A stretch of 64,000 nt of DNA. It comes from Choanephora cucurbitarum. Its lineage: Eukaryota; Mucoromycota; Mucoromycetes; Mucorales; Choanephoraceae. The DNA is taken from the NCBI GenBank assembly GCA_025331435.1, contig JAIWNI010000071.1, positions 78,074 through 142,073 of the forward strand. Direction: 5' to 3'. How positions within the stretch are numbered: position 1 is the stretch's first letter; the number at the start of each line of letters is the position of its first letter. The notes beneath the pieces were generated by a model. It was given only the letters and a program-made list of their open reading frames with translations. It was not told where the DNA came from and did not search any database. Below are positions 1 through 64,000 of the stretch, piece after piece. Both the position numbers and the translations under genes were made by a program.

Positions 1-556
1 ACAAAAAAAAAACAATTTTATACATTGAGCATGAGTGTTCGTAATTTCAAAAGACTTTCTAGTTTACATTTGTCGAATGCCATAAGGTTCTTCAGTGTAA
101 GGTGTGTATTTACTCCATTTGTTTTCTTGTGCATCGTAAATAATAGTTTGGTCAACCAATTTGGAAGTAGGCGAGAAACCTCCATTAAAAAACATGCGTC
201 TGCCATCTCCCATTTCTGTTGCCTGTGGATTTTGTCGGGGTGCGATATCGACGTTGCTTGTGATTGAACTGACAGGTTTCCAGGCTGCTTCTAGGTCAGC
301 GGATGTTTTTCCTGTTGCGTTTGTAAGATCGAGCACATTGATTGTATTGTCAAGCGTATGTTCTGTTGTGCCTGTATATCTAAATCCAAAGAAACAGAAT
401 ACCTTGCCAGTCAAATAACCACATGCTATGCTTTAGACTGTTAGAAATATCTAAAATAGTATGATCTATTACTACTCTACATAAATTGGAGCGTGCAGAA
501 GTCTGTGCCTGAGCAATGGATATTGATAGCAATAATACCAGGTTTATTAACCGCAT
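1..556 (-). CDS. Kelch-repeat secreted/membrane protein, 5' part
   Basis: Partial gene running off the left edge. Exon 1 (556-481) encodes a signal peptide: MRLINLVLLLSISIAQAQ, a short positive start, a hydrophobic core and a small-residue cleavage region. A 55-bp GT-AG intron (480-426) joins it to exon 2 (425-68), whose product has Kelch-like features: a VFCFFGF strand, NTINVLDL, a doublet before W in AAWKPV, RRMFFNGGF and NKWSKYTPY. Exon 2 appears to end at a gtaaac donor at 67-62, because reading through stops at once in mid-repeat; the rest lies outside the window. Kelch repeats form beta-propellers used for protein binding; secreted or membrane-anchored Kelch proteins are common in Mucoromycota. 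The partner is unknown. A further in-frame Met at 571 is possible but puts charge ahead of the signal peptide. Confidence 0.7.
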
Positions 557-1692
557 TGTTTTATCAAGCAAAGAAAAAGATACAGCAAGAAGAAAGAAAG
601 GCAGAGGGTCACCTTTTTCTTTTAAATAAATTATCGAGAGTAACTACAATAATTGTTAGTGCAACATAGTGTTCTCCTGCGCAGAATTTATTTTATAAGT
701 ACGCAGAATAGTGTTCATATCAAGCACAGTTCGTTACTGCTTTAGCTTTACTTGTATAAAATAGACAGAAAATGAAGCATCTTCAACCCTAATTAGTTTA
801 GTACTTAAGAATTGATTCACTTCCCTTTTCCTGACGACGAAGGCTCTTCCTTCTTGTTCCACAACTTTGTCTTACATTGATCGCAAAGTTAGATTGCACA
901 AGCAAGAAGAAATCAACAGTCAACTCCAATGCTTCTTATTTTTGACATTGTATTTTTCAATGCCCATATATGATTTCTGAGGATTCAGGTACTTACGAAG
1001 AAGAAGTACAAGTGGTAGATCAGACATACCTCTTCATTTTGCATGATGGTTGCCTATGCTCAGCAATCTGATTAGGTTAGAAATTGGTTCCTCAAGAGAC
1101 TTTGACGCAATGCAATGTTGGCATTATGCAATAGTCGCTTATTTAAGAGTGTGCATATTCTTGAGAAATACACTCTTATATTGAGTATACTCTTAAATCA
1201 AATGGTATTTTAGCGCTTGAGGCAATTTTCAAGTTGAAGGATTGCACTCTTATATCGAGCATACTCCTAAATAAAACACTCTTAAATCGAGCGACTATTG
1301 TATAAAGCTTGAATGTCAATTTGTCTCACTAATTCAGAAAAAACATTCAAGTATAAGCGTCACTAATCGCTCATTGACTTTCTTTGTTCCTTGTTTCTCT
1401 CGAGCAAGAATGGTCAAACTTTGAAAGGACTCTTGAATTCTACAAGCATAATGCGACGTTTTTAATAGATGTATGCTATTTATATCATTTATATTACGAT
1501 AACATGCTTTCATCAATAGGTAGAAGTGCTAGAAATATCCTCTTGTACATATTTGTATTTTGTGCATAATAGACTAGCTCAAGAAAAGGATTTGTTTGAT
1601 TTGAGCATGATTTGTTTTGTACTCCGATGAAGGAAACAAAAAAAAAGTCAAAATGATAAAATAAGAAAAAAAAAAACTTCTTTACGATCGCA
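557..1692. other. Divergent intergenic region with a TIR element
   Basis: Lies between the start of the Kelch gene (-) and the TFIIIC subunit gene (+), so it should hold both promoters. No convincing gene is seen; the open frames at 1334-1766 are short, of opposite strands and lack family motifs. The main structure is the TIR element at 1125-1304. Confidence 0.6.
1125..1304. mobile_element. Short TIR element (MITE), copy 1
   Basis: A roughly 180-bp element with terminal inverted repeats of about 27 bp: the left end reads TATGCAATAGTCGCTTATTT and the right end, reversed, TATACAATAGTCGCTCGATT; both continue to AAGAGTGT. It is bounded by TA on both sides (1125-1126 and 1303-1304). The inside carries two related copies of a block like CACTCTTATATTGAGTATAC. 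There is no open frame of note. The TIR and TA boundaries fit a non-autonomous Tc1/mariner-type element. Related copies lie at 34805-34907 and, inverted, at 45556-45734. Confidence 0.8.
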
Positions 1693-3812
1693 ATGGGAAG
1701 AAACAATGATATGAACTTATGGGCGCCACCTGTGCCTGGCCTCGACTTTGACATTGAAGGTCCCACAGCAGATCACCTTATAGACACCTCAGACATATAT
1801 GGACAAACAGTATATGAACATATTCACGCTTCAAAAGAAGAATGGACGATCGTGGATAAAAAGTAACTTATTGTCTATCTTGAGCTTTCGACACTAGAGC
1901 AAAAAGTTTGACCACTTTTCTTTTTCTTTTAATTTGTAAAGTGAAGCTGTACCTTATTTACCAAAAAGACAAGATCCCTTGACAGTGACAATAGGCATCG
2001 ATGACCAAAAGACAGAAAAATTACCTACTTTTGGATTTATTCGATTAGGTAAAATATATCGATACGACCATAAGAAAGTAATCCACTCAATTTGAATAGA
2101 CGAAAATTTCAAGATGAAGCGTGGGTTTGTTATCAATGCAGGCATGAGTGTTTGGGGACTTGATTTTGTACCTAAATCAACAACATGTCATGATTCTCAG
2201 ACACAATATTTAGCCATTGCTGGCTATAGAGGTTCAGTGGAAGAGCATACTGGTTTTGACGAAACACAACCTACAGGAACATACAAAAATGCCATTCAAA
2301 TCTGGAATTTGAATCTCTCAACACAATTACCTTCCAAATCACCCTTTATGGATCTATGTTTATTGCATGATTTTGGAATTATTCATGAGCTCAAGTGGTG
2401 CCCCTATGGTGCTTATCAAGAGGATGTATGTTAAAAGAAAAGAGAAACGCTATTCATCAACTTATTTTTTTTTCTTTTAGACCGTATCAGAAAACGAAAT
2501 TAACAAGCTTGGTGTTCTATCCATTGTCTGTGGTGACGGGTCTATAAGGACAGTTGTTGTTCCTCATCCTAATTATGTTCGAAAGAATATGTGTCAAGTA
2601 GATCCCTCAGAAACAGTTTATAGTAAGCAAAGATAGGATTGCATGAATTTAGACAAATGGATACTGATGTCCTTTGTGTAACAAGTGAAAATCAACCAAT
2701 CCCGATGTTCTTTCCAACTGAACACATTGAAGCCTATTAGCATGGCTTGGGGAGGACATAAGAAATTGGCCATTGGTTATGCTAATGGTAAGATCTTTCA
2801 TTACTACAAAGAAGGTACCCCTAAGCTTAAAGTATACTTATTCTTTCTTAAAGGTATTTTGATTATATGGAACATGTTTAAAGCACTTTATGATAAGAGT
2901 AGCTGTCAAGCTGAAAATTCGCGTCGTTTCATTATGATGTCTTGTCGTCCATTGGATGCTGCTATTCGATGTATTGCATGGAATGGTTTGAGAGATCCCG
3001 AACGTATCTTAATGGGTGGATATGATGGTCGTCTATTACTTTTGGATACAAATGACCCTAATGTTCCTCTTTTGATTAATAGAGCCAGAGGTAAAGACAG
3101 AAAACAATTGGAAGTTGAATACACAGTTTGTTAAAAAAAATGTCCGACCTTAGGCATTCAACCCAACTGTGGATGGCATGGCCATAGTACAATGATGCTT
3201 CATTTCGATAATGACTTCATTGGTAGAGGCTTTGGGTTCTTTGAGAACGGAAATTCTTCTGTCAATCGATATGGTGAATGTCCTGGTGTATGCTGGTCCA
3301 TAGCAACTTCTGAACATCATGGACAGGCCTCAATGAGTACAGCTATCGGATGGGTTCGCTCTTATAACATATATCAAGTTAAATTACGAAAATTGGTAAG
3401 AAAGTAGCTATTAGCTTGTTGATGAGTCTACTAATTTGTCAAAACAAAAGCATATTTATTTTCATTCTGTATACAAGCTGCATTATAATGACGAAACAGA
3501 CAATTATCGTTATCTAGATGGATTTGTGCCTCAAGTAAGATAGTGGCATAGAAGCATGAAAGAAAAACTAAATTATCTACTTGGTAGACTGTAGACGAAA
3601 GTAAAAAAATACCATCCTATGAACAATTTGGCGATACACACATGTCTATTCAAAAGGTAAACATAATCTTAGTAGTACAAGTCGATCCTAGTCTGAGTTT
3701 TTTTTAGGTTGCTTGGAACCCCAACAAACCTACTTGTGCGTTCCTTGCAAGTGGGGGTGCAGCAGGGCTCTGTCGTGTTGAATTTGAAGGAAGAGGTCCA
3801 AAATGGACATAA
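1693..3812 (+). CDS. TFIIIC WD40 subunit (GTF3C2/Sfc6-like)
   Basis: Ten exons (1693-1862, 1942-2048, 2100-2425, 2481-2622, 2686-2787, 2854-3129, 3154-3395, 3451-3534, 3588-3656, 3708-3812) join in frame to give about 540 residues. The order of motifs follows the TFIIIC beta-propeller subunit GTF3C2/Sfc6: GMSVWGLDF, YLAIAGYRG, a long insert, AIQIWNLN, HDFGIIHELKWCPYGAY, GVLSIVCGDGSIRTVVVPHP, MAWGGHKKLAIGYANGILIIW and late WD-type repeats ending VAWNPNK. TFIIIC binds the A and B boxes of tRNA genes and recruits TFIIIB and RNA polymerase III in the nucleus. The sixth donor (gttaaa, 3130) was chosen because it alone keeps the frame. Introns are 24-79 bp; the shortest (3130-3153) is unusually small and deserves RNA evidence. 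Another WD40 role is possible but less likely. Confidence 0.75.
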
Positions 3813-4021
3813 AGCTTTTCTATACTCTAAAAGGATAATGTTACTATTTTTCTTTCTTTCTATTTTAAGCAAGTTACAAGGCTACTGATTGGGTTCCTTT
3901 GTAGAAGTCGGTATTTTATTTTGTCGCATTTATGTTAATTCGAAAAAAAAACTATCCCTTTTTTTCTCTCTTTTTTTCTCTTTTATTTGTCTAAACACTT
4001 CGTTGTCTTATAAGTAACAGG

Positions 4022-4749
4022 ATGACAGCTATTGATACATCTGTTCATTGTCAGCCTAAAGATAATCAAACTTATAAACAGCATGATTGTCAGGATCATT
4101 TGGCAGATCAGGAGAATAGCATCAAACTGATAAGCGAGCTTCGCCAATCAGACGAATGGCACGAAGTAGTTGCTTATGAACATCTATCAGATTCTGCAAG
4201 ATCGCATTCATTAACTGCCACTACCTTAAGAGGCCAAAATATGATTGCTAGACGGCCTGTCAAATTCTTTAATCAGGACAAGACAGTCTGTATTATGGTT
4301 TTACATTTTGGCACCCATTTGTAAGCGAACAAACAACCCTTTCGAAAGGTATACTGAATCTGTCTCAATTCATAGATGTGGTCATGATGGTATTATTCAT
4401 GGTGGTTTAGCAGCCACAGTTTTAGATGAGATGTTGGCTTATGTTGTAAGTTTGTTATAAAGTGTAAATTAGAGAAAAGGGAACCGATAGCTGAACTTTT
4501 TCTTAAAAAAAGACTATTCCTAGTTTACCTGGTCATACTGGGTTTACTGCCAACTTAAATGTAGACTACCGTAAGCCAATCTTATCTGATCAATGGGTTA
4601 TTGTTCGTGGTGAACTAGAAAGATTAGAAGGCAGAAAGGCCTGGGGAAAAGCCCGTATTGAGACAATAGACGATGTGCCTGTAGTATTGACAGAAGCTAC
4701 TGCTCTATATATCAGTCCACGCACACAAGGTCCAGTAACAAAGTTTTGA
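4022..4749 (+). CDS. Hotdog-fold thioesterase (PaaI/THEM4-like)
   Basis: Three exons (4022-4320, 4376-4445, 4513-4749) give about 201 residues. After a polar N-terminal region of about 80 residues comes a hotdog domain: CGHDGIIHGGLAATVLDEM is the signature helix region of the PaaI/4HBT group (H-G-G followed by an acidic residue in DEM), followed by GFTANLNVDYRKPI and a V..EA.ALYI strand near the C-terminus. The family hydrolyses acyl-CoA thioesters; the substrate cannot be told from sequence. The N-terminus is not a clear mitochondrial presequence. The start is preceded by a pyrimidine-rich stretch and is the first ATG after it. It lies head-to-tail about 210 bp after the TFIIIC gene. Confidence 0.75.
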
Positions 4750-4925
4750 TTGATAGGCTGATATTTGAAAGAAGAAAACAAACTCAAGTTAGAGAATATT
4801 TCCTTAGAAAGATGACTTGTAAAGAGTCAAAACATCATTTCTCCTTTTTTTTTGTATGTGATAAATTGTACACTATAAAGAACTATTTTTTCTTTCTGTT
4901 CCTTTTTTTTTTGAAATCGAATGCC

Positions 4926-5888
4926 ATGAATGAACCTGAAACACCTATCACAATAAGTGATATACCTCCCAGAAGTACACCAGAGATAATATCACAGTCA
5001 ACTCGAACCTTGCAAAGAGCAGGAGGTAACCAAATGACACTAAAAAGCAAAAAGAAGTATCTAATGTTTTGATCATAGAGATTAGCTCAACGGTATACAT
5101 TAGTGTTTAATGGAAGGTAAAAGAAGAACTAACCTTTTCTTTTTTCTTCTTAAATAAAAAAGACCACACAAACAAGTTCATTTAGTTCAACACGTAGTCG
5201 TCAATCCTTCATCGAAGATTGGTTAAAGAAAACAAATGCCAGTCAGAGATTAGTAGATGTTTGCCCTGAAGTACCTGACGATATACCTTCTTTACCACCA
5301 TGGGCAACACCTTGTATAAAGAAGCCCATCAAACCAGTCGCACCATTAAACAACACAGAAGATGATAGCCGTTCTGCTTCACATAGTGTATCCTCTTCAT
5401 CTAAAGATAGCATTGATCAGGCACTCTATCAACCTCATGCTGCACCTTACATAGACCAAGATTTCAAAGACGATGCTTCTCATGACACACTGCCCTACAA
5501 TTCAGATCAATATTCTGAAGACAGCAAAACAGAACCTCTGTATGAAGGTTCAGCCAACTACTCACTCTCAGACGATTTACCAGACTCTCAAAGCCCTATT
5601 CACCAACAGGAGATCGATACCACTGCTACTAATTCATACCATACAGCAATCACTCAACCTGTATTGTCTGACACTGAAATCATAGTGAATCAGAGCGATG
5701 GTCACAGTAGCACTGCTTCTGTTCACTCTTTAACTAACCTAGAACCTGAAGACGATCTGTATGAATTAGATGAACTATCAGCACAAGATTTCTTGGCTAT
5801 TGAAGATGCCGCTTTGCGACTACAAAAAAGAAAAGCTTCTTCTCCGATAACCGAGCAACAACCTCCCGAAAAGAAACAACAATTATGA
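4926..5888 (+). CDS. Unrecognised acidic, Ser/Thr-rich protein
   Basis: Not recognised. Exon 1 (4926-5027) starts MNEPETPITISDIPPRSTPE. The main exon (5163-5888) encodes about 240 residues rich in Ser, Thr, Asp, Glu and Pro, with one more ordered stretch, RQSFIEDWLKKTNASQRL, followed by PDDIPSLPPWATPC. It ends with QKRKASSPITEQQPPEKKQQ, which looks like a basic nuclear-localisation-type tail. The middle is uncertain: a small exon near 5087-5103 (encoding AQRYTL) gives a continuous frame between two short introns, but its donor (gtgttt) is weak; a single intron 5028-5162 would break the frame. Composition suggests an intrinsically disordered, probably nuclear protein. No function is proposed. 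Confidence 0.6.
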
Positions 5889-6327
5889 TTAAAAATCAAA
5901 GACAAGTAAGAGACCTTCATTGACTGTTAAACAAGCCAACCATATATTTCTCTCGCTTTCTTTTTTTTTGTACCAACTAGCTTGTTACATTGACATTGCA
6001 TCTATATACCCTTTCTCGCACTCTAAATCGTCTTCCTTTTTTCTTCGTTCTTTTTCATGCTTTGTACGCTTGTTATTTGTGTGTCTAGCATAAATCACAT
6101 GAAATACATATGGTTTCTCGGTTTATTCTAATATACTTAAATAAACAAATCATTTAATAGTCTAAAATACAGTTTCAATATTTATTGTCAAACAGAAACA
6201 GATGAAAAGAGAGAAAGTCAACAAAAAACATGAATGGTATAATAACAATAAATAGTACACGTCATCAAGATGTGTTGCGATAGAATCAAGCGGAAGACAT
6301 TGCATCCTATGAAATATACATATGCTT
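5889..6327. other. Convergent 3' intergenic region
   Basis: Separates the ends of two convergent genes. It is AT-rich with T-runs and AATAAA-like strings (for example near 6138), consistent with 3' untranslated and polyadenylation sequence from both sides. Nothing else is seen. Confidence 0.5.
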
Positions 6328-7403
6328 TCAAATAGGTTGAAAATGACTACTCAAATGATGAAGCGCCAGATTGGCTTGAATTTCATTTGGATATATATCA
6401 ATGTCAGCTATATTTTAGTAAAAATGAATGATGAGTTAGACATGTTACTATGATCAGTATAGAGTTTACTTACAGCAGAAACTGTTAAGTAAGACTTGAT
6501 GTGTTGATCCGTTAGATTGAAGAAAGTATTGCTTATCTTTAGTGATTTGGTAAGAGACTGATAAGGAAAATGATTGAGCTACATTACTTTGTAAAGAGAT
6601 AGTACTATGCTTACAGTGATAGGGAGAAGTTTGGTATTCAGTCTCTTCTTCATTTGTGCTACTAATGTTATCTTCATCATCTGTTCTTGGACTTGAAAGG
6701 CTCTGTCTTGATATATCATCCATGCTGCCAGAAGATGCCATTGGTTGTGTTGAGTTCATCAAGCCAGGCACAGGCCAAGGATAGACAGGATTCATGCCAG
6801 CATAGACGCTTTCTGCAGTAACATGAGAAGCAGTTGAGTTTGAGTTAGATGTAAGGGATGTAGACGAAGAGTTGCTGTCTTGTTGGTACTGCATCAACTG
6901 AGCCAGCAGTTGCTTGTTTTCCCTTTGAAGATGGATAATTTGGGATCGGTATCGTTCTTCCCTTGAAATGCCTTGTTTAACCCAATCCAATGCTTTTTCA
7001 ACAATCTGACTCTTTGAAGGTCTCCGGTAGCTCATCAGATTAGGCAGCGCTTGTGCAAGTGCTTGAAACTTAGCGTTCAGTGTCTCTCGACGGGCACGTT
7101 CGATAGCATTATGCTCAGCTCGTCGTTCTTCTTGACTTAGTGGCCTGATGAAATAAGAAGATGAGCATGAAGTTATAACTATGCAGGGTACGATCAGCCT
7201 TACTTTTTCATATTACTTTCTCTTGTCAACTCAGCATCATTACAATGAGATGAATTTGAACGGGTGTTTCTTAGGGTTAAATCTGTGAGATTTGCGTTTG
7301 TGAATGGGAATGGATCGAAACTGGTCATTGAATGTTCAGGGTTTGCAAATTGAGTCATAGTTGTTCTTTGATGACCATATAAGCCTCTTTGAGCAGGATA
7401 CAT
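6328..7403 (-). CDS. bHLH transcription factor
   Basis: Three exons (7403-7204, 7144-6474, 6407-6328) give about 316 residues. The bHLH domain starts right after the first intron: basic region RRAEHNAIERARRETLNAKF, helix 1, a loop with YRRPSKSQ, and helix 2 IVEKALDWVKQ, extended by a heptad-like stretch REERYRSQIIHLQRENKQL that could be a short zipper. The basic region keeps His, Glu and the last Arg of the H-x3-E-R-x-R-R pattern, which in this family predicts dimer binding to CACGTG-type E-boxes. The rest is Ser/Asn/Thr-rich and probably disordered. The last exon adds a short tail and is needed, since an earlier donor (gtaagt, 6473) is strong. Target genes are unknown; it is the only gene on this strand for about 2 kb upstream. 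Confidence 0.85.
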
Positions 7404-9350
7404 AAATAATAGCGTAAGTTTGTTGAGAGAGAGAAAGAGAAAGAAGAGAATACGATGAAATATTGGCTATCTTTATATAGGTAGATCTTGACAAGAAGGT
7501 GTCATGTAATAGCTATTTTAGATAAACAACCGATATTTTATAACGGCGACTAAATCAAGAAGTGGATATTTTTTAAGGATTTTTATTCTTTGAACTTCTA
7601 AACAATTTTAGTTTATTAACTCTTTGTGTTGCCATAATCCTCTTTTTCCTACTTTGTCACTACTAATAAAGAGGTCTTTATTAGTCTTTTTTCTTTTTAG
7701 TCATTTTGTATTTCTTTCCAGTGTGGCTCACATAATGCCTTGAAGAGAATGAAACAAATCCTGGAGTTTGATGTAGAAAGAGAGAATATGGGGTTGTGTC
7801 AAACTAGAAAAAAATTATTTCCCTAAAGGAACGCACAGACACACAACGTATCCTTTTTGAGAATTCTATGTCACACATGCACTCATCCTGTCTCTTTCTT
7901 CAAAATTATTCAGGACCTATCATTTGGGTTGATGGAGAGATACTATAGTAACCTGTTTCAAATAAATAGCCTTAAAAAGAAGCATAACAAAATACGATAT
8001 CTGCCAAGCCATGAATATACCTTGTTTTTCTTCTCTTTCTCTCTCTCTCTTTTTCTGCAGATCAAGGGAAACCGATGATGATTAATTCTTTGATAATTTA
8101 AACAATAACATGATTTAATCATTGTGTATGTGACATACAAAGGGCCTGTGGCAATCCCTTTTCTTTTTTTGGGTTTATTTGTGTGTACCCATTGAAATTG
8201 GGGAGGTTTCCAAGAACTCGTTGTGTCCCTTAGGAAGCGGGAAAACAAGTCATTCTGTCAAATAAACCAAAAATGTATATATATAGAGAGAGAATTGACA
8301 TGACGACATTTTCTGGGTTGACAAGCCCTTCTTTTGGTTTATAAATAGTTATTTTGATTCATCATTTGTTGTCTGACACATATTTGCACCTCTCTCTATT
8401 GGTCTATCGTTTCATTATCAATAGGGCTTTACGAGGTACACAACAAGTAACTTACTAATCTTGCTTTACATAGAAAGAATTAATGCATTGTTCTGAAACG
8501 GGTATCACAAGTGACGATTCTTTCAAGAATTGAAATGTTTCAAACTGTTGATCACTTCTAAAGAATTTCAGAAGTTATGTGGAGAACATTCAATTCTAGC
8601 CTCCCTTTTAACCTGCAGCAAATTTATGTTTGAAGATATTTTATTTGAATAAGACTTGACTTTTTTCTTGTCTCTATGCTACAAATCGCTTACTTATCAG
8701 AAGACAAGAGATACATACCCTCTCTTTCTCCTTTTTTCCTTTCTCCAGAACCTTTTGTTTCTTCAATATGTGCTACCAAAATATAAAGGAATTGCCGAGC
8801 CAGATGACAGACTGAAACACGTATCTATCCTTTAATGGCAATTACAGTTGTGTTTAATTGGCTTTTTGTAACTTATGTGATTTCCGTGGATATATAACCT
8901 TCTTACGGTATGTCTTATAATCTTACACATGTGTTCGGCTTGGTCGGATCTCAATAACAATTAATAAGCAACGGGGATCCTTTTGCCCTGTTCCGGCATA
9001 ATAGCTTGAGTTATGCCACAGACATTTGCAAAGAATAGAGTTCCCATAGAATACGCATAATTGTATCTCATATAGCCGCTACTTTGGTTGTATATTTTAT
9101 TAAACAAAAAAAAAACTTCTTTTTTGTTCTTTTTTTAAAAGTGATTTACCGCTATTTCAAAATAGGTTTCCTTTATTGTGGATTATGATTCAAGTGTTGA
9201 AATACATATATGCAAACACAAGAGAGAAACAAAGTGGCAGAGAAATGAGAGATGATAATGATGTGTGTGTGTGTGTGTGTGGGAATCCAATCATACAAAT
9301 TAAAATAAATAATACAGCTTTTCTTTTTTTGTCGCTTTTGTTCCTGCTTA
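7404..9350. other. Long intergenic region
   Basis: Lies upstream of the bHLH gene and downstream of the PFK-2 gene (both -). It contains CT-rich and T-rich tracts, a short AT/AG repeat at about 8276-8295 and a GT microsatellite at 9262-9281. No coding region, tRNA or mobile element is recognised. Its size suggests a large regulatory region for the bHLH gene. Confidence 0.5.
9262..9281. repeat. (GT)n microsatellite
   Basis: About ten GT dinucleotides in a row in intergenic DNA just beyond the 3' end of the PFK-2/FBPase-2 gene. Confidence 0.95.
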
Positions 9351-11143
9351 TCAACAAGGGGTTACACTAATAGGTGCAATAGGCAATATAGGCTTATTGG
9401 AATCTGCTATCTCTCCACTAGCCCCTTCAGCTAAGGCTGGAACTGTGCTGACAAACTTATCGTTGGTCAATCTTCTGCCCATTTGTCCTTTAGGTCTAAA
9501 TGTATCTACTGCTCCAACATCAACTAAACGAAAAAGAAAGGGTCAATTGATGGTAGCTCTCATTTGACAGGTAAGCTTACTTTTATATAATTTCTCTTCA
9601 CAAGAAAAGGCTTTTGGCTTCAACTCAATGATGGTATGAAGTGGAATACGTGCATACGGTAACTCTTCATGACTAAGTCCCATGAAATAAGCATACATAC
9701 AACGAATAGTGGCCTGGTGAGAGATGATGAGGATATTCTCATGTCTCTCTAGATCCATAATAACAGGCTCCAGCCTCAACACTAAGTCTCTATAGCTCTA
9801 TATAATTCATCCTGAATAAGCTCTTTTCTTTTTAAGGTTGTTGAGAACAACTTACTTCCCCACCTCTATATCGGTAGTTAAACTTATCTTCGTCACGTCT
9901 AGCAAAATCATCCGGGTATTTAGCCTATAATTAAAAAAATTTTAGACTATTTGAGGTTGAACACTAAAAAAAGGATAAACTTTACTGCAATTTCATCATA
10001 GGTCATTCCATCACAAACACCTGTATCTAGTTCATCCAAAGCTTTCCATTGTTTCTTTGGGAATGGAAGATGTCTAGCAGTCTGAATAGTACGAGTCATA
10101 GAAGATGTCCAGACTGTCAGTGGTCGATCACCAATGTTCTCTCTTACTAATTCTGGTAATTTTAATGCATATTGTTCTCCCCGAGGTGACAGGCCTGCGT
10201 CACCACCAATTCTGTCTTCTAAATTAAACATTGATTCACCATGCTATTCAAAAGTTAAATAACTCTATTGCGCCCAAAGATCAAAGAAACTTACTCTACT
10301 GAACCAAATACGTTTAGGACGCGTATGTAAATTCATAAGGTAATATACAATTCTACTTTCCAAATAACCACGAATCATATTGATAATATATTGACTGCCT
10401 ACATTGATCAGCTTGATGTAGGTAAGCTCTTGTTCTGTGACAGTCTCATAGGCTGCTTCATAATGACGAATACGCTGCATGAAGTCATCCGTAGCCTCTT
10501 CGGGGTCGCGATCACAATAGTCAGGAGAAGACAGCTTGACATCCTTGATATTGGACATAATTAGATCCTCATCATCGCAAATAGACTCGATAAATAACAC
10601 TTGAATGTCGCGCGATGTCAACTCTTGATTGATCCAGGCTCTTCCTTGTTTTGTTGAGTTGGTGGCATCCAGAATAGCTACAGTTCCATTCTCTTTCTCG
10701 AACCAACGAATCATATCACCAAGTGCCATAGAAGCTGCTTGATGTCTTACTTTCATCGCTTCAGTATTGTGGGTATCAAAGAATGTATGTGGCATATTGA
10801 GGCCAGCCAGTTTTCTACGGTAGCTGCTTACAGTAAATATTTGGGTCTTGATACCCAACCAAGTCAAATAACGACACACTAAAATAAAGTTTGAGCATAG
10901 GTCATTGAAGAAGACATAAACCTTGATCTTACCTTTACAAGAAATATAAGTCTTTCCTCGTGCCGGTAATCCTACCATCTATGTGTACATATGCTATTTA
11001 GCATAGATTGTTTAACCAAATGATTGGATATTCTTACCACACAGGCAATACGCAAATCCTCTAGTTAAGCAAATAAGATGAAATCAGTTGAATGAAACGA
11101 CCAAAGACAACAACAGTTTGCTCTTACTTTGTAAAGTGCTCAT
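9351..11143 (-). CDS. 6-phosphofructo-2-kinase/fructose-2,6-bisphosphatase
   Basis: A multi-exon gene of about 460 residues. It starts MSTLQKDLRIACVMVGLPARGKTY spread over three small exons (start at 11143), with the kinase P-loop GLPARGKT. The kinase half continues with RYLTWLG, FTVSSYRRKLAG, the long core to TRPKRIWFSR, and an intron lies exactly between the Arg and His of the phosphatase motif RHGES. The phosphatase half has HGESMFNLEDRIGGD, a TSSMTRTIQTARHL block and ISHQATIRCMYAY with the second catalytic His. It makes and breaks down fructose-2,6-bisphosphate, the regulator of phosphofructokinase-1 and fructose-1,6-bisphosphatase in the cytosol. Both active sites look intact, unlike yeast forms that specialise in one. 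The kinase starts only about 13 residues from the N-terminus, so the long regulatory N-terminal extension of yeast enzymes is absent. Confidence 0.92.
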
Positions 11144-14100
11144 ATTGAACGAATAGTATATGTAAGAAAAAAAGAGAGAAAGGAAAAAGGAAAATTAATT
11201 CCCAACATGATTGATTTTTAAATTGTCCAACTCCGATTTTTTCCATGTCTGAAAAGTGTGCATATTATTCCATTTGATTACATTGTTTACTCACTTTTGA
11301 CTAAGAAGGTTACTAATGAATTATGTTGCTATGATATCACATTGATTTCTCTTTTTGTAGCTTTTTTCTAACTTGGGATCATTAGGGCTCTCAGGGTCTA
11401 ACTTCAAATAAGCTTATCGAAGCATCAGTAAAGACATACAATTAAGGAGTTTTTTTTTTTTTTTTTACAATAAATCAGAGATTATCTCCAAGTCCCGATA
11501 TGCGGGAAATCACAGGAAACCTACTTTACGCTACACTTGGTCTTGATTATGCAGCTATTCTGTCTTTCGTGTTAGAAGAAGAAGGAAGTTCGTCATTAGA
11601 GTTATAAAATACTCGTATGATTGAGATTGCTTCAAACAAACAAATGATATAGATTGTTATTCTATCTCTTTTTTAACTGTTGGATCAAGAGAAGTTCAGA
11701 TTGGAATGGCTCTCCTTATGTGGAAGATAACTAGCCAAATCAATACTTTACCAAGTAGTCTTGAAAAACATAAATCTTATTTCAAATTACAAAAATTGGA
11801 CACAAGTGGGCCTATTCTCATTCGCAAAGCACAATACTGTCAAAGAAAATTGTAAGGACAAAAGTGTTGTTTCACCTAGATGGTGAGCATTATATATATG
11901 TAGTTTGTCCAGATTCTATACGATAACTAAGGTAGTGTGAGTTCTTTCTTTCCAGGCCGCCACGTTCGCAACATTTTGCACTATAGCAAAGCTAAGTTGA
12001 AGGAATAGCTTCTCTATTACTAAAACATCCATTTAAAAGAAAGCGCTTTTGATCCTTTCAAATTGAACTTCCTTCATATAATAACAACAGATATCTTGTT
12101 ATGTTTGTTATATTGAAAGCCAACATTAGAACTCCAATCTTAGCATGAAGAACATTCGAAACACATTTCGAAATATTTGACAAGTGTATACGAGTTGTAT
12201 CTTATGAATTCAAAGATATCGAAACCATCAGTTTCTTTTCGTGCAGAGGATTCCATCACTTGTATGTTATGCAGACTAATACTTTTTGAGAATGAAATAA
12301 GCTAAAGAAAAGTGAAAGATGAAACTACTTTGTCAAGGCAATGTCATATTTACTGTTACAAAGGTTTGGAATCGTTTGATTTGCATATAAAGAAAAACAA
12401 GTACTTGCTGGCATTCTCGGCTAAGAAAATGTTCGCATTATCATGTAGATAAAGCAGAAGAAGTGAAAAGAAAGTTTTGATTCTTTTCTCAAGTCTTAGG
12501 AGTCAGATGCTTTAAGTTGTATACTTTTAACTAGCCAAGTTATTTTTAAGAATTCATTGCAACGTAAGAGAAACAGAGAGCCGATGACAGAGAAAGGGGT
12601 TTTGTATAAGCGCCATTCTCTACCAAGTCACTTTCTTAAGACAGAAGATGTTGGCAGTGCAAAAAGCTAAAGATAAATGTAATAAGAAACACCTCCAAAA
12701 TATTTTCGACCAACAAGGGTGGCTTTATATCCAATATCGCAATGAACTTGTAGAACATCTTTTTTCTTTTCACGTAAATTAATGATTTGAAGTACTAGAA
12801 AGAAGTGCCAAGTTCTTGTTATTAATAAAACATACAAGACAAATGATCAAAACATGCCTTTGATCTGTATGTATGGTGTCCAGAACCTTGGCAACGATGC
12901 TCTGAAGCCATTTCTTGTTGCTTTTGCCTTTGCCTGTAATGAATAGTGAGCAGTATATACTTGTTTTCTAGAGCTAATGAGGGATGCTTAAGAAACTACA
13001 CATCCTGAGCAGCCTCTGTTTACAACATATAAGTACATGGTGTTGATAGAAGCATTAGAAACTGTGCTTTTGAAATTTGACAAATTACTCTGCATATGGC
13101 ATATCATGAACAATACAAAAAAGAACTCGACAAGAATGGACGCTTCTTCGGAAAAGAAAATAAGAGAAGAACCAATCAAACTTGCACAAAAAATGATTCA
13201 TGTCAAGGATGAAAAACACTTCAACAACTTGGCCATGAAATAAATCATCTTTATAGTATAATAAGCTCTGTATTTCACTAAGAAATAGTATCTTCATAGA
13301 TAGAAAAAAATATCCTCGCAAAATCAAACCTATAACAAAGACTTTATCTTACGAGCCAGCATATCTAAGGAACAAGTCTTTAATAGCTGTCTTTCGTAAA
13401 TTATCTTTCCTAAAGAACATGTTTGAGATTCGTTATTTAAAGCCTACCAATTAAACTCAAGCCCCTATATTCCTCTACATTACATTGAAAGTAGAAAGCG
13501 ACCGTCGCGCTTTCAAGGTTGGCCTCTTTAGACGACTGAACATTATTCTCGCCTTTGAGTACATTGACGCGTACTGTTGTTTATTAGTATAAAAGCTTGA
13601 TCTTCTAGAGCAAGAAGAAACCTAAAATCAAGATATGTTGATTTACAGGAACAACAAGTTGAGTACTGTCAGAAGCTGCACGTCCAGCTTGCACTGCTGT
13701 TGAACCAGGTCAAATGGCTTGTGGCAATAAACCAATGGTGATGATGGTTGTTTTTGCTCTGCAAAGCAGAACTTCCTTCACTCATGCTTGCATGACGTTC
13801 TTTCTTTGGAAGGTGAGCCTTTTGCAACGCAAGGCGTTCATCGTCACTGACACTTGAGCGAAATTCAGAATGGGGTGACTTGATCAGTTCCTTTTGTTGA
13901 TAACAAGGAATAGTAGCGGTTCATCTTTAGGCTTGAAGCACAATTTCATCACCATGCGAGTTCGAATACTTTTATGCTTGACATGCATATCAGTTGTATA
14001 AAAAACAAGAAGATGAACTCTTTGTTTTACACATCTATTTTGGTATCATCAAGTAGAAGCAATTCTGAGCTACACCTGGACGAAACTATGGGTAAATCCC

Positions 14101-15102
14101 TATACAATGCGAGATCCCCAAACGCTCACAAGCACAGTGTTTTATGCCTCCTCCCTTTCTTAAGGATACAAATCTATTGTTCTGTTCTCTTTGCCTTTTG
14201 TTTTGCAAATGAACTACTGTACAAATAAAAATATACAACCCATATAGGATTTCTTTTTTGCCTTGCAGCAATCCCCAAGCCGTGACTAATATTAACAGGA
14301 AGGATCATAGCAATTTCTTTTCAATTCGATTTTTGACATTTATAAAAAAAAATCCTCTTTGTTCTTTGTGCATACAATGAGAGGAATGCACAGAAAGAAG
14401 TAATTTATGATAAGATTGGTTTTTCAAAATTAGTAATAAGACTGCTTCCAAATACTTTAGTAAAGCATACATAGAGCAAGTTTGAAGCTCGTATTATTTT
14501 AGTGCTCAAATACTAGTCAACTCAGAGAGGAGTGAGTTGAGAGGAGCAGAAGGTTGATTCAATCCCCTCTATTTAACTCAATCTAATTAAGGACCACATA
14601 TCAAATCAATTAAAGCACTCAATTTCCTTTTTTTTTCATCTGGATACAAATGCTCCTGTGCTGCTCATGCCCAATCGTCTAAATTGAATAAAGGCAATCC
14701 AAACGAGATGAGCATATAACATATGATTTGAAATACCACATAATAAAAGCAATTTCTATTAAGTTATTCACTAACACTTGACTAGAGTTTGCAGTGACGT
14801 CAATTTCTTCTTTGAAATCTTAATAGACAAAAGCATATCTTCCTTTTTTAGTAGTGGATATTTATATCTGGTGTAGTTTGTCAACAGTAATAAGTTAAAC
14901 AACAATGCGTTACAAGAGAAAAATCATGCAATTTCAACGTTTATGCTTCGGAAAGCATAATAGAACTACAGTTCCGAAGAAGATAGGCGCTTTGGATTCA
15001 TACTGTATGTTTCGAATATCAAAAGCGTTGATAAATAAGCAGACCCAATATAGAAGATTTATTATGTATACGGGCTGAGCGATAAAAGAAAAATTAACAC
15101 AT
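11144..15102. other. Gene-poor, decayed region
   Basis: Almost 4 kb between the starts/ends of the PFK-2 and Arp3 genes. No intact gene is recognised. Several stretches look like worn coding sequence: a minus-strand frame at about 13660-13925 is the best. A 16-T run sits at about 11451-11466. Base composition and the short broken frames resemble the other decayed zones at 34-36 kb and 45-47 kb. Confidence 0.5.
13660..13925 (-). pseudogene. Coding-like fragment, unknown family
   Basis: On the minus strand about 75 codons stay open with protein-like content, including KSPHSEFRSSVSDDERL and KAHLPKKERHASMSEGSSAL, followed by a His cluster and a stop. The frame is closed by a stop just upstream, and no convincing start or splice partner is seen. 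It may be a single surviving exon of a dead gene, or an unrecognised exon of a live one. The family is not recognised. Confidence 0.3.
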
Positions 15103-16754
15103 TTAAATACTCTGTCTAAAAACTCTGTTATGACGACATATGCTTGGTCCATATTCATCATACTCTGCCTTTGTATGACAAGTGTTATAGAATTCGGCCT
15201 ATCAATCGAATGTGAGTCCTCTGTTCAATTTCTAAAAAACAAGACTTACTGTTGAAGCCAATAAAGCACCACCGAACCAGACAGCATGGCGTTGCTTTTT
15301 GTGTGAAATGACATTGACTTCCATAGGAGTTGCCTTCATTTCCGAGCGGCTTCTCAATTCACTGTCTTGAATACGCTTATCAACTGTGCGTTTAATGTCA
15401 CGCTGAAGTCTCTTATCGAAGCCCTTGAACATAGTGGAACCACCAGATAAAACAATGTTTTTGTACAAACCTCTACGAGCATCAATAGGACTGGTCTGGA
15501 TGACTGTATCAACAATCTCTGGCAAAGGTGTCAAGAAATCTGAGCTAGCAATTTCAGGATTGAAAAAGATTTCTGGTGCAAGGAAACGTTCGAAGCCAAT
15601 GTCAACTGAATAGCTCTATTGTTGTTAAACAGAACTGATATCAAAATACGGATCGGCATATAAAAAAAGTGCATTTACCTTGCCAGTGACAGAATGGATG
15701 CCATCATATTGCTTAAAATATTTAGAAGGCTCTTGCTCATACTTTTTAAACTCTTTAACAATATCAGGGCAAACATAACTGTAGTCTTCTTTGATAGCCT
15801 GAGCAATACGGAAAGAATCTTCGGGTGGAATACTAGTTTCACCACGTTCACGCAACAAGTTTTGAACGAATGAAGTAATGTCACTACCAGCGATAGGTAC
15901 ACTCTTGATAGAACTAGCAATGACATAGCCTTCAGCCTACACAAAAAGAATTGATGGATACCTTCCTCTCCTTTCTTTTTCTACTATATTTCTTTACTTA
16001 CCACAGGAATAACGTGAGTCACACCATCACCGGAATCAACCACAGTACCTGTCAATGTCTGCTCACTTACTTTGCTTGAAGTCCAAGAGGCAGCCAAGGC
16101 CAATACAGCTTGTACAGCAATATAAAGACCTTGAACATTAAATGATTCAAACATAATTTCTGCTGTCATTTCACGGTTTTCTGGGGAATTCATGGGAGGC
16201 TCAGTCTGTAGATATGCATGTTAGAAACACATTTCCTTTCCGTTCGTTTGTTTCTTTTGTCTCCTTCTTACTAAAAGGAAATAATGATCTTCAGGTTCAC
16301 AACGCAAGTATTTGAAGATAGACTGTTCCCAGAATCGTTCCATATGATCCCAGTTATTAATTTGGCCATGGCGAATAGGATAGTTGAGTGCCATAGTCTT
16401 AGCTTGAGCAATAGCTTCGTCGCCAATATAAAAATCAAGGTCTTCGATACCACGCTTTGAGGCTAAATTGTTGCTCAAGAAAGAGGGCTTACTGGAAACG
16501 CCAGGTCTGCCTGTGCTTGTAGGTGATTCGCGTGTAGAGATGGCGGTTGGAAAAACAAAGGATGGCTCCGAGTTTCCACTAAAACCGAGTTTAGTGTACC
16601 TAGAAAAAAAAATAAAGACATGAGCTCATCCGTTCTCTCGTTTTTTGTTTTGGAATAAATAAAACGCGTCTGGCTAAGACAACTCAAAACAATAAGGCAA
16701 TGAAGATGCTTACCCGGTACCATTGTCCATAACAACTACAGGTAATCTGCTCAT
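15103..16754 (-). CDS. ARP3: Actin-related protein 3 (Arp2/3 complex)
   Basis: Starts [14 protein letters not shown] at 16754, with the actin phosphate-1 loop split by the first intron, then [20 protein letters not shown]. Arp3 hallmarks follow: [65 protein letters not shown] (phosphate-2 loop), [20 protein letters not shown] (adenosine region) and an Arp3-type C-terminus, [23 protein letters not shown] split here only for quoting length as EFYNTCHTK plus GPSICRHN. The last exon (about 15205-15103) is needed to complete the protein. Arp3 and Arp2 seed branched actin filaments at endocytic patches and hyphal tips. Six or so introns of about 55-70 bp are seen. Length is near the usual 420 residues. 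The Arp3 identity, rather than actin or Arp2, rests on the [13 protein letters not shown] and CRHN-type motifs. Confidence 0.93.
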
Positions 16755-18101
16755 TTTCGTTTCAAAAGTATTAGTTCGAGTCTATACACTTGATAAACAA
16801 AAAAAAAAAAAGAGAGAAAGACAGGTAAGTAGAGGTAGTTTGAGAGCGAATGTTTCGGTGTTTCAAAGTCTTTCAGTCTCCACAGAAAGTGCACAAATGC
16901 AGCTTCAAACTGCATTTTTCAGTTTTACTCTTCCTTCTTCTTCTCTCTCCTTCACTAGGCAAATCTTTGATTGGACGAGCAACAAAACGATTGAAAACGA
17001 AAGGCCGAAGAGGGAGTCTAATTGAAATATCGAGAGGTTTACTTATTTGATCAGCATAAAACTATAATGTTTGATAATGCAGGATAACCGCATTTTATGT
17101 CTGAGATCAAACAGACATTTACATTGAAGATTTTGACAGCGTTTCAAAGGTGCGGCTCTTGCTTTTCTCAATATAAAGCGAAAAAGACGCTTGTCTTATT
17201 AAGTAAAAATGTTAGGCTCTCACTAAAAACGAAAGAAGCGTCTTCTTACTTGTCAATATCAGTATAGCAGAAATTACAAATAGTTTCTCCCGTAGACTTT
17301 GATTGGTAGAAATGGAAGACATCAAAAGCACCTAGCTCTCAAGTAATATAAAACGCGAAAGACAAACTGTTTCGTCATTTCCCTCTCTGTACAAGAATTC
17401 GTCGAAGCGATACTCTTGTTTGTTCGCGAAGAATTCAAAACGATTATTTCGGTTGAACAAGTGGGCTAAGCATAGTACTTGTGATTTGAAGGATACAAAA
17501 AAATGGCAGAGGAGGTCAAATTCAAGTATGTCATGCCACTTTTGAAGGAAACACTAGGTTATTAAATCAACAAAACTTATAAAAAAGCATTTTGAGCTGT
17601 GTTAGAGTTCGTAACTACAGTCATTTTGAGATAACTAATATGTATAATCTAAGAGTCTACAAGTCAAGAACAATTGATTAACATCAAACTCGTGTCTGGT
17701 TTGTTTAAGATGGTTGCTAAACGAAATCAAGATAGCCCAAATGTCAACACATGTATGGAATGCTGTCTAAAACCTCTCTACCGCAACATTGAACCCGTTG
17801 CCCAAAAAGACAATTGTTTGCTACCATACAGCCAATCATTCGCCACTCTACGGCTTTAAATAGCCGCTACTATATGCTGGCAGAGAATTTTCAATATGAA
17901 GTTCTAAAAGAAGTAACCATTTAATCTGATTACGGAATTTGATTTGTCTAGAAAAAAAGCTAACACTGTCCGAAACTCAGTGCAAAAAAAAGTATTCAAA
18001 CCCAAGATTTTATCAGTTCTTTTTCTTTTTCTTCTCTCTCTCTTTTTTTTCTCCTCACAAAAAGAAAACCCTTAATATATGCAACTCTTCTTCATTTTGA
18101 G
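16755..18101. other. Divergent intergenic region between Arp3 and sestrin
   Basis: Should hold the promoters of both flanking genes. It contains a purine/pyrimidine-rich leader at each side (about 16800-16825 and 18015-18060). A short frame starting at about 17503 (MAEEVKFKYVMPLL) stops after about 20 codons and is not taken as a gene. No repeats or RNA genes are recognised. Confidence 0.5.
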
Positions 18102-20515
18102 ATGAGCCAAATATGGAACCAACTTGACGATCAATCCGAGTCAAGTAAGTCCTTAGTTTTTTTCTTTATTGTCGAATGCTTTCTTGCTTTCCGAAATAAA
18201 GTTTTGAACTGAAATTTATTTAAATTAGTTCGAGATAGTAGAGCGAGTCAATTACAGTCTTGTAGACAACGCATTGCTTTATTTAAAGGCTTGCAAGTAG
18301 AGAGTTATGAGGAAAGATCAGCTGCAATTGAAAAAATCATCCAAGTCGTAAAATCCTATGTCCGTAGCACACTGTCTCCTTCTTCTTCTGCTGGATCACC
18401 CAATCTATCTGATTCACTTATTGAATCAGAATTATTAGAAGACAGACAAGATCAAGATTTTGGCGAGCAGTTGTTTTATTACCTCTTGACGATTTTGCGA
18501 CTATCACTTACCTGTCCATACTCTGATGTACGACAAACATTTAAAGATCTGTTAGTTGGTATAAAGGTAATAATTTTATTCTTGCATCACATGTTCGACC
18601 ATGGGGGCTATGCCTATTACATCAAGGACTTTATATAAACAACTACAATAGGAATCTGCCTCTATCTGTATACCAAAACAAAAATACAAATCACCCTCAC
18701 ATTTTATTCCAATCTCTGATATTTTCTCACTCGAATCCACCTCCTCGAGTCATCAAACTGTACTTTATCCGCGCTCCTCTCATTTGTCTTTCTCTCCATG
18801 GTCTTATACAAACTCTTCAGTGGACGAACCTATTTCTCAACTCCAACCACAAACAATTCGCCAGCCCGCCACATCCTCAGCCGCTTCTTCGATTCACAAT
18901 GTACCACTTAATGGTCATCATAACAACAATTCAACCTTCAAGGACTACACAGGTGGTAGACCCTCGGATGAATATGTAAGGCAAATGTTGATCAAGACTT
19001 TTACAGATGAAGGACGGTTGGCCAATGTTTACCGCGTCCTTGCTTTTTTCCCTACTTTTTTTGAAATATTTCATGTGACTTACACCAAGACGCTAAAAGC
19101 ACCCATTGGGCCTTTGAATCGAACATGGAAGACCTATTTGGCACTTATGGTTGCTGCAGAGCAAAAATGCCAATACCTAGTTTCAATGATGAAAATCGAT
19201 TTTCTGTACAATGGCGGTGACCCTAACTGGTTGCTAGGTCTTGATTTTGTGCCTAACAAGTTGCGCAATCTTTCGGGCCTTGTTCTTAAATTAGCTAGAC
19301 AGCCTTGGCGATTATCAAGCGACGATATTGAACAGCTCTTGGCTGGTGGAATTTTGGGCGATGCTTGGAGCCGTGGCGAGTTGGTTCAGGCGACTTTGAT
19401 CATTGCTACTTTTCTAGGGCTTTCTAGCTTTATTTTGGGTTGTGGTATCACACCTGAAGTAGACATGACAGATGGTTTTGTTCTGCCTCCAAATCGCTCG
19501 GATGCCGAGTATTATCGTGGTATGAATGGTATTGAAAGTGAACTGGATTTGCCTACAGTACAATTATCAGATTTAGATCATGGCAGTAATATGGAAGATG
19601 ACCAAAATCGATTTAATACAGATCATGGTATTGGTTTAGGCGTCATCACTTCTCCTCCTCTCTCAGTAACAGAAGATGAAGCAATTGTAGAAACAACACA
19701 GGCATTGATAGACAAACTCAAATCCAAAAAGAGCTGCATCATTAAAGAACAGATAATTGAAAGTTTTGAGCGACTCAGGGTACAGGAGTCGCCCGCTAAA
19801 ATTACCATTGATACTCAGTTTGATAAAGTGCCCAGATTAGTGGAGGATGAGCACGATGGGACTGAAAGGGAAGCAGTCAGCTATGATGATGAAAACCAAA
19901 GAATCAACTCTGTTCACGAAGATTTACAACGCTTTGTAAACTCTTCACTTGACGAAACAATTCAACTGGAAGAGTTTCAACAGGAGCACGAAGAATATAT
20001 GGAATTTATGCTGGGAGAATATTGTTGGGAGGATCATGGTTGCGATTTGGCTAATCACTATTTACCAGGCATCGGTGATGATTTAGTAGCCGAATTTACA
20101 GAAGCGATTAGTATTACTGACTGGAGGTAACAAAGAAAGGCATGACTGAATTCAAAGAGAACTTATTGTTTCGTATTTCATCCACGTATTTTCTTTCAGT
20201 ATTTTTCATCCTGTTGCAGAAGAAGTTGTAGATACCTCTCCATTGCGATTTGCTATTTGGTACTATACTCAAAAAATCATGGGTGTGACCAAAGAAGATT
20301 ATACTTATGATGACATTCCTACTTACTTGAATGAGCGCACAACCAAATATATTCGTGACCTGTGTATGTCACCTCATCTGATCCAAAAGAACGACTGGTG
20401 CAATATTGGTATCTCCCTTCGACCAGAAGAAAAATGTCATGTCAATCTTTTGGTTGCCTCTGCTCGTAAACAAGCTGTTTTATGTTATGCTCTGTGTCTT
20501 ATTTCAGAAGTGTAA
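18102..20515 (+). CDS. Sestrin
   Basis: Four exons (18102-18144, 18229-18566, 18652-20126, 20200-20515) give about 723 residues, longer than the roughly 480-550 of animal sestrins because of an N-terminal extension and an acidic linker. The N-terminal alkylhydroperoxidase-like domain has RPSDEYVRQMLIKTFTDEGR, KCQYLVSMMKIDFL, GGDPNWLLGL and WSRGELVQATLII with GCGITPEVD. The C-terminal domain has YCWEDHGCDLANHYLPG, DTSPLRFAIWYYTQKIMGV and HVNLLVASARKQAVLCYALC. Sestrins inhibit TORC1 through GATOR2, and some bind leucine; the Arg and Glu corresponding to the leucine pocket (in LRFAIW and in EEKCHVNL) are kept. The catalytic Cys (about residue 300) and Tyr (+2) are kept, but the proton-relay His at +7 is Met. 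It converges with the GPAT gene about 235 bp away. Confidence 0.9.
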
Positions 20516-20751
20516 GACCGAGAAAAAAAAGAGTAATGACTCTCACCTTGCACACACTTTTTTGTATACCTTTCTTTTCAACATCCTCTCTAATTATAAC
20601 AATAATAAAAAAGAACCCCTAGCCTAATCTCGTAATAAGTTCTTTTCGTCTAACCATTCTAATATCCTTCCTTTTTTTCTTAATTGCTACTTTTCTTTTT
20701 CCGAGAGAAAAAAATAGATAGACATTTTGACAGTTTTAGTAAGTAGCTAAA

Positions 20752-23700
20752 TTATATTTTAGCTTTATTTTCGTTTGATTTTTTCAAAATTGCTTTTTGA
20801 TTAGCAGATGGAATGCAGTTATCTTCACCTAAAATATCTGCTAATCTGAGTACTCTTGTACTGACTGTAACGAAAAATCGATTAGACAAGCCTGAAACGA
20901 TTACTTTTTCTTCACTTACCAGTTGCATTGTCTCTTCTGTTCTTGCCTTCTCTTCTAAATTTACCTATATGTTCTACCAATTCCCAAAGATGTCCTCTAG
21001 GAATCAGGACGCCATTTTGACGCTCAGGGGTATAACTTGGGCTAATGGCTACTTCAGACCATAGCTTAGGGCTAGTGTGGCGTCTTTTGAGTAAGATGTT
21101 TTGTTCTTGATAACGGGTAAATGCATTGCTCAGAGTTTCTTTGTTTACGGCCTCTAAATAACTGAGATCTCCTTGATAATAAAGAGTTTTACCCAATGAC
21201 TGGGTTCTATTGGCAAAGAGAGCGCTATCCACCCAGATAGGTTGCTGACTTGCTGACATGCTTGGAGGTGCTAATGTAAACAGACTGACAGCAGCAAGCC
21301 AATAGGATTCAATAAAAGGCCAGATCAAGAAGCAGAGGAAATCTACAATTAAAGAGAGAAGCTCAGCTTATTGTCTCTCAATCACTTATCCCATCTTACC
21401 ATAATTTTCTCGACCGCATTGTCTTTCCTGATCAGCTAATCCTACCCATTTATCGTCACTCAATTCAATCACATTGTTATCGCAGAGCCATTGAACAGTA
21501 CGCTTAGTGTTGCTTTCAACACCGCCTGGTTTGTAGATCATGTCTAGTTTTAGTAAGCTAGAAAGGAAAGAGATTTCGTCTAGTAAGTCTTGATAGGGCA
21601 TGCGTTGCAGTGGTTTGCCGCCACCCTTCTTTACTACTGTATAAAGAGCAGCACATACGATGGCTTCTTCCACAAACAAGTGAATCACTTGATTACGGTA
21701 ATAAGAGAGTTCGAAGGCAGCAATAGGATAGAATGTAGGCTCAATAATGTCTCTGCCTTTTCTCTCACCAATCAAATCCTTGTGAATTACAATTGTTCTA
21801 TTGGTCGTTATGTGTTAGTAAAGCATGCGCTGTATTAACAAGGGCTTGTCTTTTTTTTTCTTTACTTGTCTACAATCTCTCCAGTTGACATGTCATGGAA
21901 TTCAGAGACTTGACCACCTTTGTCTTCAATTATCTTCTTCAACCAATCAACACGTCGAATAAGCTCGCTTCGGCCAACACCTCTACCTCTTAAGGTTAAG
22001 ATGACAGTACCTACCAAAGCGGATGGCATAATAACTGAAATAGCATTCTAGATACGATTTGAGTTAGAAAAAGAAGGTTTTAACCTTTCTTATTTTTTTT
22101 TTACTAAACTTACAATATCTGCCAAAACTCTAAACAATATAAAATTTAGCATTAGTTATTTTCTTTCTATCAATTCTCGTCTTACCTGTAGCCAAAAGAT
22201 TTAAGTAACACGGATTTTTGAACAGGATCTTGGAGATCAATAGGACTATAAAGAAGGATAAGAACAAGCGCTATTACATTACTTTACTACACTACCCTCT
22301 GGTCTTTATCTGATCCTCTAACCATTCCCTGAGTGAATAGGGTTTTGCTAAACGTACTATGGTACACAAGAAATCAGCAAAAATCTATTCTAATCTCTAC
22401 TTGTTATACTATACCGTCTACTCGACCCCACTTAAGCTGCAATAAATGACTGTTTGTCAATACACCCCTAACCAATTTAAAAAAAAAAGAAACGTTAGGG
22501 TGTTTCCTAAGAAAGAAACAGTTTTGTGCAAGACAGTACCACAAACTTTCTTTTTCTTTAGGGGTACCAAGCAGTTCAGTTGCATAACTTGATGTTTCAA
22601 TGATCTTGTCATAGCCAATAGAAATAGGGACAATATGACAATCAGAGAAACGATTGTTGATCAGTGCATCCAAGATGATCTTCACTACACCTAATTTTGG
22701 TTGAAGCAGTTTTCCCAATCTTGATCGAGTGCCCTCGACAAAACATTCAAAATTGACTAGAGATAGACTACCCTGTTAGCTCTTTTCTACTACATTTCAA
22801 AACAGCTACTTACTGCCTTCAGAAAGTAAAGTAGCCATATATTCGTCGAGTACAGTTTTGTATAATTCATCATCTCCCCATTCTCTACGGATGTAGACAG
22901 CACCTGCAGACTTGAGTAATTTGCCAACAATAGGCATATCTAGGTTATCGCCAGCAACAACATGTGGTATTTGAATCCCTAACAAGAAAATAAAAAAAGC
23001 ATATGTATATGAAAAAAGAAAAGAAACGAAAAGATGAGTTACTTACCCAATCTGAACATTAAATACGATACAACTAGATAGTCAATATGAGATTTATGAG
23101 AGGGTAAAAAGATGAGCGATTGCTTCTTTTCTTGAGCAAGCAAGGCAACTCTTTTCAGCTTTTAAAAGATCAGTTTCATGGAATTAAGCTGTGCTTTCCT
23201 AATTACCTCAACCCATTCACTCTCTCGAATATGAAGGCCTTGATGATAGAGTCTGACAAGAATAACGTTCACGGCAAAAGAGAGAACTCTAAAAACAAGA
23301 GTCAGATTCATGTGTTGCAGTTCATTGTTTTGGTTACCTAAAGGTACGCTTGCTGTCTGGTGTAGAGATGGCCTTCTCTGCAATAGCGGCAGTCATAGCC
23401 TCTAATTCTTTGATCAGTGCTTTTTTTCTCTTCTGAATTCTTTTGTCGTTTTCTTTCCATTTCTTTTGTGCAACCAGCATCTTTGTTTGACGATCTGCAA
23501 GCAATTCGATAGTTTCCTTGACTTTTACAATGGTTTAGTCATGCTATAGCCATCCTAACTCATCAAATTTACCTTTGTCACTATCTAGCACCATGCGCTT
23601 AATTCTTTCAGAGAAACCAGGATAAAGAATTTTAGCGCCTATATAATCTGTATAACCACGCCAGCCCTATTGTTGTTATTATAAGCTTTAGAATACACAC

Positions 23701-24038
23701 ACACATGCTTTTCTTTTTTTTTTTTGAATCAATCATTCAACCTTACAGTGCCCTGATAATACAATCCCATATTTAGCATGAATGCTAGTGGGTCTTCTCT
23801 TATGCGACGCGGTTCTTTTTCACTGCATGAAATTTATTGAATAAAGTTGTTCTTATATATGTGCTTCTCATTAACCACTTTACACAACATTGCGATGCTC
23901 TCTTTCATTCAATGTCAAGTCTCGCTTAACATGAATTGGAATAGCGCGATGTTTACTGACAGTGTTATAGTCGTCATTTGATTTTTTCTGATCTTCAACA
24001 AGTTCCTGCAAACGCTTTTCCGTTTTTGTGTTTGCCAT
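20752..24038 (-). CDS. Glycerol-3-phosphate/DHAP acyltransferase (PlsB/GNPAT type)
   Basis: Many exons on the minus strand, starting MANTKTEKRLQELVEDQ at 24038. The four acyltransferase blocks are present in order: FLPSHKSHIDYLVVSY (H-x4-D catalytic motif), GAVYIRREW, FECFVEGTRSRLGKL and CHIVPISIGYDKI. The order, spacing and the long C-terminal half (YYRNQVIHLFVEEAIV and beyond) fit the PlsB/GPAM/GNPAT family, not the shorter yeast Gat1/Gat2 enzymes. It would acylate glycerol-3-phosphate or dihydroxyacetone phosphate at position 1, the first step of phospholipid and triacylglycerol synthesis, at mitochondria or peroxisomes. The final exon is reached by an acceptor at about 20869 and ends with a Lys-rich tail (stop 20752-20754). 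An upstream in-frame Met at 24068 would add a hydrophobic stretch; 24038 is preferred. Confidence 0.87.
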
Positions 24039-25632
24039 TTTGAAACAGTAAAAGAAAAAGAAAGACACAAAAAGAAGGAAAAAAAATGAATAATCAGAAA
24101 ATAAACCATTTCCGGAATTAGATTACACACTGTGAGAAAAAGATTGTATACTTAAGAAACAAACAATTAGAACCTTAAAGGTGTTCTTTAACCCATAGCG
24201 ACACATATAATAAAGACATTCCAAATGTTACAAGTAGATCGTCATTCTCGTTGGTCAAAGTACCTCTCTTTTTTTTCTTTTGCTTTACTCTTAACCATAA
24301 ACCAAAACTGCTCAATAGAATTGAGCTTGGGAAGATATAGTAGTAAGAGAACACATGTACTCATGTCTTTGGTAGTTAACCGAATACTCCCACTTTGATC
24401 TAAGATGGGCATAGGAAAACATATCCGGATATCAAAATAATGTATCTAGAAACTGTCATGTCCATCAAATAGCGCTCAGAAATGATCGTTAAGTCATTTC
24501 TTCAGGATCACTGATAAATTGCACCTAATTTTTTTGGTTATGCATAGCTCAATAAAGATGTCGAATCTATGAGACAAGGCATTCAATTAGTAACATCACT
24601 ACTAGAGTAGAAGATCAAATTGATATCAATATGACTAAAGTAGTCTTCCTCAAAGAAATCAAGAGGCTGACAGCTGACAGTAAGAATTGATTTTTAGATT
24701 AATACTTGTACTCAAGAATAGTGCAAGTCGTCAATTGGTTATATACAATACATATAATCTTGAAAGAAGGAGATAACTTTTGTCTTTCTGAGTTGACATT
24801 GACAGCCTCATTCGAGACTCCTTCGTGGTACTCGAACTTTCCTTCAAACTCTGATTCTCTCAATCATAAAGACCATAGCATACAGCCTCTGCCTTAGGTC
24901 TCAACTTTCTACTTTTGATTAATGGTGTACTATAATGGCATAATTTAAACAAAGATTATCTTTCTTGATTTTGTGTGGTCACCAATCAATATGAGATGTC
25001 TTTTTATTTTCGATATGTCATGTGTTTTATGGCAAGTTAAAATAATATAAATGCCATATCAATCTATTACTCTGTTAAAAAGTCGAAGTAATCTAATATG
25101 AGGCTTCCGTTCAACTGACACGCAAATTGATTGAGTTGGCTTGATATTGATGCTTGGGCAAAAAAGAAAAGACTTTTTTTTTGCAGTGTTAGGTAGCATA
25201 AAAAAAAAGAAGATGGAAGAGAAAGTCTCAAGACGATCAATAGTACCTCTGTATGAAACAATAAAACCTGTATTCTTCATTCAGTAAGACAAACACATAT
25301 GCCAAAAGACTCTATCTACATCTAGGCTAATTGGTTCAAGAATCTTTGATGTATTCAATTTTTCTCTATAGTACACAACAAACAACTTTGCTTTGTCTTT
25401 TGTCCTATCAGTATTTGGGTGTATGATCCTGCAACCTTTGCTTTTCCACAGGTGCAATTCAATTCTTTCTTCTTTGTGTATGCAGTTAATATTCACTTTC
25501 CGGAAGTGGTGTAGAACAAATTCAAGTAGCATTGCGACAATTCATGAACATGTTTGTGTCTCCTTAATTTTCTTTTTTTTATTATCTTCAAAAAGAAAAG
25601 AGTGTGATTGCGAAAAGAGAGAAAGATAAAGC
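24039..25632. other. Intergenic region with dead transposase
   Basis: About 1.6 kb between the GPAT start and the eL37 stop. It contains a decayed Tc1-type transposase fragment at 24230-24400 and otherwise only short frames of no recognisable family. Confidence 0.55.
24230..24400 (-). pseudogene. Decayed Tc1/mariner-type transposase fragment
   Basis: On the minus strand one frame reads TCVLLLLYLPKLNSIEQFWF followed by MVKSKAKEKK. This matches the conserved C-terminal end of Tc1-type DDE transposases, which have a C-x-x-LPPYSPxLNPIEQFW block followed by a basic V-K-S-K stretch. The usual PPYSP is shortened and in-frame stops occur right after the block and upstream, so it is dead. The rest of the catalytic domain is too eroded to place, though the scrambled sequence up to about 24900 may belong to it. 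A full-length copy elsewhere in the genome could drive the short TIR elements in this window. Confidence 0.6.
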
Positions 25633-26183
25633 TTAAGCAGAGGCGGCAACAACCTTCTTGGCTTGAGTACCTATTATAGAAATCAACTTAGTAAACATGA
25701 AATTCTTTTCGCTAGTTTTTTTTCTTGTTACCTTCACGGAAGCCGTTCTTGAAACGACGTTGAACGTCCTTCAAGTGAGCCATACGACCAGTACCGGTAG
25801 TCTTTCTACGCTTACCCTTTTCGGACCAGTTGACTAAAAAGACAGGTAAACAACCTAGTATATATAAAGAACAAATGCACTTACAAGATCTGGTCTTGGC
25901 GGCGGGGTAACCACATTGAGCACAGGTCTTCTTTTGCTTGTGGAAAGAACGGTTACCACAACGTCTACAGAGAGTGTGGGTCTTGGTGTGGCGTTTACCG
26001 AAGGAGCTAGTACCCTTAGTCTAAATGACAGAAATAAAGATTAATGGCTTTGTCTCATCGACCTGTGAAGTGTATGACATCTTATTGCTATCCAACAATT
26101 GACGCGATTTATTTTATTTTTGATGATTCATCCATCCATCCGTCTATAGTGGGTTCAATAATGATGCGATTGATCCATACCAT
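25633..26183 (-). CDS. RPL37: 60S ribosomal protein eL37
   Basis: Four exons (26183-26181, 26020-25885, 25833-25732, 25670-25633) give 92 residues, the usual length. The start codon is an exon by itself: ATG is followed at once by gtatgg, and the next exon begins [15 protein letters not shown]. The zinc-ribbon cysteines are present as two pairs, [10 protein letters not shown] and [12 protein letters not shown]. The C-terminus is [17 protein letters not shown]. eL37 sits at the subunit's 5.8S/25S rRNA core in the cytosolic large ribosomal subunit. An intron directly after the initiator ATG is common in this gene in other eukaryotes. The ATG choice at 26183 is inferred from splice fit; another ATG|GT upstream cannot be fully excluded. 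Confidence 0.93.
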
Positions 26184-26996
26184 CTTTTAAAGAAGCCGTT
26201 TGGAAAAGGAGGGAAAATAACACTGCAGACGGTAGACTATCCTTTGTGATCATGCACACCCCCTCTCTCTGTCCTGTCCTGTCTCTCGTTTTCATCTTTG
26301 CACTCTCTATTCTTTCTCACTCTCACTCCCCCCCCCCCCCACTTCATTGTGGCGCTAACCTTTGAAAAGAGAGAGAAAAATATAGACTGATCTTACCGGA
26401 ATTGTTTCATTTCGGCCCGGAAATAGCTGCTTTTTTTTCTTGTATCGGAATAGTCCATTTCTTTTTTATTAGAGCGTTTTCTGCATCCAAAGAAAATAAC
26501 TCAATTTTGCATGAAACAGAGCATGCTATCCTAAAAGAAAAAGTATTTATATCATGTTTCGTATCCTTTGGTACGAGCTGTAAGAAGCAACTATTATTGT
26601 TAAGCCGGTCACGAGTGAATTGATGCATGATCTTTTTTTTTGTCTATTTGATTTTGCGTCATCAATCAAGCCCACCTTTCTCTAAGTACCTTAAATACCA
26701 TTATAGCACATTAAATACCACACATTTGAATTAGCTGAAAGCATCGTAGATCTTATTCTTTTAATAAATATTTATATCATATCATACAAGCTTAGGAAAC
26801 ACCCTTTTCTCCCATAATGTATATACAAAAGCATCATATATATCATCTTAACAATGTGCTTGTGTGTTAAATGGGTTAGCATAAGTTTCATAGAATAAAG
26901 GCATGTGTTAAGTTATCATTTATGTTTGCATTGTTGTCTTGATTGTTTTTGACGATGTGTTTGTGAATCTAGATGAGGTCTAAGTTTCTTTTTTCT
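26184..26996. other. Intergenic region upstream of eL37
   Basis: Promoter side of the eL37 gene and 3' side of the HSF-type gene. It holds CT-rich stretches with a run of 13 C at 26328-26340, and AT-rich sequence from about 26700. No gene is recognised. Confidence 0.5.
26328..26340. repeat. Poly-C homopolymer
   Basis: Thirteen C in a row ending a CT-rich tract upstream of eL37. It is notable because other homopolymers in this window are nearly all A or T. Confidence 0.95.
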
Positions 26997-28521
26997 TTAA
27001 ATAAGCATTCGACATTCACCTTCGACTGGATTAAGCATATGGGATTGCTTTCCAAAACTCATCATGGACGAACGTGTCTTATTTTCTTCAGAATCTAAAG
27101 ATATCAGATCACATGTGAGCCGAATGATACCGTTTGTATATACAAGCCTACTTGGATCATATGGTTGATAAGAAGCAAGAGAAGAATTGGATGAGGTAGA
27201 TGATGGCTTTCTTTCAAAAGATACAGGCAATTCTATATCACTGCTGTTGCCATTATTGTTTGAAGGCTTCTTGATTTCCAATGATTCTACTCTCGAGAGA
27301 CCTATTGGGAAAACACATGCAAAAAAAGGGAGGGAGTGGAGATAGAGGGATAGAGGGAAGGGGAAAAGAATGTATATTGGTGATAATGGTTGAGTCATTA
27401 AGTATATTCTACTTGTTCTTTTTTCAAGATCATTAATTACTATTAGAAACTAGGCAACGTGATAGTACCATCGTTAAGATTATCTGAATAATTATAATAC
27501 GGTTGCTGTTGTAGGGAGTCGAGTGACGGGAGCTTTCTATAGGTGTGGCTTGAATTGTTCTGCGAAGTAAAAGTGATAGTAGTGCCAGATGATGTACTTG
27601 AATGAGATGTTGTTCTTGCGGATGTTGGTTCATTCTTTAAGGCGTAGGGTGGAGCATTAGAAACATTTGGAGACCAATTGGTGTTGGTATCACTTTGCTT
27701 GTACATGTCGTTACTAATCTTATTCATGTTCTGACTCTCTTTGAGTTTTGATACTTGTATTCGAAGGTTTTCAGCTTATTGGTGATAGAAAGAGGAGAGT
27801 GAGGGGAAGAGCAATTAAGTGTTACAACAATTGTACTTGAGATGCAATTATGTTTCATTGTTAACTTACCACTTAATAGTTCCTGCTTATTACTACTGTT
27901 AGCATTTCCACAAGCACACACTAAGCATGGATAAAGATAGAAACAGGAAAGTTATTAGTCCACAGAAAAAAAAGAGGTAGCATGTTTTCTTTTTACCATT
28001 TGATTTAGAAGATGAAGATACGACATCAACTAAATCTTGCATTGCCTAATTAAGAAAAATGCTCAATACGTTGGCATTCTCTTTTTTTGAATGTAACCAA
28101 GATATCAGCTTACATTTTGCTGTTTGGAGACTACCATTCTTAAATGAACAACCTCGCTAAAAAGTTGCTCACAAGATCTGGTAACACCTAGCAGGTGTTC
28201 TTCAATTCTCAAGATATGCTTAATGACTGGGTCATTTACATCTCGATTTTGGTTAGCATTATCTATGGAATGTGTGTAATCATTGCTTGAGTTGAATGAA
28301 TGAGGCTCTTGGTCTGAATTGCCTTGGTAGTTTTGCCCCTGACGATCTTTTCTTTCTGAGTCGTTTTGAAACTCATCCTTTCGCTGTTGCTGCTGTTCTT
28401 GTTGTTGCTGTTGCTGTTGCTGCTGCTGTTGTTGCTGTTGCTGTTGTTGCTGTTGTTGCTGTTGCTGTTGCTGCTGCTGTTGTTGCTGTTGTTGCTGTTC
28501 TTGTTGTTGCTGTTGCTGTTC

Positions 28522-28554
<33 letters not shown>

Positions 28555-28575
28555 TCGTTGTTGTCGTTGTTGTCG

Positions 28576-28627
<52 letters not shown>

Positions 28628-29373
28628 CCTAAATTTACTTTTTGGTTTTGAACTTGCTGCCAGTGTGCTTGATTTACTTTTGCACTCTTTCGCTTAATGT
28701 TCTGTAAATCGTCAACGCCACCTCTTCGGAAGTTAGGGTGCTTGAATTCCCAAGTTTGGTTCTCATTAGTGAGATTAGAATGAATCAAGTCATTTACTTT
28801 GTGGAATCCATACACTACAGATAAAAGTTTAGGTTAAGAAACATCTTGTATAGTTTATAATTGAATTCTTTTTTTTTCTTTACTATTCAATTGCCTCACA
28901 AAACTCTGCCAATTGTTGTGTTTGAAATACTGAGGCAAGACAGTCTTTGAGAATGTAGTCGGGTTAGATACACTGAAAAGATCGCCTACGGCTGACCAAG
29001 ATATCAATTTAGAGGATTCAGGGTCTTCCAGCATTCTAAGGAAATGCTTGAGAAAGGCTTTATCATATTGATTCATATTCGTATATTTACTTGTAGAGTT
29101 TGTTGACGAAAGCAGCTTGCGTTTTTGGGTTATTTGAAATAGTTGCAGTAGATGATCTAACAACGCTTGTATCATCGTTCGCAATAGGTCGTTCAGTATC
29201 ACTGCCACTGCTACTGTTACTGCTGTTATTATTGCTTAGTTTCAATCTATCCAACAAGAGGTGTTAAGATAACAAGAAAATCATGGCTGGCTGAAATAAA
29301 CCTTTTGAATCGTTGATCATTTCTGCTTTCCCCACTACTAGACGAACTTGACCGACTTGAACTTTTGGCCATA
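26997..29373 (-). CDS. HSF-type transcription factor with long polyQ
   Basis: Exons 29373-29302, 29246-29101, 29035-28884, 28814-28114, 28045-27997, 27920-27870, 27774-27469 and 27301-26997 join in frame to about 593 residues. A Ser-rich start is followed by a full HSF DNA-binding domain: AAFVNKLYKMLEDPESSKLI, SWSAVGDLFSV, FSKTVLPQYFKHNNWQSFVR and QLNMYGFHKVND. Then comes about 80 residues of nearly pure Gln, a predicted coiled coil (HILRIEEHLLGVTRSCEQLF) and a second one near KLKESQNM. The form QLNMYGFHKVND is like the Hsf1/Mga1/Sfl1 group; no response-regulator domain follows, so it is not a full Skn7. It would bind nGAAn-type elements as a multimer. If the last 167-bp intron is retained, the protein stops at 27443 (500 residues). 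Confidence 0.85.
28382..28626. repeat. CAG/CAA trinucleotide tract coding for polyglutamine
   Basis: About 245 bp of mixed CAA and CAG codons (read on the minus strand) within exon 4 of the HSF-type gene. It is interrupted by a few Glu codons and by a regular Arg-Gln-Gln series near one end, where a pure CAA run also sits. Codon mixing suggests selection for Gln rather than simple recent slippage in most of it; the pure CAA part may vary in length. Confidence 0.95.
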
Positions 29374-32086
29374 TTGTGTTGATTGTTCAAAGTTCTATTT
29401 TTGTAAACTATTTCGATCTTTTTCTATTAAAATAGATTTTGCTTAAGCAGAAAAAAGAAAAGAAAAAGTTTAAAAAAAAAGGTTGGCGTTTTCTTTTAGA
29501 AAAAAAAAAGGGGGGGTGAGGGAATAGAATTTCAAGTATATAAGAAAAATAGTTTAAAAAAACCGATTTTTTATAAAATGGTATTAGACAGGAAAAGATA
29601 AAACGAATAAATAGGGAAAAGAAAATGAGTGCTAGAAAGGCTAGTTGGTTGAATTGAAACTGTGCTTAATGATCTCTGAATTTAGTATGACATCACCCTC
29701 TTTTCCAACGCGTTGGGTGATGGCGACTATTATGGAATAGTAGTTTGACAAAAAGGAGGATGTTTGTGGATATAAAAATCGAGTATTTTGTTAAGAAAGT
29801 CGCATAGAACACTTGTGTAACAGTGCAGCAAGCATTTCTATTCGAATTTGTTTGTTATTCTGCCTTGCAAAAACAACGCCCAGTTTAAAAAAGATACAGA
29901 ATGCTTTGTTGTTTATTTTAGAAGATTTCCATACCATTCAGAAAAGAGTATTTATGTGTCTATATTTTTATGGTAGTTGTCGATTTTTGCCTTTTAAAAA
30001 TAAGGACATTTTACAGAGAAGGCTAATTTAACACAAAAAAAATGCGACTTTTTTTTTTTGGGTTAAATGCAACACAAAAAAAACTTTCTCGATCTTTTTG
30101 AAAAAATAAAAAAAGAAAAGACCTGATACGCCGAATTTCATAATGCTAAAAAGGAGAGTCAAGTTCTCATTTAATTATTTTACATCATAAACTACATATC
30201 ATCGATAAACAGAATACATGATTCTTTTTTTTTATCGCTTAGAAATGCGACGCAGATAACAACACGCTTCATCGCTGTTTCTTTGATTTATCTAATCGAA
30301 AAGAATAGAAGCAGATAATACTGATTACTTAATAGGCTATCATCTTGCAGCGAATAGTTTCTCCTTTAGTTTAAAAAAAGGATCTTGGCCCAAATAAAAA
30401 AAAAAGTCAGCATGTGGGTAACTCAAAAAAAAAGATCGATTTTTTTTTTCATTATTTCTTTATAAATACATACAAATGACTTTCCTTTAAAAGAAATTTA
30501 TCACTTTTTAGTATCCCTACTCATAGTAATTTACGCGTCAAATAAAATAGAGAAACAATCAAATAAAAGGAAAGAGGGAAATGACAAGAGGTGATGATTA
30601 TAATTTGATCCTCAGAGCCAGCAAATGGGTATCTTTATCTATTTTAGGCAAATCATCCATATTTCTATAAAAAAATTTTTTGACATAAAGTTTCTTTGCT
30701 CCTAGATTGTTCTCGCTCTGAAAAGAAACAATTCTTTCCTTTTTTTGTATTCCGTCGCGTTTTCCTAACAATAAGCAGAACCTTAAAAAAGAAAAGGTAG
30801 ACGGAAGGGTACATATTTAGAAGTGTTCTGTGGGTCAGCCAGCATACTTGGCTGGGCATTTAGTCCTCCTACAGAATCTGGTTCCGCAAATTATTTAATT
30901 CCCCCTTATTTTTGATTTTGACATTCCGATAAACCTAAGAAAGAAAAAAGCTGATTTTCCAAAGTAAAGCCCTCATGCTTGATTCCTTCTTCTTTCCCTC
31001 GAAAGGAATTCAAACGATAACATCTTAAGCTAATACGAAAAAGTTCATTCATAAGGGAGTGGAACTGATTAGTAATTTTGCATACATAGAGTACAAAGCT
31101 CTTTCATAGAAAAAAAAAAGAAGGTTTATACGTCATACGGAATTTATAGGAAAAAGGAAAGTCTTTTTGTTGTGTTCTTTTTGCTTATGCACGGATTTAT
31201 TTCTTTATGAAAATAAGCTTATTTAGAGTTGATATGTGTTTATGTCTTGTAACTTCAGTAGTCTTATGAGAACATCTTTTTTTTACATATGTTTGATCTG
31301 TTATGATTCAGAGTAGCTTCAGTTATTTGTAGAGGCTTCTCATTGCTTAGATCAAAAAGGTGAAGCTTATTTTTGTTTTTACCCTCTCTCTCTTTCTCTT
31401 AGACACTTTTCGGTTTAAAAACGTGGGTAACGTAGTAAAACGAAGGTACACATAAGCACTGAAATAGAGACTTAATAACCAAAACATCTCGTGGACAAGC
31501 ATGTCATAATGCACTCAACTGTACGACCTAAATCAAAGAACAATGCACTATCTATGCGCTATATATCTAAGCTCTCGGTCAAGCCTGAATTAGAGACTAG
31601 CATTATATGGCAGATATAAAAATAAAAGCTGCTTACTGTCATGTTAGATGGTGCCTTATTTTGTCTATAAATGATATACTCATTGTCCATTCGTGTCACG
31701 TAGCTCATGTGTTATTAATGAAGGTTTCTGGAGTAAGGAAGATAAAAAGTGTCAATATGATAAGATAATGCTACCCTTACTTTTCGTCTTTCCCTTTGAA
31801 AGTAATCTATTTCACAATGTCCTGTTTTGCTCGAGATTCTATTTACAGCATATTGTATTCGAGTAACTGGAGTCTTCTCGTTTCCTTTCTGCCATTTCTC
31901 TCTGAAGGCTATGATGCTTAGAAAAGGAACCTAAAAAAAGAGACGTTTGACTGAAACACACTGTGACTTGCAAAAAGGAATTGATGTTCAAAGAAAATGC
32001 CAGAAGCATTGTACAAATTTAAAAAAGAAACGTTCAAATCACTGCTTTTTTAACATTCTTCTTTTTTTTACTTCTTACTGAATCAC
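29374..32086. other. Long AT-rich divergent intergenic region
   Basis: About 2.7 kb between the divergent HSF-type gene and DnaJ gene. It is dense with A and T runs. No gene, transposon or RNA is recognised. Because a heat-shock-type regulator and a chaperone gene diverge from it, heat-shock elements would be expected, but I did not find a clear run of three nGAAn units. Confidence 0.45.
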
Positions 32087-33082
32087 ATGTCTAAAAAGAA
32101 TTATTATGAAATGCTTGGTATCACTAAAGATGCCACTGAAAACGATATCAAAAAAGCCTATCGTAAACTAGGTAAAGAATGCTGTGTTGCATAAAACCTT
32201 ATTTTGTATCTAATTTCTAAAGTATAAATTTGTCAAATAGCTTTGAAGTACCACCCAGATCGTAATAAGGATCCTAATGCCAAACAACGCTTTCAGCAAA
32301 TTAGTGAAGCATTCGAAGTGTTGAGCAACCCACAAAAGAGACGAGACTATGATACTGAAAGACCATGGTCGGCCAATCAACATGACTTTCCCTTTTTTGC
32401 AGAAGATTTGTTTGCCAAATTTTTCTCATCCACTTCGCCTGGTTATTCTTCTGCAAGCGATGAAGATGATTCTTTCTTAAACGACCATTTCTATCGAGGA
32501 CCTCATTCGTTCTATCAGACCCCACCATCTCCACCCCTAACCAGTAAGAAGCCTCAATCAGTGAAACGGCCTCTTCATGTCTCTCTCGACGATCTCTATA
32601 AAGGTACCACCAAGCGTCTTAAGGTCACACGCACCTTGAACAATCAAACAACAGATAAAATCCTGACAGTGGACGTGAAACCAGGATCTAAATCAGGCTC
32701 AAAGATTCGCTTTCCAGGTGAAGGCGATACATTGCCCTCAGGTACACAACAAGATATCGAATTTGAAATACAAGAAAAGCCTCATCCTGTCTACACGCGC
32801 CAAGGAGACAATCTCTGTATCACCATGAAAATCACACTTCTAGAAGCATTGACTGGCTTTAGAAAGACGATCTTAAAATTGGATGGGACAACAACCGTTA
32901 TTACTTCAGATGGGTCACGTATCTTTCAAACGGGCGACGAAGATATTCTTATTGGTGAAGGAATGCCTAAAGAGGATCAATTAGGGGAAAAAGGTGATCT
33001 CATCATTCGTTATCAAGTAGAATTTCCCCAGAAGCTAAATTCCAAACAACGCCAGTATCTTCAAAAAGCACTTGTTGCTTAA
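32087..33082 (+). CDS. Type II DnaJ/Hsp40 co-chaperone (Sis1/DNAJB-like)
   Basis: Two exons (32087-32171, 32241-33082) give 308 residues. The J domain covers residues 4-70: [20 protein letters not shown], with HPD at 33-35 and NPQKRRDYD at its end. A short, Phe- and Ser-rich linker (no clear Gly/Phe run) leads to the two C-terminal beta-barrels: [51 protein letters not shown] and a C-terminal dimer helix [13 protein letters not shown]. There is no zinc-finger domain, so it is type II. It delivers clients to Hsp70 and stimulates its ATPase, in the cytosol or nucleus. The intron is inside the J domain just before LKYHPD. Confidence 0.92.
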
Positions 33083-33420
33083 ACTCCATTTGTATTATTA
33101 TAATCTCCTTTTTTTTCTGTATATACGATTGTAAATCTGGTTTTGTATTTATGCTGTTTGATATATAGCTTGCACCACACCGTGAGCAGGGAACTGATCA
33201 ATATGTGGTTTAGTAATGGTAATAAAGCAAAGTCTATGGATTAGAGATGGTTCTGTGATGATTTCAGAGAACAACTCCCGTAGCAACAAACTAAAACTAG
33301 CTCACGTCAAAAAAGCTGTCTCAATAACAAGTAGATAAGAAGATTCTGTTACGTCCAGGTTTTTTTTTTTGCATAGAGTAAGATAAAAGATAAGTTGCTG
33401 TTCTGTTTGAAAAGAGAGTC

Positions 33421-34312
33421 ATTAAACATCACCACCCCGGTTACCTTATTTAGTAATTTCCATCACCACCTCAAATGTCGATTTTGAGCATTTTTTCAAA
33501 TGTACCAGGCAAAGAAAAAAATTTGGCTTTTTTTTTACAACTCATCACCACCTCCAAGTTGATTTCCTATGAATCGAAAAAAAAAGTTTTTGTTTTTTCT
33601 CTAAGTCTTTGGGCCATCACCTTCTCATCCATTTTCAACTTTTTTTTTTTGCATTTTCTTCTTCTAAGTCCTTAGATATGTTCCATTTCTGTGTGCTTTT
33701 CTTAGACTGTTCTTCGTCTATTTCCGATATATATTCATTTTAGAACAAATGCTTAAAAGATGCCTTAAAAATGTTTTTATTCGAACTTTTCGAAAGTGGC
33801 AAATTAAACTTCTCATCTTGAAAATGCAGATTTAGTTAAGCGCCTCTATTTATGAAATCCACATACATGGAATAATTATGTTCCAAGCACTGAAAAGGTT
33901 GAAATATATTTTAAGAGGAATACTCATGGATTTTTTTTACAAAGTTCAAATGATCTTAAAATTTCAAATTGGGAATATAGAAAGAAAAGTCAACTTTTTC
34001 AAAAGGCACATAGAACGAAGAACAGTCTAAGAAAAGCACACAGAAATGGAACATATCTAAGGACTTAGAAGAAGAAAATGCAAAAAAAAAAAGTTGAAAA
34101 TGGATGAGAAGGTGATGGCCCAAAGACTTAGAGAAAAAACAAAAACTTTTTTTTTCGATTCATAGGAAATCAACTTGGAGGTGGTGATGAGTTGTAAAAA
34201 AAAAAGCCAAATTTTTTTCTTTGCCTGGTACATTTGAAAAAATGCTCAAAATCGACATTTGAGGTGGTGATGGAAATTACTAAATAAGGTAACCGGGGTG
34301 GTGATGTTTAAT
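33421..34312. mobile_element. Large inverted-repeat (foldback) element flanked by TTAA
   Basis: Left arm 33421-33716 and right arm 34016-34312 are reverse complements over about 296 bp; by eye they differ only in the length of T/A homopolymers. The 299-bp spacer (33717-34015) is unrelated, AT-rich and has no open frame. Each arm carries the motif CATCACCACC three times (left arm: 33427, 33461, 33543) plus a partial fourth (33615). TTAA lies at both ends (33422-33425 and 34308-34311), which would be the target duplication of a piggyBac-type element, although being palindromic it could also be part of the arms. No transposase is encoded. Near identity of the arms implies recent origin or ongoing conversion. 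A transcript across it would form a very long hairpin. Confidence 0.85.
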
Positions 34313-34804
34313 TTTTTAGTTTGAGAAAGAGAAAAGGTGGTGTAAAGCAAAAGCTTTTGTTTGTCTTATAAATTTGCACATGCAAAATGAAAAGGCTGTG
34401 CATGGTGTTGAAGTAAAAAACGATCCACGTTTTTCATGATTATTGATTGCTGCTCGAAATGGTTATTACTTGCTTGTCGTACCTACAACTAGCCTTAGCA
34501 TGAAAATATTAGAGTCAAGCAGTGAATCATTTTGTAATTTCCAACTTCTTGTTCACTATCTTCAGGCCCATATTCTGCATAAAAATAATCAGAAGATGTA
34601 TTTTTTCTTCTTTATAAGAAGTAAAGCAATTCAGAGAGAAGTATAAGCGTAGATTGTATGAGAACAAGAGCTGTTTATCAATATAATGAAGCCTGCAAAA
34701 TACATCTGAATAATCATCAAAAACTATTTAGAGCATTCCAATAAGCTTTGAGCTACATGAGGATTCGTAAATACGATGTTGAAAAGTTTACTTAACTGGG
34801 TAAA

Positions 34805-34907
34805 GACAACAGTTACTTTGATTAAGAGTGTTCGTGTTCTTGAGAAACACATTCTTATATTGAGCATACTCTCAAATCAAAGACTCCTAAGTTGAACGAC
34901 TACTATA
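34805..34907. mobile_element. Short TIR element (MITE), copy 2, internally deleted
   Basis: About 103 bp. The left end CAACAGTTACTTTGATTAAG is continued by AGTGT, and the right end, reversed, reads TATAGTAGTCGTTCAACTTA; both resemble the ends of copy 1. Between them is TTCTTGAGAAACACATTCTT and ATTGAGCATACTCTCAAATC, which match the left half of copy 1; the right half is missing. The ends are more diverged than those of copies 1 and 3, so this is an old copy. Confidence 0.7.
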
Positions 34908-35489
34908 TCATCTCCAGTTATATGACACAAATACAACACTCAATCCTACAAAACTCAAGTTGCTGCTACTGGCGCAATCTCTTAAAGTTACTTACTGATT
35001 CATTCATAGCAGCGGTATCTGACTTATCGATCATTGATAAAGAATTACTAAGTATTCCCGAAGCATTTAAAGCCAATTCTAGAGATTGGATTTTCGAAAT
35101 GGTAGTTATGCTTTTCAACAGAGTCTGTATCATACTAAAGCTGTCCCAGAAGGTCAAGAAGTATGAGCAGTGGAGGCAGCTTTCTCTTAATACTCTCTAA
35201 AAACAGCCACAACCCCTGAGGATGCTATAGCTTTATACAATGCGTATCAAGAACATAAGTATACATCAAGAAACGTTTAATGTACATGCAAGTATCGTAT
35301 ATTGATTTTCGGGGACACTAATTCTGGTTATTGTATATTTTGCAACCAGCAGTAATACTCATTGAATAGAAACTACATTTGAAAAGTGGTTTATGAAATG
35401 CGAAACGAACTATATATAAATACTTTTTTTCTCTCAACTTCTCAAGTAGAAGACTAAAGAACGTATAGCTTGTAACTAAAGTGGGAGCT

Positions 35490-35960
35490 CAGTAATCAAT
35501 AAGAAGTGTTGTTGGGGCCATGGATTGAATCAGTAATCATTACTTCAGGAAACTTGTTTGCAAAGAAAGGGGCTCGGCTCTGATTGTTCAAGTATGTTGC
35601 AGCGAATTTTTCTGCTGCCATGGTTTCAATAAGTCTTGCAGTATCATCCTCTGAAGCCATAAGATTAGCTTGCTTGGCTCACATGTTTGTATAACGCAGG
35701 TTGGTAATGAACCACCGGCCCTTCTTTTAATTGAATACGATCACTGACAGGTTTTTAAAGTGATCTATACGTAGTCTTGACCTGAGAGCCAGATAAGGGA
35801 ATACTTGGTCCCATTCTTGTGCTTATAAGATCCAATCTCATAAAGACATTGAGATCTCTTACTTACATAGACCCTTTGTCTATCTATCAAAATAAACTCT
35901 GGATTAGATAAAGTAACTCCATCATGCAGTTCGAAACTCAGCTAAAAATAATGAAAAAGA
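35490..35960 (-). pseudogene. Coding-like fragments, unknown family
   Basis: Two stretches on the minus strand look like former exons. Near 35942-35875 one frame reads LSFELHDGVTLSNPEFILID and continues RQRVY up to a gtaagt-like donor. Near 35664-35495 another opens with MASEDDTARLIETMAAEKFA and runs about 57 codons to a stop. The segment between is broken by stops. No family is recognised; it could be a dead gene or an unrecognised small one. Confidence 0.3.
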
Positions 35961-36058
35961 AAATCGTAGTCCATCATGATTTGTTAGTTATTTTACTCAT
36001 TATTTTAGCAATAAAGAAAGTAGAAAAAGAAAAAGAAGGGATTGGATTTGTTAGCTAG

Positions 36059-38700
36059 ATGCTTTGTTTCCTATATCTTTTCCAATGTGTGTTTTATCTG
36101 CTTATACCCACACTTTTATCAGCAAAACCAACACCTAAACAATGTCCACATCAACCCACTTATAATATTGCTTTCTCAAAAACCTGTCCTGCTTATGCTC
36201 ATGACACAGTTGACTTTTCAGCTGCTCTCTTTCCTGATCCTTCTATCATATCCGACATCAGTAAACCGAACTATGAAGAACAACGAATGGCCTCCACCGT
36301 CACAAAAACAGACCCTACCAGCACTCATCTAACTCAACCTATAACCCGTACTCAAAAAGAAGAAGAAGGAAATCAAAGTAGGGTGACGGAAGACAAGAGA
36401 AAACCACTTGTTTCTTTTGAGGAATGGCAAAAGAAGATGCTCAAGTTAGATGATGACAGCAAAGACTGTCGCATCAAACGCAAATCAGGACACTTAGAAC
36501 AAGATAGCCCAGGCAGTAAAAGACAACAGGTGGTTGATAGTATCGATGGTGGATTCTCGGACGATTTTGGTTCGATGCTTGAAGATTTGATTGGTGGTGT
36601 GGTTGCCAAGGAAAAGAAACCGAATGTCTATGCAGAAGGCGAGTATATCTCGCCTAGTCAGTCAGGACCAGACAATAAAGATAAGAAGAAACAACACTTT
36701 GCAGATGCGCGTATCAAGTCACTAAAGGAACGATTCAACTATGCTTCTACAGATTGTGCAGCTACTGTTAGGAAAGTCAATAAACAGGCAAAGGGTGCAC
36801 AGTCAATTCTGTACGAATCAAAGGATCAATACCTCTTAAACAAGTGCTCGGCTGACAAATTTGTAATCATAAACCTATGTGAGCAAATTGTAGTGGACAC
36901 AATTGTGATGGCCAATTTTGAATTCTTCTCCAGTACATTCAAGGATTTCAGGGTTTATGCCTCTTCGAAGTATCCTACTGAGGATTGGAGGCTGTTGGGC
37001 CAATGGCAAGCCAGGAATACTCGTGATCTTCAAGTGTTTAAGGTGCCTGATAGTGGATTTGTTGAATATGTCAAAATTGAATTCTTGACACATTATGGTC
37101 ATGAGTACTATTGTCCTCTCAGTCTTGTTCGAGTTCATGGTATGTCTATGATGGAATACTACACAACAGTTGAAAGCCAAGATGAAGGACCTGCTCAATT
37201 GGGCGAAGAGCATTTATGGCCAGCAGAAGTACGTGAACAGATCATTCAGCCCCAGTTCAACATCACCAATACATCCGAGTCTTTCCCTCTCAAGAACGAA
37301 GTAGAAGAAGAAGATGTGAAGCCTGTAATCCCGCCTATTCATTTTGTTGATCAGTCAGTAGTGCCACCTGTTGCATCAAATATGCCTCAGCATGTCATAA
37401 TAGAGACACTGGTATCTGTACCAACAGAAACCGAACCTCTACCATCGATTTCAGCAGCCACCTCGTTTTCTTCTTCTTATTCCCATCCTCCTTCGCGCCC
37501 TTACTCTTCTTCTGAAGTTGTGACAGATGCACATCAAAAGACTTCTTCACATTCATTTGAAGAGACCATGTCAACTAGTACTGACGGTGACTCATCCAAT
37601 ACGACACAGCCTACTCATTCATCCACTCCTGTATTATTGATTGTCAATGGAACCAATAGTACAAATCATACACAGGAAAATAATGCCATTCAGACAGCTA
37701 CTGTAGCAATTCATTCTACTACTTCAGGTATGCCAAAAATGTCCAAGGATAGTGGCACGCAAGAGTCTATCTATAAAACGATCATGAAGCGACTCAACAT
37801 TCTCGAGGTTAATATGACTTTATCGCAGCGATTCTTGGATGAACAGAACAAGATATTAAATGACGTATTTCTGGATATGGAAAAGCGACATCAGGAACAA
37901 TTAATGATGTTAATAGGTCATCTGAACGAGACTGCAAGCTTTAAGATTGAAAGCATGGTAACACCATATACACACATTGTTATTTTTTCACGCTATATTG
38001 ACACTTTGTGATTAGAAACGTCGTTATGAACAATGGTATGAAGACTTAAAGGAACAAACGGATAGTGATATGCGAGAGATGACAACCAAAATCAGTATGT
38101 TGGCAGATCAGGCAAGTACAAAACCATATGACATATAGCGCAGGAAGAAAACTAACATCACACCAGTTGTCTTATGAAAGAAGAATGTCTGTATCTCAAT
38201 TGATCATTATGATCATCCTATTCGTTTTTATGGCTTTATCGAGAGGTACATTCAACATACTTTCACCTGTAGTAGCTGCTCAACAGGAGCAGAGAAACAG
38301 GCGGCATATCGGACGAGAGGGTTTAGATGCCATGTTAAGGCAGCTGAGACCTATCAAGAAGCCAGTGGCACCCAGTACAACGTTAGCAGATACAACAACA
38401 AAAAACGAGTCCACTGTCAAAAAACCAAAGAACCCAAGAAGACATAGTGACAGTCCTTACCACTCTGTGCGGGAAAGTACATCCAATGTGATAGCAACAA
38501 AAGTAGTAGTAGTAGAAGAAGAAGAAATGCCTGAGCATTCAGTCGCATCTCAAAATGAAGCACTTCATACTAAGCTTGACCAGGTTTACATGCAGCAAGA
38601 AGCAAGAGAGCAAGCTGTACCTTTGATAGACATTCCAGAAGAGACTTCTCCTTTTGTAATCAAAAACCGTAAAAGATCGAGTACGAGTCCAACGTATTAA
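36059..38700 (+). CDS. SUN-like ER membrane protein (Slp1/SUCO family)
   Basis: Three exons (36059-37957, 38016-38111, 38167-38700) give about 842 residues. An N-terminal signal sequence (MLCFLYLFQCVFYLLIPTLL) is followed by a Ser/Thr-rich region and then the SUN-like domain: RFNYASTDCAATVRKVN, SILYESKDQYLLNKCSADKF, VIMANFEFFSSTFKDFRVYA, ARNTRDLQVF and IEFLTHYGHEYYCPLSLVRV. This domain order and wording fit the Slp1/SUCO branch rather than nuclear-envelope SUN proteins. A coiled region (LNILEVNMTLSQRFLDEQN) precedes a transmembrane helix, LIIMIILFVFMALS, encoded in the last exon, leaving a cytosolic basic tail. Yeast Slp1 works with Emp65 to protect ER-folded proteins. The second intron needs a GC-AG splice to keep the frame. 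The next gene starts only 52 bp after the stop. Confidence 0.87.
38112..38166 (+). other. GC-AG intron
   Basis: Between CAG (end of exon 2) and TTG (start of exon 3) of the SUCO-like gene the intron begins GCAAGT and ends ACACCAG. Using the nearby GT (gtacaa, four bases downstream) would shift the frame into a stop, so the GC donor is the one that joins the coiled region to the transmembrane exon. Confidence 0.65.
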
Positions 38701-38752
38701 TAAACTTCTTTTTTTTTTCTTTCTAAATTATTGTTATTTTGCTTTCCAACTC

Positions 38753-39591
38753 ATGAGTTTACTTACTGGACTTGTAAACTATTCTGACGATGAAGGCTCA
38801 TCTGCAGACGAAGAACAACAACAAGAGCAAAAGCATGAGATACAAGATAAAGGTAAAAAAAAAAAAAGACATTCTGTATTAAGAACAGCGGGCACACTAA
38901 CTCTATTTACTCTATAGCTTTCTCAAGATCATCGCCAAAGGCGCCTAGCGTTGTTGAGCTTATCCCAGCAGAACGACCAAAACCTATACCAACAGAACAA
39001 CCAAAGCCCACACCTATCAACGACTACAAAAGAAGGCTAATCGCTGCACTAGCGCCCAAACCAATCGATGGCATTGACAACTGGGGAATTCCTGAAGAAC
39101 CCACCACACTCTGCGATTCAGACCGAGCAGAACAAATTGCTCATTTCTTATCACTCAGAGCCTCAGGTCATCGTCTCAACGATCACTTGCAACACAACAA
39201 AGCGTTTCGCAATCCGCGCATCTATACAAAACTAGTAGAGTTTGCTGAAGTAGATGAGTTCGGAAGTAATTTCGATCGAGAAGACTACGATCCTTCTGGA
39301 TTTCCCAAAGAGATGTACATTGATGGTATTTTGGAAACGCAAAAGAAGATAGCTGAAGAAAAGGCAGCTCAACAACAAAATAGAGCATCTATCAACTTTG
39401 TCTCTTCGCAGCCTATCCCTCCTGCTTTGACTCAACAACAATCTACAGCGATGGCTCAAGCAATGGCTACAGCAGCTAAAGTGGCTAGTAGGATTGCTAA
39501 ACCACCTTCGACCGATTCACTTGTTATGCCCTCTTCCTCAGGCGATAAAAGAAGAAGTAAATGGGAAGATCATCGATCTGCCAAGCGATAG
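38753..39591 (+). CDS. SAP30BP/HCNGP-like protein
   Basis: Two exons (38753-38852, 38918-39591) give 257 residues. The start MSLLTGLVNYSDDEGSSADE is typical of the HCNGP/SAP30-binding-protein family. The family core follows: a small segment that ends with DNWGIPEEP, then AEQIAHFLSLRASGHRLNDH, NKAFRNPRIYTKLVEFAEVD and EFGSNFDREDYDPSGF. The tail is Ala/Gln-rich with DKRRSKWEDHRSAKR, probably a nuclear signal. In animals SAP30BP links to transcriptional repression and to splicing of short introns together with RBM17; the role here is inferred from family. It lies 52 bp after the SUCO-like stop and about 115 bp before the NAD kinase start, on the same strand. Confidence 0.87.
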
Positions 39592-39707
39592 GAGATTGAA
39601 ATCATACACACCCCCTTCCTGTCTGTTTCTTTTTTGTATCGTATTTGAGTCATAATAGAAAGTTGCATTAAATTCTCAATTTTTTTTTATTTATCTTTCT
39701 TTCTATC

Positions 39708-41264
39708 ATGTCAACCACACCACGCTTTTTGCTTCCTTTTACCTGTAAATTCATACATACTAAGAAGAGTCGATTGTTGCCTGCTTCTGTTCAACTCTAT
39801 CATACTGGCATATTACGCAAAACAAGCATTTTACCAAATAAAGTCAGTTTAAGACTGTCAAAAGATCATGGTAATGTCTGTTTCAAAAAATAAATCTGTC
39901 TCTTTGCCCTAAAAGAAAAAGAAAAAGAAAAAGATGATATAGAGAAACATCTGGAAATAACAAGACCTCATCGAGAAAGTGACATCCTTCAGGTACCGGG
40001 TAGTACTTATGGGTAACTTATGCTATAGCGATCATTTGTATACAAATCTCTCTCTAAACTGATACTTATCTATACAAAAGAGGACTATATCAATTGAAAT
40101 GGAATCAACCGCCAAGAAACATATTGATTATCAAAAAACCGAATGATGCTAAAACAGAAAAAGCATTGGTTCAAATGGCCAAGTAAAGTGATTTGTAAGA
40201 TAGCCTATCGAGCCTAAAGCTGATCCTCAAATATTCTAGTTGGCTTCATCAAACAAGACCTGAATTAAATATCATTATGGAACCTGAAGAAGCAGAGAGG
40301 TTTCAAAAGGAACTTCCATTCTTACATGTTATCGAACCGAGTAAAGTAGAAGAATATACTCGTACAGTCGATTTCGCCATTACCTTAGGTGGAGATGGAA
40401 CTATGCTTCATTTAGCCTCACTCTTCCCCAAAGCTGCCCCTCCTGTCATTAGTTTTTCACTTGGTACTCTATGCTTCCTCATGTCCTATAGTAAAGTAAC
40501 CCCCAATAACTTTTATTCTGAGATTCGCTGACGTTTTCTTTTGTCTAGATTTCGAGAAATATCAACATGTGCTAAATGATATTATGGCTGGTAACGTTGG
40601 CTTGATGATGCGAATGAGACTCTTTTGTTCTCTTCATCAACCCAATGGCAAACGTATTGAAGTGAATGGTGTCGAAGTGGGTGATCGTCAAGTGATGAAC
40701 GAGGTCACTTTGCATCGAGGCAGACATCCTCATCTTACTTCTGTTGATTGTTTTGTGGATAACCATCATCTGACGGAATGTATTGCGGATGGCTTGATTG
40801 TGTCGACACCTACAGGATCAACTGCTTATTCTCTATCTGCTGGAGGACCTATTGTTCATCCGAGTGTTCAAAGTCTTTTGCTGACGCCTATCTGTCCACG
40901 CTCTCTTTCTTTTCGAACTGTCCTGTTACCGCCTAGTTCAACCATTGAACTCAAGGTAGGGGTACAATCTTGAACTTTTCTACTCAATCTCACCTCTCTT
41001 TCTGTTTTTAGATTGGTGAAAAAAGTCGCAGTGAGATTGAAGTGTCTATGGATGGACAAGAGATTTTCTTGTTACATAAAGGAGAATATGTCAAGGTAGA
41101 CTAATTGATTTTTCCTAGCCATAATGGATCACTAAACCTGTTATTAGGTACGAATGTCAAAATACCCCATTCCATGCGTAACTCAAATCAACAGTGAAAC
41201 AAGTTGGGAAAAAGATATTAATGATTTATTAAAATGGAATCAAACGTTTGGTGCCAATCGTTAA
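39708..41264 (+). CDS. NAD kinase, Pos5-like (mitochondrial)
   Basis: About seven exons. The N-terminus ([20 protein letters not shown]) is basic and free of acids for about 50 residues, like a mitochondrial presequence. After a Lys/Glu-rich stretch the kinase fold begins at [20 protein letters not shown]. Motifs: [17 protein letters not shown] (GGDG ATP/NAD-binding turn), [12 protein letters not shown] (NE/D motif), and [20 protein letters not shown]. The first part of the domain is joined to [12 protein letters not shown] by an intron whose donor (gtaaag, 40493) gives FLMSYNFEKY. The enzyme phosphorylates NAD(H) to NADP(H); the Pos5 type prefers NADH and supplies mitochondrial NADPH. Its stop is 15 bp from the stop of the convergent glycosyltransferase gene. 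Confidence 0.9.
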
Positions 41265-41279
41265 CACTCTTTTTTTCTT

Positions 41280-43123
41280 TTATCCTAAACTCCATTGAGT
41301 ACTAAGCCAGTCAAATGTTGTAAAGGCTTCTTCAGTATTACAGACAGGGAAAGGTATATTTGAATTAGGCTGTTAGAAAAAGAAGTTAATAAAATCTTGT
41401 AGTTTAGACATATGCAGTTTCTTTACCTTTGGCATAGAGATAGATGTTCTATCATCACCTGAATAAAATGAAGCCATTTTACCATAGCCTTGAATACTAA
41501 TTACACGATATTGTGTTTCTCCCAACAACCAATTCTCCATATAAGCACTGTTGACACCAGGTCTCATTCTCTCTAAGTTGACTTCTTTATGTACTTCTAC
41601 ATCAATGTACTTGGCAATCTGGTCTGGCTCAATATGTTCAATTGGTAAGCCAGTTACCACTGTACTTGAGATAGCACCAATCTCTTCACCAAAGTATTTC
41701 TTGATGGATTCACGGTGATTGTTAAGGTTGGCAAATTCATTACGTAAATGAGCTGAATCAGTCACCAAGAAGAAGACGACGTGAGAATGATGTGCTTCTT
41801 TCTTGTAGGCAGCCAATTCACCTGCACACTTGAAGAAATGAGCCCATTTGTCAAGACTGTTGACGTCGTATTGAGGATTGGCAAGGGCATTATCGTCTGT
41901 ACGAATTTGAATGCCAATACTTAGCACACTCTTCATTTCGAACAAACGCTTATAGGCATTCAAGAAACGTCTAGAGCCAATGGTAGGACGAAACAGAAAG
42001 TTAGTGATGCAACGGAAAGCATTTTCTTTTGTGAGACCCATAGCGTTCAAGATCTTGCGATACTTTTGAGAGAGTTGAAAGGTACGAATGATGTAGCCAC
42101 GGTTGGAGCGTGTTTCAATATAGGTACCATTCCATAAATCGTTGAAATCGGTGTTGCCACCATCAGGGAAGAGAGTAGCAGTGAGGTTTTTGTATTTTCT
42201 GTTCAACAGATCGACCTTTTGGTATCCAAGCAAAGGGTTCTTATCATCTGTAAAGAGAGCTTCCATCTCGGCTGGGTCATGGGACCATTCGATATGAGGG
42301 CGCTCCCAGATAGTTTCCAATGGTAAAGGATTTAAAGCGGCCCAATTTAATAGATAAGCACGGTCTGTCAATAAAGCATAAAAGAAAGTAGAGATCATAC
42401 CTATGAACAAAGTAAAAATTTGAGTTATCACTACTCTCTCTTCTTTCTATGTATCTTCCTTACCTCCCATACGATCAGCTAAACCACCACAACCACGATT
42501 ACTGTTGGCAGGTACTTCCTTACATATGTAAGAGATAAAGCGAGGTCTATCTTCAACACGAATGTCTTCAGGGAAGATGCCATCCTTGTATTGCTCTACT
42601 AAGTCCATATCCTTCTTATGCATAGCCATGTATTTCTCTTGCCAGTTACCACATTCACCATGTTGGTTATAGGCCCAATCGTCCGAGAAAGCGCCAAGTG
42701 TTTGATCATATTGCTTACAGTAGTCTTGATATTCTTGATTAGATGCAAAACTAACAGCCTTAAGTAATGATTCATGAGGTGCGGGAGGTGTATAGGTGCC
42801 ATCTGGACTCTCTGGCATGCTCATTGCATTAGGCAAATGACAACGGCCTTCTTTACCGTATTCTATTGATCCAGACTCTAGTGTTTCGTCTGTTTCGGCA
42901 TGAGAGCGAGAGCTGTCAAATGTAGTATCTACACATCATCATGAGCCAAAATTGCTTTAAATGCACAGCATATAAGCTTACTTGGGTAAAATATAGATAA
43001 GGCTGCCATGACGATGATGGCCAACAAACTGATCATCGTCAACCCTTTTGCTAACCTGTATTTAAACAGTAAACTGCCCTTCAACTCACTTTGAGTATGA
43101 AGTCTTTGATAGTCATGAACCAT
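41280..43123 (-). CDS. Type II membrane glycosyltransferase (fucosyltransferase-like)
   Basis: Four exons. Exon 1 (from 43123) encodes a short cytosolic tail and one transmembrane helix, GLTMISLLAIIVMAALSIFY. The lumenal part has Cys-containing stem sequence, then SNRGCGGLADRMGG joined over an intron to MISTFFYALLTDRAYLLNW. That G-x-GG-L-x-DR-M-xG...ALLTDRA pattern is the sugar-nucleotide-binding start of GT-B fucosyltransferases of the GT37/O-FUT kind, and SIGIQIRTDDNAL corresponds to their conserved Arg motif. VVFFLVTDSAHLRNEFANL is the later nucleotide-binding strand. The final exon (about 41367-41280) is required by a good donor at MPK|gtaaag. Mucoromycota have fucose in wall glycans, so a Golgi role in wall or glycoprotein fucosylation is plausible, but the sugar donor is inferred. 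Confidence 0.65.
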
Positions 43124-43884
43124 TCCCTCTACTCTTCGTTTAGGCGGATCTGTTTAAGTTGAGTCAAGAGAGAGAAAAAAAAAAAGAAAAGAAAAGAGAA
43201 AATTTGGCCTATGTGCCTCAATCTTTTAGTACTACTTATTCATAATTAAGGATCAGCTTAATCTCTTTGTGGGTCAGTTTGTGTAACAGAAAATGAGCTA
43301 ATTTGATTGGCTTGCCTATAAAGCTCTAGACTCATATAACAACATAGCACAAATGACATCAATCCATACAACAAACCTGCATCAGCCCTATTTTTCTTTC
43401 ATGTGCCTTGGCTCTATAGTGCAGTTACATTTTTTTCTCGCAAAAAGAGGAAGAGAAAAAAATGCAGTTTTTTCTACAAGTGTTGTTTTGTTCAAATTAA
43501 GAAACAATCCGACCTTTTTATAGATCAGCAACCCTACAAATGAAAATAGGCACACAAAACAATCTTATACTTGACTCAAAAAGTAGCATTTTTTTTTTAT
43601 TTCAGTACATACGAAGCCGCTGTTGTTATTCTCAAAACAGGTTAAACTGTCAAAAAAAATAACAACTAAGCCTATAGAAAGCATAGAAGACAAAGAAGAA
43701 AATTTAGTCTAAACTAGGTAAATCCCTAACATTGGATAACCAAGCCCTCTTTTTTTTTGTCAAACACGATAAGAGAATTTTCTATTAGCAACAAATCTTT
43801 TTACATCTCTCACCGTACTTTCTTGATGAAAGATAGTAATCGCTTTTTAGTTTTAACTCTTTTTTATTTCAAATAACAAAGATC
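43124..43884. other. Intergenic region
   Basis: Upstream of the glycosyltransferase gene and downstream of Sec13 (both -). It is AT-rich with many homopolymers. No gene, RNA or mobile element is recognised. Confidence 0.5.
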
Positions 43885-45184
43885 TCAAGCATTTTCTTCA
43901 AGAGTCTCAAAAAGTTCCCAATCACCTTTTGAAGATTCCTTCCATAATGTGACTTTGTTGTCACCACAGGAGACAGCCAATACGTTACCAGACAATGACC
44001 AGCTAACACGCCATACAACATCAGGGAACTTTTGGCCTAATGTCTTATGAGTCCATTCTGATTTAGGAGCTTCTTGTGTCCAGATCAAGACAGATTTGTC
44101 CTGAGAACAACTTGCCAAATAACTCTTGGGGAGACCAACATTAGGGGCCCAAGCAACATCTCGAACCCAATCTGAATGACCATCTAATGTCTCCTCTTCT
44201 TGCCAAGTCTTGGTATCATCCCTTTTTATAAAAAAAAAACATTAGTTACTAGCGCAACTTTTTTCTTTTCATGTGTACTTTACTTGTATCCCCAAATCTT
44301 TATCAAATTATCACAACCTGCAGAAACAACCTTCTTGACAACGTTGATCTTAGGGTTATGATTGGCCTGAACTAAACTACCGGGAATAGCAGCAGGTGCC
44401 CAAGTGACTGCATTACAACCAATACCATGAGCATCAATCAATTGTGTTTCCCATGATCCATCATCTACTCATACATATGAAAATCAATATGTTTCTCTGT
44501 TTTGAATAGCATATCTATATAGCGTACCTTTATATTCGTGTATAGAAATTTTGCCATCTGAAGAAGCACAAGCCAAAATGGCACCCAATTCATGTGGAGC
44601 CCAAGCAACCGAATTCACTAATCTCTAACGTATCAGTCTCTACCTTCTTTTATCTCTCTTTTTCTGTAAATTTACCTGAAGCAGTATGCTTGTTGTTTTC
44701 ATGAATCTTTGTCCAACTACCATTTTGCTCTTTGAAAATAAGGACACGGCCATCATAAGCACAAGAAGCTAAGATGGTACCAAACTTGGGATGAGCCCAT
44801 GCTACTTGCCAAACAGGAGCTGTGTTACTATCAAATATACGGGTTAAACATACAATTTATATGTGTATGTATGTTCATCTTACTCTGTAATGGTATGACT
44901 TAAAGTTTGATTATCGCCATCTACGTTGAAAATCTTGATGGTGTGGTCAGAAGAAGCTGTAGCTAAACGACGAGAATAATAGTCGAGTTGAGCATCATGC
45001 TATTGAAAGAAAAGGAGGCAAAAGTCAATAAAGGGATCAAACGCGTTTTTCTGATTTGTTTTGTGTAGGTTTACAATCATATCTTCATGATTCGTTTCAA
45101 TCGTTTGAGTTGCTGCCTGTGCCTAGATTGAGACAATGAGTATTCTAATGTATCATAGTATTTTCTATAAGTGTAGTTTACCAT
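43885..45184 (-). CDS. SEC13: Sec13, COPII coat and nuclear pore WD40 protein
   Basis: A multi-exon gene whose first exon appears to be just the ATG (45184-45182), followed at once by a gtaaac donor; the next exon starts [18 protein letters not shown]40 repeats follow: [20 protein letters not shown] then [28 protein letters not shown] with [29 protein letters not shown] with [20 protein letters not shown] with [23 protein letters not shown] with [12 protein letters not shown], and [20 protein letters not shown] with NKVTLWKE. This six-blade set and wording are those of Sec13, which pairs with Sec31 in COPII coats and with Nup145C/Nup96 in the nuclear pore. The C-terminus ([11 protein letters not shown]) is of normal length. 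Confidence 0.93.
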
Positions 45185-45555
45185 TTATATAGTGGTATAT
45201 ATATCTGTAATAAAGACACACACAAAAAAAAAGAAAATAGTTACCAAAATAGAGAATAGATGAATTTCAAGCACAGCGCTGACGTGGAGAGAATCTGTGC
45301 AAGCGAGTCTTTTTCCAAAGTTGTAAAAGTATCTTCTTCCTAGCTGGTAATTTTTTCCAAGACGCTTTAATTTATGCCTTCCTAAATTTAGGGTCCGACG
45401 AAAGATTCAAAATGTGCTTTCTCAAAGAGATACCCATAATGAAAAGCGTACCTTTGGTTTGATCGACAAGCTTTTATTTATGCTCATAAGTAAGCCTCTC
45501 TTTTCGATTGCTGCATAACATAATAAGACAAGTTCATAGTTATTGTATTTTGAGA

Positions 45556-45734
45556 TACAATGATCGCTCAATTTAAGAGTGTTTGATTTAACAGTATGCT
45601 TAATATAAATGTAGCAATCCTTTGACTTAAGAATTGCTTCAAGCGTTAAAAAACCAATCAATTTAAGATCATGCTCAATATGATAGTGTATTTCCCAAGA
45701 ATACGGACACTCTTAAATAAAGCGACTACTGCTA
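45556..45734. mobile_element. Short TIR element (MITE), copy 3, inverted
   Basis: About 179 bp with ends TACAATGATCGCTCAATTTA and, reversed, TAGCAGTAGTCGCTTTATTT, both continued by AGAGTGT, and TA at each edge. Read on the minus strand it aligns with copy 1 along its whole length, including TTGAGCATGATCTTAAATTG, the segment AACGCTTGAAGCAATT and the right-hand repeat AAGCATACTGTTAAATC. It differs from copy 1 by scattered substitutions and hardly any gaps. Confidence 0.8.
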
Positions 45735-46019
45735 AATGGCTTATCTTGTGATAGAAAGATAGAGTGTCTGTATAGTGATAATACATTATCTTTGGTTGAA
45801 CGGTCATTTGTCTAGATAGTTGCTCTTATAAGAGAAACCCATGCATCAACACCATCTCTCCTTTTAATCTATATGGATTGCTAGAGCCATCACAGCTCTA
45901 TCTCTCCCTGTAGAGCTCTCACCTTATTGTAAGGGGCATTGGTGCAATATTACGACAATTGATGGCTTTCTCATTGTCCTAAAGCTATACTTGCTATTGA
46001 TTCTATCATTTTTTAAGGA

Positions 46020-46800
46020 GATAACCACTAACATATAAACGCATATTAGCTGAAACACTTTTGCGATTGGTAGCAAAGATAAGTTGATCAGCCATGAATT
46101 GATAACCTTGATTTCTGAAGCCATTTAAATAGGCTTGAGCAGACTAAGAGCATACCACCTTGAATCATCTGCGAAGATTGAAAGCTATATCTAGTTTGGA
46201 ATTGCTATTATCAAAAGCAAGATAGAGCAAAACGACGTGCTTTGCAGATGCTGTTTCTCTTGAGCAGTCTTTGAATGAATTGATGATGAATTCCTCTAAC
46301 TTTCCTTCATTTATTTTCTTTATCATTGTGTCAATGATGTTTGTAGCAGCAGCAATCGCCTTGTTTTCTGGTTGCAAGCACACCATTTTTTCTTCACCTT
46401 CATCCTTTTTATGTTCGTCAAAACGGCCTTTATGCGAGCAAGAAAGTCATTAGGAAGACAATTTTTCTCTTCATATAGCTGTTTGCGATTTTCTTGATTG
46501 ATGTTATTCAAAAGATTCATTGTCAACAGTATCAGCAGGGGAGCTTTTCCTTGAATCCTTGGGAATAGCAAGAACAGGAAACAAGGTCTTACAAATATAA
46601 TACGTTCATATGCATTTCTGTTAATGCTATACATCTTAATGCACTCATACAAATCTCTCATCATATACTTGTATATTTGCTACCTTGCTTTAATTGGATT
46701 CTTACAACAAATTCTGCCTCGATTTGCCAAAGTGGACAATCTTCGCAGGACAAAGGACTCTGCGTCTTCAATGATGAAAACATTAAATGTTTAGAATCAA
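46020..46800 (-). pseudogene. Frame-shifted remnant of an unrecognised gene
   Basis: On the minus strand a series of protein-like pieces follow one another in different frames: MFSSLKTQSPLSCEDCPLW then QIEAEFV before a gtaaga-like donor (about 46778-46710); RDLYECIKMYSINRNAYERI (46660-46590); RFDEHKKDEGEEKMVCLQPE followed by about 70 codons ending FNLRR and a stop (about 46425-46165); and AYLNGFRNQGYQFMADQLIF with NRKSVSANMRLYVSGYLLKK (46130-46005). The changes of frame do not all coincide with splice sites. The family is not recognised; it may be a lineage-specific repeated gene that has died here. Confidence 0.45.
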
Positions 46801-47410
46801 AGCAAGGAATTGTGCTTGACCTAAAAGCAACGGAGGATCTGTAAATAAATCAACAAAAATTCTAAAAAAGTTGACATGCTTGTTTTGCACTTGCTAAGGT
46901 TTTACCTATTCTTCTTCAGAGGGCTTTTTCTCAGTAATTGGATCACACTCTCGCTCTTTGCTATTATCTTTTCTTTTCTAATGTAGTATTTTATGGCCTA
47001 TAGAGTATTTAGGCTAAAACTATATCCATAAGGCAAAGGAAAGCTACCTATGCAAATCAAACACATTTCTCGTGTTTGTCTCATAAAATCTTTTCTGATT
47101 CTTTGTCGTTCTTCTTCAGAAAGATTGAAGACACTGAGTTCCTCGAAATGATCGATAATGTAATTCCTGAAGGAAGCGAATCCTTCAGCATCATTTTCTT
47201 TAATAACTGGTTAATCACTACAGGTTCAAGTCAAGGCGCAGAATTTGAGGTCTTGCACATTGTACAATACTTACAGACGATGTGATTTGTTAAAGCAGTT
47301 CACTAATGTAATTTGTTTTATTTTGTGTCACTAGAATGTACATATAAACCACCTTGAGTTTGATGTTTCAACCTACTTCTTTCCTTCTTTTTTACTTCTC
47401 TATCTTTATT

Positions 47411-48277
47411 ATGGTCACTTGTCAAATCAAAAAGAGATCTCTCAAACGCAAAATTGTAGTAGTGGGTGATGGTGCTTGTGGAAAAACATCTTTGCTTAAT
47501 GTTTATATTAAAGCTTGTTTTCCAGAAGTAAATGTCCTTCATAAAAAAAAAACTCTGATTTAAAAAAGAAAAGAAAGGCATTGACTTATCCTTACAATAG
47601 ATTTATGAACCTACAGTCTTTGAGAATTATGTTCAAATAGTGAATGTCAATGAACGAGATGTCTATCTTTCATTATGGGATACAGCAGGTAAAGGAAAAA
47701 AAACATTGAAAAAGTACATCAGAAGAGGGAGAAGATAGCTGAGCCATGAAACTTGATTAGGACAAGAAGAATTTGATCGCATACGTTCACTCTCATATGA
47801 AGGTGCACATGTTGTATTGATATGCTATTCTGTTGAAAACCGAGATTCACTAGAGAACATACCCAATCGATGGATAGAAGAAATACAAGAGAGTGCTCCC
47901 GATGCAAAAGTGATACTGGTGGCGTTAAAGTGTGATTTAAGATATGATGAGGTGGCACTAAAGAAAATGAAACCTATTGTGTATGAAGAGGTAAATCAAT
48001 TCAAGTGTGTGTAGCCTTGATTGACTGACACAAATTGATCTAATTTAGGGGTTAGAAGTAGCCAAAAAGATCCACGCAATTCGATATCTTGAATGTTCAG
48101 CAAAGCTCAATCGAGGTGTTCGTGAGTGTTTTGAGGAAGCAGCAAAAATAGCTTTATCTGGTAAGAAAAGAGAGAGAGAGAGAGGAGGAGGCAGATCAGC
48201 TTAGATAGACTAAACCCTTTATGTTATTAGTAAAATTGCATGATATCCACGACAGTTCATCCTGCATAATTCTTTAA
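47411..48277 (+). CDS. Rho-family GTPase, Rho3-like
   Basis: Five exons (47411-47527, about 47601-47688, 47761-47990, 48049-48160, 48231-48277) give 197 residues. GTPase motifs: [10 protein letters not shown] (P-loop), EPTVFENY (switch I, with the Rho Thr), [17 protein letters not shown] (switch II), VALKCDLR (nucleotide specificity; fungal Rho3/Rho4 often have LKCD where others have TKxD) and ECSAKL. The last small exon supplies the CaaX box CIIL, whose final Leu predicts geranylgeranylation. Rho3 acts at the plasma membrane in polarised exocytosis and actin cable organisation. The Rho3 subtype is inferred from the short basic N-terminus ([13 protein letters not shown]) and the specificity motif. 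Confidence 0.87.
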
Positions 48278-49431
48278 ACAATCAGTCCATTGCTTCTCCT
48301 TAAGCTATATACAATTCGATCTGGGCGATGTTAGCTTTAAGCAGTTTGTCTATCTTTTTCTTCTTCATTTCTGTTTTCAAGATTTACATAACCTCTACTC
48401 TTCTTTACTGTACTAACTAAAGTCTAACTGTTGAGATAAACAAAGACACAAGATAACATGTACACAGCCCTCAAGGTATGACAAATGCATAATGTGAACT
48501 GTACACAAAAGAATGCGAGGCATGGGTAGTGCTCCTTAAACAATTTTGCCGAATTAAGCATAATAGTAAGATGACATGAGAGTAATGACCTTATACTGTT
48601 TATGGTTTTTTTTTCTGATAGATTTCCTGAGAAAATCTTATATAAACCATAACACTGACCATAGATTCAAATGAAGCCTTCTCTTCGCGGCTTTGTCAAG
48701 AATAATTATCATGAAAGACATGTCATCTCAAATGACAACTGAAGCAGTGAAAAAAAAAGTCGAGTACTTCGTAACTGTATGTAGGCCTTACATTGACCGT
48801 ATAGGGAAAACAAACTACACTATACAAAAAGATGTATTTTTTTTGTTGAGAAGGCCATTGACTGAATTCGCTCATTGCGATTGCACTAAACTGAGTCCAG
48901 AGAAGACATGTATACGTGCAAAGGCTTTGACTGTAAGCAATTACAGTATATATCTACAGATAGATTCGGAGCTAAGCTACAAGTGAAATACATAGATAAA
49001 GTATCTTCGTATTGACAACAAAAAAAACCAAAGGTATCTATGTTATTACAACTCAATTAGCCTACAACAACAAAAAACAAGAGGTAATGTAAAAGCTGCC
49101 AATTCAATGGTTGTTAGAAAAAGAGGCTAGTGCAGTCGATTAAAGCACTAGACTGTACACGGTGAAAAGATTAAAACGCCGTAGAAAGCGACATGAAGCG
49201 CCTAAAAAATAATTTTTTCTCTCACTTTTCTTTTCTTTTTCTTTATTCAAACATCAATTTCGTATAATACGCATTAATACGAGAAAAAAAAAAGAGCTCA
49301 CATATACAGCAAACTATTAAAAAAAGAGAGAGAGAAAAAAAAGTATTAGTGATTTTTTTTTTCGTTTTCGTTTTTTTATCTGTTTTTATATTCTTTTTTT
49401 TTATTGGTTTCTTCTTTGTTAATCTGTTACA
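48278..49431. other. Intergenic region
   Basis: About 1.15 kb between the Rho gene and the RRM gene, both on the plus strand. A 97-codon open frame at 48693-48986 has no recognisable motifs and is not called. The last 250 bp are T-rich and probably the promoter/leader of the RRM gene. Confidence 0.5.
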
Positions 49432-51025
49432 ATGTCAGTTTCGAATGTCGACGTACACTCTTCTTTGGAAGCAAACACAGGAAACCCTGCAAACACCATT
49501 TATGTTGGCAACTTGGACCAAAGGTTTTAGAATTTGGTGCGTAATATGAACCTCACTAAATTCTTATTTTTTTTGGCAGAGTCACTGAAGCCATGTTACA
49601 CGAGATCTTTCGTATAGTTGGAGAGGTTGTTAATGTAAAGATTGTGTCAGTAAGTAGTCTAAGCTAGAGTAGAATAGCAAACATAGACTAAATCTGTTCT
49701 AAACTAGGTCAAGAGACACGCTTCTTATGTAAGAGACAAGATCAGCTTTCTAGTGTATCAGTTAACTGACTTGTTTATTAGGGTGGTGTCAACTATGCCT
49801 TTGTTGAATTTGCAGATGAAAAGATTGCTGAATTAGCTATCCACGATATGAATGGTCGAAAAATCTTAAACTATGTACTTTTTTTCTTGTATATATGATA
49901 ATCCATAGACATGGTTCATTGATTCTCTTTTACTATAGCAAATTAGAGCCAATTGGGCACAACAAGCAAATCCTCAAGTCAAGTCAGATACATCCAATCA
50001 TTATCACATCTTTGTAGGCGATCTTGCATCTGAAATTACAGACGAAGCATTGCACCATGCCTTCTCTGTATTTGGTTCCATGTCGTAAGTCATGTCTTCT
50101 CAAGAGTTATGCGTACTTATATATTTCCTTAGTGAAGCACATGTTATGTGGGATCCTGTCTCAGGCAAATCAAGAGGATTTGGATTTGTTGCTTTTAGAG
50201 AAAAGGCTCATGCAGAACAAGCAATTGCTACCATGAATGGAGAATGGTTGGGTTCTCGAGCTATTCGTTGTAACTGGGCTACTCAAAAGGGTCAAACAGC
50301 TACACCCGCTCCCCAACCTGGGCAACAACTACCTTATGAAGTTGTCATTCATCAAACACCTGCCTACGTCACTAGTATCTATGTTGGCAATTTACCTATC
50401 AACGTAACTCGTAAGTTTCCTTGCTGTTTTGTTGCCAAACAAAAAAAAAAAGACTGATCTGTCTAACCCTTAAAAAGAAAACGACTTGTTACAACACTTT
50501 CAAAGATTTGGTTATGTTCAAGAAGTGAAATTACAAGCAGATCGTGGATTTGCCTTTGTCAAGATGGATACACACGAAAACGCAGCTAATGCTATTGTTC
50601 ATATGCAAAACTTTTATATCAATGGAAACTCTGCCAAGGTAACAGGATACTAATGAAACCTCATTCCTTTGCTTGATTCTAATTCTATTTCCAAAAAAAA
50701 ACAGCTCTCTTGGGGTAAAGATCGCCCTCCTCCAGGCTGGCAAAACTACGGTGGTTACCAACAACAACAGAATTGGAATAACGGACCTCATCAAATGCAA
50801 TATAGAGGTAACCATCGTAACAATGCACCTGTACAGAACACAAATGTCTTTGGTATCCCTGCTCATTTAACAAACGGTTATGCATTCCATAATACAGCAT
50901 CTAGTATGGATCCTCATGCCAATTCAGCAGTTGCCAACCAATGGAATCAGCAAGCAGCCATTACAGCTCAGCAACAACAAAGACAACTTTATGATCAATA
51001 CAATGCTAATCCAAACAATCTTTAA
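49432..51025 (+). CDS. Pub1/TIA-1-like RNA-binding protein, three RRMs
   Basis: Several exons starting MSVSNVDVHSSLEANTGNPA. RRM1: TIYVGNLDQRVTEAML with YAFVEFADEKIAELAI. RRM2: HIFVGDLASEITDEALHHAF with RGFGFVAFREKAHAEQAI. RRM3: SIYVGNLPINVT with RGFAFVKMDTHENAANAI; each has the RNP2 and RNP1 aromatic residues. The linker after RRM3 starts LSWGKDRPPPGW, the exact position of the conserved WGK-type motif in TIA-1 and Pub1. The C-terminus is Gln/Asn-rich (about 100 residues), a prion-like tail typical of stress-granule proteins. Pub1/TIA-1 bind U-rich RNA, influence 5' splice-site choice and mRNA stability, and enter stress granules. Start: first ATG after a T-rich leader. Confidence 0.9.
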
Positions 51026-51170
51026 AAAAATATCAATAACCTAAAAAAAAAAAGAAACTTATATGCGTGTGTGTGTGTATGCAGACGAGATCATTTTTTT
51101 TTGTTTCTTTCTCTCCTTTTTTTTATTATCACTTGTTTTTTTTCCAAAGAGTTTTATGTTTGAACAGAGA

Positions 51171-53801
51171 ATGAGTGATGCAAACTCACTTCATCAAGTA
51201 GATGAGCTTATAAAGGAGTATTTGCTTGTAAGCGTCTCATTCTGCTTTATATTTAGTATGTGCGTACTAACATGTGTTCGTCATCCAGTTTCGAGGATTC
51301 ACGAATACCTTTCGAGCGTTTGAGTCAGAGATAAAGATAGACAAAGACAAGGGTTTTCAAGTACTTGGTTTGGAATACATATTTTCTTTTTGTACATGAA
51401 GCAAGCGATATGAAAATAGCTTACCTTTCCCCCCTTCCATTATGTTAGGTTGACAAAATGATGGATGAACTGTTAGGCGCTGTGGCTAACGGCGATATTC
51501 AAGCACTTATTGATTATTATCGGTATTTGGATTTACGCTTCTTTTCTCGACTGGATAGTCGGTTTCAACGTACTATCAAGAAGTTCGAATTATGTTTACT
51601 GAGGCATTATCTAATCCATGGTAACCATTCGGTATGATTATCTCGATCCAAAGGTGATTGATGTTTTCTTTGAAATAGCTATACAGCATAAGAGAAGAGA
51701 CAAGGTCATTGAGTTTTTTGATACATTTGGCCCTGAATTACATGGTAAACCTGAATGGTCTAGTTGGTTTGGTAAGTTGCTTGTTATGAACAAAGCGATT
51801 AGACTACTAATTATTCTGGCTTAAGCTCTACCGTACCTAAAAAACCCAATGAATGATCCTACATTCGAAATGTTCTTCTCCAAACAATGGGTAGATAACT
51901 ATACCGTTTCTCTTTATAACTTTCTGGCTACTACCTTTCAAAATATGCGCAAGTAGTCTTTTTTTATCACACTTTGTAAATGGTCATTGTTATTAATCGT
52001 CTTCAACAGCCTTGCCTAGCCTTCTCTCATTCAATATCGATCGTGTTCAACGAAAGACACAACAGACAGAACTCGAAACACTAAAGAATACAGTGGAAAA
52101 TCAGAAGGCAACATTGGAAACACGTGAAAATGAGATCGCCAAGTTGAAACACGAAATAGTAGAGACGCGAAAGGAGATGACAGATGGTATCTCGCTTATA
52201 CGCCGAAGAGCAGCCTCTACCAGTGCTGATCAGCGATCACTCAAGTCAATTGCTGCTTCTATTCATGCGATCACAAACAACAGTACTCAAACAACATCCA
52301 CAACAACAACAAATCCTATGGCTGCTGCCGCTGCTACGGCTGCTGCTGCCAATGCATTGGAACTACTGAAACGATCTAGTCTAGATGCAACACATCAGAC
52401 CAACAAAGACAAAGATGATTTTGTTGAGGAAGGGCCTTTTCTGATCTGTAGTCAAGATGAGTTTCTGGAGCATGCATCTGCCATCACTCATGCTAAATTC
52501 TCAAGTCAAGGTGATCTGATTGCCAGTTGTGATATGGATAACATTGTCAGGATTTGGAGTCATAAGGAATCATCGTTTGATCCACTCAAGATTCGAAATA
52601 CCTCATCAAATGTTCTATCGTTAGAATGGGATGCTCGGTCAGATCGCTTTGTAAAGTTTGTTAGAACACTAGATGTGTATTGTATTTTATACTGATGTTC
52701 AGATGAAGCTCTATATGGGAACAGATACAGGTTTGATACGCGTCTATAACGTGGACTCAAAGTCGATCACACAAGAGTTTGTTATGGATGAAGCCTATCC
52801 TTGGGTCACTCAACTTTCTTCTAGTCCAGTGGAGCCTATCTTTGTCTGTTCTGGATCAAGCAATCAACTACAACCCGGCAAACAGACATCAAATGCTTTA
52901 GTGGCATGGAGTATGAAGGCCATGTCTTCTTGTGTAAAGCGATCTATGTTTTCTTCTCTTCTTTTGCTTGAGAGTCTAATATGTCTGTTTTTATAGGGCA
53001 GTTATGAATTTAATGACGATGATCAAGAGAGACAAGCTAATGGCAATAGCATCAACATTATCAAATTAAACCATAATGGACAAATGGTAGTTGTGGGTGA
53101 TACTACAGGATATATGCGTCTGTTTGGTAAATACAGAATAGACAAATCCTATTGACTCTTTCCTTTAACTAGCTTTTATTAGATATTCGAAGCATGAAGC
53201 CTATTATTGAATGGAAAGGAAACCCATCTTGTACTGCTCAATTCAGCTTTGATGAGACTTCGATCTGCTCAGTCGATTTAGATGGACAGGTATGTATAAA
53301 CAGACTCTTTGTTGTGTACACAGGATACTCATGTTTGGCAATTGCCCTTAGTTATCTCAATGGTCTATCCATAAACCTGGAACATGTATTTTTAGTAGTC
53401 CATTAGAAGGATTTCCAACCCCATCCACAGCTTATGCTAGTCAGTCCAAGCCTTCAGTCAATACCTCTTCTACTAAACCATCCAGCATAGATCAATATGG
53501 CAAGAAGGCTCGTTCTATTGATAATCAAGTGACTCGGTCTCTCTTGTCCATCCATCCTCGTCCACAGATGGCCGCCTTTAGTACAGATACTGACTATGTA
53601 CTCTGTGCTTCTCATGCTCAAAATGAAACCTTTGGGTCTATTTATCGTGTCTCTGAGACGGATAGTTCATCTGTTCTTCATCTGGGCAACCAACCTATAT
53701 ACCAACCCATCACCACTGTAGGCTGGACTAGCACTTCTAATGCTTGTCTTTTAGGCAGTATGGATGGCAGTATTAAAGTATCCACATTAATTAAAGTATA
53801 G
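51171..53801 (+). CDS. WDR91-like protein (LisH, coiled coil, WD40)
   Basis: A multi-exon gene. The N-terminal part resembles WDR91: VDELIKEYLLFRGFTNTFRA (LisH-like), IKIDKDKGFQVDKMMDEL, YYRYLDLRFFSRLDSRF, AIQHKRRDKVIEFFDTFGPE, WFALPYLKNPMNDPTF, FFSKQWVDNYTVSLYNFLAT and MPLPSLLSFNIDRVQR, then a coiled coil (LETLKNTVENQKATLETREN). The C-terminal WD40 repeats begin HASAITHAKFSSQGDLIASC with DMDNIVRIW. In animals WDR91 is a Rab7 effector that lowers endosomal PI3P through the Beclin-1/Vps34 complex during early-to-late endosome conversion. A short upstream in-frame Met at 51156 is possible; MSDANSLHQ at 51171 is preferred. It converges on the next gene with 55 bp between stops. Confidence 0.87.
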
Positions 53802-53856
53802 ATTTATTGGATTAGGAGAATACGATATACATGACTAAAATGAAGGGGGGGGGATT

Positions 53857-55005
53857 TTATACACTTGCTTTAAGAGCATCTCTTCTTTCATAGTTATAGT
53901 TGTCTGTGTGTTTTCCTAACTCAATCTGCAACTGCGTTTCCTTTTCCAGTAAAGAGATCACTTCATGATCACACCAAATAATCAGTTCAGCCAGCTTTTT
54001 ACGCACATCCCATAGATACTTTTGCATAGGCGAGTAATAAGCACCTGTATTGTCTGCTTCATTAACATATTCAGTGGGGGAAGAAAAGCCAGGTAGGTCA
54101 GGGTATTCTTCTCTTGCCTTCTTGAGACATTCATAGGCTAATTCGGGGAAGTACACTTTGCCAGTGCCCATAAGACTTTCCTTTACGTTGGATGAACGAA
54201 GCTCAAGAATGGCTTCTAATAAGGCTATATCGGCATTCTTAATGTATTCCTTGACCTTGTCGAGTTTCTTGACGTTTTCAAGTTGCTAATAAGACACTGT
54301 TAATCCATTTGCATGAGACATAAAGTGACTTTCACGTTACCTCTTCTGCCTTCTTTCTTGTTTCATCTATCTTGTCCTTACACTCTTGGGTCTTGGGTGT
54401 TTCTTGTTGTAAGGCCTATTTATCACTATCAGTCAACACTCCTGTTTTGTTGGGGCACATGTAATCATTTACCTTGTCCAGCAAGGATGAGATTTCTTCA
54501 CGGTACTTTTGAAGTTCTCTATGATCCACAGCATATTTTTCATTCTGAACCTCAACTTCATGTATTTTATCAGTTTCCACCTGTACTTTCTTTTCAGTTT
54601 CTTCAACAAGTGACTTTGCCTTTTCCAAACCCTTTTGAGTACGATCCTTTTCAGCCTGGACACTACACTACGGTGCGCTTTTAGTATCTTTTGTAAGTAA
54701 ATCCACAAACAATTGTACTTACAGTCAATTTGGCAAGCAACCATTGTACAGTCCATGAATCCAAATTAAGTACTTCGGTTTCCCACATCACTCTTTTTGT
54801 ATATAATATATATAAGACAACAGGTAGCTTCCATAAGGGTCAAGTTTACTTACACTTTAGAAAGAGCTTCACGGTGCTCAATATCAATAGGTTCCTTTGC
54901 AATCTCGAGCTTCTTGATGACCAAAAGGTTGTTCATGTAAGGTTGCTCAACATGAGCAATGTTTGAAATAGCCAGAGCGAGTTGGTCAATAGATTGTGTT
55001 GACAT
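53857..55005 (-). CDS. Unrecognised coiled-coil protein
   Basis: Not recognised. Exons read from MSTQSIDQLALAISNIAHVE (start 55005) through LNLDSWTVQWLLAKLT, a long coiled coil (KGLEKAKSLVEETEKKVQVE, HEVEVQNEKYAVDHRELQKY) and LENVKKLDKVKEYIKNADIA, to a more globular end with SLMGTGKVYFPELAYECLKK, YPDLPGFSSPTEYVNEAD and a final helix ending NYNYERRDALKASV. Length is about 330 residues. No signal peptide or membrane helix is seen. The gene is complete with standard splice signals (for example gtaagt-type donors near 54690 and 54850). A cytoskeletal or vesicle-tether-like role could be guessed from the coiled coil, but nothing specific supports it. Confidence 0.75.
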
Positions 55006-56340
55006 TGCTTTTTTTAGAGAGAAATAAGAAGAAAGAGATGGAAAGAAAGAAGGTTTGACTTTTTATACTAGGTCAAAGATTTTATAGTCCGTGTATGGGA
55101 AGAAAGATGTACTGGTTTCCCCCCACGAATACCGCCTATTCCATGGTGTAACCCTCTGTTTATTTTTGCGGGGAAATTTGAGGTTTTTTTTTGAGAGGGA
55201 CGAATTGAACTGAAAGGAAAAAAAATTACCATTTTTATGCTATTTCTCAAAAAAAAAAAAGACCCTATTGCTTTGTGTCAATAAAGCTTAAATCTTGATT
55301 GAGACAATAGAGATGCCAGAAGAAAACAAACTTGTTCTCTTCTCTGGATTCAAGGTGTAATATATACCTTGTAAGAGCATATGAAGGATAGAGTTTCTTT
55401 GAAAAGAGAAGAGTGAGTACCTGGCAATAATTGGTATAAATTTGCCCTTCTTAGGGAAGCTTTTTTCTTGTACAACATTTGCTTACGCTAAGCAACATCT
55501 GATTACCCAGTTTCCCATTTCTACTGGTCAACGTATTTCCTTCAAGTCTATCGCTTGCTCTTTTAGGCAATATAGCTTTTTTTTTGGAAGTCTTTAATTT
55601 GATACGATTTTTGCCTGTTCTCTCTAGTTCATCTTAAGTATAACATTCAAAGCCTTATTTGGGGAGTAGAAAGCGTTGAATGGCTCATGTTAAGTGTTTT
55701 CTGATTTATTCTCGAGAAATCGCGTTTTTTCTGCTTTGATAATTTCACCTGTGTCATCACTTTCCTCAGTGCAAACAACTTGACCACAAGCCTAAACAAA
55801 TACAGGCCAAACAGTTCTTCTTTAGGGTTTAAATCAAACTTTATTTAGAAAATAAAGGAACAAAGAGTATACCACATGACACGCACTATGTCTAATAGTA
55901 CTAATTGACTATAATAGCATAAACATGCATAGAACATGATCAGATCATCACATATACCAACATCAAGGCCCTATAGCTGATACTTCATTTGCCCTGAACT
56001 CAATCTGTTGTCTAGCATCCCATCAAAGCGCGACCAAAGAATGACGTATTCTTGATCTGACACAATTCAAAAACAATATACAAATTACAAAATATGAGTC
56101 ATAGACATACATTGTATTTTATGAAAAAGGGGGGTATGAACAGATGTTACAAAAAAGCTTTATTGTCAAATAAATAAAGAAGGAGATTATAATAGGGTAA
56201 AGGGGAATACGAAAATATAGTGTGTGTGTGTACAAATAACAATAGGATAAAATTTTCAACAATTTTTTCTTTAAAAATAGAGAGAAATAATGCATAAATA
56301 AGAGATGATAATGTATATGAATGTGTATGAAAGTGTGAAC
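55006..56340. other. Intergenic region with coding-like scraps
   Basis: About 1.3 kb between two minus-strand genes. On the minus strand, 55795-55697 has an acceptor-like tag followed by ACGQVVCTEESDDTGEIIKA and a stop about 13 codons later, and 55625-55480 holds an open stretch with RTGKNRIKLKTSKKKAILPK. They could be remnants of one gene. No intact gene is recognised. Confidence 0.4.
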
Positions 56341-56775
56341 TTAATCACCGGTATGATCTGGTAAAGAGGGGAAAAGAGCATAATCTGTAGAATGAATAGT
56401 ATCTTGATCAATGTCAAAATCTTGGTTGTTTAAGAGAGGAGCAAGAGAAAAATCCAATGGTTGCATAGAGAGAAAGTATGAGTTTGTGGTAGGAGAAGGG
56501 AGTGAAGTCTGTGCTTCTCGGGAAGCAATGAAGGATTCAAAATCCTCAAGTGCTAAACAGTCTCTAGGATCTATTGAGTCAGTTCCATCTGTCGACAGGC
56601 GTTGGCTATGATCATTTGCGAGCAGAGAGAATGATGCTTGAAGAGGCGGTGACTGTAGAAGCTCTTGTGAGGATGCTTTCTGCTGCGCAGGAGGCGAAGG
56701 AGGAAGATAGTTGAAACCATTGTTGGTTGCAGCTTCTTCAGGCTGAGTCGCCTGTTTTTCTTTCGTCTTCTTCAT
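56341..56775 (-). CDS. Hypothetical 144-residue protein, single exon
   Basis: An uninterrupted frame of 144 codons with no recognisable domain. It starts MKKTKEKQATQPEEAATNNG and is rich in Ser, Pro, Gln and Asp, with acidic/hydrophobic patches such as LALEDFESFIASREAQTSL and DFSLAPLLNNQDFDIDQDTI that look like transcription activation segments. No DNA-binding domain is present. The frame is well above random length for this AT-rich DNA and the composition is protein-like. It may be a disordered nuclear protein or an exon of a larger gene; no function is proposed. Confidence 0.55.
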   Translation of the reverse strand: MKKTKEKQATQPEEAATNNGFNYLPPSPPAQQKASSQELLQSPPLQASFSLLANDHSQRLSTDGTDSIDPRDCLALEDFESFIASREAQTSLPSPTTNSYFLSMQPLDFSLAPLLNNQDFDIDQDTIHSTDYALFPSLPDHTGD

Positions 56776-58292
56776 GGTGTTGTATAATTAATATGATGTT
56801 AATTGCAGCTGTGTGTATATATGTGTTAGTTCAATTGACGGGAGACCATAAAGAACATGGCTTTACAATATTATCTGTTTCGAGAGAGTGGCCAAAAAAG
56901 GAAATTGGAAAGAGAAGTGTTCTTTTCGAGTCAATTGTGTTGCTTTTTGGTTTACTCGAAAAAAAGAAAAAGCTTCTTCTTTTTTCTCTTCTCTTTGTAT
57001 GCAATCAAGTTCCTTTATTTTGTTTCTTATACGAGAAAGAGAGAATCCAGGCTAAGGCAAAACAGAAAGAGAGAATTCTACCTTATGTTTTTGTAAGAGA
57101 AAGAGAGACAAAATGTGGGGGATGTTGGATAGGATCAATTTCTTCTTTTTATAGCGACTAATGTATATGAAAAGTGCAAGAAAAAAAGGAAAGAAGGAAA
57201 ATGAAGTTAAACACGTATTCGCAGCTAAATAACCCTGAAAAATGCTGCGCCTTTTTTTTTTAAAGAATAATCTTGGCCAAATTTCAGAGCCTTAGTAACC
57301 AAACAATAATTCAAGATCAGATCGAGAAAAATATTAAAGAAAACCATCAAAACAAGCTCAAGGAACACTGATGAAGATATTGACATGACTGACGTTTGCA
57401 TCATTCGTGACTCAATAGAATAACTAGCAACACTATGCTATTTGTTGACCGAGTTACTAAAAGATTTTCCGTCACCATGGAGACAAACGTTAAAGTGGTT
57501 ACAAATGATTTCAGTGTTTTCTTTTTTAAGTATATCAGTGAACAAGCCAAGACAATGCGATGATAAATGCAGATCATTCTCTTTCATCAGGCCAAGCACT
57601 CTATAGAGTTTTGTACGAGCATATTCTGGCATGTTTAGAGAAAGTTTACTGTGTCAGTCACTAAAGTCCTATAAGGAAACTATATATCACACACTAACAA
57701 CAAGGTTGGCTAAACAATAAAGAAGACTTGTTGCTTTGATAGGGCATCAGTTGTTGTCTCAACCTCTTTGTTTTCTTACCTCTATACACGTCAAATGAAT
57801 GGAGTTTGCTTCCTTTCTTGAATAAAGACAGACATCGGAAAGAGATGATGCCACTATCTGTCAGTAAATCAAATTCGGGTTATAGCTTGTTGGTCAGTAA
57901 CTCAGAAAACGTCATTGTTTTAATTAAAATATACAAGCTATTGTCAATCTGATCATTTTGTTGTTACTCAGACCATATTTGACTTCATTTCAAAACTATC
58001 AGTAACACGACCATGATTACGTGTATTAGTATGTTATATTGACAATATTTTCCAGAGAATGCAAAGTTAGGATTATTATGCAGTTAATAAAAAATCATGC
58101 TATAGAAGATAAAAATGATTTTTTTAGGTCGAAAAAAAAAGGTATTGATAATGCCTATATAAGGAAATCAAAGTTACTTTGGCACACATAGGTTTCAACA
58201 TAAAATTTCTTTCTTTCTTTCTTTCTTTCTTTTTTTTCTTTGCTTCTCTTTTCACTTTATCTTTCTTTTCTTATTTTTTTTCCAAGACAGCC
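56776..58292. other. Divergent intergenic region
   Basis: About 1.5 kb between the hypothetical gene (-) and the kinesin gene (+). It contains a minus-strand frame of 64 codons at 57438-57632 (MPEYARTKLYRVLGLMKEND) without family motifs, and a TTTC microsatellite just before the kinesin start. Nothing else is recognised. Confidence 0.45.
58206..58230. repeat. (TTTC)n microsatellite in the kinesin leader
   Basis: About six TTTC units in a longer pyrimidine-rich tract (58206-58283) immediately upstream of the kinesin start codon. Similar pyrimidine leaders precede several other genes in the window, so it may be part of the promoter or 5' leader. Confidence 0.9.
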
Positions 58293-61200
58293 ATGTCAGT
58301 AACAGTAAGGTAAAACAATAAAGGAACTTTTATAGCCTAATAAATTCACTCATAACTTCGAATAGGGTGGCTCTACGAGTACGACCTTTTAGCGAAAAAG
58401 AGAAAAAAGAGAACAATCATACACAGCTATTGACATTTGTACCTCAGCATCCACAGCAAATCAGAGTCGATCATGAACGTCGAATCTTCACTTTTGATTA
58501 TGTCTATCCACCTCATATTACACAATCTGATGTCTATCAATCTTGCATACAACCCTTGTTTGAACAATACACAAAAGGGTAAATTAAAAAAAATTCGGCG
58601 ATCTTTTATGTTGTCACTCACCTATTATGATTAGATGTAATGCAACTGTATTAGCTTATGGGTAAATCAAGCATGAAAACAATAGACCAAATGATTATTT
58701 ATCATTTTATTTTAGACAAACAGGAAGTGGAAAAACCTATAGTATGGGTACTGCTGGACATAGCAACAGTGACACAAACAGTCCAGACAGTGGTATTGTA
58801 CCTCGATTTGCAGGAAACCTTTTCGAATGGATAGAACAGCACCGTGACGAGATGAAGACCCATCAAGTAAAGGTGTCCTTTCTCGAACTCTACAATGAAG
58901 ACATGATTGACTTGTTGGATCCAAAAGGAACAAACAGCATGATATCCATTCGAGAAGATGCAAATGGCAACATATCATGGTCAGGCATACATGAAGAGCC
59001 TGTTCAAAGTTCAGTCGACCTCCTAAAGTAAGCAAATCTCTCTCGCTATAACATTCTAAACCTCTCTGACATGCTATTTCAAAGTTGCCTTCTTCAAGGT
59101 TCTGTATCACGCACAACAGCCTCAACTGATATGAATTCCAACTCCTCCAGATCGCATGCTATATTCTCTGTCACGCTTGTCCAGGATATAAAGACAGAAT
59201 TCAATGGTGAAATCATCTCGAAGCGACTTGAGTCCAAGTTTCATTTTGTAGATCTTGCTGGATCTGAAAGGGTAAGTAGCATGACTTTAAAAAAAAGAAA
59301 CGGGATCTAAATAAAATTATCATGTTATAGCTTAAAAAGACAAATGCAGTAGGCGAGAGAGCCAGAGAAGGTATCTCTATCAACTCGGGTTTATTGGCAC
59401 TTGGCAATGTGATTTCTGCATTAGGCGATGAATCCAAGCGACAACAACAACAACATGTCCCTTACCGAAACTCAAAACTCACTCGACTTCTCCAAGATAG
59501 CTTGGGAGGCAATAGTCAAACCTTGATGTTGGCATGTGTTTCACCGGCGGAGAGCAACACCAATGAGACTCTAAGTACATTGAAGTATGCTAACCGGGCA
59601 AAGAATATTACAAACACCGTTGTTGTAAATCAAGAGCAAAGCCTCACGGATACACTGAAAGAAGAAATCATGCGCTTGCGTGAAGAAATGCACATAAATG
59701 ATGCGTTTATAAAAGAAGTGCATGTGGAACTAGATGATTTGAGAGCCAAAAACATAGCAATGCAGAAGATCATTGATACTCATGGACTGTCTCTGCCTAC
59801 TATCCATGAAGTGCCTAGAACAGATCAACCTGTTGTTATGAACAAGTTGTACAAAAAAGGCAAGCCAGCAGAGGATGATGAAATGACCCTCATAGGATCA
59901 TCTGGAGAAAGTGAGATTCCGAGAATGTTACCCAAAAAGCCTACCAAGTCAACAAGCACCAAGAGGAAGAGAAGAAGCGACCTAAATGACAGAAAGAAAT
60001 TTGCGCTTATTGAAGGCAGAATCAAATCTATTGTCAAGGCTGACAATTCCTCGTTGATTGCTTTGTTAAATAAGAACAAAGATCGCTTAAAGGATGAAGC
60101 ACTTTTATTAAAGCAAATAGATGTAAGTCTGACTTTGTTTCTTCTTCATGTAGCTCCACTAATCAGCTTTGAGGAACAGATGGAAGATGATGCTTTAGTG
60201 AATCCCAACCTTTCCAAACTAGTTACTATGTTTCAAACTAGTATCAAAGAGCAAAAGCAGTTTATCAACCATCTTGAAAAGCAAATTACTGGCCATAAGC
60301 CTGTTGAAACAGAAGATCCAAAGAAAGCAATGGGACCTAAAGAAACAAAGAAAAGAACTTCGAATAAGCCGAGTATGATAAAGCAACCTACTTCATTTGC
60401 TGCAAGCACAAACGAAACCAAACTAGACACTCAGTCTCTCACTCTAGAAAATCAATTGCTATCCGACAAATTGAAGCAGATCACATCTTTGATAAGAAAA
60501 GCGCTTGATCTATCTAGTCATTCTGCGCCTTCTATACCGCAGATCAAGGCATTATTAAACAAAGCTGCAACTCTGTATAGTGCGCGCAGTATCAGTAGTA
60601 GTAGCACTGGTAGTAACACAAGCGGTAGAGCATCCAAGGTTGGTATTCATTCTAAGAAATCCGCTACACCAACAGGAAAGCGCATCAATATTGAAGAAAT
60701 TCGCGCCGAAATCCAAAGGTAAAATGAGATACTATAGTTAATGACAACTCACTCATTCTTTTATTCAATATGATAGCGTTGTTGCTATCAATCACATTAA
60801 ATCACATCCTATTTGTTTGAAAATCATGAAAGCACTCAAGCAAGAGGTAAGTTGTCTTGAGACAAGAAAAGATCGTTAGCTCATTTATTTTGTTTAGAAA
60901 ATCAAATTAATGCGCGAACAAAAAGATCTGTTGAAAGAAAGAAAAGCAATGCTGAAAGAGTTTTATAAGGACGAGTACGAAGAGCAGCAAGGAATGCAGC
61001 AGTACATGGATGAAAGAATCGATGTAATCACGATACAAGTAGACGCGATTACAGAACGAATGAAACTCTTGTCTGCTTCTTCCATACCATCCATTATCAA
61101 CAAAAACAACCAAAATCTTATTGATATTCTGAAGCCTTTGAAGGAAGGTGACTTGAGAGCACTCATTTTGCTTATCATTCAAAAAGATTTGGTTAACCTT

Positions 61201-61374
61201 AGCCTTCAGGCTGAAATTCAACAGCATACATCAAAAGCGCTAGAGAAACTTCAGCAGGCTATTGTTCAACTTAGGCGAACAAGTAAAGTGATGGACAACC
61301 AAATCCTGACAGACTTGTTGAAATCACCAGTCAGATGTCTATCCAATGGACTGATTCTAATATCCGCCAAATAA
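58293..61374 (+). CDS. Kinesin-4 family motor
   Basis: A multi-exon gene starting [19 protein letters not shown] across the first intron. Motor domain: [16 protein letters not shown] (P-loop), [29 protein letters not shown] (switch I), [20 protein letters not shown] (switch II), [20 protein letters not shown] and [20 protein letters not shown] with [20 protein letters not shown]. The [26 protein letters not shown] form is typical of kinesin-4. A coiled-coil tail follows ([27 protein letters not shown], and [15 protein letters not shown] near the end). Kinesin-4 motors act on microtubule length and spindle midzones. The P-loop region is split by introns around a 27-nt exon (58635-58661). A cysteine-rich chromatin-binding tail, as in KIF4, is not visible. 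The large exon 59394-60722 is continuous. Confidence 0.9.
58635..58661 (+). other. 27-nt micro-exon in the kinesin P-loop region
   Basis: This exon, between acceptor ATTAG and donor GTAAAT, encodes CNATVLAYG with split codons at both ends. Without it the motor lacks the strand before the P-loop (QTGSGKT), so it is needed for function. Confidence 0.8.
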
Positions 61375-61659
61375 GTTTGTTTTATCAAAACTTACCGCAG
61401 CATGGCTTTCCTTTTTTTTTCGTTTCTATACCTCTGTAATACTTATCTATCTCTTAATTTAATAAAATTAGTACTCTAATCAAGCATACCATTTCAATAG
61501 CACAGATCGCTTTATGAAACTCACTAATAAGGGTATTCATGCTTAGATCAAGAATTTGTTACTTTTTTTTTTTAGTCGTCAGCTATATTTGATTGGCGTA
61601 TTAACACATAATTTTTTTCTATTTTATATTTTGTTCTTCTTATTCCTTTCTTGATTTTT

Positions 61660-63433
61660 ATGTCATACTTTAAATCGCTTTTGAGAATAAGGATACCTGT
61701 CAAGGAAGACCCTAGACTTTTACCAGCATGGAGAAAGAGGCTCTTGCTTGGTCTTGTATGCTTTATTGCAATTATTCCTGGCTTCTGCTCCACTATCTAT
61801 GTAACTAGTCTTTTTCTTTCTTTCCTCTTTTCTCTTACTAACCCTGAATTGATAAGCTACCTGCATTAGAGAAAATCACAATAGAGCTCGATAGTCCTAC
61901 TATCATGGTGACCTTGAGTAATTCTGTCTATATGTTGTTTATGGGTATTGCTGTAAGAAGAAAACAATGCAGAAAGAAGAAAAAAAATTTTTTTTTAAAG
62001 CTAAAAGGTTCAATATAGCCCATTTTTTACAGTAGTATCAGTGATCATTGGAAAATACGTAGAGCTGTTTATTTCTTTTCAATTATTATCTATACAGTTG
62101 GTTCGCTTGCTGCTGTTTTTGCAAACGATATCTACGTTCTTCTCGGTATGCGAATTCTGCAAGCAATCGGGATTTCTTCTGCTTGGGCGATCGGTGCTGG
62201 GTAAACTAATTTTTGCTTTAAAAAGTACAAAATAGAACATTAACCTTAATTTCTTGTAGATCTGTTGCTGATATCTATGAGGTGCATGAAAGAGGAAATG
62301 CATTAGGCATCTATTTTACAGGCCAATTTGCTGGGTAACTTTTTATTTATTTATCAAAAAAAAAATAGATGCTAAAAATCAATTTAGTCCATTATTTGGT
62401 CCCATCTTTGGTGGGTTCTTGGTGGAACGATGGGGATGGCCTTCTGTCTTTTGGTTACTTTTCTGTATCGGTTGCATTCTGTTGCTTTTGGTCTTCTTTG
62501 CTATGGAAGAAACATACCGCCAAGAAAGTGTTTGGGGAAAAGAATCAAAAGTACCTGGAGAAAAAGAAGAATCAAATGCTGTGGTCAACAAAGACACCTC
62601 TGAGGAAAATACTATGGTAGAAACAAAGATGGTGAATCCACTCGCATCATTGGTAAAGTAGAAAAAAAAAATTAAGGGGTGTTACACACGTTTATTGACT
62701 GAGTTACCTAGGCCTTACTTCGACACCCTTTCGTGCTTGTCTTTTCTATGGCAACTGGTTTTGCATTTGGTGGCATGTTCGCCATTGAAAACATGTTGCC
62801 TAGTCTGTACACATCAACTTATGGCTTCAGTAGTAGTCTTGTAGGTCTTTCATTCATCTCACCAGGCCTAGGTGAAGTATTTGGTTCGCTGATCTGTGGA
62901 AAACTGTCCGACTTCTTTTTGAACCGCGCTAGAGAAAAACGTGGGGGCGAGGCTATCCCTGAAGATCGACTGGCACCCAATGTATGGCCTGCAGCCTTCA
63001 TCTTGAACCCACTTTCTTTCTTTTTGTGGGGCTGGCCTGTCCAGTTTGGCTGGAGTGTATGGGTCTCTATCATCATGTTTGGTGTGCAGTGCTTTGCTAT
63101 GGTCCAGATATTCAACCCAGCCATGTCTTATCTAGTAGACGCTGTTTCTGACCGAGGTGCTAGTGTGACAGCAGCAGCTAATCTTGTGAGAATGATATGG
63201 TCTTGTGTGCTTAGTCTGATAGGTAAAAAAAAAAAAAGAATCCAAAGAATGTATACATTTCAACGATTATTCTGTATTGACTCTTTTCTCTTATTTAAGC
63301 TAACCCTATGACGAATGCTGTTGGACCTGGTTGGGTCACTTTCTTTTTTGGTATGCTCAACTTCACTTGGGCATTTTTACTTTTGTTGATGAAGATCAAG
63401 GGCCCCGCTATCCGCGCTTACTCTGGATATTAA
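61660..63433 (+). CDS. MFS transporter, DHA1-like
   Basis: About seven exons starting MSYFKSLLRIRIPVKEDPRL. Twelve hydrophobic segments can be followed: LLLGLVCFIAIIPGFCSTIY, IMVTLSNSVYMLFMGIA, YFFSIIIYTVGSLAAVFAND, MRILQAIGISSAWAIGAG, GIYFTGQFAG with PLFGPIFGGFLVERWGWPSV (the antiporter motif C region), FWLLFCIGCILLLLVFFA, a charged cytosolic loop, then six more to WVTFFFGMLNFTWAFLLLLM. The motif-A-like YSSISDHWKIRRAVYF segment lies between helices 2 and 3. The sequence fits the drug:H+ antiporter (DHA1) branch of the MFS. The substrate cannot be told; polyamines, drugs or organic acids are known substrates of relatives. The stop is at 63431-63433. Confidence 0.85.
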
Positions 63434-64000
63434 TATCAATTGCCTTCCCTTTTTTTTTATACGTAATATGTACTTTTCTTATTATTAATATAGTAGATTA
63501 CCAGTTTAGACTTTTTTTTTAAAAAACAAAAGCTATGACAAAGAAAAGTGAGAGCGAGAGAAAAGGGAAATCAAAGGATTCAGTGAGGCTATCATTTGAT
63601 GTTTGACTTCTTTTGCTTGCTCAAGTGTACTGAAAGCATTATACTGGAATGGTAAGCTAAAGGCCTGGTGTCATTCAACAGCTAAAGCTGTCATGGGTTG
63701 AGATGGCTGAAGCTTGATTTTACAAAGGCAGCACTTTCCCTTTCTTTAAACTGCTATGAAGCAACAGACTGATTTGACTCAAATTAGATGAACTTGATGA
63801 TGCCACCTAGTCTTTCTTTCAAAAGACAATGCTGTAACATGAAGGGAGTCTGTACAGAGTAATTGCTTGACAAAAAAGAGTGTCAGGATGTTCGGGTTTT
63901 ATGCTAAGCATAATTTTACATTAAATCAAGCAAAATAAGGAAGTCTCGACAGAGAGAAATGTTTGTCTTCATTCTTCGCCTTTCATGCTCTTCCTTCTGC
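63434..64000. other. Intergenic region at the right edge
   Basis: No gene is recognised. A short protein-like stretch on the minus strand (QAFSLPFQYNAFSTLEQAKE, about 63680-63600) has stops on either side and may be a remnant of coding sequence extending from outside the window. Confidence 0.4.

Follow-up and report, generated by a model that had tools for sequence, protein, structure and literature searches.

A 905-bp inverted repeat of Choanephora cucurbitarum is very probably a non-autonomous Mutator-like element whose relatives carry an OTU-like domain

Mutator-like elements (MULEs) commonly have terminal inverted repeats (TIRs) of hundreds of bp (PMC6446971, PMC3310237), and these long TIRs usually abut target-site duplications of 8–11 bp (PMC6446971). 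Among Mucoromycota, MULEs with a SWIM motif have been described as MULE-Mucorales (Dupeyron et al. 2019, PMC6446971), with a 10-bp duplication, a 40-bp TIR, one ORF and, in that account, no other motif; the term “OTU” does not occur in the main text of the same paper. Transposon proteins joined to a ubiquitin- or SUMO-removing cysteine protease are known as well, with Ulp1 in Mutator and OTU in Ginger1 and Helitron (PMC2836005). The family analysed here resembles the last group in this joining and differs from it in pairing a MULE with OTU. It shares with the long-TIR MULEs the TIRs of hundreds of bp, a duplication in the 8–11-bp range, and relatives that combine a MULE transposase with SWIM-like cysteines, whereas tips of 6–8 bp between arm and duplication and an OTU-like domain in the relatives set it apart. 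With MULE-Mucorales, from which it is distinguished by description only, it has in common the SWIM-like motif and the Mucoromycota host; it differs in its duplication of 8–9 bp, its TIRs of ~290 bp and the OTU-like domain. An earlier note on this DNA, made from the letters alone, knew of no named element of this shape; the long-TIR MULEs cited above supply one.

The stretch under analysis (the window, 64,000 nucleotides, G000:C327:78074-142073) belongs to a 33.4-Mb, 357-contig genome of Choanephora cucurbitarum (Choanephoraceae), so the host lineage is Mucorales, as had been supposed. We are highly confident, from the sequence comparisons below, that its inverted repeat is a 905-bp non-autonomous MULE, whose full borders (33414–34318) are wider than the 33421–34312 delimited at first. 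The left arm (33421–33717, plus strand, ~297 bp), defined by repeat search and arm alignment, includes the TTAA internally, and the right arm (34015–34312, minus strand) is its reverse complement. In the repeat search a homopolymer broke the arms into two overlapping pieces, one of 203 nt at 98% and one of 116 nt at 100%, while the arm-to-arm alignment contained no substitution, only differences in homopolymer and edge length; the arms are thus reverse complements that differ in length alone, as the earlier note had seen, and provide the long TIRs expected of a MULE. The spacer between the inner arm ends (33718–34014) measures 297 nt instead of the 299 bp first given. It has no ORF of at least 80 aa, and the window ORF list contains none of that length from 33082 to 34892. 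A scan of 33000–34800 gave no Rfam match to a known structured RNA at gathering thresholds.

The arms are flanked by short tips that are not part of the inverted repeat, GAGAGTC on the left (B type, 33414–33420, plus strand) and TAAAAA, read inwards, on the right (A type, 34313–34318, minus strand). Directly beyond them lie GTTTGAAAA (33405–33413) and GTTTGAGAA (34319–34327), which match at eight of nine positions; at equal separation, 16 of 62,995 window positions give a match of this quality. With a right tip one base longer (GTAAAAA) the window duplication would match at only seven of eight positions, and the 8/9 reading fits better. A second copy, on contig C291, has CAAAACAAG and CAAAACAAT just outside its tips, with an 8/9 match, or 8/8 when the tip is taken as GTAAAAA. 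Both duplications therefore have one mismatch each when read as 9 bp, and from these two alignments we set the length of the target duplication at 8–9 bp, within the 8–11 bp characteristic of MULEs. No convincing duplication was found at C71 or at the C46 copy at 12.6 kb, the remaining copies with both ends readable.

The same tips recur elsewhere in the genome. The A type, (G)TAAAAA, stands directly outside the sequence ATTAAAC, the context of the TTAA in the window, at C291, C357, C328 and the right end of the window element, and at C355 with a longer run of A. B-type tips are represented by GAGAGTC at the other end of C291, GAGAGCC at C223 and C46 (12.6 kb), and GAGAACC and GAGACCC at C71. 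Since identical bases occur outside the TTAA at unrelated loci, the tips are best regarded as part of the element and the TTAA as internal to it. C71 and C46 (12.6 kb), which are older copies, have B-type tips at both ends, so unlike tips are no rule in the family.

Searched against the genome, the left arm matched 22 times, at what we count as 11 loci: C327 (the window), C291, C328, C46 (425–433 kb), C357, C355, C46 (12.6 kb), C223, C71, C351 and C293. The element is accordingly multicopy. C291 matches the window over the whole element at 99%, and outside the tips the only differences between the two are a single substitution at 33759, within the spacer, and indels in homopolymers. The spacer is common to C291 (99%), C328 (98%) and C355 (80%), and occurs in pieces at 84–92% in C46; several arm-bearing copies are truncated or contain nested insertions. 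We regard the movement that separated the window and C291 copies as recent because the near-identical C291 copy carries its own 8–9-bp duplication. When the spacer is placed in the same orientation, the window reads B-tip, spacer, A-tip, while C291 reads A-tip, spacer, B-tip. This swap suggests, on the basis of two copies, that arm–arm recombination exchanged the tips relative to the spacer; the simplest account is a crossing-over between the near-identical arms, by which the whole stretch inside the tips would be inverted.

The C46 copy at 425–433 kb was considered as an autonomous parent and rejected, as its 6.9-kb interior consists of nested stretches and spacer pieces, including a reverse-transcriptase stretch (RVT_1), taken for a LINE, and a 1-kb mini-element. 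On either side of this copy stand the arms of a perfect palindrome, each at least 3,166 bp long (G000:C46:422714-425879 and 432814-435979), a minimum length because the bases past the outer edge are alike again after a small shift. The inner edges of the palindrome coincide with that of the MULE arm, which would fit an inverted copying of the flank from one arm to the other, or a misassembly. No inverted counterpart of the final 2 kb of the contig is present at the palindrome. The C71 copy (L016:1419-1591) contains a nested repeat of ~175–190 bp, which was found at 39 other places among the best 40 of 137 candidates.

A longer related element, of the kind that the earlier note had proposed to look for, is present at C357 (L010). 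This 4.3-kb copy has arms 83% (left) and 79% (right) identical to those of the window and 99.7% identical to each other, with 3.6 kb between them. Its interior has an 869-aa frame with Pfam matches to MULE (PF10551, 2.2e-21) and ZSWIM1-3_RNaseH-like (9e-12), so a MULE transposase lies within a copy bounded by a related TIR. The length of 869 aa comes from a mechanical count that begins at a TTG within the arm; the ATG that opens the deposited gene model is at L010:1627. C293 carries a body 95% identical to that of C357. Neither transposase copy is complete, because other sequence stands in place of the outer 59 bp of the C357 right arm, and C293 is without the left arm. Across seven aligned MULE proteins, D282, D350 and E481, which may be the catalytic DDE triad, do not vary; the cysteines C574, C576 and C586 are likewise invariant. 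The C357 interior was also compared with the window spacer as its possible source, with no match.

A protein search with the transposase returned 11 proteins, of which the top two, P0001 (C357) and P0002 (C293), are 99 and 97% identical to the query over 48% of its length. In these deposited models the transposase and OTU parts are joined and the MULE catalytic core is omitted, and P0001 has no Pfam match at 0.1. The C357 genomic frame is open across the core that the deposited model omits, and the missing core is probably a gene-model error. The window itself contains a degenerate related MULE transposase (12752–13246 and 13476–14072, plus strand), with 56 and 47% identity to that of C357 and several in-frame stops. 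Elsewhere in the window, an ORF with a long glutamine run (28105–28815, minus strand) adjoins the ORF 28855–29208, which in our estimation resembles a heat-shock-factor DNA-binding domain.

These observations bear on the other ways in which the inverted repeat can be read. The earlier note had favoured a piggyBac-type MITE, in which the duplicated target is TTAA and the two TTAA sites delimit the element; TTAA is indeed present near both ends, and Mucorales genomes are recorded as containing piggyBac elements (PMC7928374). We nevertheless discard this reading as extremely improbable. Bases outside the TTAA are common to unrelated loci, hence the TTAA, which lies inside the arm at 8 bp and 7 bp from the borders, is not the border, and conserved tips occupy the place where a TTAA target duplication would stand. 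The better duplications, of 8–9 bp, lie outside these tips. Some copies have no TTAA at the corresponding position, for example ATTGAAC at C71 and ATCAAAC at C46. The transposase between related arms, moreover, is a MULE, since the Pfam scan of the C357 frame lists MULE and ZSWIM1-3_RNaseH-like only, where a DDD piggyBac transposase had been anticipated. There is hardly any more room for an assembly artefact, in which one arm was duplicated in inverted form by the assembler. In its favour, the arms match almost perfectly, and the C46 copy lies within a perfect palindrome, for which reason palindromes in this assembly deserve caution; however, the flanks of the window element differ, its tips differ, and C291 has the same anatomy with other flanks and its own duplication.

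A third reading, compatible with a transposon, is a silencing hairpin. Maize Mu killer is likewise a MULE-derived inverted repeat, an inverted duplication for which a hairpin RNA has been proposed (PMC3440606), and RNAi pathways of Mucorales act on transposons (PMC11943222). Folded as RNA, the element is predicted to form a very stable hairpin (−564.5 kcal/mol, where 20 shuffles average −182.8), so that a read-through transcript could become dsRNA, be processed by Dicer and yield small RNAs that silence the MULE family. As a source of small RNAs the element is a possible candidate, yet a role of the Mu killer kind appears unlikely. In contrast to Mu killer, the window repeat is without transposase sequence; it has only 35 21-mers, covering 75 bases, in common with the C357 element and no 21-mer in common with the C293 stretch, and mobility alone explains the structure. 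The non-autonomous MULE thus remains the strongly preferred reading: TIRs, an 8–9-bp duplication and a near-identical copy elsewhere bear out the view of a mobile element bounded by terminal inverted repeats. Several observations count against it: the mismatch in each of the two duplications when read as 9 bp, the lack of a convincing duplication at C71 and C46 (12.6 kb) together with their B-type tips at both ends, the incomplete state of both transposase copies, the fact that these copies share only 79–83% of the arm and none of the window spacer, and the tips of 6–8 bp that intervene where MULE TIRs normally abut the duplication.

A motif count confirmed that CATCACCACC occurs three times in each arm, at 33427–33436 (site 1), 33461–33470 (site 2) and 33543–33552 (site 3) on the plus strand of the left arm, and at 34180–34189 (site 3), 34263–34272 (site 2) and 34297–34306 (site 1) on the minus strand of the right arm. 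All six sites in the window fall within the arms, against 0.02 expected, and none of 100 shuffles reached six. The earlier suggestion of a transposase-binding site is a fair one: the CATCACCACC columns are kept at 30 of 30 positions between the window and C357 (213 of 266 elsewhere; p = 0.004), and because of this conservation the repeats are likely binding sites. Single sites are altered or absent in other copies. The transposase of a related copy would then bind the TIRs, probably at the CATCACCACC sites, and cut at the tips, which would allow cut-and-paste movement in trans with reinsertion by a staggered cut of 8–9 bp. The window element would be an internal-deletion derivative of a longer MULE–OTU element; the exact parent was not found among the loci.

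The frame downstream of the C357 transposase carries the sequences DGFCGFRA and NHW. A Pfam call for OTU gave nothing for the C357 domain, and otubain/OTU matches below the cut-off in some relatives. A profile of seven proteins searched against the PDB detected OTUD5 (3.1e-7 and 6.3e-7) and a viral polymerase chain (1.6e-4); the other seven matches up to E = 10 (0.004–0.96) were three viral polymerase entries, OTUD1 and three VCPIP1 entries. We presume the three weaker viral polymerase entries to be OTU domains as well. Sequence similarity of the accessory domain to OTU proteases is therefore present in the PDB profile search. The DG-CG motif and a late H align across the OTU-like domains, and the Asp and Cys of DG-CG and the late H may be the OTU catalytic residues. 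The structure model of the OTU domain has a pLDDT of 75.9 and a pTM of 0.80.

The domain was found beside MULEs throughout the genome. The best 60 of 109 candidate transposase matches gave 51 MULE loci (a lower bound), and 54 OTU-like matches gave 49 loci. Of the 51 MULE loci found (again a lower bound), 36 are closely followed downstream by an OTU-like match of the same strand and 15 have none; a MULE lies upstream at 36 of the 49 OTU loci and is absent at 13. At C279, transposase and OTU-like domain share one 949-aa frame. A transposase followed by DG-CG[FY]RA also occurs in Mucor saturninus (P0005, P0009, P0010) and Cetraspora pellucida (P0006). P0003, a closer relative, ends ahead of any OTU domain. 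The pairing of MULE and OTU apparently belongs to the family, and the branch is apparently undescribed, as judged from the literature searched. We recognised no report of OTU in a MULE among the papers found there; the fungal survey of Muszewska et al. could mention one.

Tips outside the arms are found in other MULE families of this genome. For example, the C303 MULE, with a protein 32% identical to that of C357, ~146-bp arms at 91% and an exact 9-bp duplication (ATATGTTTT), has the unlike tips CAGAATG and GAATAAA outside its arms. CAGAATG recurs at C279 and C337, CAGAGTG is present at C308 and GAATAAA at C246; the C155 flank equals the C279 flank and was not counted as independent. At C297 and C343, exact 8-bp duplications stand directly at the arms, without tips. 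The 1-kb mini-element in the spacer of the C46 copy (L009:1368-2382) has inverted ends at 89%, carries an OTU fragment only and is flanked on both sides by an exact 8-bp duplication, GCAAATTA. The window (33799–33806, plus strand), like C291, carries GCAAATTA once, as the empty site of the mini-element, which also occurs at C134:20039-20967 and C148:9942-10890. We interpret it as a MULE-like element that retains part of the accessory OTU gene. A separate repeat of ~175 bp lies at ~1126–1303 and 45555–45720 of the window, with 39 other places at 88–94% among the best 40 of 322 candidates; four of its members are 17.4 kb apart on contig C39, a hint of a large tandem repeat there.

The kind of element is ordinary, and the OTU domain and the tips outside the repeats are the unusual features of its branch, a family variant worth describing. 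The supposed undescribed foldback family can now be defined as a non-autonomous MULE for which the kind of transposase source can be named, and the window element points to a MULE lineage with an OTU domain. With the near-identical pair on C327 and C291, recent mobility and arm–arm inversion can both be put to a concrete test. With somewhat less than even confidence, we propose that Mucoromycota harbour an undescribed MULE branch in which the transposase is accompanied by an OTU deubiquitinase, in the place that Ulp1 takes in some Mutators, in which some families have tips outside the repeats and recombination between arms may flip the interior, and of which the window element would be both a recently mobile parasite and a read-out. 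If the OTU domain is an active deubiquitinase needed for transposition, this would support the proposal of a wide role of the ubiquitin pathway in DNA transposition (PMC2836005).
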